Assembly (NCBI GenBank): GCA_028868305.1
Contig: JAGWUS010000035.1
Location: 1-40,132, forward strand
From: Burkholderiales bacterium
Lineage (GTDB): Bacteria > Pseudomonadota > Gammaproteobacteria > Burkholderiales > Burkholderiaceae_C
Length of the DNA stretch: 40,132 bases
Reading direction: 5' to 3'
Below are positions 1 to 40,132 of this stretch, piece by piece (within the stretch, counting starts at the first letter, position 1; every line of letters starts with the position of its first letter). Made by a program: the position numbers and the translations under genes. The notes under the pieces are model-generated. The model saw only the letters and a program-made list of their open reading frames with translations. It was not told where the DNA came from and did no database searches.

Positions 1-1577
1 CGGCGCAAAAGATCGGCCAGGTTGTATTCATGGTCGATGGCCTTGCCCAGCACGCGCTCAGACTCCGATGCCGGCAGGTTCTTGGGGTTGACCCAAATAG
101 AGCGCAGGCGTTCTGTTTCACGTGAAACCGCATCGCGCTTGCGGCAAAAAACTTCCCAACGAACATCGTCCACCAAGCCGAACTTGCGGCCGGTCTCGGT
201 CAGACGGGCGTCGGCGTTGTCTTCGCGTAGCTGCAGCCGGAACTCCGCTCGGCTGGTGAACATGCGATAGGGCTCGGTCACGCCCTTGGTGATCAGGTCA
301 TCGACCAGGACACCGAGGTAGGCTTCATCGCGCGCTGGCACCCAGGCACTCTGTTCCTTGCACTGCAGCGCAGCATTGATGCCGGCAAACATGCCTTGTG
401 CCGCCGCCTCTTCATAGCCGGTGGTGCCGTTGATCTGGCCGGCAAAAAACAGGCCGCCAATCTGGCGCGTCTCGAAACTGCTCTTCAAACTGCGCGGGTC
501 GAAGTAGTCGTACTCGATGGCGTAGCCGGGGCGCAGGATGTGTGCGTTCTCCAGCCCGGCCATGCTGCGCACCAGCGCGTACTGGATGTCAAACGGCAGG
601 CTGGTGCTGATGCCGTTGGGGTAGTACTCATGCGTGGTCAGGCCTTCGGGTTCCAGAAAGATCTGGTGGCTGTCCTTGTCGGCAAAGCGGTTGATCTTGT
701 CTTCCACACTCGGGCAATAGCGCGGGCCCACGCCTTCAATCTTGCCGGTGAACATCGGGCTGCGGTCGAAGCCGCTGCGGATGATGTCGTGGGTGCGCTC
801 GTTGGTATGGGTGATCCAGCACGACATTTGTTGCGGGTGCATCTCCACTTTGCCCATGAAACTGAACACTGGCATCGTCGCGCTCATGCCGCCGGGCATA
901 CCATCCCCGGGCTGCTCCTGGCATTTTGAAAAGTCGATGGTGCGGCCATCCAGCCGTGGTGGTGTGCCGGTTTTCAGGCGCCCCTGCGGCAGCTTGAGTT
1001 CTTTCAAACGCGCACTCAGCGACACGGCCGGCGGATCCCCTGCCCTGCCCGCAGCGTAGTTGTTCAGGCCCACATGGATCTTGCCGTCCAGAAACGTGCC
1101 TGCCGTCAGCACCACGGTTTTGGCGCGGAAGCGGATGCCGATCTGGGTGACGGCTCCGACCACGCGCGCACCGTCGCCATCGCCTTCCACCATCAGGTCG
1201 TCGACCGCCTGCTGGAACAGCCAGAGGTTGGGCTGGTTCTCGAGCATGCGACGAATGGCCGCCTTGTACAGAATGCGGTCCGCCTGCGCACGGGTGGCGC
1301 GCACGGCCGGGCCCTTGCTGGAGTTGAGGATACGAAACTGGATACCGGCCTCGTCGGTCGCAAGCGCCATGGCGCCGCCCATGGCGTCCACTTCTTTCAC
1401 CAGATGGCCTTTGCCAATGCCGCCGATGGACGGGTTACAACTCATCTGCCCCAGGGTCTCGATGTTGTGGGAGAGCAGCAAAGTCTTGCAGCCCATGCGG
1501 GCGGCCGCCAGGGCAGCCTCGGTTCCAGCATGGCCGCCGCCAACGACGATGACGTCGAAATCTTGTGGGTAAAGCAT
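1..1577 (-). CDS. mnmG: tRNA uridine-5-carboxymethylaminomethyl modification enzyme MnmG (GidA), 3' end outside window
   Basis: FAD-dependent enzyme that, with MnmE, installs the carboxymethylaminomethyl group on U34 of certain tRNAs in the cytoplasm. The reading frame opens with [20 protein letters not shown], the Rossmann FAD-binding start of the family, and continues with [20 protein letters not shown] and [16 protein letters not shown], all hallmark MnmG segments. About 525 codons are visible; the family is usually about 630-650 residues, so roughly the last fifth lies beyond the left edge. The start is the ATG at 1575-1577; no strong ribosome binding site is seen. A GGGGG/CCCCC hairpin (1606-1619) lies between this gene and the upstream LysR gene. 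A parS site is embedded in the coding sequence at 114-129. In many bacteria mnmG sits near rsmG-parA-parB close to the origin; those genes would be expected to the left but are not seen here. Confidence 0.97.
114..129. other. parS, ParB-binding centromere-like site inside mnmG
   Basis: The sequence TGTTTCACGTGAAACC matches the widely conserved chromosomal parS consensus TGTTTCACGTGAAACA at 15 of 16 positions, and its inner 14 bases (115-128) are a perfect palindrome. parS is bound by ParB, which with ParA and SMC segregates the origin region. Embedding in a gene is normal for parS because the site is compatible with coding. It shows that this window lies in the origin-proximal part of a chromosome. 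Confidence 0.9.
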
Positions 1578-1631
1578 GCCGAATTTTACGGGCAGTCCCT
1601 CAATTGGGGGAAAGCCCCCGCCTATGCCCCG

Positions 1632-2543
1632 CTACAGTGCAGGCGCCTGCTGCCGCGCCAGGGTACCCAAAAAGCCTACGGCAAATTCGGCCATGGCGGA
1701 AAAGCTGCGGCCGCGCAGAGACACCACGCCCATCTGCGCAAAGACCGGCGGCAGATCGGTCAGGGTCAGCTGTACCAGTGCGCCACTGTCCACCTCTCGA
1801 GTGACACCCGCCACCGGACAGGCAATGACGGTGTGCGTCGCCATGGCCACGCCCTTCAAGACCTGCATGTCATCGCAAGTCAGCACCAGCGGCAGATGCG
1901 CGCCTTGCGGCAAACCCGCCACCTGACCCAGGGCGACCAGCAAGGGTTCCGGCACATGCACGCTGGCCAACCCGTACGGCAACAGGCTGGCCAGCGGCAC
2001 CGGGGTCCCGCACATGGGGTGCCCCGCCCCCACATAAAACGCCGCCTGCAGATTGCCCAACGGGGTCACCAGCAAATCAACCTCGGGAGTCAAATTGCGC
2101 ATATCGGCCACAAAAAAGTCCAATGACTCATTGCGCAGATGTTCCGTCAGGTACTGGGTGTTGTTGACTTCCACACGCGTGTTGATACCCGGATAACTGG
2201 TACGCAGTTCACACAACAGGGACAGCAGCAAGGTCGCTGCCGGGTATGGGCCCACGCCAAAGGCGATATCACCGATCTGACGCTCCCGGTACATCGTCAC
2301 GTCCCGCTCCAGGCAGCGGCTTTCAAACAGCAGTTTGCGCGCCCGCTCGACGACGAAGGCGCCGGCGTCGGTGCAGGTGATCTCCGGCGTGCCCCGGTTA
2401 AAGAGTTGCAGCCCCAAGGCTTCTTCGGCCGCCAGCACACTGCGGCTGAAGGCGGGCTGGCTCAGGTGGCAGCGCTCGGCTGCGCGCCCAAAGTGGCGGG
2501 TATCGGCCAGAGCCACCAGGTGGCCCATGCGTTTCAGGTCCAT
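1632..2543 (-). CDS. LysR-family transcriptional regulator
   Basis: Cytoplasmic DNA-binding regulator. The N-terminal winged helix (residues about 1-60: LVALADTRHFGRAAERCHLS, then QPAFSRSVLAAEEALGLQLF) is a textbook LysR HTH, followed by a periplasmic-binding-protein-like effector domain to residue 303. I chose the ATG at 2541-2543 because it has GAGGAG six bases upstream and begins MDLKRMGHL as LysR proteins usually do; an in-frame start at 2576 would add 11 residues without a better site. It is divergent from the membrane hydroxylase gene at 2660, the arrangement in which LysR proteins commonly control the neighbour. The effector is unknown. The gene also lies directly upstream of mnmG on the same strand (54-base gap). 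Confidence 0.9.
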   Translation of the reverse strand: MDLKRMGHLVALADTRHFGRAAERCHLSQPAFSRSVLAAEEALGLQLFNRGTPEITCTDAGAFVVERARKLLFESRCLERDVTMYRERQIGDIAFGVGPYPAATLLLSLLCELRTSYPGINTRVEVNNTQYLTEHLRNESLDFFVADMRNLTPEVDLLVTPLGNLQAAFYVGAGHPMCGTPVPLASLLPYGLASVHVPEPLLVALGQVAGLPQGAHLPLVLTCDDMQVLKGVAMATHTVIACPVAGVTREVDSGALVQLTLTDLPPVFAQMGVVSLRGRSFSAMAEFAVGFLGTLARQQAPAL

Positions 2544-2567
2544 CACGCGCTCCTCGCACAGGTGCAA

Positions 2568-2604
2568 TGCATTCACTGCATTGATTGTTACTTATAAATG
2601 CATT
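2568..2604. promoter_or_regulatory. TGCATT repeats between divergent LysR and hydroxylase genes
   Basis: TGCATT occurs three times (2568-2573, 2577-2582, 2599-2604), and the second copy forms an inverted pair with AATGCA at 2597-2602. The stretch is AT-rich compared with its surroundings. LysR proteins bind interrupted palindromes in such divergent gaps, so this is a plausible operator, but no consensus is known for this regulator. Confidence 0.35.
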
Positions 2605-2659
2605 GGACGGATTTTGCACGGACCCACACAATCGCGCCACAGAACAAGGAGACAAAACC

Positions 2660-3541
2660 ATGAACCCGATGCAAAACATCATTCTGGCCGGCATCATCAT
2701 CGTCTACGCGCTGATCGAGATCGCCAGCAAGAGCTACAAGGGCTATCAAGCCACCAAGGACGACAGCAAGCTGGAACTGTTCATGTTCATCAGCCTGCTG
2801 GCCATACTGCAGCCACTGATCTTCGCCATCACCGGCAAACTGGGCAACCTGTGGTTCCCCGAGATGAAAGGCGCGCTCGCCAACTGGCCTGCCTGGGCCA
2901 TGTTTGCTATTCTGCTGGTGGGTGATGACCTGACCCAGTACTGGTGGCACCGGCTCTCGCATTCGCCTCTGCTCTGGCCCCTGCATCGGGCCCACCATTC
3001 GGCGCACTACATGAGCATCCGGATGACCTACCGCAACAACTTCTTCTACTACGCCATGATGCCCGGCTTGTGGATTTCGGGCATTGCCATCTACCTGGGC
3101 TTTGCCAACGTGTACCTTGTCTACATCGTAATCAAGCTCACCGTCATCATGGGCGCCCACTGCGCCCTGCCCTGGGACCGGCCACTGTACAAAATCCCCG
3201 CACTGCGCCCGCTGATGTGGGTGGTTGAACGCACCATCTCGACCCCGGCCACCCACTGGGCCCACCACGCCATGACCAACGCAGACGGCATTGGCCACTA
3301 CAAGGGCAACTTTGGCAACCTGCTGTTCGTCTGGGACCTGATTTTTGGCAGCGCCCACATCACCCGCCAATACCCCGCCAAAGTGGGCCTGCGTGACGAC
3401 GAGCTGTTTGGCAAAGAGCCATGGAAAGCCGAAATGTTTTACCCGCTGGCGCACTCCGCCCGCGAACACTCTGCCCTGGTGCCCGGTGGCACCATCTATG
3501 ATGAGTCCAGGAACCCCGTGGGCACGCCCACCACCGCCTGA
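2660..3541 (+). CDS. Sterol desaturase / fatty acid hydroxylase superfamily membrane protein
   Basis: Integral membrane di-iron oxygenase of the fatty acid hydroxylase superfamily, 293 residues. The histidine clusters that bind the two irons are present: HRLSH (97-101), HRAHH (109-113) and HWAHH (199-203). Several hydrophobic segments surround them, consistent with the usual four or more membrane helices. Members hydroxylate or desaturate sterols, fatty acids, carotenoids or alkyl-glycerols; the substrate cannot be told from sequence. The ATG at 2660 is preceded by AAGGAG at a proper distance, so the longer frame from 2585 is not used. It is divergent from the LysR gene, its likely regulator, and 58 bases upstream of the FMN reductase gene, which could supply reducing power (inference). 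Confidence 0.85.
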   Translation: MNPMQNIILAGIIIVYALIEIASKSYKGYQATKDDSKLELFMFISLLAILQPLIFAITGKLGNLWFPEMKGALANWPAWAMFAILLVGDDLTQYWWHRLSHSPLLWPLHRAHHSAHYMSIRMTYRNNFFYYAMMPGLWISGIAIYLGFANVYLVYIVIKLTVIMGAHCALPWDRPLYKIPALRPLMWVVERTISTPATHWAHHAMTNADGIGHYKGNFGNLLFVWDLIFGSAHITRQYPAKVGLRDDELFGKEPWKAEMFYPLAHSAREHSALVPGGTIYDESRNPVGTPTTA

Positions 3542-3599
3542 GGTTTTTGTGAGGCTTTTGCACTGCGCATAGGATGGCCGTTCACTCTTGGGCTCATTC

Positions 3600-4178
3600 A
3601 TGAAACTTCTTGTCTTTGCCGGCAGCACCCGCGCCCAGTCCTACAACCGCCAGCTCGCCAAGGTCACCGCCGACCTGGCCCGCACCACCGGAGCCAGCGT
3701 CACGCTGCTGGAGCTGGGCAGTCTGGACATCCCGCTGTACAACGCCGACCTGGAAGCGCAGGGCACGCCGCCCGATGTGCGCAAGCTCAAGGAAATCATG
3801 GATGCACACCCGGCGTGGATCATCTGCTCCCCCGAGTACAACGGCAGCTACACCGCGCTGCTTAAAAACACCCTCGACTGGGCCAGCAGCCCGATCAAGG
3901 GCGACGCAACCTGGGGCGACAGCCGCAGGCCGTTTGCCGGCAAAGTGGTGGGCCTGCTCAGCGCCTCGCCCGGCGGCCTGGGTGGATTGCGTTCACTCAG
4001 CCACCTCAGCCCGCTGTTGCTCAACCTGCAATGCTGGCTGTGCCCGCAGCAGTTTGCGCTGGCGCGTGCAGGCAGTGCCTTTGACGGACAGGGCCAACTC
4101 AAGGACGCTGCGTACCAGGCCGCAGTGGCCGCGGTGGTGGACCAGGTGCTCTGGGCGGCGCGGCGGCTTACAGGCTAA
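3600..4178 (+). CDS. NADPH-dependent FMN reductase family protein
   Basis: Flavodoxin-like cytoplasmic oxidoreductase, 192 residues. It begins MKLLVFAGSTRAQSYNRQLA, the phosphate-binding loop for FMN, and carries SPEYNGSYTALLKNTLDW at about residues 77-94, the signature shared by ArsH, ChrR, SsuE and azoreductase-type proteins. The precise role (quinone, chromate or flavin reduction) cannot be assigned. The ATG at 3600 is preferred over a TTG four codons upstream; the ribosome binding site is weak. It lies on the same strand as the hydroxylase gene and is followed immediately by an interspersed repeat. Confidence 0.85.
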   Translation: MKLLVFAGSTRAQSYNRQLAKVTADLARTTGASVTLLELGSLDIPLYNADLEAQGTPPDVRKLKEIMDAHPAWIICSPEYNGSYTALLKNTLDWASSPIKGDATWGDSRRPFAGKVVGLLSASPGGLGGLRSLSHLSPLLLNLQCWLCPQQFALARAGSAFDGQGQLKDAAYQAAVAAVVDQVLWAARRLTG

Positions 4179-4180
4179 AT

Positions 4181-4230
4181 TGGCCTCTAGCCCGCATCTA
4201 TCATGCACAAGCAGCTATTTATTTTATAGC
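4181..4230 (-). repeat. Interspersed repeat, copy A (inverted)
   Basis: Read on the minus strand: GCTATAAAATAAATAGC hairpin core, then TGCTTGTGCATGATAG, then GGGCTAGAGGCCA. It starts two bases after the stop codon of the FMN reductase gene and fills most of the gap to the convergent Crp gene. It is one of five copies of the same element in the window. Confidence 0.8.
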
Positions 4231-4238
4231 AATTCGAT

Positions 4239-4934
4239 TCACGACCGCGCCGCGCGCTTTTCCAGTTCGGAGAGCGACAGGATGTCGATCCGGCCATAGC
4301 CGAGTGCGAGAACACCCCCATGCACCAGCACTTTGAGCTCCTTGGACAAGGTCTGACGGGTAATGCCCAGCATCATGGCCAGGGCTTCCTGCGACACACT
4401 CACCTGGGCGCGGGCATCCACCGCCATGGTGGTATCCCCACGCGCCAGCGAAAGCAGCCGCCTTGCAATACGGGTGCGCGTGGAGCGCAGCATGGCGTCT
4501 TCCACCAGGCTGTACAGCGCACGCACCCGGGTACATAGCAAGGCCCCCAATGCGCGGGCGAACGCAGGACGGCGCATCAACCGCTCAAACGCCGACGCAC
4601 CGACCACCAATACGGTACTAGGCTCCATCGCAGTGACATCGTGGGGGCGAGGCAAGCCGTCCAACAGCGACGCTTCGCCAAACCAGTTGCCCGGCTCCAA
4701 GACCGCCAAAATGCCCTCACGTCCGTCCTCGCCGAGTGTGGAGACTTTGAACGCTCCCGCAATCACCCCAAAAAAGCTGGTGCCCACGTCCTCCTTACGG
4801 TACAGCATGTCGCCCGCACGCAATGCCACCACTTCGCCGGCATCCACCAGGGCCTTGCGATCGGCCAGGGACAAGGTGGCGAACCAAGCATGGGCGGTAA
4901 ACAGCCCCAGCAAATCGGGTTTGGAGTACGCCAT
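4239..4934 (-). CDS. Crp/Fnr-family transcriptional regulator
   Basis: 231-residue regulator with an N-terminal cyclic-nucleotide-binding-type beta barrel (about residues 15-125, including GNWFGEASLLDGLPRPHDVT, close to the CRP phosphate-binding cassette) and a C-terminal helix-turn-helix (about 165-205; QEALAMMLGITRQTLSKELK). No cysteine cluster like that of FNR is seen. The recognition helix has R-Q-x-x-S-K where E. coli CRP has R-E-x-x-x-R, so its operator probably differs from the CRP consensus. It is divergent from the aldolase/dehydrogenase/GMC oxidoreductase cassette with a 100-base shared upstream region containing a 15-base palindrome, which suggests that it controls that cassette (inference). 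Confidence 0.9.
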   Translation of the reverse strand: MAYSKPDLLGLFTAHAWFATLSLADRKALVDAGEVVALRAGDMLYRKEDVGTSFFGVIAGAFKVSTLGEDGREGILAVLEPGNWFGEASLLDGLPRPHDVTAMEPSTVLVVGASAFERLMRRPAFARALGALLCTRVRALYSLVEDAMLRSTRTRIARRLLSLARGDTTMAVDARAQVSVSQEALAMMLGITRQTLSKELKVLVHGGVLALGYGRIDILSLSELEKRAARS

Positions 4935-4969
4935 CTATTTCCCCCAGTAATTACCCTAAATTGTAAGTT

Positions 4970-4984
4970 TTTTAACAGTTAAAA
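4970..4984. promoter_or_regulatory. 15-base palindrome, candidate operator of divergent Crp gene and oxidation cassette
   Basis: TTTTAACAGTTAAAA is a perfect inverted repeat (7-1-7). It lies 36 bases before the Crp-type gene and 50 bases before the class II aldolase gene. It does not match the CRP or FNR consensus, consistent with the altered recognition helix of the neighbouring regulator. Binding is a prediction. Confidence 0.5.
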
Positions 4985-5034
4985 GTGCTGCACCGGGTTA
5001 ACGTGTCCAGCAGACACCCAAAAGAGGCCTCAAC

Positions 5035-5790
5035 ATGCATATCCCTTCCCTGAAGACACAAGTCAGCCCCGAAGAATGGCAGTTGCGCATCGATCTGGCC
5101 GCCTGCTACCGGCTGGTGGCACTGTACGGTTGGAGCGACTTGGTGTTTACCCACATCAGCGCGCGCATCCCCGGCCCCGAGCACCACTTCCTGATCAACC
5201 CCTACGGGCTGATGTTCGACGAAATCACTGCCAGCAGCCTGGTCAAAGTCGACCAGCAGTGCAACAAGCTTTCCGACTCGCCCTTCCCCGTCAACCCCGC
5301 CGGTTTCGTGATCCACAGCGCGGTGCATGAAGTGCGTGAAGACGCCGGTTGCGTGCTACACACGCACACCCGTGCCGGCGTGGCCGTGAGTGCCCAGCAA
5401 TGCGGCGTATTGCCCATCAGCCAGCAGTCCACCTTTGTGCTGGCCTCGCTGGCCTACCACGACTACGAAGGCGTGGCCTTCCGCCCCGACGAAAAACCAC
5501 GCCTGCAAGCCGACCTGGGTACGGCCAACTTCCTCATGCTGCGCAACCACGGCTTGCTGACCGTCGGCAAAACCATTGCCGATGCCTTTTTGTCGATGTA
5601 CACCTTCGAAGCCACCTGCAAGATCCAGATCGACGCGCAGGCTGGTGGCGCGCTCACCCAGGTGAACCCGCTCATCGTCAAGGGCGTTGCTGAGGCCATG
5701 CGGGTACAAACCGGCGGCATGGGCGGCGCCTTTGCCTGGCCCGCGCTGATCCGCAAACTCGACCGCATTGACACCAGCTACCAAACCTGA
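5035..5790 (+). CDS. Class II aldolase/adducin family protein
   Basis: Cytoplasmic protein of 251 residues with the zinc-dependent class II aldolase fold (fuculose-phosphate aldolase / RhaD / adducin head). Metal-ligand histidines are visible as H109-T-H111 in CVLHTHTRAG and H172 in MLRNHGLLTVG. The closest described group is that of class II aldolase-like proteins without a defined substrate; many sit beside alcohol and aldehyde dehydrogenases. It is the first gene of a three-gene cassette, with 16 bases to the start of the aldehyde dehydrogenase gene. The substrate is unknown; decarboxylation or retro-aldol cleavage of a hydroxylated intermediate is possible. Confidence 0.85.
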   Translation: MHIPSLKTQVSPEEWQLRIDLAACYRLVALYGWSDLVFTHISARIPGPEHHFLINPYGLMFDEITASSLVKVDQQCNKLSDSPFPVNPAGFVIHSAVHEVREDAGCVLHTHTRAGVAVSAQQCGVLPISQQSTFVLASLAYHDYEGVAFRPDEKPRLQADLGTANFLMLRNHGLLTVGKTIADAFLSMYTFEATCKIQIDAQAGGALTQVNPLIVKGVAEAMRVQTGGMGGAFAWPALIRKLDRIDTSYQT

Positions 5791-5806
5791 CCCACGCAAG
5801 ACCCCC

Positions 5807-7249
5807 ATGTCCGCCATACCCTTGCACGCCAGCACACCGATTGACCTGGTTCGCCACGACCTCAAAGCCACGCTCAAGCTCCAGCGTGACGCCTACCTCG
5901 CACACCCCTACCCCAGCTTCGCCGAGCGCAAGGCCGACCTGCTCAAGCTCAAGGCGTTCATACGTGACCACCGCGACGCCATCGTGGACGCCATCAACGC
6001 CGACTACGGCAACCGCTCCCGACACGAAACACTGTTTGCAGAAATCTTCACCGTGATGGACGGTGTGGACCACGTCCTCAAGGAGCTCAAGGGCTGGATG
6101 AAGCCGCAGCGCCGCAGTGTCGACCTGATGAATTTCTTCGGTGCCAGCAACCGCGTGATTCCCCAGCCACTGGGCGTGGTCGGTGCCATCGTGCCCTGGA
6201 ACTTCCCCATCAACCTGGGCTTCACCGGGCTGATCTACACCTTTGCTGCCGGCAACCGTTCCATGCTGAAAATGTCGGAGAACTCGCGCCATCTGGCCCG
6301 ATTGCTGATCGAAAAGATTCCTGCCTACTTTCCCAAAGACAAGCTGGCATTTTTTGATGAATCCGGTGGCGTGGGCCAGGAGTTTTCCAAGCTCAAGTTC
6401 GACCATCTGCTGTTCACCGGCTCGGGCGCAACCGGACGCCAGGTCATGGCTGCAGCGGCGCACAACCTCTGCCCGGTTACGCTGGAGCTGGGTGGCAAGT
6501 CCCCGGCCATCGTCTGTAACGACTTCCCGCTGCGCGTAGCGGCCGAGCGCATCCTGTTCGTGAAGTACTTCAACGCCGGGCAGATCTGTACCACAGTCGA
6601 CCACGCCTATATGCCCCGTCAAAAAGTGGACGAATTTGTGGCGCTGTCCAGGCAAATCGTCCACAAGCGTTACCCCAAGCTCGGCAGCAAGGACTACACC
6701 TCGCTGATCGACCAGAAATCGTTTGAGCGTGTAACCGCCGCACTGGAAGAGGCGCAGGCGCGCGGGGCCACCCTGGTTCAACTCGTTCCCGGCCCGCGCT
6801 GGGATGCCGAAACCCGCAAGATCGCACCGCATATCGTGCTCAACGCCCCTGAAGACTGTGCCTTGCGCACGCGTGAAATCTTTGGTCCGGTGCTCCCCAT
6901 CATTCCATTTGACGCCATCGAGGAGCCCATCAGCGCCATCAACGCCGGGCCCCGCCCCCTGGCGCTCTATCCCTTCAGCAACGACAAGGCGCTGATCCAC
7001 CGCCTGCTGCATGAAGTGATGTCCGGTGGCGTGAGCGTCAACGACGGTCTGTTTCATGTAGCACAGCACGATCTGCCATTTGGTGGTGTGGGCGACAGCG
7101 GCATGGGCCACTACCATGGCTACGAAGGCTTCGTCACCTTTTCCAAGATGCGCCCGGTGTTCTACCAGGCATCGTTCAGCGCGGTGAAATTACTCTACCC
7201 CCCGTACAGCAACTTCGCCACCAAGTACCTGCATTTCCTCACCAAGTAA
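5807..7249 (+). CDS. Coniferyl-aldehyde-dehydrogenase-type NAD(P)-dependent aldehyde dehydrogenase
   Basis: 480-residue aldehyde dehydrogenase oxidising an aldehyde to the acid with NAD(P). Motifs in order: PWNFPINL (cofactor site), FTGSGATGR, LELGGKSPAIV with the general-base E227, and FNAGQICTTVDH with the nucleophile C261. Length and motifs resemble coniferyl aldehyde dehydrogenases (CalB type), a group that also includes membrane-anchored fatty-aldehyde enzymes; the C-terminus (YPPYSNFATKYLHFLTK) is of that type. I chose the ATG at 5807; a TTG at 5768 would overlap the aldolase gene. It lies between the aldolase and GMC genes with short spacers, so co-transcription is likely. The GMC enzyme probably makes the aldehyde and this enzyme the acid (inference). 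Confidence 0.88.
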   Translation: MSAIPLHASTPIDLVRHDLKATLKLQRDAYLAHPYPSFAERKADLLKLKAFIRDHRDAIVDAINADYGNRSRHETLFAEIFTVMDGVDHVLKELKGWMKPQRRSVDLMNFFGASNRVIPQPLGVVGAIVPWNFPINLGFTGLIYTFAAGNRSMLKMSENSRHLARLLIEKIPAYFPKDKLAFFDESGGVGQEFSKLKFDHLLFTGSGATGRQVMAAAAHNLCPVTLELGGKSPAIVCNDFPLRVAAERILFVKYFNAGQICTTVDHAYMPRQKVDEFVALSRQIVHKRYPKLGSKDYTSLIDQKSFERVTAALEEAQARGATLVQLVPGPRWDAETRKIAPHIVLNAPEDCALRTREIFGPVLPIIPFDAIEEPISAINAGPRPLALYPFSNDKALIHRLLHEVMSGGVSVNDGLFHVAQHDLPFGGVGDSGMGHYHGYEGFVTFSKMRPVFYQASFSAVKLLYPPYSNFATKYLHFLTK

Positions 7250-7262
7250 GGCCAAGACGTCC

Positions 7263-8873
7263 ATGAGTTTCCAAGAATTTGACTATGTGGTGGTCGGTGG
7301 CGGTGCCGCCGGCTGCGTAGTAGCCAGTCGGCTGAGTGAAGACCCCAGCATCTCCGTCTGCCTGCTCGAAGCTGGCGGACCCGATGCATCGGCATTCATC
7401 CATGCGCCACTGGGTTTTGCCGCGACCGCGCCGCTCAAGCTCTTTAGCTGGGGGTATGAAACCGTACCGCAACCCGGCTTCAACGGTCGCAGGGGTTTCC
7501 AGCCCCGTGGCAAGGTCATGGGCGGGTCCAGCTCGGTCAACGCCATGGTGTACACCCGCGGCAACCGCAACGACTACGAGCACTGGGCTGCGCAGGGCAA
7601 CCCCGGCTGGAGTTACCAGGACGTGCTACCGCTTTTCAAGCGCGCCGAGAACAACGAGTGCTTTGGGGCCAATGACTACCGTGGCGTGGGCGGCCCCTTG
7701 AATGTGAGCTACCTGCGCAGCCCCAGCCCCTTGAACGAAGTGTTCATGCAGGCCTGCGAACAGACCGGCATCCCGCGCACCGCCGACTACAACGGCGCCC
7801 AGCAGTACGGCGTGGCCCACGCCCAGGTCACGCAAAAAGGCGGCGAGCGCTGGAGCGCAGCCAAGGGCTACATCACGCCCCACCTGGGCCGCAAGAACCT
7901 GACCGTGATCACGCGCGCCCATACCAGCCGGGTGCTGCTCGATGGCAAGCGCGCCACCGGGGTGGAATACCTGCTGAACGGTGCAACGCAACAAGTCAAG
8001 GCCAGGCGTGAAGTCATTCTGAGTGGTGGTGCCTATGGCTCGCCCCAGTTGCTGATGCTCTCGGGCATCGGCCCGGCAGCGCACCTCCAGCAACATGGCG
8101 TTGCGGTAGCGCACGATCTACCCGGCGTTGGCCAGAACCTGCACGACCACCTGACCACCGTGCTGATCTACCGCACACCACGCAAAGAAGTTGCTCTGGG
8201 CACCTCGCTCGCTGGGGCGTGGACGGTGATCAAGTCAATTTTTGAATGGCGCAGCAAGCGCACCGGCTGGATTACCACCAACGTGGCCGAAACCCAGGGA
8301 TTCATCTCCACCGAGGGCAACACCGACTACCCCAACATCCAGCTTGCCCTGTGCACCGGCATCGTGGACGACCACACGCGCAAGGCCCACCTGGGCCACG
8401 GCTATACCCTGCACGTCACCCTGATGCGTCCCAAGAGCCGTGGCACGGTCACACTGGCCAGCGCCAGGCCCATGGATGCGCCACTGATCGACCCCGCGTT
8501 CTTCAAAGATCCGGAAGACATGCAAACCCTGATCAAAGCCACACAGATGGGCCACGACATCATGGAAGCCAAGGCACTGGCGCCCTACCGCGGCAAGATG
8601 CTCTATCCGCTGGAACGCAACAATCCCAGGCAGATCGAAGCGTTTTTGCGCAACAACTCCGACACCGAATACCACCCGGTAGGCACCTGCAAGATGGGTC
8701 CTGCCAGCGATCCGATGGCGGTGGTCGATGCCAACCTCAAGGTGCACGGCATTCAGGGCCTGCGCGTGGTGGATGCGTCCATCATGCCGCGCCTGGTCAC
8801 GGGCAACACCAATGCGCCCACCATCATGATTGGCGAAAAGGCTGCCGAGATGATCCGCGCCAGTGCACTCTAA
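7263..8873 (+). CDS. GMC-family FAD-dependent alcohol (choline-type) dehydrogenase
   Basis: 536-residue flavoprotein of the glucose-methanol-choline oxidoreductase family. The N-terminal FAD motif is [15 protein letters not shown] (residues 10-24) followed by LLEAGG; the first GMC signature lies near [19 protein letters not shown]; the C-terminal active site has H471 in HPVGTCKMG and the [17 protein letters not shown] closing motif. Members oxidise primary alcohols or choline to aldehydes and pass electrons to quinone or cytochrome. It lies 13 bases after the aldehyde dehydrogenase gene, completing an alcohol-to-aldehyde-to-acid pair. The substrate is undetermined; AlkJ-like aliphatic and aromatic alcohol oxidation are both possible. 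Confidence 0.9.
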
Positions 8874-8903
8874 CCCGCGATATAGTGCCTCGTTGATTGA
8901 TTC

Positions 8904-8938
8904 GCTATTGCCTGACTCGGGCAATTTGAGGCAATAGC
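8904..8938 (+). other. Strong hairpin in the leader of the GGDEF-EAL gene
   Basis: GCTATTGCCT (8904-8913) and AGGCAATAGC (8929-8938) form a perfect 10-base-pair stem with a 15-base loop. There is no T-run after it, so it is not a canonical terminator. It lies 22 bases before the start codon at 8961, just upstream of an AGGAG ribosome binding site, where it could affect translation or stabilise the end of the upstream operon mRNA. Confidence 0.45.
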
Positions 8939-8960
8939 CAGGCAGGAGAAGTTCATCGCG

Positions 8961-11627
8961 ATGCAACGCCAACCCGCGCAACAACGCGACGAAGTGGTTT
9001 CGAACTCACTCACCTGGGAGCCGTCTGTCGCCTTTGTCAGATACGCTATCCGGGCCATTCTGGTCAGCGTAGCATTTGTTTCTCTGGCCATCCATTTTTT
9101 TGTTCCTGCCATGAAAGACCGCGCCTTGTGGCCGGTTTCCATGGCGGTGGTTGCCACAGTGGGCTGGATACTGCTGCGACTTGGGAAAACGCAGGCAGCC
9201 GTTGCCAGTCTGGCCATCGGGATGTGGGTCTGCGTAGCCGTGATGGTGGTAGTGGGTGGTGGCATCAGCGCCCCAGTCCAGTACATCTTTCCGCTGGTTA
9301 TCTTCATGCTGGGCTGGCTGGTCAGCACCCGCGCGGCGGTTGTCATCGCCGTCCTGACTTCGGTGTTCACTGTGGGCGTGGTAGCGCTCGACGCAATGGA
9401 CGCATTGCCGCAGGCACCGGCTTCACCGCCGGAACTGGAGGCTCTGGTCCAGATCTGTGTCTTCCTGATGGCAGCCGTACTGGTCCATTCACTGGTGCGT
9501 GCCTACCAGAGCCGCCTGCAGGAGTTCAATGCCGTCAACATTGACTACGCCAGGCGCACGGAGGATCTTGAACGCACCAAAGCCGAATTGCATCAGGCGC
9601 AGGCCGTGGCCAACGTCGGCAGCTGGGTGTATGAACTGGCCACCGACACGATGGTCCCCTCCGATGAAACCTGCCGCATTCTGGGACTTCCCGGTAAAAG
9701 CACCCTGTGCAGCAGCGACTACGTTGCGCTCGCGCATCCGGATGACCGTGAACGCTTGCAGGTCATTCTGTGCAACATGCAGCAGCAAGCGGGATTCGAT
9801 TTCGAGCATCGCATCTTGATCGGGGACACGGTGAAATGGGTACGCCAGAAAGCACAATCCGCCCCGACGCCCGACGGATCCCTGACCCACGTCCTTGGCA
9901 TCGTGCAGGACATCAACGTGCGCAAACTGGCCGAATTGAGCCTGCAGCAGTCCGAGAAGAAATTTTCCACCGCATTCCAGTCCAGCCCGGTGGCAGCGTC
10001 CATCGCCACCCTGCAAGACGGCCGGTTTGTCGAGGCCAATGACAAGTACGAGCGTGATTTCGGCTGGAGCCGGACCGAGCTGATTGGTCATACGACGCAA
10101 GACATTGGCCTGTGGCCAAGTCGTGAAATGCGCCGGCAGTGGGTGGATTTTCTCCAGGTGCGCGGCAGCATCGTAGAGTACGAAACGGTATGGATACACA
10201 AGAATGGCAGCCAGCGCGACGTCAGCATTTCCGGGCAGATCATTGAATACGACGGTATGCCCTGCATCCTGGCATATGCCACAGACATCACGGAGCGCAA
10301 AGCCGCAGAAGCACAGATCCAGAAACTGGCATTCTTTGATTCGCTGACCGGTCTGCCCAACCGGCGTCTTCTGTTGAACCGGCTCGAACTCGTCCTGGCG
10401 GCGGCCCAGCGACATCGCCGCCACGGTGGCCTGTTGTTCATTGACCTGGACAACTTCAAGACCCTCAACGACACGCATGGCCATAGCAAGGGCGACATAC
10501 TGCTGCAACAGGTGGCACAGCGGCTCAATGCCTGTGTGCGCGAAGGCGATAGCGTGTCCCGGCTAGGAGGAGACGAGTTTGTCGTGATGCTCGATAACCT
10601 CAGCGAAGATGCCCTGATTGCGGCGAACCAGGCAGAAGTCGTTGCAGAAAAAATCCGTTCCAACCTGGACCAGAGCTACCGGATCGCAGACATCGTCTTT
10701 CACAACACCGCCAGCATCGGCGTTACCCTCTTTGGAGAACAGTCGGAGAGTCTGGAAGAGCCGCTCAAGCGCGCCGACACTGCCATGTACCAGGCCAAAG
10801 GTGCCGGGCGCAACGCCATCCGCTTCTTTGACCCCGAAATGCAGGCAGCGGTATCCGCTATGGTGGAACTGGAGATGGATCTGCGCAATGCGGTCACGCA
10901 GCACCAGTTCCTGCTGCTGTACCAACCCCAGATCAATGCCGCCGGCTGCGTGATCGGGGCAGAGGCACTGGTGCGCTGGCAGCACCCCCGGCGCGGCCTG
11001 GTGGCGCCCATGGAATTCATTCGCCTGGCCGAAGAAACCGACCTCATCCTTCCCATGGGCGCCTGGATTCTGGAAACCGCCTGCAACCAGCTAGCCCAGT
11101 GGGCGCACGATCCCGGCTTTGCTTCATTCAGCGTGTCCGTCAATGTCAGTGCACGCCAGTTCCAGCACATGGACTTTGTGCCCCAGGTGCTGGGCGTTTT
11201 GCAACGTACCGGTGCCAACCCGGAGCGTCTCAAGCTCGAACTCACAGAGAGCATGCTGATCGACAACGTGGACTCCATTTCGGCAAAAATGGCCGCCCTG
11301 AAATCGCACGGCGTTTCATTCTCGCTGGACGACTTTGGCACCGGATATTCTTCCCTGTCCTACCTGAAACAACTGCCGCTGGACCAACTGAAAATTGACC
11401 GCAGCTTTGTGCGCGATGTACTGTCCGACCCGAATGACGCCGCCATTGCCCGGATGGTGATTGTGCTGGCCGAAACACTGGGGCTCGCCGTCATTGCCGA
11501 AGGTGTGGAAAGCGCAGAGCAGCAGGCACTGCTACTGGGTCAGGGCTGCCAGAATTTTCAGGGCTACTTCATCAGCCTCCCAGTCCCCGCTGCACAGTTC
11601 GAGGAATTTGTCCGGTCCCGCCCCTAA
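8961..11627 (+). CDS. Membrane-bound PAS-GGDEF-EAL cyclic-di-GMP turnover protein
   Basis: 888-residue inner-membrane signalling protein. Residues about 25-180 form roughly five or six membrane helices (a MASE-like sensor), followed by a short coiled segment, two PAS domains (about 210-325 and 330-445), a GGDEF domain with intact GGDEF at 536-540 preceded by an RxxD-type inhibitory site (REGD), and an EAL domain with E668-A-L in GAEALVRW. The later EAL signatures LTESMLIDN and SLDDFGTGYSSLSYLK are also present. Both catalytic halves look intact, so it could make and break c-di-GMP; which activity dominates cannot be told. AGGAG precedes the ATG. Its stop codon overlaps that of the convergent MFS gene by four bases. 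Confidence 0.93.
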   Translation: MQRQPAQQRDEVVSNSLTWEPSVAFVRYAIRAILVSVAFVSLAIHFFVPAMKDRALWPVSMAVVATVGWILLRLGKTQAAVASLAIGMWVCVAVMVVVGGGISAPVQYIFPLVIFMLGWLVSTRAAVVIAVLTSVFTVGVVALDAMDALPQAPASPPELEALVQICVFLMAAVLVHSLVRAYQSRLQEFNAVNIDYARRTEDLERTKAELHQAQAVANVGSWVYELATDTMVPSDETCRILGLPGKSTLCSSDYVALAHPDDRERLQVILCNMQQQAGFDFEHRILIGDTVKWVRQKAQSAPTPDGSLTHVLGIVQDINVRKLAELSLQQSEKKFSTAFQSSPVAASIATLQDGRFVEANDKYERDFGWSRTELIGHTTQDIGLWPSREMRRQWVDFLQVRGSIVEYETVWIHKNGSQRDVSISGQIIEYDGMPCILAYATDITERKAAEAQIQKLAFFDSLTGLPNRRLLLNRLELVLAAAQRHRRHGGLLFIDLDNFKTLNDTHGHSKGDILLQQVAQRLNACVREGDSVSRLGGDEFVVMLDNLSEDALIAANQAEVVAEKIRSNLDQSYRIADIVFHNTASIGVTLFGEQSESLEEPLKRADTAMYQAKGAGRNAIRFFDPEMQAAVSAMVELEMDLRNAVTQHQFLLLYQPQINAAGCVIGAEALVRWQHPRRGLVAPMEFIRLAEETDLILPMGAWILETACNQLAQWAHDPGFASFSVSVNVSARQFQHMDFVPQVLGVLQRTGANPERLKLELTESMLIDNVDSISAKMAALKSHGVSFSLDDFGTGYSSLSYLKQLPLDQLKIDRSFVRDVLSDPNDAAIARMVIVLAETLGLAVIAEGVESAEQQALLLGQGCQNFQGYFISLPVPAAQFEEFVRSRP

Positions 11628-12829
11628 AGCGCTTTTTGCCGCAAAGCCAGCAGGGCCCCCAGCCAAAGCGCAATGGCCGAAAAAACCAGCCCACGCGCCA
11701 GACCACCGGGCCCGTCGGCAATCCATCCGACCACGGTCGGGCCCACGATCTGCCCGGCCGCAAACACGGTGGTGAACGCACTGATACCCGCCGCCCAAGC
11801 GCTGGGGGGCAGGTTATGGCGCACCAAGGCTGTAGTGGAGGCCACCACCGACAGGAACACCGCGCCAAACAGCAGGCCCGAGGCCAGCACCACCGGCCAC
11901 GACTGCGTGAGCGCGGGCAGCACCGTGGCCAGGCCCAGCAGCGCATTGAGCAGGGCCATGGCCCGTCCACCCTTGTGCCGGTCCAGCAGTCGCGCCCAGA
12001 TGCGGCTCGATGCCATCACCGCCGCCCCCAGCAAGGCGTAAAAAACCGTGACCGCCGGTGCACTGCTGCCCTGCGCGCGCAAGAGCGCCACCACAAAGGT
12101 CATGTAGCCGATATAGCCCACGCCAAACAGCGTGTAGCCCGCCAGACCGTAACGAAACTGCCGCCAGCGAAACACCTGCCCCGGCGCCTGCGCAGCCGAC
12201 GCGGCCTGCTCCCAGCGCGCCATCACCCGGGCCGGCCACAGCAACAGTGCACTGGCCAGCACACACAGCAGCGCCAGTGCCCACCAGGCCCAGCGCCAGC
12301 CGTGTGCCTGCGCCTGGGTGGCGTCCAGTACCCAGGGCACCAGCGCCGCAGACAGCACAATGCCTACGCCGGTGCCACCGTAATACAGGCCGAGCAACAA
12401 GCCCCCGCGCTGGGGATCACGCGCACCCAGGCGCGCCGCCAGCAGCCCCCCGGCAATGAACACCAGCGCACTGGCTACCCCGGCCAGCAAGCGCTGCACC
12501 AACAGCGGCATGGCATCCACAAAAAAACCGCTGAGCCCCATGAAGGCACTGGCCAGCAAGGCACCCGTCCACAGCAGGGTCGAGGGCCCGAGGCGACGCA
12601 TCAGCCAGGGCGTGATCAGCGCACCAACAAAATAGCCCAGCGCATTGGCGGTGTTCATGCCACCGGCCAGGGTGTAGGTCCAGCCCAGATCGCTGCGCAT
12701 GGCCGGCAGTAGCAAGCCATAGGCAAAGCGGGTGATGCCCAGCGACACCGCCGCCCCCATGGACAGCGCAACCGCCAGCCACAAGAGTTGTCGCACAGGT
12801 GTCTGTAATGGGGGGGTGGAATGTGTCAT
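11624..12829 (-). CDS. YbfB/YjiJ-family MFS transporter
   Basis: Major facilitator superfamily inner-membrane transporter of 401 residues with about 12 hydrophobic helices. The segment SLGITRFAYGLLLPAMRSDL, followed by GMNTANALGYFVGAL, is characteristic of the YbfB/YjiJ subfamily (formerly DUF1228). The substrate is unknown. I use the ATG at 12827-12829 (MTHSTPPL); an in-frame ATG at 12857-12859 would share CATG with the start codon of the divergent gene. It is divergent from the Old Yellow Enzyme gene with only 28 bases between the starts, so the two genes share a very compact promoter region. Confidence 0.88.
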   Translation of the reverse strand: MTHSTPPLQTPVRQLLWLAVALSMGAAVSLGITRFAYGLLLPAMRSDLGWTYTLAGGMNTANALGYFVGALITPWLMRRLGPSTLLWTGALLASAFMGLSGFFVDAMPLLVQRLLAGVASALVFIAGGLLAARLGARDPQRGGLLLGLYYGGTGVGIVLSAALVPWVLDATQAQAHGWRWAWWALALLCVLASALLLWPARVMARWEQAASAAQAPGQVFRWRQFRYGLAGYTLFGVGYIGYMTFVVALLRAQGSSAPAVTVFYALLGAAVMASSRIWARLLDRHKGGRAMALLNALLGLATVLPALTQSWPVVLASGLLFGAVFLSVVASTTALVRHNLPPSAWAAGISAFTTVFAAGQIVGPTVVGWIADGPGGLARGLVFSAIALWLGALLALRQKAL

Positions 12830-12857
12830 CTGCACCGCATTTTGATTCAATAGCGAC

Positions 12858-13973
12858 ATGACCACTTTATTCGACCCCCTCCAGCTCGGCCCGCTCACCC
12901 TGGCCAACCGCGTTGTCATGGCACCGCTGACCCGCAACCGGGCACCGGGCGCCATCCCGACGGCGCTGATGGCCACCTACTACCGCCAGCGCGCCAACCC
13001 GCAAGACGGCGCCGGCCTGATCATCTCCGAGGCCACCGCTATCAGCCACCAAGCCCAGGGTTACGCCGACGTGCCCGGCATCTGGTCCGACGAACAGGTC
13101 CAGGCCTGGAAGCCGGTGACCGCTGCGGTGCACGCCGCCGGCGGAAAGATATTCATGCAGCTGTGGCATGTGGGGCGGGTCTCGCATGTGGACCTGCAGC
13201 CCGGTGGCCAGGCCCCGGTCGCCCCGTCAGCGATCACCGCCAAAACCAAGACCGTACTGATCCAGGATGGCGTTGCCAGGTTTGTCGATACCTCGGCTCC
13301 GCGCGCGCTAGCGCTCTCCGAGCTGCCCGGCATCGTGCAGGACTACCGGCGCGCCGCCCGCAATGCAATGGCCGCCGGCTTTGACGGTGTGGAAGTGCAC
13401 GGCGCCAATGGCTATCTGCTCGACCAGTTCCTGCGCTCTGGCTCCAACCAGCGCACTGATGCGTATGGCGGCCCCATTGAAAACCGGGCCCAGCTGCTGG
13501 TGGAAGTGATGCTGGCGGTGTGCGACGAAATCGGTGCCGCCAAGGTCGGGTTGCGCCTGTCCCCGGTGACACCGGCCAACGATGCGTCGGACCCCCATCC
13601 ACAACCCCTGTTTGAGCATGTGGTGCGCCAGCTCGCGCCTTTGAAGATGGCCTATCTGCACATCATTGAAGGCTCCACCGGGGCCGCACGCGACTATGTG
13701 CAGGGCGACGCGCCATTTGACTACGCCGCACTGAAAGAAGCCTACCGCGCGGCCGGTGGCAGCGCAGCCTGGATGGTGAACAACGCCTACGACCGTGCGC
13801 TGGCAGATCAGGCGCTGGCCACCGGGGCAGACCTGGTGGCGTTTGGCCGCCCCTTCATCGCCAACCCCGACCTCACCCGCCGTCTGCGCGAGGGCGCGGC
13901 ACTCACTGCAGGCAACCGGATGACCTACTACGGCGGTGGTGCTGAAGGCTACACCGACTACAAAACGCTATAA
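12858..13973 (+). CDS. nemA: Old Yellow Enzyme family alkene reductase (NemA-like)
   Basis: FMN-dependent NAD(P)H:flavin oxidoreductase of 371 residues that reduces activated C=C bonds, N-ethylmaleimide, nitrate esters or nitroaromatics. It begins LFDPLQLGPLTLANRVVMAP and has QLWHVGRVSH. Ligand-binding residues H181 and N184 and the proton donor Y186 are visible in HGANGYLLDQFL, at the same numbering as in the well-studied NemA/PETN-reductase group. The C-terminal VAFGRPFIANPDL phosphate-binding segment is intact. It is divergent from an MFS transporter. Its stop codon lies inside an interspersed repeat. The gene symbol is by family resemblance. Confidence 0.92.
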   Translation: MTTLFDPLQLGPLTLANRVVMAPLTRNRAPGAIPTALMATYYRQRANPQDGAGLIISEATAISHQAQGYADVPGIWSDEQVQAWKPVTAAVHAAGGKIFMQLWHVGRVSHVDLQPGGQAPVAPSAITAKTKTVLIQDGVARFVDTSAPRALALSELPGIVQDYRRAARNAMAAGFDGVEVHGANGYLLDQFLRSGSNQRTDAYGGPIENRAQLLVEVMLAVCDEIGAAKVGLRLSPVTPANDASDPHPQPLFEHVVRQLAPLKMAYLHIIEGSTGAARDYVQGDAPFDYAALKEAYRAAGGSAAWMVNNAYDRALADQALATGADLVAFGRPFIANPDLTRRLREGAALTAGNRMTYYGGGAEGYTDYKTL

Positions 13974-14016
13974 ATTTAATAGCTGCTCGCACATATCTGG
14001 CGGGGGCTAGAGGCCA
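13967..14016 (+). repeat. Interspersed repeat, copy B
   Basis: GCTATAAATTTAATAGC core, then TGCTCGCACATATCTGGC, then GGGGGCTAGAGGCCA. It is the least degenerate copy in the window. The TAA inside the core is the stop codon of the Old Yellow Enzyme gene (13971-13973), so the insertion supplies the end of that gene. It fills the gap before the convergent hemerythrin gene. Confidence 0.85.
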
Positions 14017-14028
14017 TTTTCTTTATTT

Positions 14029-14613
14029 TCAGGCATCCCCCAGGCCAATCGGGGCGGGTGCGCTCATCACGATGCGGGTGAACAGCCGGTCATAGGCCGG
14101 GTCACGCGGGTACTTGCCTGTGAGCGGATCGCAATTGGTGGCAAAAGCGGCGTCCAGCTCTTTCCAGTCGTCTTCCGACAGCACCTTCTGGGCTACAGGA
14201 ATGATGGCGGTTTCTTCCAGGCTCATGTGGGCCATGTAGGCCTCGATGTAACGCTTAACGGCACTCTCGAACACCTCGCGGCGCGAATCGCCAATCAGCT
14301 CCCACGCCAGCAACAGGTGCTGCAGTTCGCGCACACCGGCCTCGCTCTTGCTGTGGTCTTTTTCGAGCTGCTCAATGGCCGCCAGCGTTTCGGGCGCCAC
14401 GCGTGCGACCTTGGGGAACAACAGCTGTGACTCCTTGGTGTGGTGCAGGCGCTCGGGAAATTCGTCGATATAGAACAGCATGGCGCGCAGCACATCGAAA
14501 TAGCGCTCGGGCTCGTGGTCTGGCCCACGCTCCACCATCATGGTCAGGGAACGCAGCATCGCTGCCAGTGCGGAATGTTCTTCCTGAATGATTCGCAGGC
14601 TCTGTTTCAGCAT
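14029..14613 (-). CDS. Hemerythrin HHE-domain protein
   Basis: Cytoplasmic di-iron protein of 194 residues with a hemerythrin-like four-helix bundle. Iron-ligand motifs seen: EEHSAL near residue 11-16, HHTKESQLLFP in the middle, and AHMSLEETAIIPVA (H-x-x-x-E) in the C-terminal half. Such proteins bind oxygen or nitric oxide, or repair iron centres under nitrosative stress; which role applies is not decidable here. AAGGAG lies at a good distance before the ATG at 14611-14613. An FNR-type box lies 54 bases upstream, suggesting induction by low oxygen or NO (inference). Confidence 0.9.
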   Translation of the reverse strand: MLKQSLRIIQEEHSALAAMLRSLTMMVERGPDHEPERYFDVLRAMLFYIDEFPERLHHTKESQLLFPKVARVAPETLAAIEQLEKDHSKSEAGVRELQHLLLAWELIGDSRREVFESAVKRYIEAYMAHMSLEETAIIPVAQKVLSEDDWKELDAAFATNCDPLTGKYPRDPAYDRLFTRIVMSAPAPIGLGDA

Positions 14614-14666
14614 TTCGTGTCTCCTTTGTGCAAGCGCAAGGTTCTCACAAGCCAGCCGTTGAAACT

Positions 14667-14680
14667 TTGATTCAGGTCAA
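14667..14680 (-). promoter_or_regulatory. FNR/DNR-type box upstream of hemerythrin
   Basis: On the minus strand the site reads TTGAC-CTGA-ATCAA, one mismatch from TTGAT-N4-ATCAA. It is centred about 60 bases before the hemerythrin start codon. A matching -10 element at the ideal distance is weak. Binding by an FNR, DNR or NNR protein is a prediction. Confidence 0.5.
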
Positions 14681-16294
14681 CTAGCGGCCAGCCAAGGCCA
14701 GACGCATCGGCCTGGCCAACTGCGCCTCGCCGTGGCGCAGTTGGAACCGCCGCACGAGCTGCGCCAGCCGGTCGGCCTGTTCACGCAAGGACTCTGCAGC
14801 CGCCGCAGACTGCTCCACCAGCGCAGCGTTCTGCTGGGTCATCTGGTCGATCTCGGTCACGGTCGCGTTGACCCCTTCAATGCCATGGGACTGCTCTGCG
14901 GAGGCCGACGAAATCTCGCCAATGATGCCGCCCACGCGCTGCGCGCCGCCCACCATTTCCTGCATCGCGGCTCCGGCCTCCTCGGCCAGCCGCACACCAC
15001 CATCCACCGCGCTCACGCTGGCCTGGATCAGGGCCTTGACATCATTGGCTGCCTGGGCCGAGCGCTGGGCCAGCGAACGCACCTCGCTGGCCACCACCGC
15101 AAAGCCGCGGCCCTGCTCACCCGCGCGCGCCGCTTCGACCGCAGCGTTGAGCGCCAGAATGTTGGTCTGGAAGGCAATCGAATTGATCAGCCCGATAATG
15201 TCGCCAATCTTGTGGCTGGCACCGGATATCTCGTGCATGCTGGTCACCACGTGGGCTACCGCCGCACCGCCCCGCGTGGCCTGGCCAGATGCCGCGCTGG
15301 CCAACTGGTTGGCCGTCTGTGCGGACGAGGCCGTCTGCTGCACCGTAGCCAGCAACTCGGAAATGGACGACACCATGCTCTGCACATTGCCTGCCGCCCG
15401 CTCGGTACGGGTGGACAAGTCCTGGTTGCCAGAGGCAATTTCCTGGCTGGCATTGGCAATGTTCTCGCTGGCATCACGCATATGTCCAACGGTGGTTGCC
15501 AGGCTGTTGCGCATGCTGTCCAACGCGCGCAGCAGGTCAGAGACCTCGTCTTTGCCTTCCACCCGGATATCCATAGACAGGTCGTCCGTTGCAATCGCCT
15601 GGGCAATACCACGCGCCTGCTCCAGCGGCTTACAAATGGACTGCATGTTCAACCAGGTAAGCGGTGCTACCACCACAATGGTCAGCAGTACTGCCAGCAC
15701 GAACAGCCACTTGGCTGTTGTGGCGGTACTGTCCTGTTCCTGCACTGCAACCGTCGCTTCTTTCTGCACCAGGTCTTCCAGCGCCAGCAATTGCTGCTCC
15801 AGCACGGTGAACTCTTGGTGGGCCTTGACTACCAGCGCATTGGCCGCAGCCGCACTGGTCACCGCACCTCCGGAAAGTTCCGTCACGGCGGGCGCCAGCG
15901 CCTGGGCGTAGGCATCCACGCGCTGCTGTATGGCCCTTGCGGTATCCGCCACCCTGGCATCCCGCGTGGCAGCAAGTGCCTGGATGCGGGCCTGTGCATC
16001 CTTCAAGTGGGCCTGCCACTGGGTCTGGGCCTGACGCACTGCATCCGGCGCCGCGTGCTGGATCACCATTTCACGCTCCGCCAGCCGCAACTGGCCCAGT
16101 GCGATTTGCAGCCGCACCACTTGGCTTTCGTCGGCAAACGCATGGGCCATGAAGTCCTGGCTCAGCGCCTGCATGCGGTACATGCCGCCCATGCCGACGC
16201 CCCCCAGCATCAGTAGCAGGCCCAGCACCACCCCGATGGCACTGACCATGCGGAAGCGGATCGAGAAGGTCCGCATCAAGGTAAAGATGGACAT
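14681..16294 (-). CDS. Methyl-accepting chemotaxis protein
   Basis: 537-residue inner-membrane chemoreceptor. TM1 is at about residues 10-35 ([20 protein letters not shown]), followed by a mainly helical periplasmic domain of the four-helix-bundle type (about 36-190), TM2 ([20 protein letters not shown]), HAMP, and the cytoplasmic signalling domain with the hairpin-tip signature [20 protein letters not shown]. There is no C-terminal NWETF-type pentapeptide for CheR binding. The ATG at 16292-16294 has GGAG eight bases upstream; the frame extends further to 16318 without support. The ligand is unknown. No other chemotaxis genes are in the window. Confidence 0.92.
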
Positions 16295-16328
16295 GACAGT
16301 AGCTCCGTAAGAATGCAATCGAATAGGC

Positions 16329-18542
16329 TCAAGGCTTCCAGCGCTTGAGCAACAAGGCGTTGGTCATCACGCTGACCGAACTCATGGCCATCGCGGCGCC
16401 CGCCAGCACCGGGTTCAGGTAACCCAACGCGGCCAGCGGTATCCCTGCGGCATTGTAGGCAAAGGCCCAGAACAGGTTCTGCCGGATCTTGGCCACCGTG
16501 CGGTCGGAAATTTGCAGTGCCGCGGCGACCAGCGTGGGGTCGCCGCGCATCAGCGTGATGCCGGCGGCATGCATGGCCACATCGGTCCCGCCCCCACCCG
16601 GATTGGCCATGGCCATGCCCACATCGGCAGCGGTCAATGCAGGCGCATCGTTCACCCCATCGCCCACCATGGCTACAACATGGCCCCCACGCTTGAGTTC
16701 CCCCACTTTCGCTGCCTTGTCTCCGGGTAGCACCTCCGCCATCACCTCACCCGCAGCGGGGTCCAGCCCCAGGCGGCGCGCCATGGCTTCGGCGGCGCCC
16801 CGGTTGTCACCGGAAATCATCACCGTCCTGATACCGCGCGCGCGCAGGGTCGCAATAGCTTCTTTGGCACCGGTTTTGGGCTCGTCACCAAACGCCAGCA
16901 GGGCCAGCAGGGTCAGGCCTTGGGTGGTGCGTTCCACCAGCGCAGACACCGTAGCGCCCTGCGCCTGCAGGGCTTCAGCCTGGGATGCCAGGGCGCCCAG
17001 TTTCACGCCCAGCGCATCCATCCAGCGCAGGCTGCCCAGCAGAAAGCTGTGCACGCCGACCTCACCCTCGCTGCCGCAGCCGGGTACGGCACGCACATTG
17101 TCGGGCGCCTCAAACGCCACCTTGCGCTCTTTTGCCGCATCCAGCACCGCATGGGCCAGCGGGTGTTCGCTGCCGCTTTGCAGGCTGGCCACCAGAGCCA
17201 GCACTTTGTCCTCATCCAGTCCGGGGATCACCACCAGACCGGTCAGGCGCGGGCGCCCGACCGTGAGCGTGCCGGTCTTGTCAAAGGCCACCACATCCAC
17301 CTTGTGCGCCAGTTCCAGGGCTTGCGCGTCCTTGATCAGAATGCCGAATTTCGCTGCCACCCCGGTACCCGCCATGATGGCTGCAGGCGTGGCTAGACCG
17401 AGCGCGCAGGGGCAGGCAATCACCAGCACCGCCACACAGTGGATCAGCGAGACCTCAAAGCTGTGCCCGGTGAACCACCAGGCCAGCAGAGTCACCAGCG
17501 CAATCACCAGCACCACCGGCACAAACACCGCACTCACCTGGTCCACCAGCCGCTGGATGGGCGCCTTGGCCGCCTGGGCGTCTTCCACCAGCCGGATGAT
17601 GTGCGAGAGCACGGTTTCGCTGCCCACGGCACGCACCTGCATCACCACGCGACCGTCTCCGTTGATCGAGCCACCGGTGAGCAAGGCACCAGCGTCCTTG
17701 GGCACCGGCAGCGATTCGCCAGTCAGCATGGACTCGTCCACCTGCGTCCGACCCTCCTGCACCACACCGTCCACCGCAAAGCGCTCACCGGGCTTGACCA
17801 CCACCCGGTCCCCCACCAGCAGTTCACCCACTGGCACATCCACCTCGCCATCCACCCCCAGCAGATGTGCCACATCCGGCCGCAGGGCGTGCAGGGCACG
17901 GATGGCCGAGGTGGTCTGCCGCTTGGCACGCGCCTCCAGCCACTTGCCCAGCAGCACCAGGGTCACCACCACGGCGGAACCCTCAAAGTAAAGATGCACC
18001 ATGGCACCGTCTGCGGTCAGCCACAACCACATGGACAGCGCCCAACCCGCCGTGGTGCCTATGGCCACCAGCAAATCCATATTGCCGCTCAGCGCCTTGA
18101 GTGCATGCCAGCCCGCCTTGTAGAAGCGTGCCCCCAGAATGAACTGCACCGGCGTCGCCAGCAGGAACTGCCAGAACGCGGGCAGCATCCAGTGTTTGCC
18201 CAGCAGATCGCCCACCATGGGCAGTACGAGCGGCGCTGACAGGGCCAGACCCACGGCCACCGGCGCAAACCCGGCCCAGGGCGATGCCTCTTCTGCCATT
18301 ACCGCGGCATCGGCCGCGCGCGGCTCGTAGCCCGCATCGCGCACCGCACGGCGCAGGCGTGCCTCCATCTGCTCACCCGGGGTGTAGACAATGCGGGCCG
18401 ATTCGGTCGCGAGGTTGACCGTGGCTTCACTGACCCCGGGTACTTTTTTCAACGCCCGCTCTACGCGGGAAACACACGAAGCGCAGGTCATGCCGCCAAT
18501 ACCCATGTCCAGGGAAGGCTCGGTTACGGTGGGAGTGTTCAT
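16329..18542 (-). CDS. copA: Copper-translocating P-type ATPase CopA
   Basis: 737-residue P1B-type ATPase exporting Cu(I) across the inner membrane. Domains in order: one heavy-metal-associated domain with GMTCASC (17-23), membrane helices, the actuator loop, the ion-site [11 protein letters not shown] near residue 375, the phosphorylated aspartate in DKTGTLT near 419, [11 protein letters not shown] in the nucleotide-binding domain, and [10 protein letters not shown] near 629. The last membrane segments contain [12 protein letters not shown] and [13 protein letters not shown], the Cu(I)-type pattern. The start is the ATG at 18540-18542; the frame is open far upstream, but that part overlaps the divergent copZ-like gene. 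CcoI, the cytochrome oxidase assembly pump, is a close alternative; no cco genes are seen nearby. Confidence 0.92.
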
Positions 18543-18590
18543 AATGCGAAGCCTAACGCTTTTGGCAATCACCCAAACCGAGGAATAGCA

Positions 18591-18788
18591 ATGAACCAGA
18601 CCTTTACCGTTACCGGCATGACCTGTGGCCACTGCGAAATGGCGGTCAAACGCGCCATCAAGGCCATTGATCCGCAGGCCGAAGTCACCGCCGATCGCAC
18701 CCAAGACCGGGTCGAAGTCCAATCCGACCTGCCGCGCGAGTCGCTGGCCAAGGTTATTGCCGAAGAAGGCTACACCGTCGCTGCCTGA
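18591..18788 (+). CDS. copZ: Heavy-metal-associated copper chaperone, CopZ-like
   Basis: 65-residue cytoplasmic HMA-domain protein with the GMTCGHC metal-binding motif (residues 9-15) and the ferredoxin-like beta-alpha-beta-beta-alpha-beta pattern. Its likely role is to deliver Cu(I) to the adjacent CopA. AGGAAT before the ATG serves as the ribosome binding site. It is divergent from copA with a 48-base gap in which I see no clear CueR operator, and is followed after 20 bases by a Crp-type regulator gene. The symbol is by family. Confidence 0.88.
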
Positions 18789-18808
18789 AAGGCAACGACA
18801 CGGCGCCC

Positions 18809-19459
18809 ATGACCCAAGCCACAGACCTGTACCCGGCGCTGGCACAGGTCCAGCCCTCCCTAGCAGAGCTCGGGAGTTCCATCGGCCCGATGGAGGTTCC
18901 GGCGGGCACCGTCCTGTTCAACGAGAACGCCCCCTGCCACGGCTTTCCACTGGTGCTTGAAGGCGAGGTCAAGGTTTCTCGCCACTCCGGTGACGGACGC
19001 TCTCTGGAACTGTACCGTGTGGTGCCGGGAGAGTTGTGTCTGGTTTCCAGCGCCTGCCTGTTTCGCAACACGCCGCTGTCCGCCCAAGGTGTTACCACCC
19101 GGCCCACACAGCTGCTGCTGATCCCGCCCCCCACCTTTACCCAATGGCTTGCCACCCCAGGTTTTCGGGACGAAGTGCTGGGCCTGTTCGCCGACCGCAT
19201 GGCCGACCTGACCGGCCTGATCGATGCCGTGGCCTTTCACAAACTGGACCAGCGCCTGGCGGCCGCGCTGCTGGGTCGGGGTCAGAATCTGGCGCTGACT
19301 CACCAGGCCCTGGCCGACGAACTGGGCACCGTGCGTGAAATCATTACCCGCCTGTTGCGCCGGTTTGAGCGGGAGGGTTGGGTCGAACTGTCACGCGAAC
19401 GCATTCACATCTGCGACAGCAGCGCCTTGCGTGAACTGGCGTCAGCATTGTCTGTGTGA
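18809..19459 (+). CDS. Crp/Fnr-family regulator with CRP-like recognition helix
   Basis: 216-residue regulator with an N-terminal effector barrel (residues about 20-120) and a C-terminal winged helix ([20 protein letters not shown]). The recognition helix VREIITR places R, E and R at the positions of R180, E181 and R185 of E. coli CRP, which read TGTGA half-sites. The FNR-type N-terminal cysteine cluster is absent, although [12 protein letters not shown] holds two cysteines that might sense redox state. It probably belongs to the copZ transcript (20-base gap). A perfect TGTGA-N6-TCACA site overlaps its stop codon and precedes the DUF2892 gene, a likely direct target. Confidence 0.88.
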
Positions 19460-19470
19460 CGCAAGTCACA
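19455..19470. promoter_or_regulatory. CRP-consensus palindrome, predicted activator site of the DUF2892 gene
   Basis: TGTGACGCAAGTCACA contains perfect TGTGA-N6-TCACA half-sites. The centre is at 19462.5. A TCTAAT -10-like hexamer lies at 19492-19497, which would put the transcription start at about 19504 and the site at -41.5, the classical class II activator position. It overlaps the stop codon of the Crp-family gene. Confidence 0.6.
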
Positions 19471-19529
19471 TACGCTGAGGCCACCCGGGTGTCTAATCCG
19501 CTTATCCATTTATCCACTGAGGAGTTCAC

Positions 19530-19721
19530 ATGACACAGAATGTTGGCAACATCGAGCGCATCATCCGCATCGTGGCCGGCTTGGTGCTAATTGGCCTGGC
19601 CGCAACCGGCACCGTGGGCTGGTGGGGTTGGCTGGGCATTGTGCCTCTGGCCACCGGTGCGCTTGGCTGGTGCCCACCGTATGCCATCTTTGGCATCAAT
19701 ACCTGCTCCATGAAGAAGTAA
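19530..19721 (+). CDS. DUF2892 small inner-membrane protein (YgaP-like)
   Basis: 63-residue protein of the DUF2892 family: an N-terminal NVGNIERIIRIVAGLVLIG, a WWGWLGIVPLATGALGWCP hairpin and a C-terminal FGINTC. Two membrane helices with the conserved cysteines of the family (GWCP, NTC) are visible. It resembles the membrane part of the YgaP rhodanese protein, without the rhodanese domain. The function is unknown. GAGGAG precedes the ATG. Its upstream region has a CRP-type site at -41.5, pointing to control by the neighbouring Crp-family regulator. Confidence 0.88.
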   Translation: MTQNVGNIERIIRIVAGLVLIGLAATGTVGWWGWLGIVPLATGALGWCPPYAIFGINTCSMKK

Positions 19722-19733
19722 GCACGCCAATTC

Positions 19734-19784
19734 GCTATATTTTTAATAGCTGTTTGTGCATATTCCACGGGGCCCCTGGCCCCG
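19734..19784 (+). repeat. Interspersed repeat, copy C
   Basis: GCTATATTTTTAATAGC core, then TGTTTGTGCATATTCCAC, then a degenerate GGGGCCCCTGGCCCC tail. The tail forms ACGGGG/CCCCGT followed by TTTT, so this copy may also act as the transcription terminator of the DUF2892 gene. Confidence 0.75.
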
Positions 19785-19833
19785 TTTTCCATTGAAGATG
19801 TCCCCAGGGGGTAGCCTTTCCAGTCAAGGATTT

Positions 19834-19848
19834 GTAAAAGCTTGTTAA
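19834..19848 (+). promoter_or_regulatory. CpxR/OmpR-like direct repeat upstream of the glycine-zipper gene
   Basis: GTAAA-AGCTT-GTTAA matches the GTAAA-N5-GTAAA CpxR box with one mismatch. It is about 85 bases before the start codon. A similar site lies upstream of the Spy-like gene. No CpxR gene is in the window. Confidence 0.3.
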
Positions 19849-19861
19849 CCGAGTCATCGTC

Positions 19862-19882
19862 CACTAACGCGCCGCGTTAGTG
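19862..19882. promoter_or_regulatory. 21-base perfect palindrome upstream of the glycine-zipper gene
   Basis: Two 10-base arms, CACTAACGCG and CGCGTTAGTG, flank a single C. It lies 50 bases before the ATG at 19933. It could be an operator for a dimeric repressor or a hairpin in the mRNA leader; there is no T-run, so a terminator is unlikely. Confidence 0.5.
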
Positions 19883-19932
19883 AAGGACAAACCGTCAGGT
19901 CTGGCGGTACGGGCCCCAGGCCCCAAATCCTT

Positions 19933-20523
19933 ATGACAAAAGCTTCTTTCCTGCTACCCACTCCGCGTGTGCGTTTGGCAACCCTGTTTGTCAGCAGCGC
20001 ACTGGCTCTGGCCACCCTGAGCGCACCTGCCCATGCCGACGATATCGGCACCCTGCTGGGTGGTGGCATTGGTGCCGCGGCTGGTGCGGTTGTGGGCCAG
20101 AAGATCGGGGGGCGTAACGGTGCGGTTATTGGTGGAGCCATTGGTGGAGCCACAGGCGCAGCTGTCGGTACCCACGGTCAGGGACAGGGTGGCGCCGTTG
20201 TAGGTGGAGCCATCGGTGGTGCTGCCGGTGCAGCAGTGGGCCAGTCGGTGGGCGGACGCAACGGTGCGGTGCTAGGTGCTGGCGCAGGCGGCGCAGCAGG
20301 TGCCACTATAGGTCGGGGTGTTACCCACCAACAGCAGCCCGGCTACTACGCGCAAGGCCCCAATATGCACGCCTACCCCACAGGCTATTACCAGCCCCCA
20401 CCTCCGCCCCGGGGCAACGGCTGGGACCGCCGTGACGAACGTCACGACCACTGGGACAACCACCATCGCCCCTATGGCCATGGCGATGACCGCGGCCGGG
20501 AGCACAATCGCGACGAAGACTGA
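19933..20523 (+). CDS. Secreted glycine-zipper protein
   Basis: 196-residue exported protein. An N-terminal signal peptide (about 1-35, cleaved after SAPAHA) is followed by glycine-zipper repeats rich in GGAIGGAxGAAVG (about 36-140), which form tightly packed membrane helices. Two units beginning VGQKIGGRNGAVIG and VGQSVGGRNGAVLG are clearly duplicated. The C-terminal 55 residues are rich in proline, histidine, arginine and aspartate (for example RDERHDHWDNHHR) and may bind metal. It resembles outer-membrane or periplasmic YMGG/glycine-zipper proteins; the exact role is unknown. The stop codon abuts that of the convergent rdgC with no gap. Confidence 0.8.
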   Translation: MTKASFLLPTPRVRLATLFVSSALALATLSAPAHADDIGTLLGGGIGAAAGAVVGQKIGGRNGAVIGGAIGGATGAAVGTHGQGQGGAVVGGAIGGAAGAAVGQSVGGRNGAVLGAGAGGAAGATIGRGVTHQQQPGYYAQGPNMHAYPTGYYQPPPPPRGNGWDRRDERHDHWDNHHRPYGHGDDRGREHNRDED

Positions 20524-21429
20524 TCAGCCAGTATTGAGCTCGCCGCCCAGAGCGTCGAGTAGGTCGGGAATGAGTTTGCGCAGCTCACCGGTGGCAATGG
20601 CCACGTCCGTGTCAAATGCGTCGTCCTTGCCGTCGCCTGCAGCACCCGCCCCTTCAAACACCACGTCCAGCACCGCGACTTTTTTTAGCTGCAAGGCTTC
20701 CGTCAGCACAAACGACACATGGTCGTTCCAGGTCAGGGCCAGGCGTGTCGGCACTTTGCCGTTGGCGATGTGCTGGCTGACTTCATCGGTATCCAGCGCG
20801 TGGCGGGTGTAACGTACCACCGCCTTGGATTCATCGGCCGCCTTGAGTTCACACTCCCGGTCCACGCTGAAGCCCTGGGGCGCTTCTTTGGTCGACAACC
20901 AAATGGACATGGCCGCTGCCGGCGACATCTGTGTGTTGATCAGCTGTGGCGCCAGGCCATCGACCGCCTTGATCAGGCAGGTCATCACCTCGTCCGCACG
21001 TGCCTGGCTGCCGGCACTAAGCACCAGCCGCTGCGCTTGCGGATCAATCCAGACCAGCACGCTGGACTGTTTGGTAAAGGCCAGCGGCAACAGACTCAAC
21101 CGCGCATCTTCGCGGATTTCGCGGGCCTCCTTCTTGCCAGGCTTGCGGCCGGTGGTGGCCTCGATGTGCTGCAACTGTTCGTCGGCCTTGCGTTTGACCA
21201 CGGTGCCAGGCAGCACCTTGACCTCGACCATGAGTTGGAGAATCCACTGGCCAGCCACCACTTCCACCAGGGGGCCATGCTCTTCGCCACGGGGAGGAAT
21301 CCAGCCGACGGATTTTTCCTGGGAAGCGGCGCACGCCACAAAACGGTTTTCTTCCAGCGCTAATTCCAGCTTCGCCACGGTCTGCTCCCACACAGAACCG
21401 ATGCGGTACATCATCACAGTCTTGAACAC
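20524..21429 (-). CDS. rdgC: Recombination-associated protein RdgC
   Basis: 301-residue nucleoid-associated, DNA-ring-forming protein that binds duplex DNA and restrains RecA. The length matches E. coli RdgC (303). Recognisable family segments: MFKTVMMYRIGSVW at the start, SVGWIPPRGEE near 41-51, and ARLSLLPLAFTKQSSVLVWI in the middle. The start is the ATG at 21427-21429. It is divergent from the Spy-like gene and convergent with the glycine-zipper gene. In beta- and gammaproteobacteria it is usually a single gene, as here. Confidence 0.95.
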   Translation of the reverse strand: MFKTVMMYRIGSVWEQTVAKLELALEENRFVACAASQEKSVGWIPPRGEEHGPLVEVVAGQWILQLMVEVKVLPGTVVKRKADEQLQHIEATTGRKPGKKEAREIREDARLSLLPLAFTKQSSVLVWIDPQAQRLVLSAGSQARADEVMTCLIKAVDGLAPQLINTQMSPAAAMSIWLSTKEAPQGFSVDRECELKAADESKAVVRYTRHALDTDEVSQHIANGKVPTRLALTWNDHVSFVLTEALQLKKVAVLDVVFEGAGAAGDGKDDAFDTDVAIATGELRKLIPDLLDALGGELNTG

Positions 21430-21455
21430 ACGAATCCTTTGTTACGGTAGCTATT

Positions 21456-21470
21456 TTCACGCATCTTTAC
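21456..21470 (-). promoter_or_regulatory. CpxR-like box between rdgC and the Spy-like gene
   Basis: On the minus strand GTAAA-GATGC-GTGAA matches GTAAA-N5-GTAAA with one mismatch. It lies 103 bases before the Spy-like gene, a family that CpxR controls in enterobacteria. The assignment to a Cpx-type system here is tentative. Confidence 0.3.
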
Positions 21471-21572
21471 AAAGCCTTATCCCAGCGCAATATTGCAGAT
21501 ACATGCTCGGCCGACACTTGTCTCCACTCTGATAGCGACTCCCGCTGCAGTTCAACTTCAAAGGATGTCACC

Positions 21573-22112
21573 ATGAAACCCGTTTTCAAGTCACTTATCG
21601 TTGCGGGGCTGCTGGCCACCGCAGGTTTTGCAGCGTATTCCCAGGGCCCAGGTGGCGGGGGCATGATGGATTGCGATGGTGGTGGCCGCATGGGCCACAT
21701 GAATCCAGAGCGCATGGAAAAGATGATGGCTAGGCGTGCCGAAGACCTCAAGGCCAAACTCAAGATCACTCCCGCCCAGGAAGGCGCTTGGACGGCATTC
21801 ACCGCCTCCATGAAGCCATCTGCAGACATGATGGGCAAACGCCCCGACACTGCAGAACTGGCCAAGCTCACCACCCCTGAGCGCATTGACAAGATGCATG
21901 CCCTGCGTGCGCAGCGCACAGCAGACATGAACGCTGCTATGGACAAGCGCGAAGAAGCGACCAAAACTTTTTACGCCGCGCTGAATGCAGACCAGAAAAA
22001 AGTGTTTGACGCAGAACACGCCAGTATGGGTGATCATGGTCACTGGGGTAGCCACCATGGGCCGATGGGCCCACACGACGGCTCGGGCGCACCAGCAGCA
22101 CCCAAGCAGTAA
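21573..22112 (+). CDS. Spy/CpxP-family periplasmic protein (LTXXQ motif)
   Basis: 179-residue exported protein. The signal peptide spans about residues 1-23 (SLIVAGLLATAGFAAYSQG). The mature part is helical, rich in Met, Arg and Lys, with two variants of the LTxxQ motif (ITPAQ near 67 and LNADQ near 136), the hallmark of Spy/CpxP ATP-independent periplasmic chaperones. The C-terminus is rich in His and Gly (GDHGHWGSHHGPMGPHDG), suggesting metal binding. AAGGATG precedes the ATG. Six bases separate its stop from that of the convergent glutaredoxin-like gene. Confidence 0.85.
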   Translation: MKPVFKSLIVAGLLATAGFAAYSQGPGGGGMMDCDGGGRMGHMNPERMEKMMARRAEDLKAKLKITPAQEGAWTAFTASMKPSADMMGKRPDTAELAKLTTPERIDKMHALRAQRTADMNAAMDKREEATKTFYAALNADQKKVFDAEHASMGDHGHWGSHHGPMGPHDGSGAPAAPKQ

Positions 22113-22118
22113 AGCGGA

Positions 22119-22484
22119 TCAGGCCAGCAACTTTTTGAGTTCTCCGCTGGCAATCAGGGCTTGCAGGTCGGCAGCACCGCCAACCAACGAGCCTTTGACA
22201 AACACCATGGGAAATGTGGGCCAGCCGGTCCACATTTTCAGCGCGTTGCGGCGCCGCCAGGTGTTGAGGTAGTTTCCGTACTCCAGGTATTTGTAGGGCA
22301 CCACTGCAGCGTCCAGCGCAGCACGTGCCTTTTTGGGCATCGGATTGATACCCATACCCACGACCACTACCGGATTTGCAGCCACCGCGGCCTTGACCTC
22401 GTCAACGATATCGCGATGCAGGTTGGCAATCTTTTCACGGATCGCGGGGTGAATCTGGTCTTCATTCAAAATGGCACGGGGCAT
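22119..22484 (-). CDS. Glutaredoxin-fold protein lacking active-site cysteine
   Basis: 121-residue protein related to monothiol glutaredoxins. The conserved cis-proline segment WTGWPTFPMVFVKGSLVGGA, with its GG, is intact, as is the first strand (NPVVVVGMG). However, where Grx4 has its CGFS active site, this protein has NPMPKKAR, and the whole protein contains no cysteine. It cannot do thiol redox chemistry or ligate an Fe-S cluster with its own thiol, so a binding or regulatory role is likely (inference). An ATG start at 22482-22484. It is divergent from the DUF2189 gene across a perfect FNR box, so both may respond to oxygen. Confidence 0.85.
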   Translation of the reverse strand: MPRAILNEDQIHPAIREKIANLHRDIVDEVKAAVAANPVVVVGMGINPMPKKARAALDAAVVPYKYLEYGNYLNTWRRRNALKMWTGWPTFPMVFVKGSLVGGAADLQALIASGELKKLLA

Positions 22485-22536
22485 TAGGCAACTCCGGGTA
22501 GTAACGGATACCCATTATGCGTGGTCACCACTACCA

Positions 22537-22550
22537 TTGATGCATATCAA
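22537..22550. promoter_or_regulatory. Perfect FNR-type box in divergent promoter region
   Basis: TTGAT-GCAT-ATCAA is an exact match to the FNR/ANR consensus. Centre 22543.5. Rightward, a TACACT -10-like hexamer at 22573-22578 predicts a start at about 22585, placing the box at -41.5. Leftward, a CATAAT hexamer lies at 22514-22519, at a less regular distance. Confidence 0.7.
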
Positions 22551-22592
22551 GCAGCCGGGGTGGCTGCGCGAATACACTGCCCATCCTCTGCC

Positions 22593-23441
22593 ATGCCCAC
22601 ATCTTCAACGCCATCTGTCATGCCCGCCGTACGCACTATTGGCATGATGCAACCCCTGATCTGGCTGGTACTGGCCTGGCGCGACATTGTCCGTGCCGGC
22701 TGGATCAGCATCGCTCACGGCCTTGTTCTGGCGGTCGCTGGTGCTTTGATTGTTGGCATTGCACAGCACCGTTTCTGGCTACTCGCAGGCGCCCTATCCG
22801 GTTTCATGGTGATTGCCCCGGTGCTGGCGACCAGCCTGTACGCCTTGAGTCGTGCGCTGGAACGCGGTGAAAAAGCCACCTTCTCCGTAGTACTCAAAAC
22901 CTGGCTGAACTGGCAGAACAGCCACTTCAACAAATGGGGTAACGACTACTGGTGCATGGTGCAGTTTGGTGCCTTGCTGGCGTTGGCCGCAACAGGTTGG
23001 GTACTGACCTCGGCAGCGCTGATTACCCTGCTGGCACCTGTCCCTGTCAACACGCCCCTGGACTTTGTTCGCCAAGTCATGCTGGCACGCAACGGCTGGG
23101 TGTTTGAGCTCTGGCTTGCACTGGGCGGCATCATGGCAGCACCCATGTTTGCCTCGAGCGTAGTGGCCATGCCCCTGTTGCTGGACCGCCGCGTAACGCT
23201 GATGCAGGCCGTACTCATCAGTTGGCAGACCGTACTCACCAATCCCGGCCCCATGGCCTTCTGGGCGGCCCTCATCATGATTTTTACGCTGCTGGGTCTG
23301 GGATCCCTGCTGATCGGCCTGATCGCTGTAGTTCCCATGCTCGGCCATGCCAGCTGGCATGCTTATCGGGCGCTGGTGGATACGTCTTCGATGGAAGCAC
23401 GTGAGTCCAGTGCAGCGCCACTTACCCACAGTTCCCTGTAA
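22593..23441 (+). CDS. DUF2189 integral membrane protein
   Basis: 282-residue inner-membrane protein with about six hydrophobic helices. It matches the DUF2189 family pattern: LAWRDIVRAGWISIAHGLVL near the start, then a long helix, FSVVLKTWLNW, and paired helices to the end. No enzyme motif is seen and the function is unknown; in other bacteria relatives lie near anaerobic or oxidase genes. The start is uncertain: ATGs at 22593, 22620 and 22647 are in frame and none has a good ribosome binding site; a still earlier frame start at 22521 would span the FNR box and promoter, so I reject it. The stop TAA overlaps the ATG of the next gene by one base. Confidence 0.8.
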   Translation: MPTSSTPSVMPAVRTIGMMQPLIWLVLAWRDIVRAGWISIAHGLVLAVAGALIVGIAQHRFWLLAGALSGFMVIAPVLATSLYALSRALERGEKATFSVVLKTWLNWQNSHFNKWGNDYWCMVQFGALLALAATGWVLTSAALITLLAPVPVNTPLDFVRQVMLARNGWVFELWLALGGIMAAPMFASSVVAMPLLLDRRVTLMQAVLISWQTVLTNPGPMAFWAALIMIFTLLGLGSLLIGLIAVVPMLGHASWHAYRALVDTSSMEARESSAAPLTHSSL

Positions 23442-23650
23442 TGTTTGGTTATTCAGAAGAACAGATCGCAAGCTTCGGCCTCACTTTTGGCGTGGGCGGC
23501 TTCATGCTGTACATGCTGTTCATCATCGGCCACCTGGCCTGGGAATCCAAGGCCGGTAAATTCGGCACCTTCGTCATCTTCATCGGACTGGCATTCGGCA
23601 TGGTGGGCTTTGTTGCCAAAGCCATCATCCAGTGGTATCTCGAACGTTAG
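23441..23650 (+). CDS. DUF2788 small membrane protein
   Basis: 69-residue protein with two membrane helices (FGVGGFMLYMLFIIGHLAW and FGTFVIFIGLAFGMVGFVAK) separated by a short charged loop (ESKAGK). It fits the DUF2788 family of betaproteobacteria and pseudomonads, function unknown. It is translationally coupled to the DUF2189 gene through TAATG at 23439-23443, so it is probably part of the same FNR-type regulated transcript. The stop overlaps the convergent NnrU stop by four bases. Confidence 0.85.
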   Translation: MFGYSEEQIASFGLTFGVGGFMLYMLFIIGHLAWESKAGKFGTFVIFIGLAFGMVGFVAKAIIQWYLER

Positions 23651-24225
23651 CCAAACGGACGGATACCAATAAGCAGGCCGTGCAACTTGAAGGCAAAGCC
23701 TGCCCAGGCAGCCACGCCCACAACCAGCGTTATTACCGTCGCCAAAGCGGTTCCGGCGGGGTATTGCGTGCCCAGTGTGCGGTCCCGGCGACGCGCTGCG
23801 ACGTAGTCCAGCACGGCCCAGGCCAGAAATGAGGCAAACAGTACCAGATGCGCCGCACTGCCAGTGGCCATCAAATGGGCCAGTGCCCAACTCTTGACAC
23901 CCAGCACCATGGGGTGGTGGACCCGGGCCTTGATGGCATTGCGCGGTACATAGGCTGCAGCAAGCAAGATAAATGCAATCAGTGTCAGCAGCGATGCCGC
24001 ATGGCGCATGCCCACCGGCGGGGTCCATAGCACCCATGGCGTTTCCCGCGCCACGCCAAAGCCCCAGATGATCAGTGCAAATCCTGCAAGGGACAGGAAC
24101 GAATAAATGCCCTTGTACGCACCCTCTCCCACGCGCGCGCGCATGGCTGTGCGCCAGTCTTCGGCCACGATGCGCACCGAATGCACACCCAAAAAAACCA
24201 CCAGCCCCATTAGCAGATAGACCAT
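23647..24225 (-). CDS. NnrU family membrane protein
   Basis: 192-residue inner-membrane protein with about five or six helices, matching the NnrU family (MVYLLMGLVVFLGVHSVRIV, then GIYSFLSLAGFALIIWGFG). NnrU was first described beside denitrification genes; the family is related to isoprenylcysteine methyltransferase-type and MAPEG-like membrane folds, and its biochemical role is unsettled. It follows the diguanylate cyclase gene by 15 bases on the same strand, so they may be co-transcribed. No nitrate, nitrite or nitric oxide reductase genes are in the window. Confidence 0.88.
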   Translation of the reverse strand: MVYLLMGLVVFLGVHSVRIVAEDWRTAMRARVGEGAYKGIYSFLSLAGFALIIWGFGVARETPWVLWTPPVGMRHAASLLTLIAFILLAAAYVPRNAIKARVHHPMVLGVKSWALAHLMATGSAAHLVLFASFLAWAVLDYVAARRRDRTLGTQYPAGTALATVITLVVGVAAWAGFAFKLHGLLIGIRPFG

Positions 24226-24240
24226 TTTTATGTTCCGTGT

Positions 24241-25800
24241 TCAGGCGCCCAGCACCCGGTTCTTGCCAGCCCGCTTAGCCAGGTACATGGCCTGGTCTGC
24301 GCGTCGGATGGCTTCCATGCCAGTTTCTCCATCGTTCAATTGCGCCACCCCGGCACTGAAGGTAATCAGTATCTTTTCTGCACCGGCCAGAAAAAACCGT
24401 TTGGTCAGTTCCCTCTGCAAACGGGTCATGGCTTCAATACCCTTATCCAGCGGTGTATCTGGCAACAACACTACAAATTCCTCTCCGCCAAAGCGCGCTA
24501 GCGTATCCTGCGGACGCATGCAATCGCGTGCCACTGTAGCCAGATGATTCAGTGCGTTGTCACCCATTGAGTGTCCGAGCGAATCATTGAGTTTTTTGAA
24601 GTTGTCAATATCCAGTAGTGCCATGCTCAAGGGAGTTTCCTTGCGGCGCACGGTGGAAAGTTCACGCTCAAGGGCTTCATCCAGTCCTTTGCGGTTAAGG
24701 GTTCCAGTGAGTGAATCATGCCGTGCCTCTGAACTCACACGGTCAAGCTCCTTGTGCAATTTGACCAGCTCTGCTTCCGTTCTGGTCGCCTGCTCCCGCA
24801 TGGCACTGAGCTCATCACGCGTTGCCAGACTTTCGCTGGCCATGCGGCTGGTAGTCCCTACTACATCCTTAAGCACCGGCGCAATTTCTGCCATGGATTT
24901 AGCCTGTTCAATCAAACGTGCGCTTTCTTCCAACTTATCGTGGTAAATCCCCGTGGACTGCGTCATATCAGACAGGCGCTCTATGAACGAGGCCAGCATG
25001 TCGCGCATTTCGTTCTGGGCGGCCACCGTGCGCTCCTTGGCTTCCTTCTGCTTGAAAATCACGTCCTTGAGACGCCACTCCACGTCATCCAGACGCCGCA
25101 GGCTCAAAGGCGGCGCAGACGCTGTCATCAGTGCCTCCATCTGTCCCTTGAGCCACTGCTCCTCTGGGCTGAGATCAGCAATGTTTTCAAACACCAGATG
25201 CAGCAGTTTCAGCAGGGAGTTGTGAATCTCTGCCTGGTCTTCCGCGACAAACGACAAGCGATGACTGTAGTTCGCCAACATCAATTTCTGGGTCGCGACG
25301 TCGACAGTTGGATCCCTCAGTGCCTTGAGCATAGTGGTCGTCTGCTCCTTGAAACGCTCATCGTCCGTTCCCAATGCCGGCAATACGTATTCGATAAGCC
25401 GGGCAATCTGGGCCATGAACTCAGCCGTCAAGGCCGGTACAACCATCGTCGTTTCACTTGCCACCGTACTGGTCAAGGGCGCATTGCCTGATGGCTGGGC
25501 ATCTGCACTACCCACCGGAACAAAACTCCCATAGGACACCAGGGCGGCTTTCACACCTTCCCAATTCATGCGATCAATAGCGTATTCCAACAGACCACGC
25601 TGTTTTTGCTGGCCTGGTGTTTTGGCAGGCAGCGCCCGGACAATTTCACGCAGGTTGTCCATGGGAAAGTGCGGTACCTGGGGAATGCCCGCAATTTCGT
25701 TGTAGATGGACTGGTAATTCAGCGGTGTGGGCGCAAGCTTGCGCGCAGTCAATTGCTTGAGAGTTTCACGCGCTATTTCAAAAGGTTTCTTGTCGCTCAT
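24241..25800 (-). CDS. Soluble GGDEF diguanylate cyclase with long helical N-terminus
   Basis: 519-residue cytoplasmic protein. Residues 1-345 lack membrane segments and are predominantly helical, with a coiled-coil-like stretch (MREQATRTEAELVKLHKELD) leading into the GGDEF domain. The catalytic motif is GGEEF at about 436-440 in ARFGGEEFVVLLPDTP, with an upstream RPQD inhibitory site (RxxD) five residues before it. It is therefore a likely active, product-inhibited cyclase. The N-terminal part resembles the diguanylate cyclases of Burkholderiales whose sensory domain is undefined. The gene reads away from the AT-rich region at 25801-26242, the opposite direction to minC. Confidence 0.9.
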   Translation of the reverse strand: MSDKKPFEIARETLKQLTARKLAPTPLNYQSIYNEIAGIPQVPHFPMDNLREIVRALPAKTPGQQKQRGLLEYAIDRMNWEGVKAALVSYGSFVPVGSADAQPSGNAPLTSTVASETTMVVPALTAEFMAQIARLIEYVLPALGTDDERFKEQTTTMLKALRDPTVDVATQKLMLANYSHRLSFVAEDQAEIHNSLLKLLHLVFENIADLSPEEQWLKGQMEALMTASAPPLSLRRLDDVEWRLKDVIFKQKEAKERTVAAQNEMRDMLASFIERLSDMTQSTGIYHDKLEESARLIEQAKSMAEIAPVLKDVVGTTSRMASESLATRDELSAMREQATRTEAELVKLHKELDRVSSEARHDSLTGTLNRKGLDEALERELSTVRRKETPLSMALLDIDNFKKLNDSLGHSMGDNALNHLATVARDCMRPQDTLARFGGEEFVVLLPDTPLDKGIEAMTRLQRELTKRFFLAGAEKILITFSAGVAQLNDGETGMEAIRRADQAMYLAKRAGKNRVLGA

Positions 25801-26242
25801 ACCCGCCCCATCAAATCACCACACATTGTCAGGCACAAACTGGTTTGCCAGTAAGTCCTTTTCTAACACGTATACGACGGACTCTGTCAATGTAAAAACC
25901 TGTGCATATATCTCGCATAAGCAGATAGTTATCCACAGGCTTGACGACTAGAGGAAAGTTATCCAATTTCCTACGACAGCACCAACGCAAGGTCACCCAC
26001 ACATCTTGAGATGCTGCAACTCCTTGATTTTGAATGGAAAAAACAGCTTGTCCACAAAAAATGACATTCCTCTAGCTACTACTACTATGGTTTAAATAGA
26101 AAAAAGAAAGTAATACAGACAGAAACATGGACGCAAATAAATACAAATAAAGCTTCTCTGCTTCCCCCTGCATTGGCAAGGCAATCAAGTAAGATTTGGG
26201 CTCTGAAGTGCGCTGCACCTTTTCACCGGTTTGGTTGTCCCC
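25801..26242. other. Candidate chromosomal origin of replication (oriC)
   Basis: This is the only gene-free stretch over 300 bases. DnaA boxes (TTATNCACA): 25901-25909 minus (8/9), 25929-25937 plus (TTATCCACA, 9/9), 25959-25967 plus (7/9), 25993-26001 plus (7/9), 26048-26056 plus (TTGTCCACA, 8/9). CTACTACTACTA at 26076-26087 resembles a DnaA-trio, followed by a 70-base stretch (26091-26160) of 27% GC, a possible unwinding element. Genes diverge on each side, and top-strand G/C bias changes sign across it. An alternative is a DnaA-controlled minC promoter. No dnaA, dnaN or rpmH gene is adjacent. Confidence 0.6.
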
Positions 26243-26983
26243 ATGTCTGTTTCGTTCGAGATAAAAAGCGCACAACTTCCCCTGGTTGCCCTGCTTCTTA
26301 AAACCGGTAATCTGGCCAGCATTGCCGCGGATCTTCTCCAGCAATTCGGGCCAGAAGGTGAAAACCCTGATTTCTTTGAAAAGGATGCACTTGTCATCGA
26401 TTTATCCCAGCTGGATGCGGATGCTTCTGTGGAAGAATTGCCGTTTCTGCTGGGTGCGGTGCGCGCATGCAGCCTTGTTCCCGTAGCAGTGCGCAGCGCA
26501 AAGGGTGACTGGCTGAAAGCTGCCAAGGACGCAGGACTGGTGGAAGCCCCCACCGAGATTGTCAGACCACGTGCCGAGATTGTGCACACCACGGGGACGG
26601 TGGAAATGGTCAAGGAAGTGGTGCGAGAGGTTCCGGGGCCTGCCACCATGGTGGTGGACAAACCCCTGCGTTCGGGTCAGAAAATATATGCCCGCGGTGC
26701 CGATCTGGTAGTGCTGGCCATGGTCAACCAGGGTGCTGAAGTGGTGGCTGACGGCAACATCCATGTGTATGCGCCCCTGCGTGGAAAAGTCATGGCGGGC
26801 GCGCGTGGCAACACCCAGGCAAGGATTTTTTCGCTGTGTCTGGAGCCCGAACTCATCTCTATCGCCGGTGTGTACCGAACCAGCGAAAACCCTTTGCCCA
26901 AAGACATTCAGGGCAAAGCCGCACAAGTCCGTTTGAGCAACGATGGGCAGGACAAACTGCTCATTGAAGCGCTCAAAACCTGA
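26243..26983 (+). CDS. minC: Septum site-determining protein MinC
   Basis: 246-residue inhibitor of FtsZ polymerisation that, carried by MinD, blocks division at the poles. The N-terminal FtsZ-binding domain (about 1-110; SVSFEIKSAQLPLVALLL) and the C-terminal beta-helix dimerisation and MinD-binding domain (about 140-246) are recognised, the latter by RSGQKIYARGADLVVLAMVN, then GAEVVADGNIHVYAPLRGK and ISIAGVYRTSE. The ATG at 26243 is used; an in-frame TTG lies 12 bases upstream. It is the first gene of minCDE and begins directly right of the candidate origin. Confidence 0.96.
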   Translation: MSVSFEIKSAQLPLVALLLKTGNLASIAADLLQQFGPEGENPDFFEKDALVIDLSQLDADASVEELPFLLGAVRACSLVPVAVRSAKGDWLKAAKDAGLVEAPTEIVRPRAEIVHTTGTVEMVKEVVREVPGPATMVVDKPLRSGQKIYARGADLVVLAMVNQGAEVVADGNIHVYAPLRGKVMAGARGNTQARIFSLCLEPELISIAGVYRTSENPLPKDIQGKAAQVRLSNDGQDKLLIEALKT

Positions 26984-27014
26984 ACGATCTATTTTTTTGA
27001 AAGAATTTTTCTCC

Positions 27015-27830
27015 ATGGCAAAAATCATCGTGGTGACTTCCGGCAAAGGCGGCGTGGGAAAAACCACCACCAGCGCTAGTTTTGCAACCGGTTTGGCCTT
27101 GCGCGGGCACAAGACAGCAGTGATCGATTTTGACGTCGGCCTGCGCAATCTTGATCTGATCATGGGCTGTGAGCGCCGTGTGGTGTACGACCTGATCAAC
27201 GTCATTCATGGCGAAGCCAACCTGAACCAGGCACTCATCAAGGACAAGCAGTGCGACAACCTGTTCGTACTGGCAGCATCGCAAACCCGCGACAAGGATG
27301 CATTAACCCAGGACGGCGTTGAAAAGGTCCTGAACGATCTGGCTGCCATGGGTTTCGAATACATCGTGTGCGACTCCCCCGCGGGCATCGAAACCGGTGC
27401 CTTGATGGCCATGCATTTTGCCGATGAGGCGCTGGTGGTGACCAACCCAGAAGTGTCTTCGGTGCGCGATTCCGACCGCATTCTGGGCATGCTGGCTAGC
27501 AAGACCAAACGGGCGATGGAAGGTGCAGATCCCATCAAGGAACATCTACTCATCACCCGCTACAACCCGGCCCGTGTCGACCAGGGGCAGATGCTGTCGC
27601 TGGAAGACATTCAGGACATTCTACGTATCAAGCTGATTGGCGTCATACCTGAAAGCGAATCTGTATTGCAGGCCTCCAACCAGGGTGTGCCAGCGGTGCA
27701 CATGCAGGGTAGCGATGTGTCTGAAGCCTACAAGGATGTGATTGACCGCTTTCTTGGTGCAGACAAGCCCATGCGCTTTACCGAAGCACCCAAACAGGGT
27801 CTGCTGAAGCGTCTCTTCGGAGGGAAATAA
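27015..27830 (+). CDS. minD: Septum site-determining ATPase MinD
   Basis: 271-residue membrane-cycling ATPase of the ParA/MinD family that recruits MinC and oscillates under MinE. The deviant Walker A motif SGKGGVGKTTTS has the signature lysine K11 and K16; the switch regions follow as DFDVGLRNLDLIMG and DSPAGIETGA. The C-terminal amphipathic membrane-targeting helix is present (GLLKRLFGGK). The ATG at 27015 gives the canonical MAKIIVVTSGKGG start; the open frame from 26943 overlaps minC and is rejected. Gaps: 31 bases after minC, 3 before minE. Confidence 0.97.
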   Translation: MAKIIVVTSGKGGVGKTTTSASFATGLALRGHKTAVIDFDVGLRNLDLIMGCERRVVYDLINVIHGEANLNQALIKDKQCDNLFVLAASQTRDKDALTQDGVEKVLNDLAAMGFEYIVCDSPAGIETGALMAMHFADEALVVTNPEVSSVRDSDRILGMLASKTKRAMEGADPIKEHLLITRYNPARVDQGQMLSLEDIQDILRIKLIGVIPESESVLQASNQGVPAVHMQGSDVSEAYKDVIDRFLGADKPMRFTEAPKQGLLKRLFGGK

Positions 27831-27833
27831 GGC

Positions 27834-28094
27834 ATGTCATTTCTCTCGTTTCTCCTGGGTGAGAAGAAGAAAACCGCCAGTGTGGCCAAGGAACGTCTGC
27901 AGATCATCCTGGCCCATGAACGCAGTGGTCGCAATGCGGCCGAGCCGGATTATCTGCCCGACTTGCAGCGTGAACTGGTGGCGGTGATCAGCAAGTACGT
28001 AAAGATTAATCCCGCAGACATCAAGGTCAACCTGGAGCGCCAGGACAATCTCGAGGTGTTGGAAGTCAAGATAGAACTGCCAGAAGCCCGATAA
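27834..28094 (+). CDS. minE: Cell division topological specificity factor MinE
   Basis: 86-residue protein that stimulates MinD ATPase and restricts MinCD to the poles. The N-terminal amphipathic and anti-MinCD helix ([20 protein letters not shown], then [10 protein letters not shown]) and the C-terminal beta-rich dimerisation domain ([20 protein letters not shown]) are intact. GGAGGG at 27819-27824, inside the end of minD, provides a strong ribosome binding site. It is the last gene of the min operon. Confidence 0.96.
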
Positions 28095-28133
28095 GTACGC
28101 ACCTGCCACCTTTAGCAGCACTATCATGTACCC

Positions 28134-29837
28134 ATGTTGATAGAGACATTGGGTGCGGCCCGTGACATGGGGCGCCTCAGCGAAATTGCTGGGGTGCTGA
28201 TTCGCCATGGTTTTGGCGACACGGTGCGCCGACTGGGGTTGGCAGACCGGCTGCAACAGGCGGGCCACGCCATCCGCATGGAACACACCGCCGATCTGGC
28301 GCGGGTGGAGCCACCGGTGCAGGTGCGTCTAGCAGCCGAAGAATTGGGCCCCACATTTGTGAAGTTGGGGCAGATTCTGGCGGGACGTGCCGACCTGTTC
28401 GGACCCGAATGGATCGCGGAGTTTGAAAAACTCCATAGCCATGTACCGGCCATCCCATTTGAAAATCTGTTACCCCAGTTGCAACAGGACTTGGGTGGTT
28501 TACCGCAGGACGTTTTTGCACGCTTTGACGTTGAGCCGCTGGCGGCGGCGTCCATTGCCCAGGTTCACCGGGCACAAATCAAGGACGGTGCCGAAGTTAT
28601 CGTCAAGATCCGCCGCCCTGGCATCGAGTTGACCATAGAAGCGGACCTGCGCTTGCTGGGACACCTGGCGGCACTGGCAGAGGCAGAGATTCCGACGCTT
28701 AAACCCTACCGGCCCCAGCAACTGGTGCGTGAGCTGGCAAAGTCATTGCGCCGGGAACTGGACTTGGCTGCCGAGTGCCGCAATGCAGAGCAGATCGCCA
28801 CCAATATGCAGGCTTTGCCCTACATCGTTATTCCCAAAGTGCACTGGGCCTACACGGGCAAACGTATCAATGTGCAGGACTATGTTGGCGGTATCGCTGG
28901 CGACAGGCTGCAGGAACTCACGATGGAGGCAGGGTATGACCGCCGCCTGCTGGCCCGCCGGGGTGCGCAGGCTGTGCTCAAGATGATTGTGCAGGACGGC
29001 ATCTTCCATGCGGATCCGCACCCTGGCAATGTGTTTTACTTGAGCGACAACCGCATAGCCTTCATCGACTTTGGCATGGTGGGCAGGCTTTCCAGCCGAC
29101 GGCGGGAAGAAATGTTGCAACTGTTGATGGGTCTGGTGGAACGTCATCCGCAGTCCGTGGGGGATGTATTGCTGGACTGGACGGGTGACGACCACAGCGT
29201 GAATCTCTCACAGCTGGAAACCGAGATAGAGACTTTTGTTGACCAGTACCACGGTACGCCGCTGGCGCAACTCAGTTTGGGACAAATGCTGACCGATGTG
29301 ACCGCCATCTTGCGTGATCACCACCTGAGCCTGCCCTCCGACCTTGCTTTGCTGATCAAGGCGTTCATTTCGCTCGAAGGCATGGGGCGCGGACTGGATC
29401 CGGATTTTCACATGGCCACCGAGGCGACCCCCATGTTGCGCAAGGTGGTGCGCGCGCGTTACCAGCCCAAAGCCGTGGCCCAGCGGGCCTGGCAAACGAT
29501 CCGACGCACGCTGGCCATGGCGGAACAACTTCCGCATGATGTGTCGCGACTACTGCGCAATGCGCGGCGCGGCCGGGTGTATGTAGGTATCGAATTGGCT
29601 CATCTCAAGCGGGTGGGCGATCAGATTGACCGGGCGGCCAACCGTCTGGCCATGGCATTGGTTATCGCCGCGCTCATCATCGGATCATCCATCGTCATGA
29701 ATGTGCAGGGGGGACCTACCCTCTTGGGTCTGCCTGCTTTCGGTTTTCTGGGTTTTTTTGGCGCAGTGGTCGGCGGGCTGTGGCTGGTGCGTGCCATCTG
29801 GCGCAGCGGGCATGCCGACAAGAACGACGATCTCTAG
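28134..29837 (+). CDS. AarF/ABC1/UbiB-family atypical kinase
   Basis: 567-residue membrane-associated protein of the UbiB (protein kinase-like) family, which supports ubiquinone or other isoprenoid lipid handling. Family motifs: KxGQ in FVKLGQILAGRADLF, the alanine-rich loop AAASIAQVHRAQI, the ATP-binding lysine in VIVKIRRPG, the catalytic HADPHPGNV and the metal-binding IDFGMVGRL. Two membrane helices lie at the C-terminus (about 505-555). The N-terminus and length differ from the standard UbiB of the ubiquinone operon, so it may be a paralogue. It starts 39 bases after minE. The stop overlaps the convergent NRDE gene by four bases. Confidence 0.88.
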   Translation: MLIETLGAARDMGRLSEIAGVLIRHGFGDTVRRLGLADRLQQAGHAIRMEHTADLARVEPPVQVRLAAEELGPTFVKLGQILAGRADLFGPEWIAEFEKLHSHVPAIPFENLLPQLQQDLGGLPQDVFARFDVEPLAAASIAQVHRAQIKDGAEVIVKIRRPGIELTIEADLRLLGHLAALAEAEIPTLKPYRPQQLVRELAKSLRRELDLAAECRNAEQIATNMQALPYIVIPKVHWAYTGKRINVQDYVGGIAGDRLQELTMEAGYDRRLLARRGAQAVLKMIVQDGIFHADPHPGNVFYLSDNRIAFIDFGMVGRLSSRRREEMLQLLMGLVERHPQSVGDVLLDWTGDDHSVNLSQLETEIETFVDQYHGTPLAQLSLGQMLTDVTAILRDHHLSLPSDLALLIKAFISLEGMGRGLDPDFHMATEATPMLRKVVRARYQPKAVAQRAWQTIRRTLAMAEQLPHDVSRLLRNARRGRVYVGIELAHLKRVGDQIDRAANRLAMALVIAALIIGSSIVMNVQGGPTLLGLPAFGFLGFFGAVVGGLWLVRAIWRSGHADKNDDL

Positions 29838-30598
29838 AGACTGAAACCGGTTTGCCGGCTGTCCAGCAGGCCCGCAAGGCCAAAGCTCTGCTCAGCAAAC
29901 TCTACCTGGTGCTGGTGGATGTGCACCACGCTGCAGGCACGCGTGCCGTAACCGGGCGTAGCAACAAAGGTGGCTGACAAGGCCTGCTCCAGTGCCACAG
30001 GCACGCCGGTTTCTGGCAAGGAGTCGTCGCTGGCCAGCGTGGTGTCGTGCAGCAGGGCAAATACCCGTTCAGCTTTTGTGTCGCCCGCCAGGACATGGGC
30101 ATGCAGCCCGTGTTGCAGCCGGGTCAGTTTCGGCCAGGGGGTATGAAAGTCTGCGTTGGATACGGCGCCCAGACCCGGCGACATGGTCAGAATCCTGGCC
30201 TGCCGGCTCTCCAGCCCCAGTAACTGCTGGCCATCAAACACCAGCAGGTTAAAGGGGTTGTAGTCGTGGGCCCGGCTTCTTAGCGTCTGCAGATAGCCCA
30301 GAGCGCTCATCGTGCCCTGCAGAAACCCGGCCACCAGTTCACCGCGGGAGGGGCTGTCGGTGCGCGCTGGCGTGGCCGAGCGGTAGTTGGTCAGTGCGGC
30401 CAGGCGGCCGCTGCGGTTGACGCCCAGCCAGGTGCCATCGGCCTGCAGGTCCCGGCCCGCCAGCACGATGGCGCCGTTGGGTGCGGGTTCCCACCAGTGC
30501 AAAGGCAGCGTCGGCCGGGCATAAAACTCGTCACGGTTCGAGAGCAGCAGTAATGGGGTGGCACTGGCGGGTTGCCAGTTCCATGCGATCAGACACAT
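29834..30598 (-). CDS. NRDE (TANGO2-like) family protein
   Basis: 254-residue cytoplasmic protein of the NRDE/TANGO2 family. The N-terminus is characteristic: MCLIAWNWQ with Cys2, and LLLSNRDEFYARPT with the family-defining NRDE. GRDLQADGTWLGVNRSGRLA and ALTNYR follow. The conserved Cys2 suggests an N-terminal-nucleophile-like fold; TANGO2 proteins have been linked to haem handling, but the bacterial role is not established. It lies 14 bases downstream of the Lrp regulator on the same strand and is probably co-transcribed. Confidence 0.88.
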   Translation of the reverse strand: MCLIAWNWQPASATPLLLLSNRDEFYARPTLPLHWWEPAPNGAIVLAGRDLQADGTWLGVNRSGRLAALTNYRSATPARTDSPSRGELVAGFLQGTMSALGYLQTLRSRAHDYNPFNLLVFDGQQLLGLESRQARILTMSPGLGAVSNADFHTPWPKLTRLQHGLHAHVLAGDTKAERVFALLHDTTLASDDSLPETGVPVALEQALSATFVATPGYGTRACSVVHIHQHQVEFAEQSFGLAGLLDSRQTGFSL

Positions 30599-30612
30599 GG
30601 TGCCATTCTCGT

Positions 30613-31077
30613 TCAGGACACGGCCAGCGCGGTTTTGTCCAGCACCCGGCGCAGCACAAAGCTGGAGTGCACGCCGGTGACCCCTTCAATGCGGGTGAGC
30701 TTGTTAAGCAGCAGGGCCTGGTAGTGGTCCATATCGCGCACCACCACTTTGAGCTGGTAGTCCGCATCCTGCCCGGTAATCAGCAGGCACTCCAGTACCT
30801 CGGGCAGCAGCCCCACGGCCGTTTCAAAATTCTCGAACCGCTCCGGCGTGTGGCGGTCCATCGAGATGTAGACCAGTGCCATCAGGCTCAGGCCCAGTTT
30901 TTTGGCGTCCAGCAGGGCGCGGTAGCCCCGGATCAGGCCCGACTCTTCCAGTGCCCGGACCCGGCGCAGACAGGGTGAGGGCGACAGGCCAATGCGGTCG
31001 GCCAGATCCTGGTTATTGATGCGGCCATCCTGCTGCAATATTTCCAGTATATGTTGGTCGTAGCGGTCAAAATTCAT
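30613..31077 (-). CDS. Lrp/AsnC-family transcriptional regulator
   Basis: 154-residue regulator. The N-terminal HTH (DQHILEILQQDGRINNQDLA, then DRIGLSPSPCLRRVRALEESG) and the C-terminal RAM/AsnC ligand-binding domain (about 70-150, VLECLLITGQDADYQLKVVV) are clear. Members respond to amino acids. The ATG is at 31075-31077, with no visible ribosome binding site; a palindrome lies just four bases upstream, suggesting autoregulation. It heads a probable two-gene unit with the NRDE protein. Confidence 0.93.
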   Translation of the reverse strand: MNFDRYDQHILEILQQDGRINNQDLADRIGLSPSPCLRRVRALEESGLIRGYRALLDAKKLGLSLMALVYISMDRHTPERFENFETAVGLLPEVLECLLITGQDADYQLKVVVRDMDHYQALLLNKLTRIEGVTGVHSSFVLRRVLDKTALAVS

Positions 31078-31081
31078 AAAA

Positions 31082-31109
31082 CTGCCATTTATTAATACTT
31101 AATTGGCAG
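31082..31109. promoter_or_regulatory. Candidate Lrp-type autoregulatory operator
   Basis: CTGCCA and TGGCAG arms enclose 16 AT-rich bases (28 bases in all), with another GCCA half-site at 31115-31118. It lies directly upstream of the Lrp-family start codon and facing the gene-free leader to the right. Palindromes with AT-rich centres are typical Lrp-family targets. Confidence 0.5.
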
Positions 31110-31265
31110 AGTATGCCAAAAATAAAGATTTCTAGAGCAACAACGCAATCGTCTGCCACGCCCTCTGGCCTACACTGGATGCATCTGTTATCGCAGCACA
31201 CAGCAACCAGGCTTACCGGTCCAGGTTGCGCGATCAGGCCTCATGAGGGACTGCATTGCAAAACA

Positions 31266-31306
31266 ATGGCCCCGGCGCATTACCTGCCCCGGGGCCATGT
31301 CTTTTT
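31266..31306 (+). terminator. Rho-independent terminator inside the leader of the PNPOx-like gene
   Basis: ATGGCCCCGG (31266-31275) and CCGGGGCCAT (31289-31298) form a perfect 10-base-pair GC-rich stem with a 13-base loop, followed by GTCTTTTT. No gene reads into it from the left on this strand. It therefore ends either a short RNA starting after 31110 or works as an attenuator 36 bases before the ATG at 31343. CCTCATGAGG (31236-31245) and a GCAACC/GGTTGC stem around 31203-31229 add structure. Confidence 0.65.
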
Positions 31307-31342
31307 GGGGCGGACGAAGACGTGCTGCGTCATACTTGCACC

Positions 31343-31834
31343 ATGGCCCACGAACCCCGTTTAACTACCGCCTTGCGCGCACTCCTGACCACCCAGCGCG
31401 TAGCCGCCCTGGGCACGCTGGGCGCAGACGGTCTGCCCTTTGTTTCCATGGTGCCGTTTGCCATCGATGCCGTGAATGCCTGTGTGGTGATTCATGTCAG
31501 TGGTCTGGCGCCCCATACGCGCAATCTGCAGACCACGCCGCAGGTGTCGTTACTGGTGATGCAGGCGGAGGTGACCGGGGAACCGGTGCACGCCCTGCCG
31601 CGCGTGACGCTGGATGGAAATGCGACGGTGTTGCTGCCGGACACAGCGCCCTGGCGGGATGCACGCCAGGCTTATCTGGCACGCTTTCCTGAGGCCGAGC
31701 CCATGACCCAACTGGGCGACTTCATGTTTGTGGCGATTACCGTGGCCGGTGCACGGCAGGTGGCAGGCTTTGGCGCGGCCCGGTCGCTGGACGGCGAAGC
31801 CATCGCGCAGGCTCTGCGCCCACTCACCGATTAG
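31343..31834 (+). CDS. Pyridoxamine 5'-phosphate oxidase-fold (HugZ-like) protein
   Basis: 163-residue protein with the split-barrel flavin or haem-binding fold: LRALLTTQRVAALGTLGADG, followed by PFVSMVPFAID, then SGLAPHTRNLQTTPQVSLLV, and a C-terminal FMFVAITVAGARQVAGFGAA. The last segment, with GFGAA, is typical of HugZ/PNPOx-like haem or flavin proteins. Its substrate is not determinable. The ATG at 31343 is preferred to an upstream in-frame start at 31256, which would place the terminator hairpin inside the gene. Its stop overlaps the convergent amidotransferase stop by four bases. Confidence 0.85.
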   Translation: MAHEPRLTTALRALLTTQRVAALGTLGADGLPFVSMVPFAIDAVNACVVIHVSGLAPHTRNLQTTPQVSLLVMQAEVTGEPVHALPRVTLDGNATVLLPDTAPWRDARQAYLARFPEAEPMTQLGDFMFVAITVAGARQVAGFGAARSLDGEAIAQALRPLTD

Positions 31835-32544
31835 ATGACCGGCTGGCCCTGCAGAAAGGCCACTACCATGCGGCCAATGTGCTCGCCCTCATGGCCATGC
31901 TCCAGGCTTTGCACGCTGGTAAGGTATTGCGCTTCACCCAGCAGATGGCGGCGCTTGTCCAGCAAGTAGGCACTGACGTCCTCGCTGAACTCCGGGTGCG
32001 GCTGGATGCAGAACACCTTGTTGCCTACGGTGAATGACGCCACCGGGCAAAAGTCATTGCTGGCCACCAGCGTGGCGCCCGGGGGGAGTTCAAAAACCTG
32101 GTCCTGGTGGCTGGCCAGTAGCGAGATCTCGGTGCGGTCTTTAGAATGGGGCAAATCCGGGCGGTGCCAGTCGTAAGTCATGCGGCCGGTGCCCCAGCCC
32201 TGTGGCGCCCGGCCTACCGGGGCGCCCAGGCACAGGGCGATCAGCTGGTGGCCAAAGCACACGCCCACCATTTTCTTGCCCTGCCCCAGCAAGGTGCTAA
32301 CCTGCCTGCGCAACTCCACCACCCAGGGTTCATCCGAGAACGAATCGGCGCGGCTGCCGGTCAGCAGCACCGCGTCATAGCTGTCAAACGAAGCCGGATA
32401 TTCACCCCGCATGGTGTTGAAAACCTCCATCGTCCAATCCACCCCCACACGCTCGAACAGCCGTAAAAACATGGCCGCAAAGCCGCTGTAGGACTGTGCC
32501 AGTTCACCGTCCAGAATGTCGTTTTCGAGAATGCAGAGCTTCAT
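31831..32544 (-). CDS. Class I glutamine amidotransferase (GMP-synthase-like)
   Basis: 237-residue cytoplasmic protein with the class I glutamine amidotransferase fold. The nucleophile elbow is GVCFGHQLIALCLG (catalytic Cys), and the His-x-Glu pair is in CIQPHPEFS. It hydrolyses glutamine or gamma-glutamyl compounds and is free-standing, as in the YfeJ/GuaA-like group; related proteins act on gamma-glutamyl polyamines. The start is the ATG at 32542-32544 (MKLCILENDI); an in-frame TTG nine bases upstream is less likely. It is divergent from the kelch lipoprotein gene and is not in an obvious operon. Confidence 0.88.
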   Translation of the reverse strand: MKLCILENDILDGELAQSYSGFAAMFLRLFERVGVDWTMEVFNTMRGEYPASFDSYDAVLLTGSRADSFSDEPWVVELRRQVSTLLGQGKKMVGVCFGHQLIALCLGAPVGRAPQGWGTGRMTYDWHRPDLPHSKDRTEISLLASHQDQVFELPPGATLVASNDFCPVASFTVGNKVFCIQPHPEFSEDVSAYLLDKRRHLLGEAQYLTSVQSLEHGHEGEHIGRMVVAFLQGQPVI

Positions 32545-32631
32545 TGGCTGCAATTTTAGGGCGCCATGTGCATGCGGGGCAAATTGATTTTGCGCAAGGA
32601 AAAAGCACCTGTGAGTGCTTAAGCTGAAACA

Positions 32632-33939
32632 ATGAAGTACATATTCTCGTTCCTGCGGTTTGGTTCTCTGCTGTGGTTATCGGCCCTCGTTGCCTCATGT
32701 GGTGGAGGGGGCGGCGGCGGCGGGGGTACGGGTTCCGCTCCCGCAATCAGTAATCTGTCGGTCTCACCGACGGCAGCCTACGTTTCATCTGGAAGCATCA
32801 ATTTCCATTCCACGCTGAACTTCACAGATTCCGATGGCAATCTGGCCACGCTCACACTGACCATTCTGAACGGCGTTGGCGCGACCACCAGTGTGCAGAA
32901 CCTGTCCCTTGCTTCAGCGACCGGCATAACAGCGGGCATCTTGCAGGGGGATGTCAGTGCGGTTGGGGTAGCTGCTGATACTTATGCAGTGCAAATCTAT
33001 GTCACCGATGCGGCGGGTCAGCGTTCGAACACGCTAAGCAGTCCTGTTCGCATTGCGGAATTTCCATGGGTAAGCAAGTCCATCGTCAACTACACGCCGC
33101 GAGAATATGCTGCCAGTGTCACTTACGGAGGCAAGGTGTATGTGATGGGTGGGCAGCTGATCGGTGGAGGCAGCCAACCGGCGACGGCCGCCATGGAAAT
33201 CTACGATCCAGCAACAGATACCTGGACCTCTGGACCCTCCATGCCCACCGCACGAATGGGTCTGGTGGCCGCTGTGGCGAACGGCAAAATATATGCAATC
33301 GGTGGTCGTACCGATGGTTTCAGCACATCCGCAGTAGCTACGGTGGAAGAGTTCAACCCTGCCACCAATGTCTGGACTACCCGGTTCCCAATGAACGTAC
33401 CCCGCTATTTTTCGGGTGGGGCTACGTTGCCTACCGCACTGGGCGATCACATTGTGGTGGCTGGTGGCGAATCGCTGACCAATGTTCTGGACACGGTCGA
33501 GGAATACAACCCGGTTGCCAATGCCTGGGTCACCCGCAATCCGCTGCCCGTGCCACGGGGTCAACTGGCCCTGGCTGAAAGTGGTGGTCACCTGTTCGCT
33601 GTAGGCGGCTACGCGGGCCCGATACCTCAGTGGGTTGCCACGGTGGAGGAGTTTGATCCGGGCACGGGTCAGTGGACCACCCGGCCGAGCATGCCCACAG
33701 CCCGCTCGCACATTGCACTCGCCACTGTCAATGGCAAACTGTTCGCCGCAGGTGGTGGGAATGTCAACCCCAGTTTGAATGTGCTGGAGAGTTACGACCC
33801 AATCACTAATACGTGGACTACCAAAACACCTAGCACGAGTGCTTTCACACGCGCTACAGCCAGTGTGGTTAACGGCAAGGTGTATGTGTTCGGCAACGCC
33901 AGCGCGCTGGAGTACAACCCCGCCAACGATATCCGTTAA
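32632..33939 (+). CDS. Kelch-repeat lipoprotein
   Basis: 435-residue lipoprotein. The signal peptide ends in the lipobox LVASC with acylated C23, followed by nine glycines, a linker common in Burkholderiales lipoproteins. Residues about 35-140 look like an immunoglobulin-like beta domain. From about 150 to the end there are five to six kelch repeats with the GG doublet and W spacing (YVMGGQLIGGGS, YAIGGRTDGFS, VVAGGESLTN, FAVGGYAGPIP, FAAGGGNVNPS), forming a beta-propeller. The ligand is unknown. Its stop overlaps the convergent aroG stop by four bases. Confidence 0.85.
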   Translation: MKYIFSFLRFGSLLWLSALVASCGGGGGGGGGTGSAPAISNLSVSPTAAYVSSGSINFHSTLNFTDSDGNLATLTLTILNGVGATTSVQNLSLASATGITAGILQGDVSAVGVAADTYAVQIYVTDAAGQRSNTLSSPVRIAEFPWVSKSIVNYTPREYAASVTYGGKVYVMGGQLIGGGSQPATAAMEIYDPATDTWTSGPSMPTARMGLVAAVANGKIYAIGGRTDGFSTSAVATVEEFNPATNVWTTRFPMNVPRYFSGGATLPTALGDHIVVAGGESLTNVLDTVEEYNPVANAWVTRNPLPVPRGQLALAESGGHLFAVGGYAGPIPQWVATVEEFDPGTGQWTTRPSMPTARSHIALATVNGKLFAAGGGNVNPSLNVLESYDPITNTWTTKTPSTSAFTRATASVVNGKVYVFGNASALEYNPANDIR

Positions 33940-35018
33940 CCAACTTTGCGCCGCGCGCACACCGCGGCAGCCAGGTTTTGCAACACCGGCACCGTCTGCG
34001 CCATGCTGATGCAGGCATCGGTGACCGATAGGCCGTGCTTGAGCGGCACACCGGGTGTGATGTCTTGGCGTCCTTCTTCCAGATGGCTCTCGATCATGAT
34101 GCCAGTGATGCGCGCATCGCCCGCGGCGATCTGCTGCGCCACATCGGCAGCCACTGCGATCTGGCGTGCGTGCTGCTTGCTGCTGTTGGCGTGGCTCACG
34201 TCAATCATCACCTGCTCGCGCAGGCCGGCGGCCTTGAGCAGGGCGCAGGCAGCATCCACATCGGCCTTGCTGTAATTGGTCTGCTTGCCGCCGCGCAGGA
34301 TCACATGGCAGTCGTCATTGCCGCGCGTCTCGAAGATGGCGGCCTGGCCCATCTTGGTCATGCCCATGAAGGCGTGCGCCGCTTGCGCGGCCTGGATGGC
34401 GTCGGTGGCCACCTTGATGCCACCATCGGTGCCGTTCTTGAAACCCACGGGGCACGACAGGCCACTGGCCAGCTGGCGGTGGCTCTGGCTCTCGGTGGTG
34501 CGCGCGCCAATGGCGCCCCAGCTCACCAGTTCGCTGATGAACTGCGGTGAGAGCAGGTCCAGAAACTCGGTCCCTACAGGAAGGCCCAGTGCCAGCACGT
34601 CCAGCAGCAGGCGGCGCGCCATTTCCAGCCCTTCGTTAATGGCAAAGCTGCCGTCCAGGTGCGGGTCGTTGATATAGCCCTTCCAGCCCACGGTGGTGCG
34701 CGGCTTCTCGAAGTACACGCGCATCACAACCAGCAGGTCGTTGCTCAGGGCATCGGCTTGCACTTTCAGCTGGCGCGCATATTCCATGGCCTGGTCATGG
34801 TCGTGAATGGAGCACGGCCCCACCACCACAATCAGCCGGTCGTCCCTGCCGTGCAGCACGCGTGAGATGGCGGCCCGGCTGCTCTCCACCAGCGCCTGCG
34901 CGGCTTCAGGCACTGGCAGCTTTTCTTCCAGCAATGCAGGCGTGATCAGGGGGCGCACTGCGCCAATGCGTACGTCGTCAATGCGGGTGGTGTCGAGGGT
35001 GGTGAGTTCAGTTTTCAT
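33936..35018 (-). CDS. aroG: 3-deoxy-7-phosphoheptulonate (DAHP) synthase, class I
   Basis: 360-residue enzyme condensing phosphoenolpyruvate and erythrose-4-phosphate, the first step of aromatic amino acid biosynthesis. Family motifs: VVGPCSIHDHDQAMEYA, MRVYFEKPRTTVGWKGYIND and CPVGFKNGTDGGIKVATDAI are all intact. It belongs to the AroF/AroG/AroH type; which amino acid inhibits it cannot be told. The ATG at 35016-35018 is used; a GTG lies just before it. The start codon directly follows interspersed repeat copy D, and there is no ribosome binding site. Confidence 0.95.
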   Translation of the reverse strand: MKTELTTLDTTRIDDVRIGAVRPLITPALLEEKLPVPEAAQALVESSRAAISRVLHGRDDRLIVVVGPCSIHDHDQAMEYARQLKVQADALSNDLLVVMRVYFEKPRTTVGWKGYINDPHLDGSFAINEGLEMARRLLLDVLALGLPVGTEFLDLLSPQFISELVSWGAIGARTTESQSHRQLASGLSCPVGFKNGTDGGIKVATDAIQAAQAAHAFMGMTKMGQAAIFETRGNDDCHVILRGGKQTNYSKADVDAACALLKAAGLREQVMIDVSHANSSKQHARQIAVAADVAQQIAAGDARITGIMIESHLEEGRQDITPGVPLKHGLSVTDACISMAQTVPVLQNLAAAVCARRKVG

Positions 35019-35019
35019 C

Positions 35020-35070
35020 ACTATGAATTTTATAGCTGCTTACGCAGATTCCGCGGGGGTCACCAGGCCA
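35020..35070 (+). repeat. Interspersed repeat, copy D, forming the aroG leader
   Basis: ACTATGAATTTTATAGC core, then TGCTTACGCAGATTCCGC, then GGGGGTCACCAGGCCA. It fills the gap between the ridA stop and the aroG start and reaches to one base from the aroG ATG. Its core is identical to that of copy E. Confidence 0.75.
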
Positions 35071-35071
35071 T

Positions 35072-35419
35072 TCAACGATGAAACGCCGCCGCCGTGAACG
35101 CAATCTCCAGCAGGTAATCCGGGCTGGCCATCTCGGCGCTCACGCACACACGGGCCGGGGCGCAACCCTCTGGCAACCACTGTTCCCACACGGCGTTGAA
35201 GGCGGCGCGGTCGCGTATGTGCTTGAGGTAGATGGTAGCCATCAGCAGGCGACCCTTGTCGCAGCCGCACAGCGCCAGTGTGCGCTCGGCCTGGGCCAGC
35301 ACGGTACGCGTCTGGGCCTCGATGGTGTCGCCACTCTCGGGCACCTCCACAAAGTACGCGGTGCCGTTGTGGATGACGGCGTCTGACCATTGGGCCTGGG
35401 GGTGAATGCGTGAAATCAT
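35072..35419 (-). CDS. RidA (YjgF/YER057c/UK114) family protein
   Basis: 115-residue trimeric protein of the Rid family. RidA itself hydrolyses reactive enamine or imine intermediates from PLP enzymes. The sequence shows HNGTAYFVEVPESGDTIEAQ and the C-terminal CVSAEMASPDYLLEIAFTAA; the Arg before CVSAEM (in ARVCV) is at the position of the catalytic arginine. The N-terminus is shorter and more divergent than archetypal RidA, so this may be another Rid subfamily. The start is the ATG at 35417-35419, directly downstream of repeat copy E on the minus strand. It is followed by aroG on the same strand. Confidence 0.88.
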   Translation of the reverse strand: MISRIHPQAQWSDAVIHNGTAYFVEVPESGDTIEAQTRTVLAQAERTLALCGCDKGRLLMATIYLKHIRDRAAFNAVWEQWLPEGCAPARVCVSAEMASPDYLLEIAFTAAAFHR

Positions 35420-35420
35420 T

Positions 35421-35468
35421 ACTATGAATTTTATAGCTGCTTGTGCATGTTCCATGGGGCCGGGACGC
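35421..35468 (+). repeat. Interspersed repeat, copy E, forming the ridA leader
   Basis: ACTATGAATTTTATAGC core, then TGCTTGTGCATGTTCCAT, then a degenerate GGGGCCGGGACGCC. It ends one base upstream of the RidA-family start codon, in the same position as copy D relative to aroG. Confidence 0.75.
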
Positions 35469-35487
35469 CTGTTTGTCATGCAATGGT

Positions 35488-35535
35488 GTTGTTACAAGCA
35501 TTAACAACTCTGGCACGACCGCGTGAGAATTCTCA
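35488..35535. promoter_or_regulatory. Two inverted repeats upstream of the DUF2202 gene
   Basis: GTTGTTA and TAACAAC arms with a 7-base spacer (35488-35508), and TGAGAATTCTCA, a perfect 12-base palindrome (35524-35535). Both lie 75-125 bases before the start codon at 35612 in a gap between divergent genes and look like operators. The binding factor is unknown. Confidence 0.4.
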
Positions 35536-35611
35536 TGTTGCCGAAGTCTCGCCCCCTCTATCGTTAAGGCATGGCTGGTAGTCAGCCGCTCACTGTACGA
35601 AAGGAAAGCAT

Positions 35612-36298
35612 ATGCGAAGAAAACAGTTTCTCCGTTACAGCGCAATGGCTTTCGGTGCGGCCGCACTGGCGCCGTGGTTGACCGCCTGTGGTGGCGGTGG
35701 CGACAGCCTGGCCAGTACCACAACGGCTTTCACACCCACCACCAGCACGCTAGCGGCAGCTCCCAAGTCCACCGCTGTGCTCTCTCAAGAAGAGATTGCG
35801 GGCTTGAAGTTTATGCGTGAAGAAGAAAAACTGGCGCGCGATGTGTACGTGGCCCTGTTCAATGTGTGGGGCGCCAAGGTCTTCAGCCAGATTGCGCTGA
35901 GTGAAACCACACATACCGAAACCATTCTGGGTCTGTTGACCAAATACGGCATAGCTGATCCGGCCGTCGGCAAGGCCGAAGGCGTGTTTGAGGACCCCAA
36001 CCTCCAGGCCCTGTACAACACCCTGATTGCCATAGGACACCCTACCCTGATGGACGCATTGAAGGTGGGTGCACTGATTGAAGAAACAGATATCCGCGAC
36101 ATCAATGTGCGCAAGGCGGTGACCAATGAGGCAGACATTCTGCAGGTGTATGACAGCTTGCTGTGCGGTTCGCGCAATCACCTGCGGTCTTTCAACAGCC
36201 AGTTGCTGAACCAGGGCGTGGCCTATTTGCCGCAAGTGATTACGCAGGCAGAGTGGGACGCCATTGCCAATGCACCGGCTGAAACCTGCGGCAAGTAG
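35612..36298 (+). CDS. DUF2202 ferritin-like lipoprotein
   Basis: 228-residue exported protein. The N-terminus has twin-arginine character (MRRKQFLRYSAMAFG) and a lipobox LTAC followed by four glycines. The rest is a helical DUF2202 domain, a ferritin-like four-helix bundle; potential metal-ligand residues stand out in MREEEKLARDVYVAL, SETTHTETILGLL, EETDIRDIN and SRNHLRSFNSQLL. A di-iron oxidase or storage function is possible but unproven. AAGGAAAGC precedes the ATG. Confidence 0.85.
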   Translation: MRRKQFLRYSAMAFGAAALAPWLTACGGGGDSLASTTTAFTPTTSTLAAAPKSTAVLSQEEIAGLKFMREEEKLARDVYVALFNVWGAKVFSQIALSETTHTETILGLLTKYGIADPAVGKAEGVFEDPNLQALYNTLIAIGHPTLMDALKVGALIEETDIRDINVRKAVTNEADILQVYDSLLCGSRNHLRSFNSQLLNQGVAYLPQVITQAEWDAIANAPAETCGK

Positions 36299-36426
36299 CC
36301 CGCTTTTCTGGGCGAGTGCCAGAGCCGCCGAGCCCATCACCCCGGTCACCCCCGGGGGTGCTTGGTACAAGCCAATTTATTGCAGCCACGGCCAGACGCT
36401 GTTCCTGAGATGACCGGTTGCAACGG

Positions 36427-36885
36427 CTAGTTCTGGGCGCGCCAGCTGCCGTCGGCCTGGCGGCAGGCGGTGCCCACCACTTTTTCAATTCGCCCGCCGA
36501 TGACGGCGTCTACGGTGTACTCGCGGCACGGGCCGCTGGCGGTCTCAAAAGTACGGGTGGGCACCACGGTATAGCTGTTGCGCGTATCCGGGTTGACCCA
36601 GCTGGAGGGTACCGAGGTGCGCACATTCTCCAGCGCATGCGCGGTCTTGAGCCGGTCGCTTTCATCCATGGACCGACCCACGTTGCCACCGATGTTGGCC
36701 CCAATCACGGTGCCCAATATCGTGGCAGCGGTCCGCCCCGCTCCCTGGCCTACCTGTGAGCCGATGATGCCGCCCAGAACGCCGCCGACAATCATGCCGC
36801 TTTGCTCCTGTGGACCAGAGGCGGCGCAACCGGCCAATGCGGCCACCAGCAAAGCACCCAGAACGAATCGGTTTGGCAAACGCAT
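36427..36885 (-). CDS. Glycine-zipper 2TM outer-membrane lipoprotein
   Basis: 152-residue lipoprotein. The signal peptide ends at LAALAGC; the mature part begins with GMIVGGVLGGIIGSQVGQG (glycine zipper 2TM), followed by ATILGTVIGANIGGNVG. The C-terminal half has RTFETASGPCREYTVDAVIG, the surface-antigen-like pattern seen in SlyB/17-kDa antigen-type proteins. AAGGAG lies before the ATG at 36883-36885; the long frame further upstream is not used. It probably stabilises the outer membrane. Confidence 0.88.
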   Translation of the reverse strand: MRLPNRFVLGALLVAALAGCAASGPQEQSGMIVGGVLGGIIGSQVGQGAGRTAATILGTVIGANIGGNVGRSMDESDRLKTAHALENVRTSVPSSWVNPDTRNSYTVVPTRTFETASGPCREYTVDAVIGGRIEKVVGTACRQADGSWRAQN

Positions 36886-36947
36886 GGTGATCTCCTTGAT
36901 AAGAGTTTCCAGTCTACGCAGCAAGCAGTTGCGTGCAATGACAAAAG

Positions 36948-37454
36948 TCAAGTCAGCAGCCAGGCCGTCAAGCCGAAGCCCGCGTTGTAGAAGGCATGCA
37001 CCAGCACCGCAGGCCACACGCTGCCGGTGCGCTCACGCAAATGGCCCAGTACCAGGGACGGCAACGCAACGGCCAGCGCCCAGGCCAGCGGCTGCGCGCG
37101 CAGGTGCAGTGCCACAAAGCCCAGCGTTACCAACATATTGGCCATGGTCAACGGGCCCAGCCTGCGCGGCTGGCCGTTCGCAGACACCAGCCGCAGTGCC
37201 TGCCCCTGCAGCAGGCCGCGAAACACCAGTTCTTCCAAAAGGGGCTGCACCAGCACCAGCGATACCCAGGCCAGCCAGCCAGCCGGCGCGCGCAGATGTG
37301 GCCCTAAAAACAGGCCCAGCGCCCCCCAGACTGGCAGGGCAACAAGCAGTGCCAGCGCTATGTGTGCGTCGGGTGGCCAGCTCCACACGCCTGGTCTGGG
37401 CCAGGTGAACCCACATTCTTGAAGCAGGCTCAGCTGGCGTTGCTGCGGTGGCAT
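36948..37454 (-). CDS. CPBP-family intramembrane glutamic protease
   Basis: 168-residue inner-membrane protein of the CPBP (CAAX-protease/bacteriocin-processing) family. It has about five membrane helices. Motif 1 is LLEELVFRGLL (paired glutamates and Arg), motif 2 is VTLGFVALHL with His, and motif 3 is VLVHAFYNAGF with His and Asn; all catalytic residues are present. It resembles the short proteases of the JDVT-CTERM surface-sorting group (MrtJ), but no JDVT-CTERM protein is visible here, so that is only a suggestion. It lies 41 bases downstream of the large beta-propeller gene on the same strand. Confidence 0.8.
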   Translation of the reverse strand: MPPQQRQLSLLQECGFTWPRPGVWSWPPDAHIALALLVALPVWGALGLFLGPHLRAPAGWLAWVSLVLVQPLLEELVFRGLLQGQALRLVSANGQPRRLGPLTMANMLVTLGFVALHLRAQPLAWALAVALPSLVLGHLRERTGSVWPAVLVHAFYNAGFGLTAWLLT

Positions 37455-37495
37455 GCGGCGGGGATCGTTGGATGCTTTCAGTAGTCTGCAGCGGC

Positions 37496-40132
37496 TTATT
37501 TCCTGAGCACGACCAAACCACCCGTGCCAGCGGCTACATACACACGGCCGTTGTTGAGGGCGGTACTACTTGCACCACCTACGACACCCTTGATCCCCAT
37601 CAGGGTGGGAGTGGCAACATTGCTCCAGTCCAGTTTGATCACGCCGGATTCCCCGTACGCCACATAGAACAGCAGTCTGGGCTGGGCCAGAGTGACCACC
37701 GCACCTGTCCAGTCCTGGAAAGGCGTGTTGGCCGGGAAGTACTGTGGCGTCATGTACAGCGCACCACCTTCTTCATTGGCATACAGCGAGGGGGTTGTCA
37801 CCACGCCGGTGGCATCCATGACTTCACCATACTTCTGCAGTTTCAGGTATCCCACCGCAGTGGGCCGGCACTCGCCCACGCCACCCTGCTTTGCGCTCAG
37901 CTTGGTCACGTCGGTGATGGTGGAGCAGACATCAGCGGCCTGGCCGGTCGGCACCTTGAGCGGACGCTCGTCCTTGGCGGGGCGAATCAGGTCCGCCATG
38001 CGGTATGCCACCAGGCCAAAGCTGTCGTAGCTGAAGTAGGCAATGTCGTCCACCACGTGCACGTCCACGCTCTTGCCGTCGGCGGAGCCGAAGGCATTGT
38101 CAAGGTCAGACTTCAGCGGCTCAAAGGTCTTGATCAACTTGTCGATGCCCAGGTCCGTTGCAACCCCGCTGGCGAGGAACGCGGTCATGTCAACGACCGA
38201 GATGCCATAGGCACCTGCTGCAACCACCGCATAAGTCTTGCCCGTGGCAGAGTTGGTCCACAGCTTGACTGTCGACGCACGGCCCAGTGGCGGCTTGCCA
38301 GAGGTACCCAGCGAATCACCAATGTTGGCCGCCACACTGGCGTCCGTGCCGGCGGTTGCCGTGGTGTCATACACCGTCAGGCCGTTATCACCGTCAGCAA
38401 CGATGGCGTATTTGCCAGAGAAGACAACGCCGTAGGCATGGTCCTGCCCCGTCACCTTGTTGGTGCCCACACTCCCTGACTTGCTGTTGTGCTCGTAGAT
38501 GCCACCGTACGCGTTCAGCAGTGCCGGGCTACCCACAGCCGCGGTACCACCAGTAACGGCCGACACGTCTACCCGACGCATGCCCAGGCTCTGGCTCATG
38601 ACGTAGGCCTTGGTCGGGTCGCTGGTGAAGCCCACCTTGAAGGCGTGCGGGGTTGGCTGAACTCCCGTCGGCGAGGTGGGATATTCGCTTTGCAGCGTGT
38701 TGGCCACGAGGTGCAGGTCGTCAATGGCGGTCAGGCCATTGGCAATGCGCCAGACACTCATGCCGTGCGGTCCGTCGGCCAGGTACAGGAAGTTGCCTGC
38801 CACCGTAGCGCCCTCGGCATGGCCGATGGCGATGGCCTGTCCGGCAGAGCCGTCTTCTTTGGCACCCACTTCGTTGGTGCTGACCAAAGTCACTGGTACC
38901 GCAAAGCGGTCGGTCACAGCAGCAACGGTTCCTGTCAGTGTCTTGATGTCCACGAAGCTCACACCACCGGCACCCGAAGATTCCACCAGATGGACGCTGT
39001 TCGCTGCACAGGCGTTGGTCGTCATGCAGGGCATCAGGAACAACGCACCACCATGGCCATTGATCTCGCCCGTCACCAGTTGCACCGGCGCTGTGTAGTT
39101 GCCGTGGGTGTCGCCCACCAGGAAGGCCGGCATAGACTCGTCGCCTATGGTCACGGGTGTCATGTCGTAGGAAGTGACAAACTCGTAATCAGGCCAGAAG
39201 ACTTGGGGCTTGGGCTGACAAACTTTATTCGCATCAGGAATGCAGTCGTTGTTCCAGCTGCCGCCTACCGGACCGCCCGCATTCTTCCAGTTGGTGCTCG
39301 GGGCCTCCGCACCTTTCACCACCACCAGACCCGCAAAGTGGTCCGTGTAGTAAGCGCGGAATTTCCCTGCACCTGCGTCTGCATCAGGAATCACACGTAC
39401 GTCCATAATGCCGGCTTCTTTGAGCATGCCGGAGCCGAAGTGCGACAGGATGCCTTTCTTGTTCACGTTGACCGGTGGTTCATCTGGGCCGTGCGCCGGC
39501 GCGGCCGGCACATAGCCTTCATAAACCGGCGCAGCGGGGTTGGTGACGTTCACTGCCACCAGACCGCCCAGCGAGTAGGCGATGTAAGCCATAGTCTTGC
39601 CACCAATGACCTGCACATCCATGGTCCGGGCGTTGTAGTAGTACTTGCCGTAACGGTCAAACTGGGCCCAGGGATAGCCTGAGGGCAGGTCATTTTTGCT
39701 GCCCAACTCAGCGGCCGCCTGGTTGTAGGTCGGCATACCATCTACATCAATGAACGGTTGTCCATCGTAATTCTTGACGTCGGCACCTGTTGCCAACAAC
39801 GCACTATTGCATTTCGGTTTCAGGTTCGGGTAGCCAAACCAATCTTCCTGCTTGCCACCAGCACCGACGTAAGTGCAGTCTGCATATAGGTTGTACGCTC
39901 CCGCGCGTATGAGCGTTGCCGGGTCGTAAATCCCGATGCCCAGGAAACCGAGGGCGGCATACAGCTTGCCGCCGAACATCTTCAGGCTAAGTGGGCCCCC
40001 GTTCGGGTTCTCGCCGGAGTACTTGAGCGTCCAGGTCTGTGCACCGTCAACCGGGAGCACGCCACTGGCGGTGGCATCCATCAGGTTGGACAGCTTGGTC
40101 TGCTGGAGTCCAAAGGACGCATTGGCGATCAG
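37496..40132 (-). CDS. Large LVIVD/beta-propeller secreted protein, N-terminus outside window
   Basis: About 878 residues are visible; the frame remains open at the right edge, so the N-terminus is missing. Repeated blades with the pattern of the LVIVD family are seen: YGISVVDMTAFL, NGLTVYDTTAT, LFYVAYGESGVIKLDWSNV, and the closing NNGRVYVAAGTGGLVVLRK. The protein is rich in Gly, Ala, Val and Asp and low in Lys clusters, typical of exported propellers. Inserts with paired cysteines (for example NNDCIPDANKVC) suggest disulfides, consistent with export. No C-terminal sorting signal is seen. The function is unknown; the downstream CPBP protease could be linked. Confidence 0.75.
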   Translation of the reverse strand: MIANASFGLQQTKLSNLMDATASGVLPVDGAQTWTLKYSGENPNGGPLSLKMFGGKLYAALGFLGIGIYDPATLIRAGAYNLYADCTYVGAGGKQEDWFGYPNLKPKCNSALLATGADVKNYDGQPFIDVDGMPTYNQAAAELGSKNDLPSGYPWAQFDRYGKYYYNARTMDVQVIGGKTMAYIAYSLGGLVAVNVTNPAAPVYEGYVPAAPAHGPDEPPVNVNKKGILSHFGSGMLKEAGIMDVRVIPDADAGAGKFRAYYTDHFAGLVVVKGAEAPSTNWKNAGGPVGGSWNNDCIPDANKVCQPKPQVFWPDYEFVTSYDMTPVTIGDESMPAFLVGDTHGNYTAPVQLVTGEINGHGGALFLMPCMTTNACAANSVHLVESSGAGGVSFVDIKTLTGTVAAVTDRFAVPVTLVSTNEVGAKEDGSAGQAIAIGHAEGATVAGNFLYLADGPHGMSVWRIANGLTAIDDLHLVANTLQSEYPTSPTGVQPTPHAFKVGFTSDPTKAYVMSQSLGMRRVDVSAVTGGTAAVGSPALLNAYGGIYEHNSKSGSVGTNKVTGQDHAYGVVFSGKYAIVADGDNGLTVYDTTATAGTDASVAANIGDSLGTSGKPPLGRASTVKLWTNSATGKTYAVVAAGAYGISVVDMTAFLASGVATDLGIDKLIKTFEPLKSDLDNAFGSADGKSVDVHVVDDIAYFSYDSFGLVAYRMADLIRPAKDERPLKVPTGQAADVCSTITDVTKLSAKQGGVGECRPTAVGYLKLQKYGEVMDATGVVTTPSLYANEEGGALYMTPQYFPANTPFQDWTGAVVTLAQPRLLFYVAYGESGVIKLDWSNVATPTLMGIKGVVGGASSTALNNGRVYVAAGTGGLVVLRK

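What the first reader, a model, noticed from the sequence alone, without database searches (positions are those of the whole stretch)
25801..26242. Candidate chromosomal origin beside minCDE rather than beside dnaA
The only long gene-free stretch contains a perfect DnaA box (25929-25937), two 8/9 boxes, two 7/9 boxes, an AT-rich block (27% GC over 26091-26160), and divergent genes on both sides. In a hand count of ten 60-base lines to the left and nine to the right, top-strand counts were G172/C203 on the left and G184/C140 on the right; the shift held separately for plus-strand and minus-strand genes. The lines were chosen by eye, so this is indicative only. A parS site lies 26 kb away, as expected near an origin. 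In most betaproteobacteria described the origin is next to dnaA; a minCDE-linked origin would tie division-site control to the origin region.
Basis: partly seen in the sequence, partly recalled or inferred. Interest (0 to 1): 0.8.

Follow-up and report, generated by a model that had tools for sequence, protein, structure and literature searches.

The report
Chromosome origin relocated beside minCDE
The gap next to the cell-division genes minCDE carries a conserved DNA module that is very likely the chromosome's replication origin; in related bacteria the same module lies beside dnaA, so the origin appears to have moved between gene neighbourhoods.

Summary
The gap 25801-26242 between a GGDEF gene and minCDE holds a 195-bp module (25900-26094): two divergent DnaA boxes 28 bp apart, two weak boxes, an IHF-like site, a third box, four DnaA-trios (CTACTACTACTA) and the least stable 60 bp of the window. 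Box numbers alone are at chance level; the conserved arrangement is not. A profile of the module matches upstream of minC in 29 of 30 genus loci (the miss is a contig end) and somewhere in 141 of 150 family genomes. It matches none of the dnaA stretches tested in this genome and four relatives. In seven genomes checked gene by gene, five from other families, it lies in the dnaA-dnaN gap, a classical oriC place. Of 114 family genomes with coordinates, 41 carry it beside dnaA, 17 beside minC, 56 elsewhere. GC skew changes at the module and not at dnaA in four genus members and in a genome where the two lie 183 kb apart. Against: in relatives the cumulative minimum lies 1-47 kb from the module, and two of four further genomes gave weak or no skew signal. 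Verdict: very likely oriC, relocated from dnaA. No initiation assay or coverage data were available.

The parts
25900..26094 (+). oriC module as a whole (profile R1 match)
   Evidence: E 7.7e-31, the only match in the genome; the window is one of the 52 rows of the profile
25901..25909 (-). DnaA box 1 (ATATGCACA)
   Evidence: within 2 mismatches in 74 of 76 cores
25929..25937 (+). DnaA box 2 (TTATCCACA, perfect), divergent from box 1, starts 28 bp apart
   Evidence: within 1 mismatch in 76 of 76 cores, which was the selection criterion
25959..25967 (+). weak DnaA box (TTATCCAAT, 7/9)
   Evidence: read; conserved columns
25993..26001 (+). weak DnaA box (TCACCCACA, 7/9)
   Evidence: read; conserved columns
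26017..26029 (-). IHF-like site (CAACTCCTTGATT, reverse complement of the recalled consensus WATCAANNNNTTR)
   Evidence: exact in 46 of 76 cores, within 1 mismatch in 73 of 76, exact in 0.4% of shuffled cores
26048..26056 (+). DnaA box 3 (TTGTCCACA), the box nearest the unwinding side
   Evidence: within 2 mismatches in 67 of 76 cores
26076..26087 (-). four DnaA-trios (CTACTACTACTA on top = 3'-GAT-5' repeats below)
   Evidence: exact in 48 of 76 cores, within 1 mismatch in 73 of 76; motif from PMC8287927
26056..26115 (.). probable duplex-unwinding element: least stable 60-mer of the window, 25% GC
26091..26160 (.).
24241..25800 (-). GGDEF protein gene, left neighbour
26243..26983 (+). minC, right neighbour (an alternative start lies at 26231)
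27015..27830 (+). minD
27834..28094 (+). minE
114..129 (.). parS-like site TGTTTCACGTGAAACC, 25.8 kb from the module
   Evidence: four more sites with 1-2 mismatches on contig C77

Best explanation
The module at 25900-26094 upstream of minC is very likely the chromosomal replication origin (oriC), where DnaA would bind the box array, IHF would bend the DNA between the boxes, and DnaA spreading from box 3 onto the trios would open the AT-rich side next to minC for helicase loading. The parts, their order and spacing, and their conservation are shown; DnaA binding, IHF binding, melting and initiation are inferred. The module matches in sequence the one that sits between dnaA and dnaN in other families, and the dnaA-dnaN gap of this genome no longer matches it, so the origin has probably been relocated from dnaA rather than invented anew. 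Genomes with both a dnaA-side and a minC-side copy suggest duplication followed by loss of one copy as the route (inferred).
For: Anatomy in the window. Arrangement in 76 cores (window plus 75 of 80 named minC loci): box 2 within 1 mismatch 76 (selection criterion), box 1 within 2 mismatches 74, box 3 within 2 mismatches 67, trio within 1 mismatch 73; IHF-like site within 1 mismatch 73; alignment. Profile R1 matches 29 of 30 genus minC loci (some of the same genomes supplied profile rows); the miss L013 ends 139 bp upstream of the match; it matches none of four minC loci that lack the array (L143, L146, L157, L158) and none of the own dnaA contig C64 or of C77, and none of the dnaA stretches of four genus members or of eight minC loci from other families at E up to 1. 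One match in G000. Independent use of the profile: 93 of 300 genomes of the order, 141 of 150 of the family. In 7 genomes the match lies between called dnaA and dnaN genes (G300, G330 in the family; G112, G261, G067, G039, G049 outside it); in two more (G254, G255) it lies next to dnaA but dnaN was not called properly. Skew: left of the module against module-to-dnaA p = 1.6e-4, 1.2e-4, 4e-6, 0.0063 in G007, G001, G033, G034; module-to-dnaA against beyond dnaA p = 0.62, 0.86, 0.90, 0.86. G270, module beside minC and 183 kb from dnaA: 6 of 8 stretches negative on the left, 8 of 9 positive between, 3 of 3 positive beyond dnaA. G090, module 380 kb from dnaA: 7 of 7 stretches positive from the module past dnaA. 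G007: 27 sampled stretches put the sign changes near 0.6 and 2.5 Mb of 3.89 Mb. parS clusters 26-37 kb from minC in G007, G001, G033.
Against: The cumulative skew minimum of relatives is not at the module: about 31 kb (G007), 28 (G001), 19 (G033), 47 (G034), 18 (G018) and 1 kb (G015) away, and the strand-corrected fit prefers 78-89 kb rather than 57-61 kb in G007, G001 and G033, and fails in G034 (wrong sign) and G018 (68 kb). A run of plus-strand, C-ending genes 11-28 kb to the right in G007 may explain the flat zone (inference). G334 shows no skew signal, G085 a weak one (6 of 10 negative left, 6 of 10 positive right) and G090 only 2 of 3 negative on the left. Right of the module in the window only 6 of 14 bins are positive. 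The distance from box 3 to the first trio is 19 bp here, above the 16 bp allowed in PMC8287927. No functional data.
Confidence: 0.91

Rival explanations
1. The module is a DnaA-binding regulatory or titration site (DnaA-controlled minC promoter, or a datA/DARS-like site), and initiation takes place elsewhere, perhaps at the skew minimum 20-30 kb towards dnaA.
For: It lies directly in the minC upstream region, and the cumulative minimum in relatives lies off the module.
Against: The module occurs far from minC in most family genomes (41 of 114 beside dnaA, 56 of 114 at neither place); it is absent from four minC loci and from eight minC loci of other families; it carries trios and the least stable DNA of the window. 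In the seven fetched stretches of G007 (140 kb) the strongest box cluster is the one at minC.
Confidence: 0.05
2. The origin is beside dnaA as usual, and the minC module is a relic or a weak second origin.
For: A box pair upstream of dnaA, CTATCCACA and TTATCCACA 49 bp apart, is conserved in five of five dnaA regions read.
Against: No skew change at dnaA in four genus members (p = 0.62-0.90) or in G270 (p = 0.71); the profile finds nothing in the dnaA stretches tested, and the own dnaA-dnaN gap is 123 bp. Two boxes without trio fit autoregulation of dnaA better (inference).
Confidence: 0.03
3. Initiation uses two sites, the minC module and a second region, giving the flat skew zone between them.
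For: The near-zero skew between the module and a point 20-30 kb away in G007, G001 and G033; 42 of 141 family genomes with a match carry two or more modules (counted from the table).
Against: G000, G001, G007, G033 and G034 have a single match, and no second module was found in the fetched stretches of the flat zone of G007 (L052, L053).
Confidence: 0.04

Closest known systems
oriC in the dnaA-dnaN gap of other Burkholderiales (here G330, G300, G112, G261, G067, G039, G049)
   Same: Found by the same profile, with boxes, IHF-like region, box 3 and trio in the same order over most or part of the model.
   Different: Gene neighbourhood: dnaA and dnaN there, GGDEF and minC here.
Escherichia coli oriC
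   Same: An origin away from dnaA, with DnaA boxes, an IHF site between the boxes and a box next to the unwinding element (E. coli layout recalled; PMC4285127 passages say that E. coli oriC lies in another gene context).
   Different: E. coli oriC lies near gidA and mioC (passage of PMC10225481 for Y. pestis 'like that in E. coli'); different spacing; the trios here are perfect repeats.
Cupriavidus metallidurans CH34 chromosome 1
   Same: Authors report the GC-skew transition about 90 kb from dnaA, preceded by a 213-nt region with 3 perfect DnaA boxes (passages of PMC2864759): a published case of an origin candidate away from dnaA in the same order.
   Different: Not reported next to minC in those passages; I did not test that strain with the profile.
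Burkholderia cenocepacia J2315 chromosome 1 origin region
   Same: DnaA boxes, IHF site, AT-rich block; the authors call the exact origin position uncertain (passages of PMC4948915).
   Different: Gene context not given in the passages seen.
Basal unwinding system (BUS) of Bacillus subtilis
   Same: DnaA box followed by repeats of 3'-GAT-5' and unwinding DNA (passages of PMC8287927).

Membership tests
DnaA-dependent bacterial oriC | Cluster of DnaA boxes in a non-coding gap | tested here: met
   conserved in 75 of 80 named minC loci plus the window
DnaA-dependent bacterial oriC | Easily unwound AT-rich element next to the boxes | tested here: met
   least stable 60-mer of the window, 26056-26115; stability computed, melting not measured
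DnaA-dependent bacterial oriC | Strand-composition switch at the site | tested here: inconclusive
   Best split of the window at 26 kb and a change at the module in five relatives, but the cumulative minimum in six relatives is 1-47 kb away, with weak or no signal in G085 and G334
DnaA-dependent bacterial oriC | Same sequence module as origins at the classical dnaA-dnaN place | tested here: met
DnaA-dependent bacterial oriC | Neighbouring parS sites | tested here: met
   window 114-129; clusters in relatives
DnaA-dependent bacterial oriC | Initiation of replication in the cell | not testable with these tools
   no coverage, ChIP or autonomous-replication data
oriC adjacent to dnaA | dnaA next door | tested here: not met
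   dnaA lies on contig C64; 50-60 kb from minC in G007, G001, G033
Basal unwinding system (BUS) | At least three DnaA-trios | tested here: met
   four in the window, within 1 mismatch of (CTA)4 in 73 of 76 cores
Basal unwinding system (BUS) | Spacer of at most 16 bp between box and trios (search rule of PMC8287927) | tested here: not met
   19 bp in the window; works like a BUS, but not filed as one by that rule
IHF-assisted origin | IHF consensus between boxes | tested here: met
   (consensus recalled); IHF genes and binding not tested

The most novel reading that the evidence does not exclude
In this family oriC behaves as a relocating module: it is copied to a new intergenic site, both copies coexist for a time, and the old one is lost; the minC neighbourhood has received it more than once, so that firing of the origin and doubling of the Min division-site genes coincide in time and place.
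Probability: 0.35. Interest if true: 0.82.

Novelty: new variant of a known kind. Interest (0 to 1): 0.66.

Why it matters
Origins are usually looked for, and chromosomes numbered, at dnaA. Here one recognisable origin module is found beside dnaA, beside minCDE and at other places within one family, which would make origin relocation a comparative system: the same DnaA-binding module can be followed through different neighbourhoods, with genomes that carry two copies as candidate intermediates. It would also place the Min division-site genes at the first-replicated point of the chromosome in the Rhodoferax group, which makes a link between initiation and division-site control testable. Practically, coverage-based growth-rate estimates that assume a dnaA origin would be off by 50 kb or more in such genomes.

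Tried and rejected
Box counting alone was rejected as evidence: numbers are at chance level. Cumulative skew minimum as a fine locator was rejected: it moves by tens of kb among close relatives and is confounded with gene strand and codon use. Strand-corrected four-fold-site skew in 20-kb stretches was too noisy to use. GGDEF-minC synteny as the cause of conservation was rejected: L161 has another upstream gene and keeps the module, and G330, G300 and others have it with no minC next door. minC itself as the carrier was rejected: four minC loci lack it (L143, L146, L157, L158), one of them (L157) in a genome whose other minC locus (L155) has it. A DnaA tree of 51 rows (quick search, 12 of 48 inner branches well supported, outgroup on long branches) did not settle how often the module moved: minC placement needs at least 7 changes on the tree, 3 forced by well-supported branches; dnaA against moved needs 8. 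Placement counts use 114 of the 141 genomes with a match, because the table was cut and 27 weaker genomes had no coordinates; two weak MinC rows were left out; the cut-off was 1.5 kb, so near misses such as G359 (1,527 bp) and G347 count as elsewhere. Paper searches for a minC-linked, relocated or Comamonadaceae origin found none in the held open library; subscription papers and the DoriC tables themselves were not searchable. Of eight papers I saw passages found by term (PMC8287927, PMC10225481, PMC6595937, PMC4285127, PMC4948915, PMC6323995, PMC2864759, PMC4572682); of all others the search listing only.

Full report
What was checked. The window is contig C80 of a 94-contig, 3.48-Mb genome. 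Named relatives of its MinC are mostly Rhodoferax; one unnamed genus relative, G033, has the contig length and minC place of Rhodoferax bucti GSA243-2, so I take the genome to be of the Rhodoferax group (inference).

The gap 25801-26242 lies between a divergent GGDEF gene and minC-minD-minE. It holds the only perfect DnaA box of the window and two 8/9 boxes by TTWTNCACA, and the least stable 60 bp of the 40 kb (26056-26115). Box numbers as such are not above chance. The window's skew splits best at 26 kb, on plus-strand and minus-strand genes separately.

Anatomy. Read against relatives, the gap contains an ordered module: box 1 (minus) and box 2 (plus) starting 28 bp apart; weak boxes at 25959 and 25993; an IHF-like site at 26017-26029; box 3 at 26048, 119 bp after box 2; CTACTACTACTA at 26076-26087; then AT-rich DNA. 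In 76 cores (the window and 75 of 80 named minC loci) box 1 is within 2 mismatches in 74, box 3 within 2 mismatches in 67, the trio within 1 mismatch in 73 and exact in 48; the IHF-like site is exact in 46 and within 1 mismatch in 73, against 0.4% exact in shuffled cores. Box 2 within 1 mismatch was the selection criterion. The five loci without the module are L136, cut 139 bp upstream of the match, and L143, L146, L157 and L158; the three of these whose genes could be called have other upstream genes. L157 is a second minC locus in an assembly whose other one, L155, has the module.

A profile (R1, 52 cores, sequence only) finds the module in 29 of 30 genus minC loci, not in the four loci above, and not on the own dnaA contig C64 or on C77. 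It finds none in the dnaA stretches of G007, G001, G033 and G034, nor at minC in eight genomes of other families, at E up to 1. Some genus genomes also supplied rows of the profile, so the genus count is not independent; the counts outside the genus are. It matches once in G000 (E 7.7e-31), in 93 of 300 genomes of the order and in 141 of 150 of the family.

Where it lies elsewhere. Of 21 loci examined, seven have the match between called dnaA and dnaN genes: G300 and G330 in the family, G112, G261, G067, G039 and G049 outside it; in G254 and G255 it lies next to dnaA but dnaN was not called properly. dnaA-dnaN is a classical origin place (PMC4285127 passages). This is the strongest argument that the module is oriC. 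In the family, of 114 genomes with listed coordinates, 41 have it within 1.5 kb 3' of dnaA's domain, 17 within 1.5 kb 5' of minC's C-terminal domain, 56 at neither place; 27 further genomes with a match had no coordinates listed. 42 of the 141 have two or more matches (counted from the table). Two are telling: G460 has one copy in the dnaA-dnaN gap and a better-scoring one 2.2 kb upstream of minC, with two genes between; G450 has one copy immediately 5' of minC and one ending 229 bp before the end of its 4,936,681-bp contig, whose first gene is dnaA, that is on the 5' side of dnaA if the contig is circular.

Skew. dnaA is on another contig here and 50-60 kb from minC in G007, G001 and G033, with a parS cluster on the other side of minC. 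Comparing 2-kb bins, skew left of the module differs from skew between module and dnaA (p = 1.6e-4, 1.2e-4, 4e-6, 0.0063 in G007, G001, G033, G034), whereas between and beyond dnaA do not differ (p = 0.62-0.90). In G270, with the module at minC and dnaA 183 kb away, 6 of 8 stretches left are negative, 8 of 9 between are positive and 3 of 3 beyond dnaA are positive; p = 0.0013 and 0.71. In G090, 380 kb from dnaA, 7 of 7 stretches from the module past dnaA are positive, 2 of 3 before it negative. G085 is weak (6 of 10 and 6 of 10), G334 gives nothing. Twenty-seven stretches of G007 place the sign changes near 0.6 Mb and 2.5 Mb, half a chromosome apart. Bins are not independent, so the p values are guides.

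Against. The cumulative minimum in relatives lies about 31, 28, 19, 47, 18 and 1 kb from the module (G007, G001, G033, G034, G018, G015), and a strand-corrected fit agrees with the window (26-29 kb) and G015 (53 against 47-48 kb) but not with the others. In G007 a run of plus-strand, C-ending genes lies in the flat zone, a possible but unproven cause. The spacer of box 3 to trios, 19 bp, exceeds the 16-bp rule of the BUS survey.

Mechanism (inferred). DnaA would load on the box array, IHF would bend the DNA between the weak boxes and box 3, and DnaA would spread from box 3 onto the trio strand, opening the AT-rich DNA on the minC side. Because the module matches the dnaA-dnaN one of other families while this genome's dnaA-dnaN gap (123 bp) no longer matches it, the simplest history is relocation, probably by copying and loss. 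A DnaA tree is too weak to count the moves: at least 7 changes for the minC state, 3 of them forced by well-supported branches.

Known and new. Origins away from dnaA are known (E. coli), and in this order C. metallidurans CH34 was reported with a skew transition about 90 kb from dnaA near three perfect boxes (PMC2864759 passages). A minC-linked origin, or one module followed through several places in a family, was not found in nine searches of the held library. I file it as a new variant of a known kind.

Noticed in passing
family genomes: 42 of 141 genomes with a match carry two or more oriC-like modules, some in tandem (G015, 449 bp apart), some a few kb apart (G459, G446, G465).
   Followed up: partly
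L143, L146, L157 (L158 not gene-called): Relatives with a minCDE locus in another neighbourhood and without the origin module; in one assembly (L155 and L157) two minC loci coexist. L146 also has two minD-like genes in a row.
   Followed up: partly
dnaA upstream regions of G007, G001, G033, G034 and own contig C64: A conserved pair of DnaA boxes (CTATCCACA minus, TTATCCACA plus, starts 49 bp apart) lies upstream of dnaA, in five of five regions read; it looks like autoregulation.
   Followed up: no
G043, G092, G214, G334 (family f8) and G090 (f5): The module also lies away from dnaA in at least two other families (about 7 to 380 kb), again with several copies in family f8.
   Followed up: partly
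window:37496-40081: 861-aa open reading frame without an NCBIfam match at E 1e-10.
   Followed up: no
window:16329-18845: Copper-type P-type ATPase by NCBIfam subfamily.
   Followed up: no
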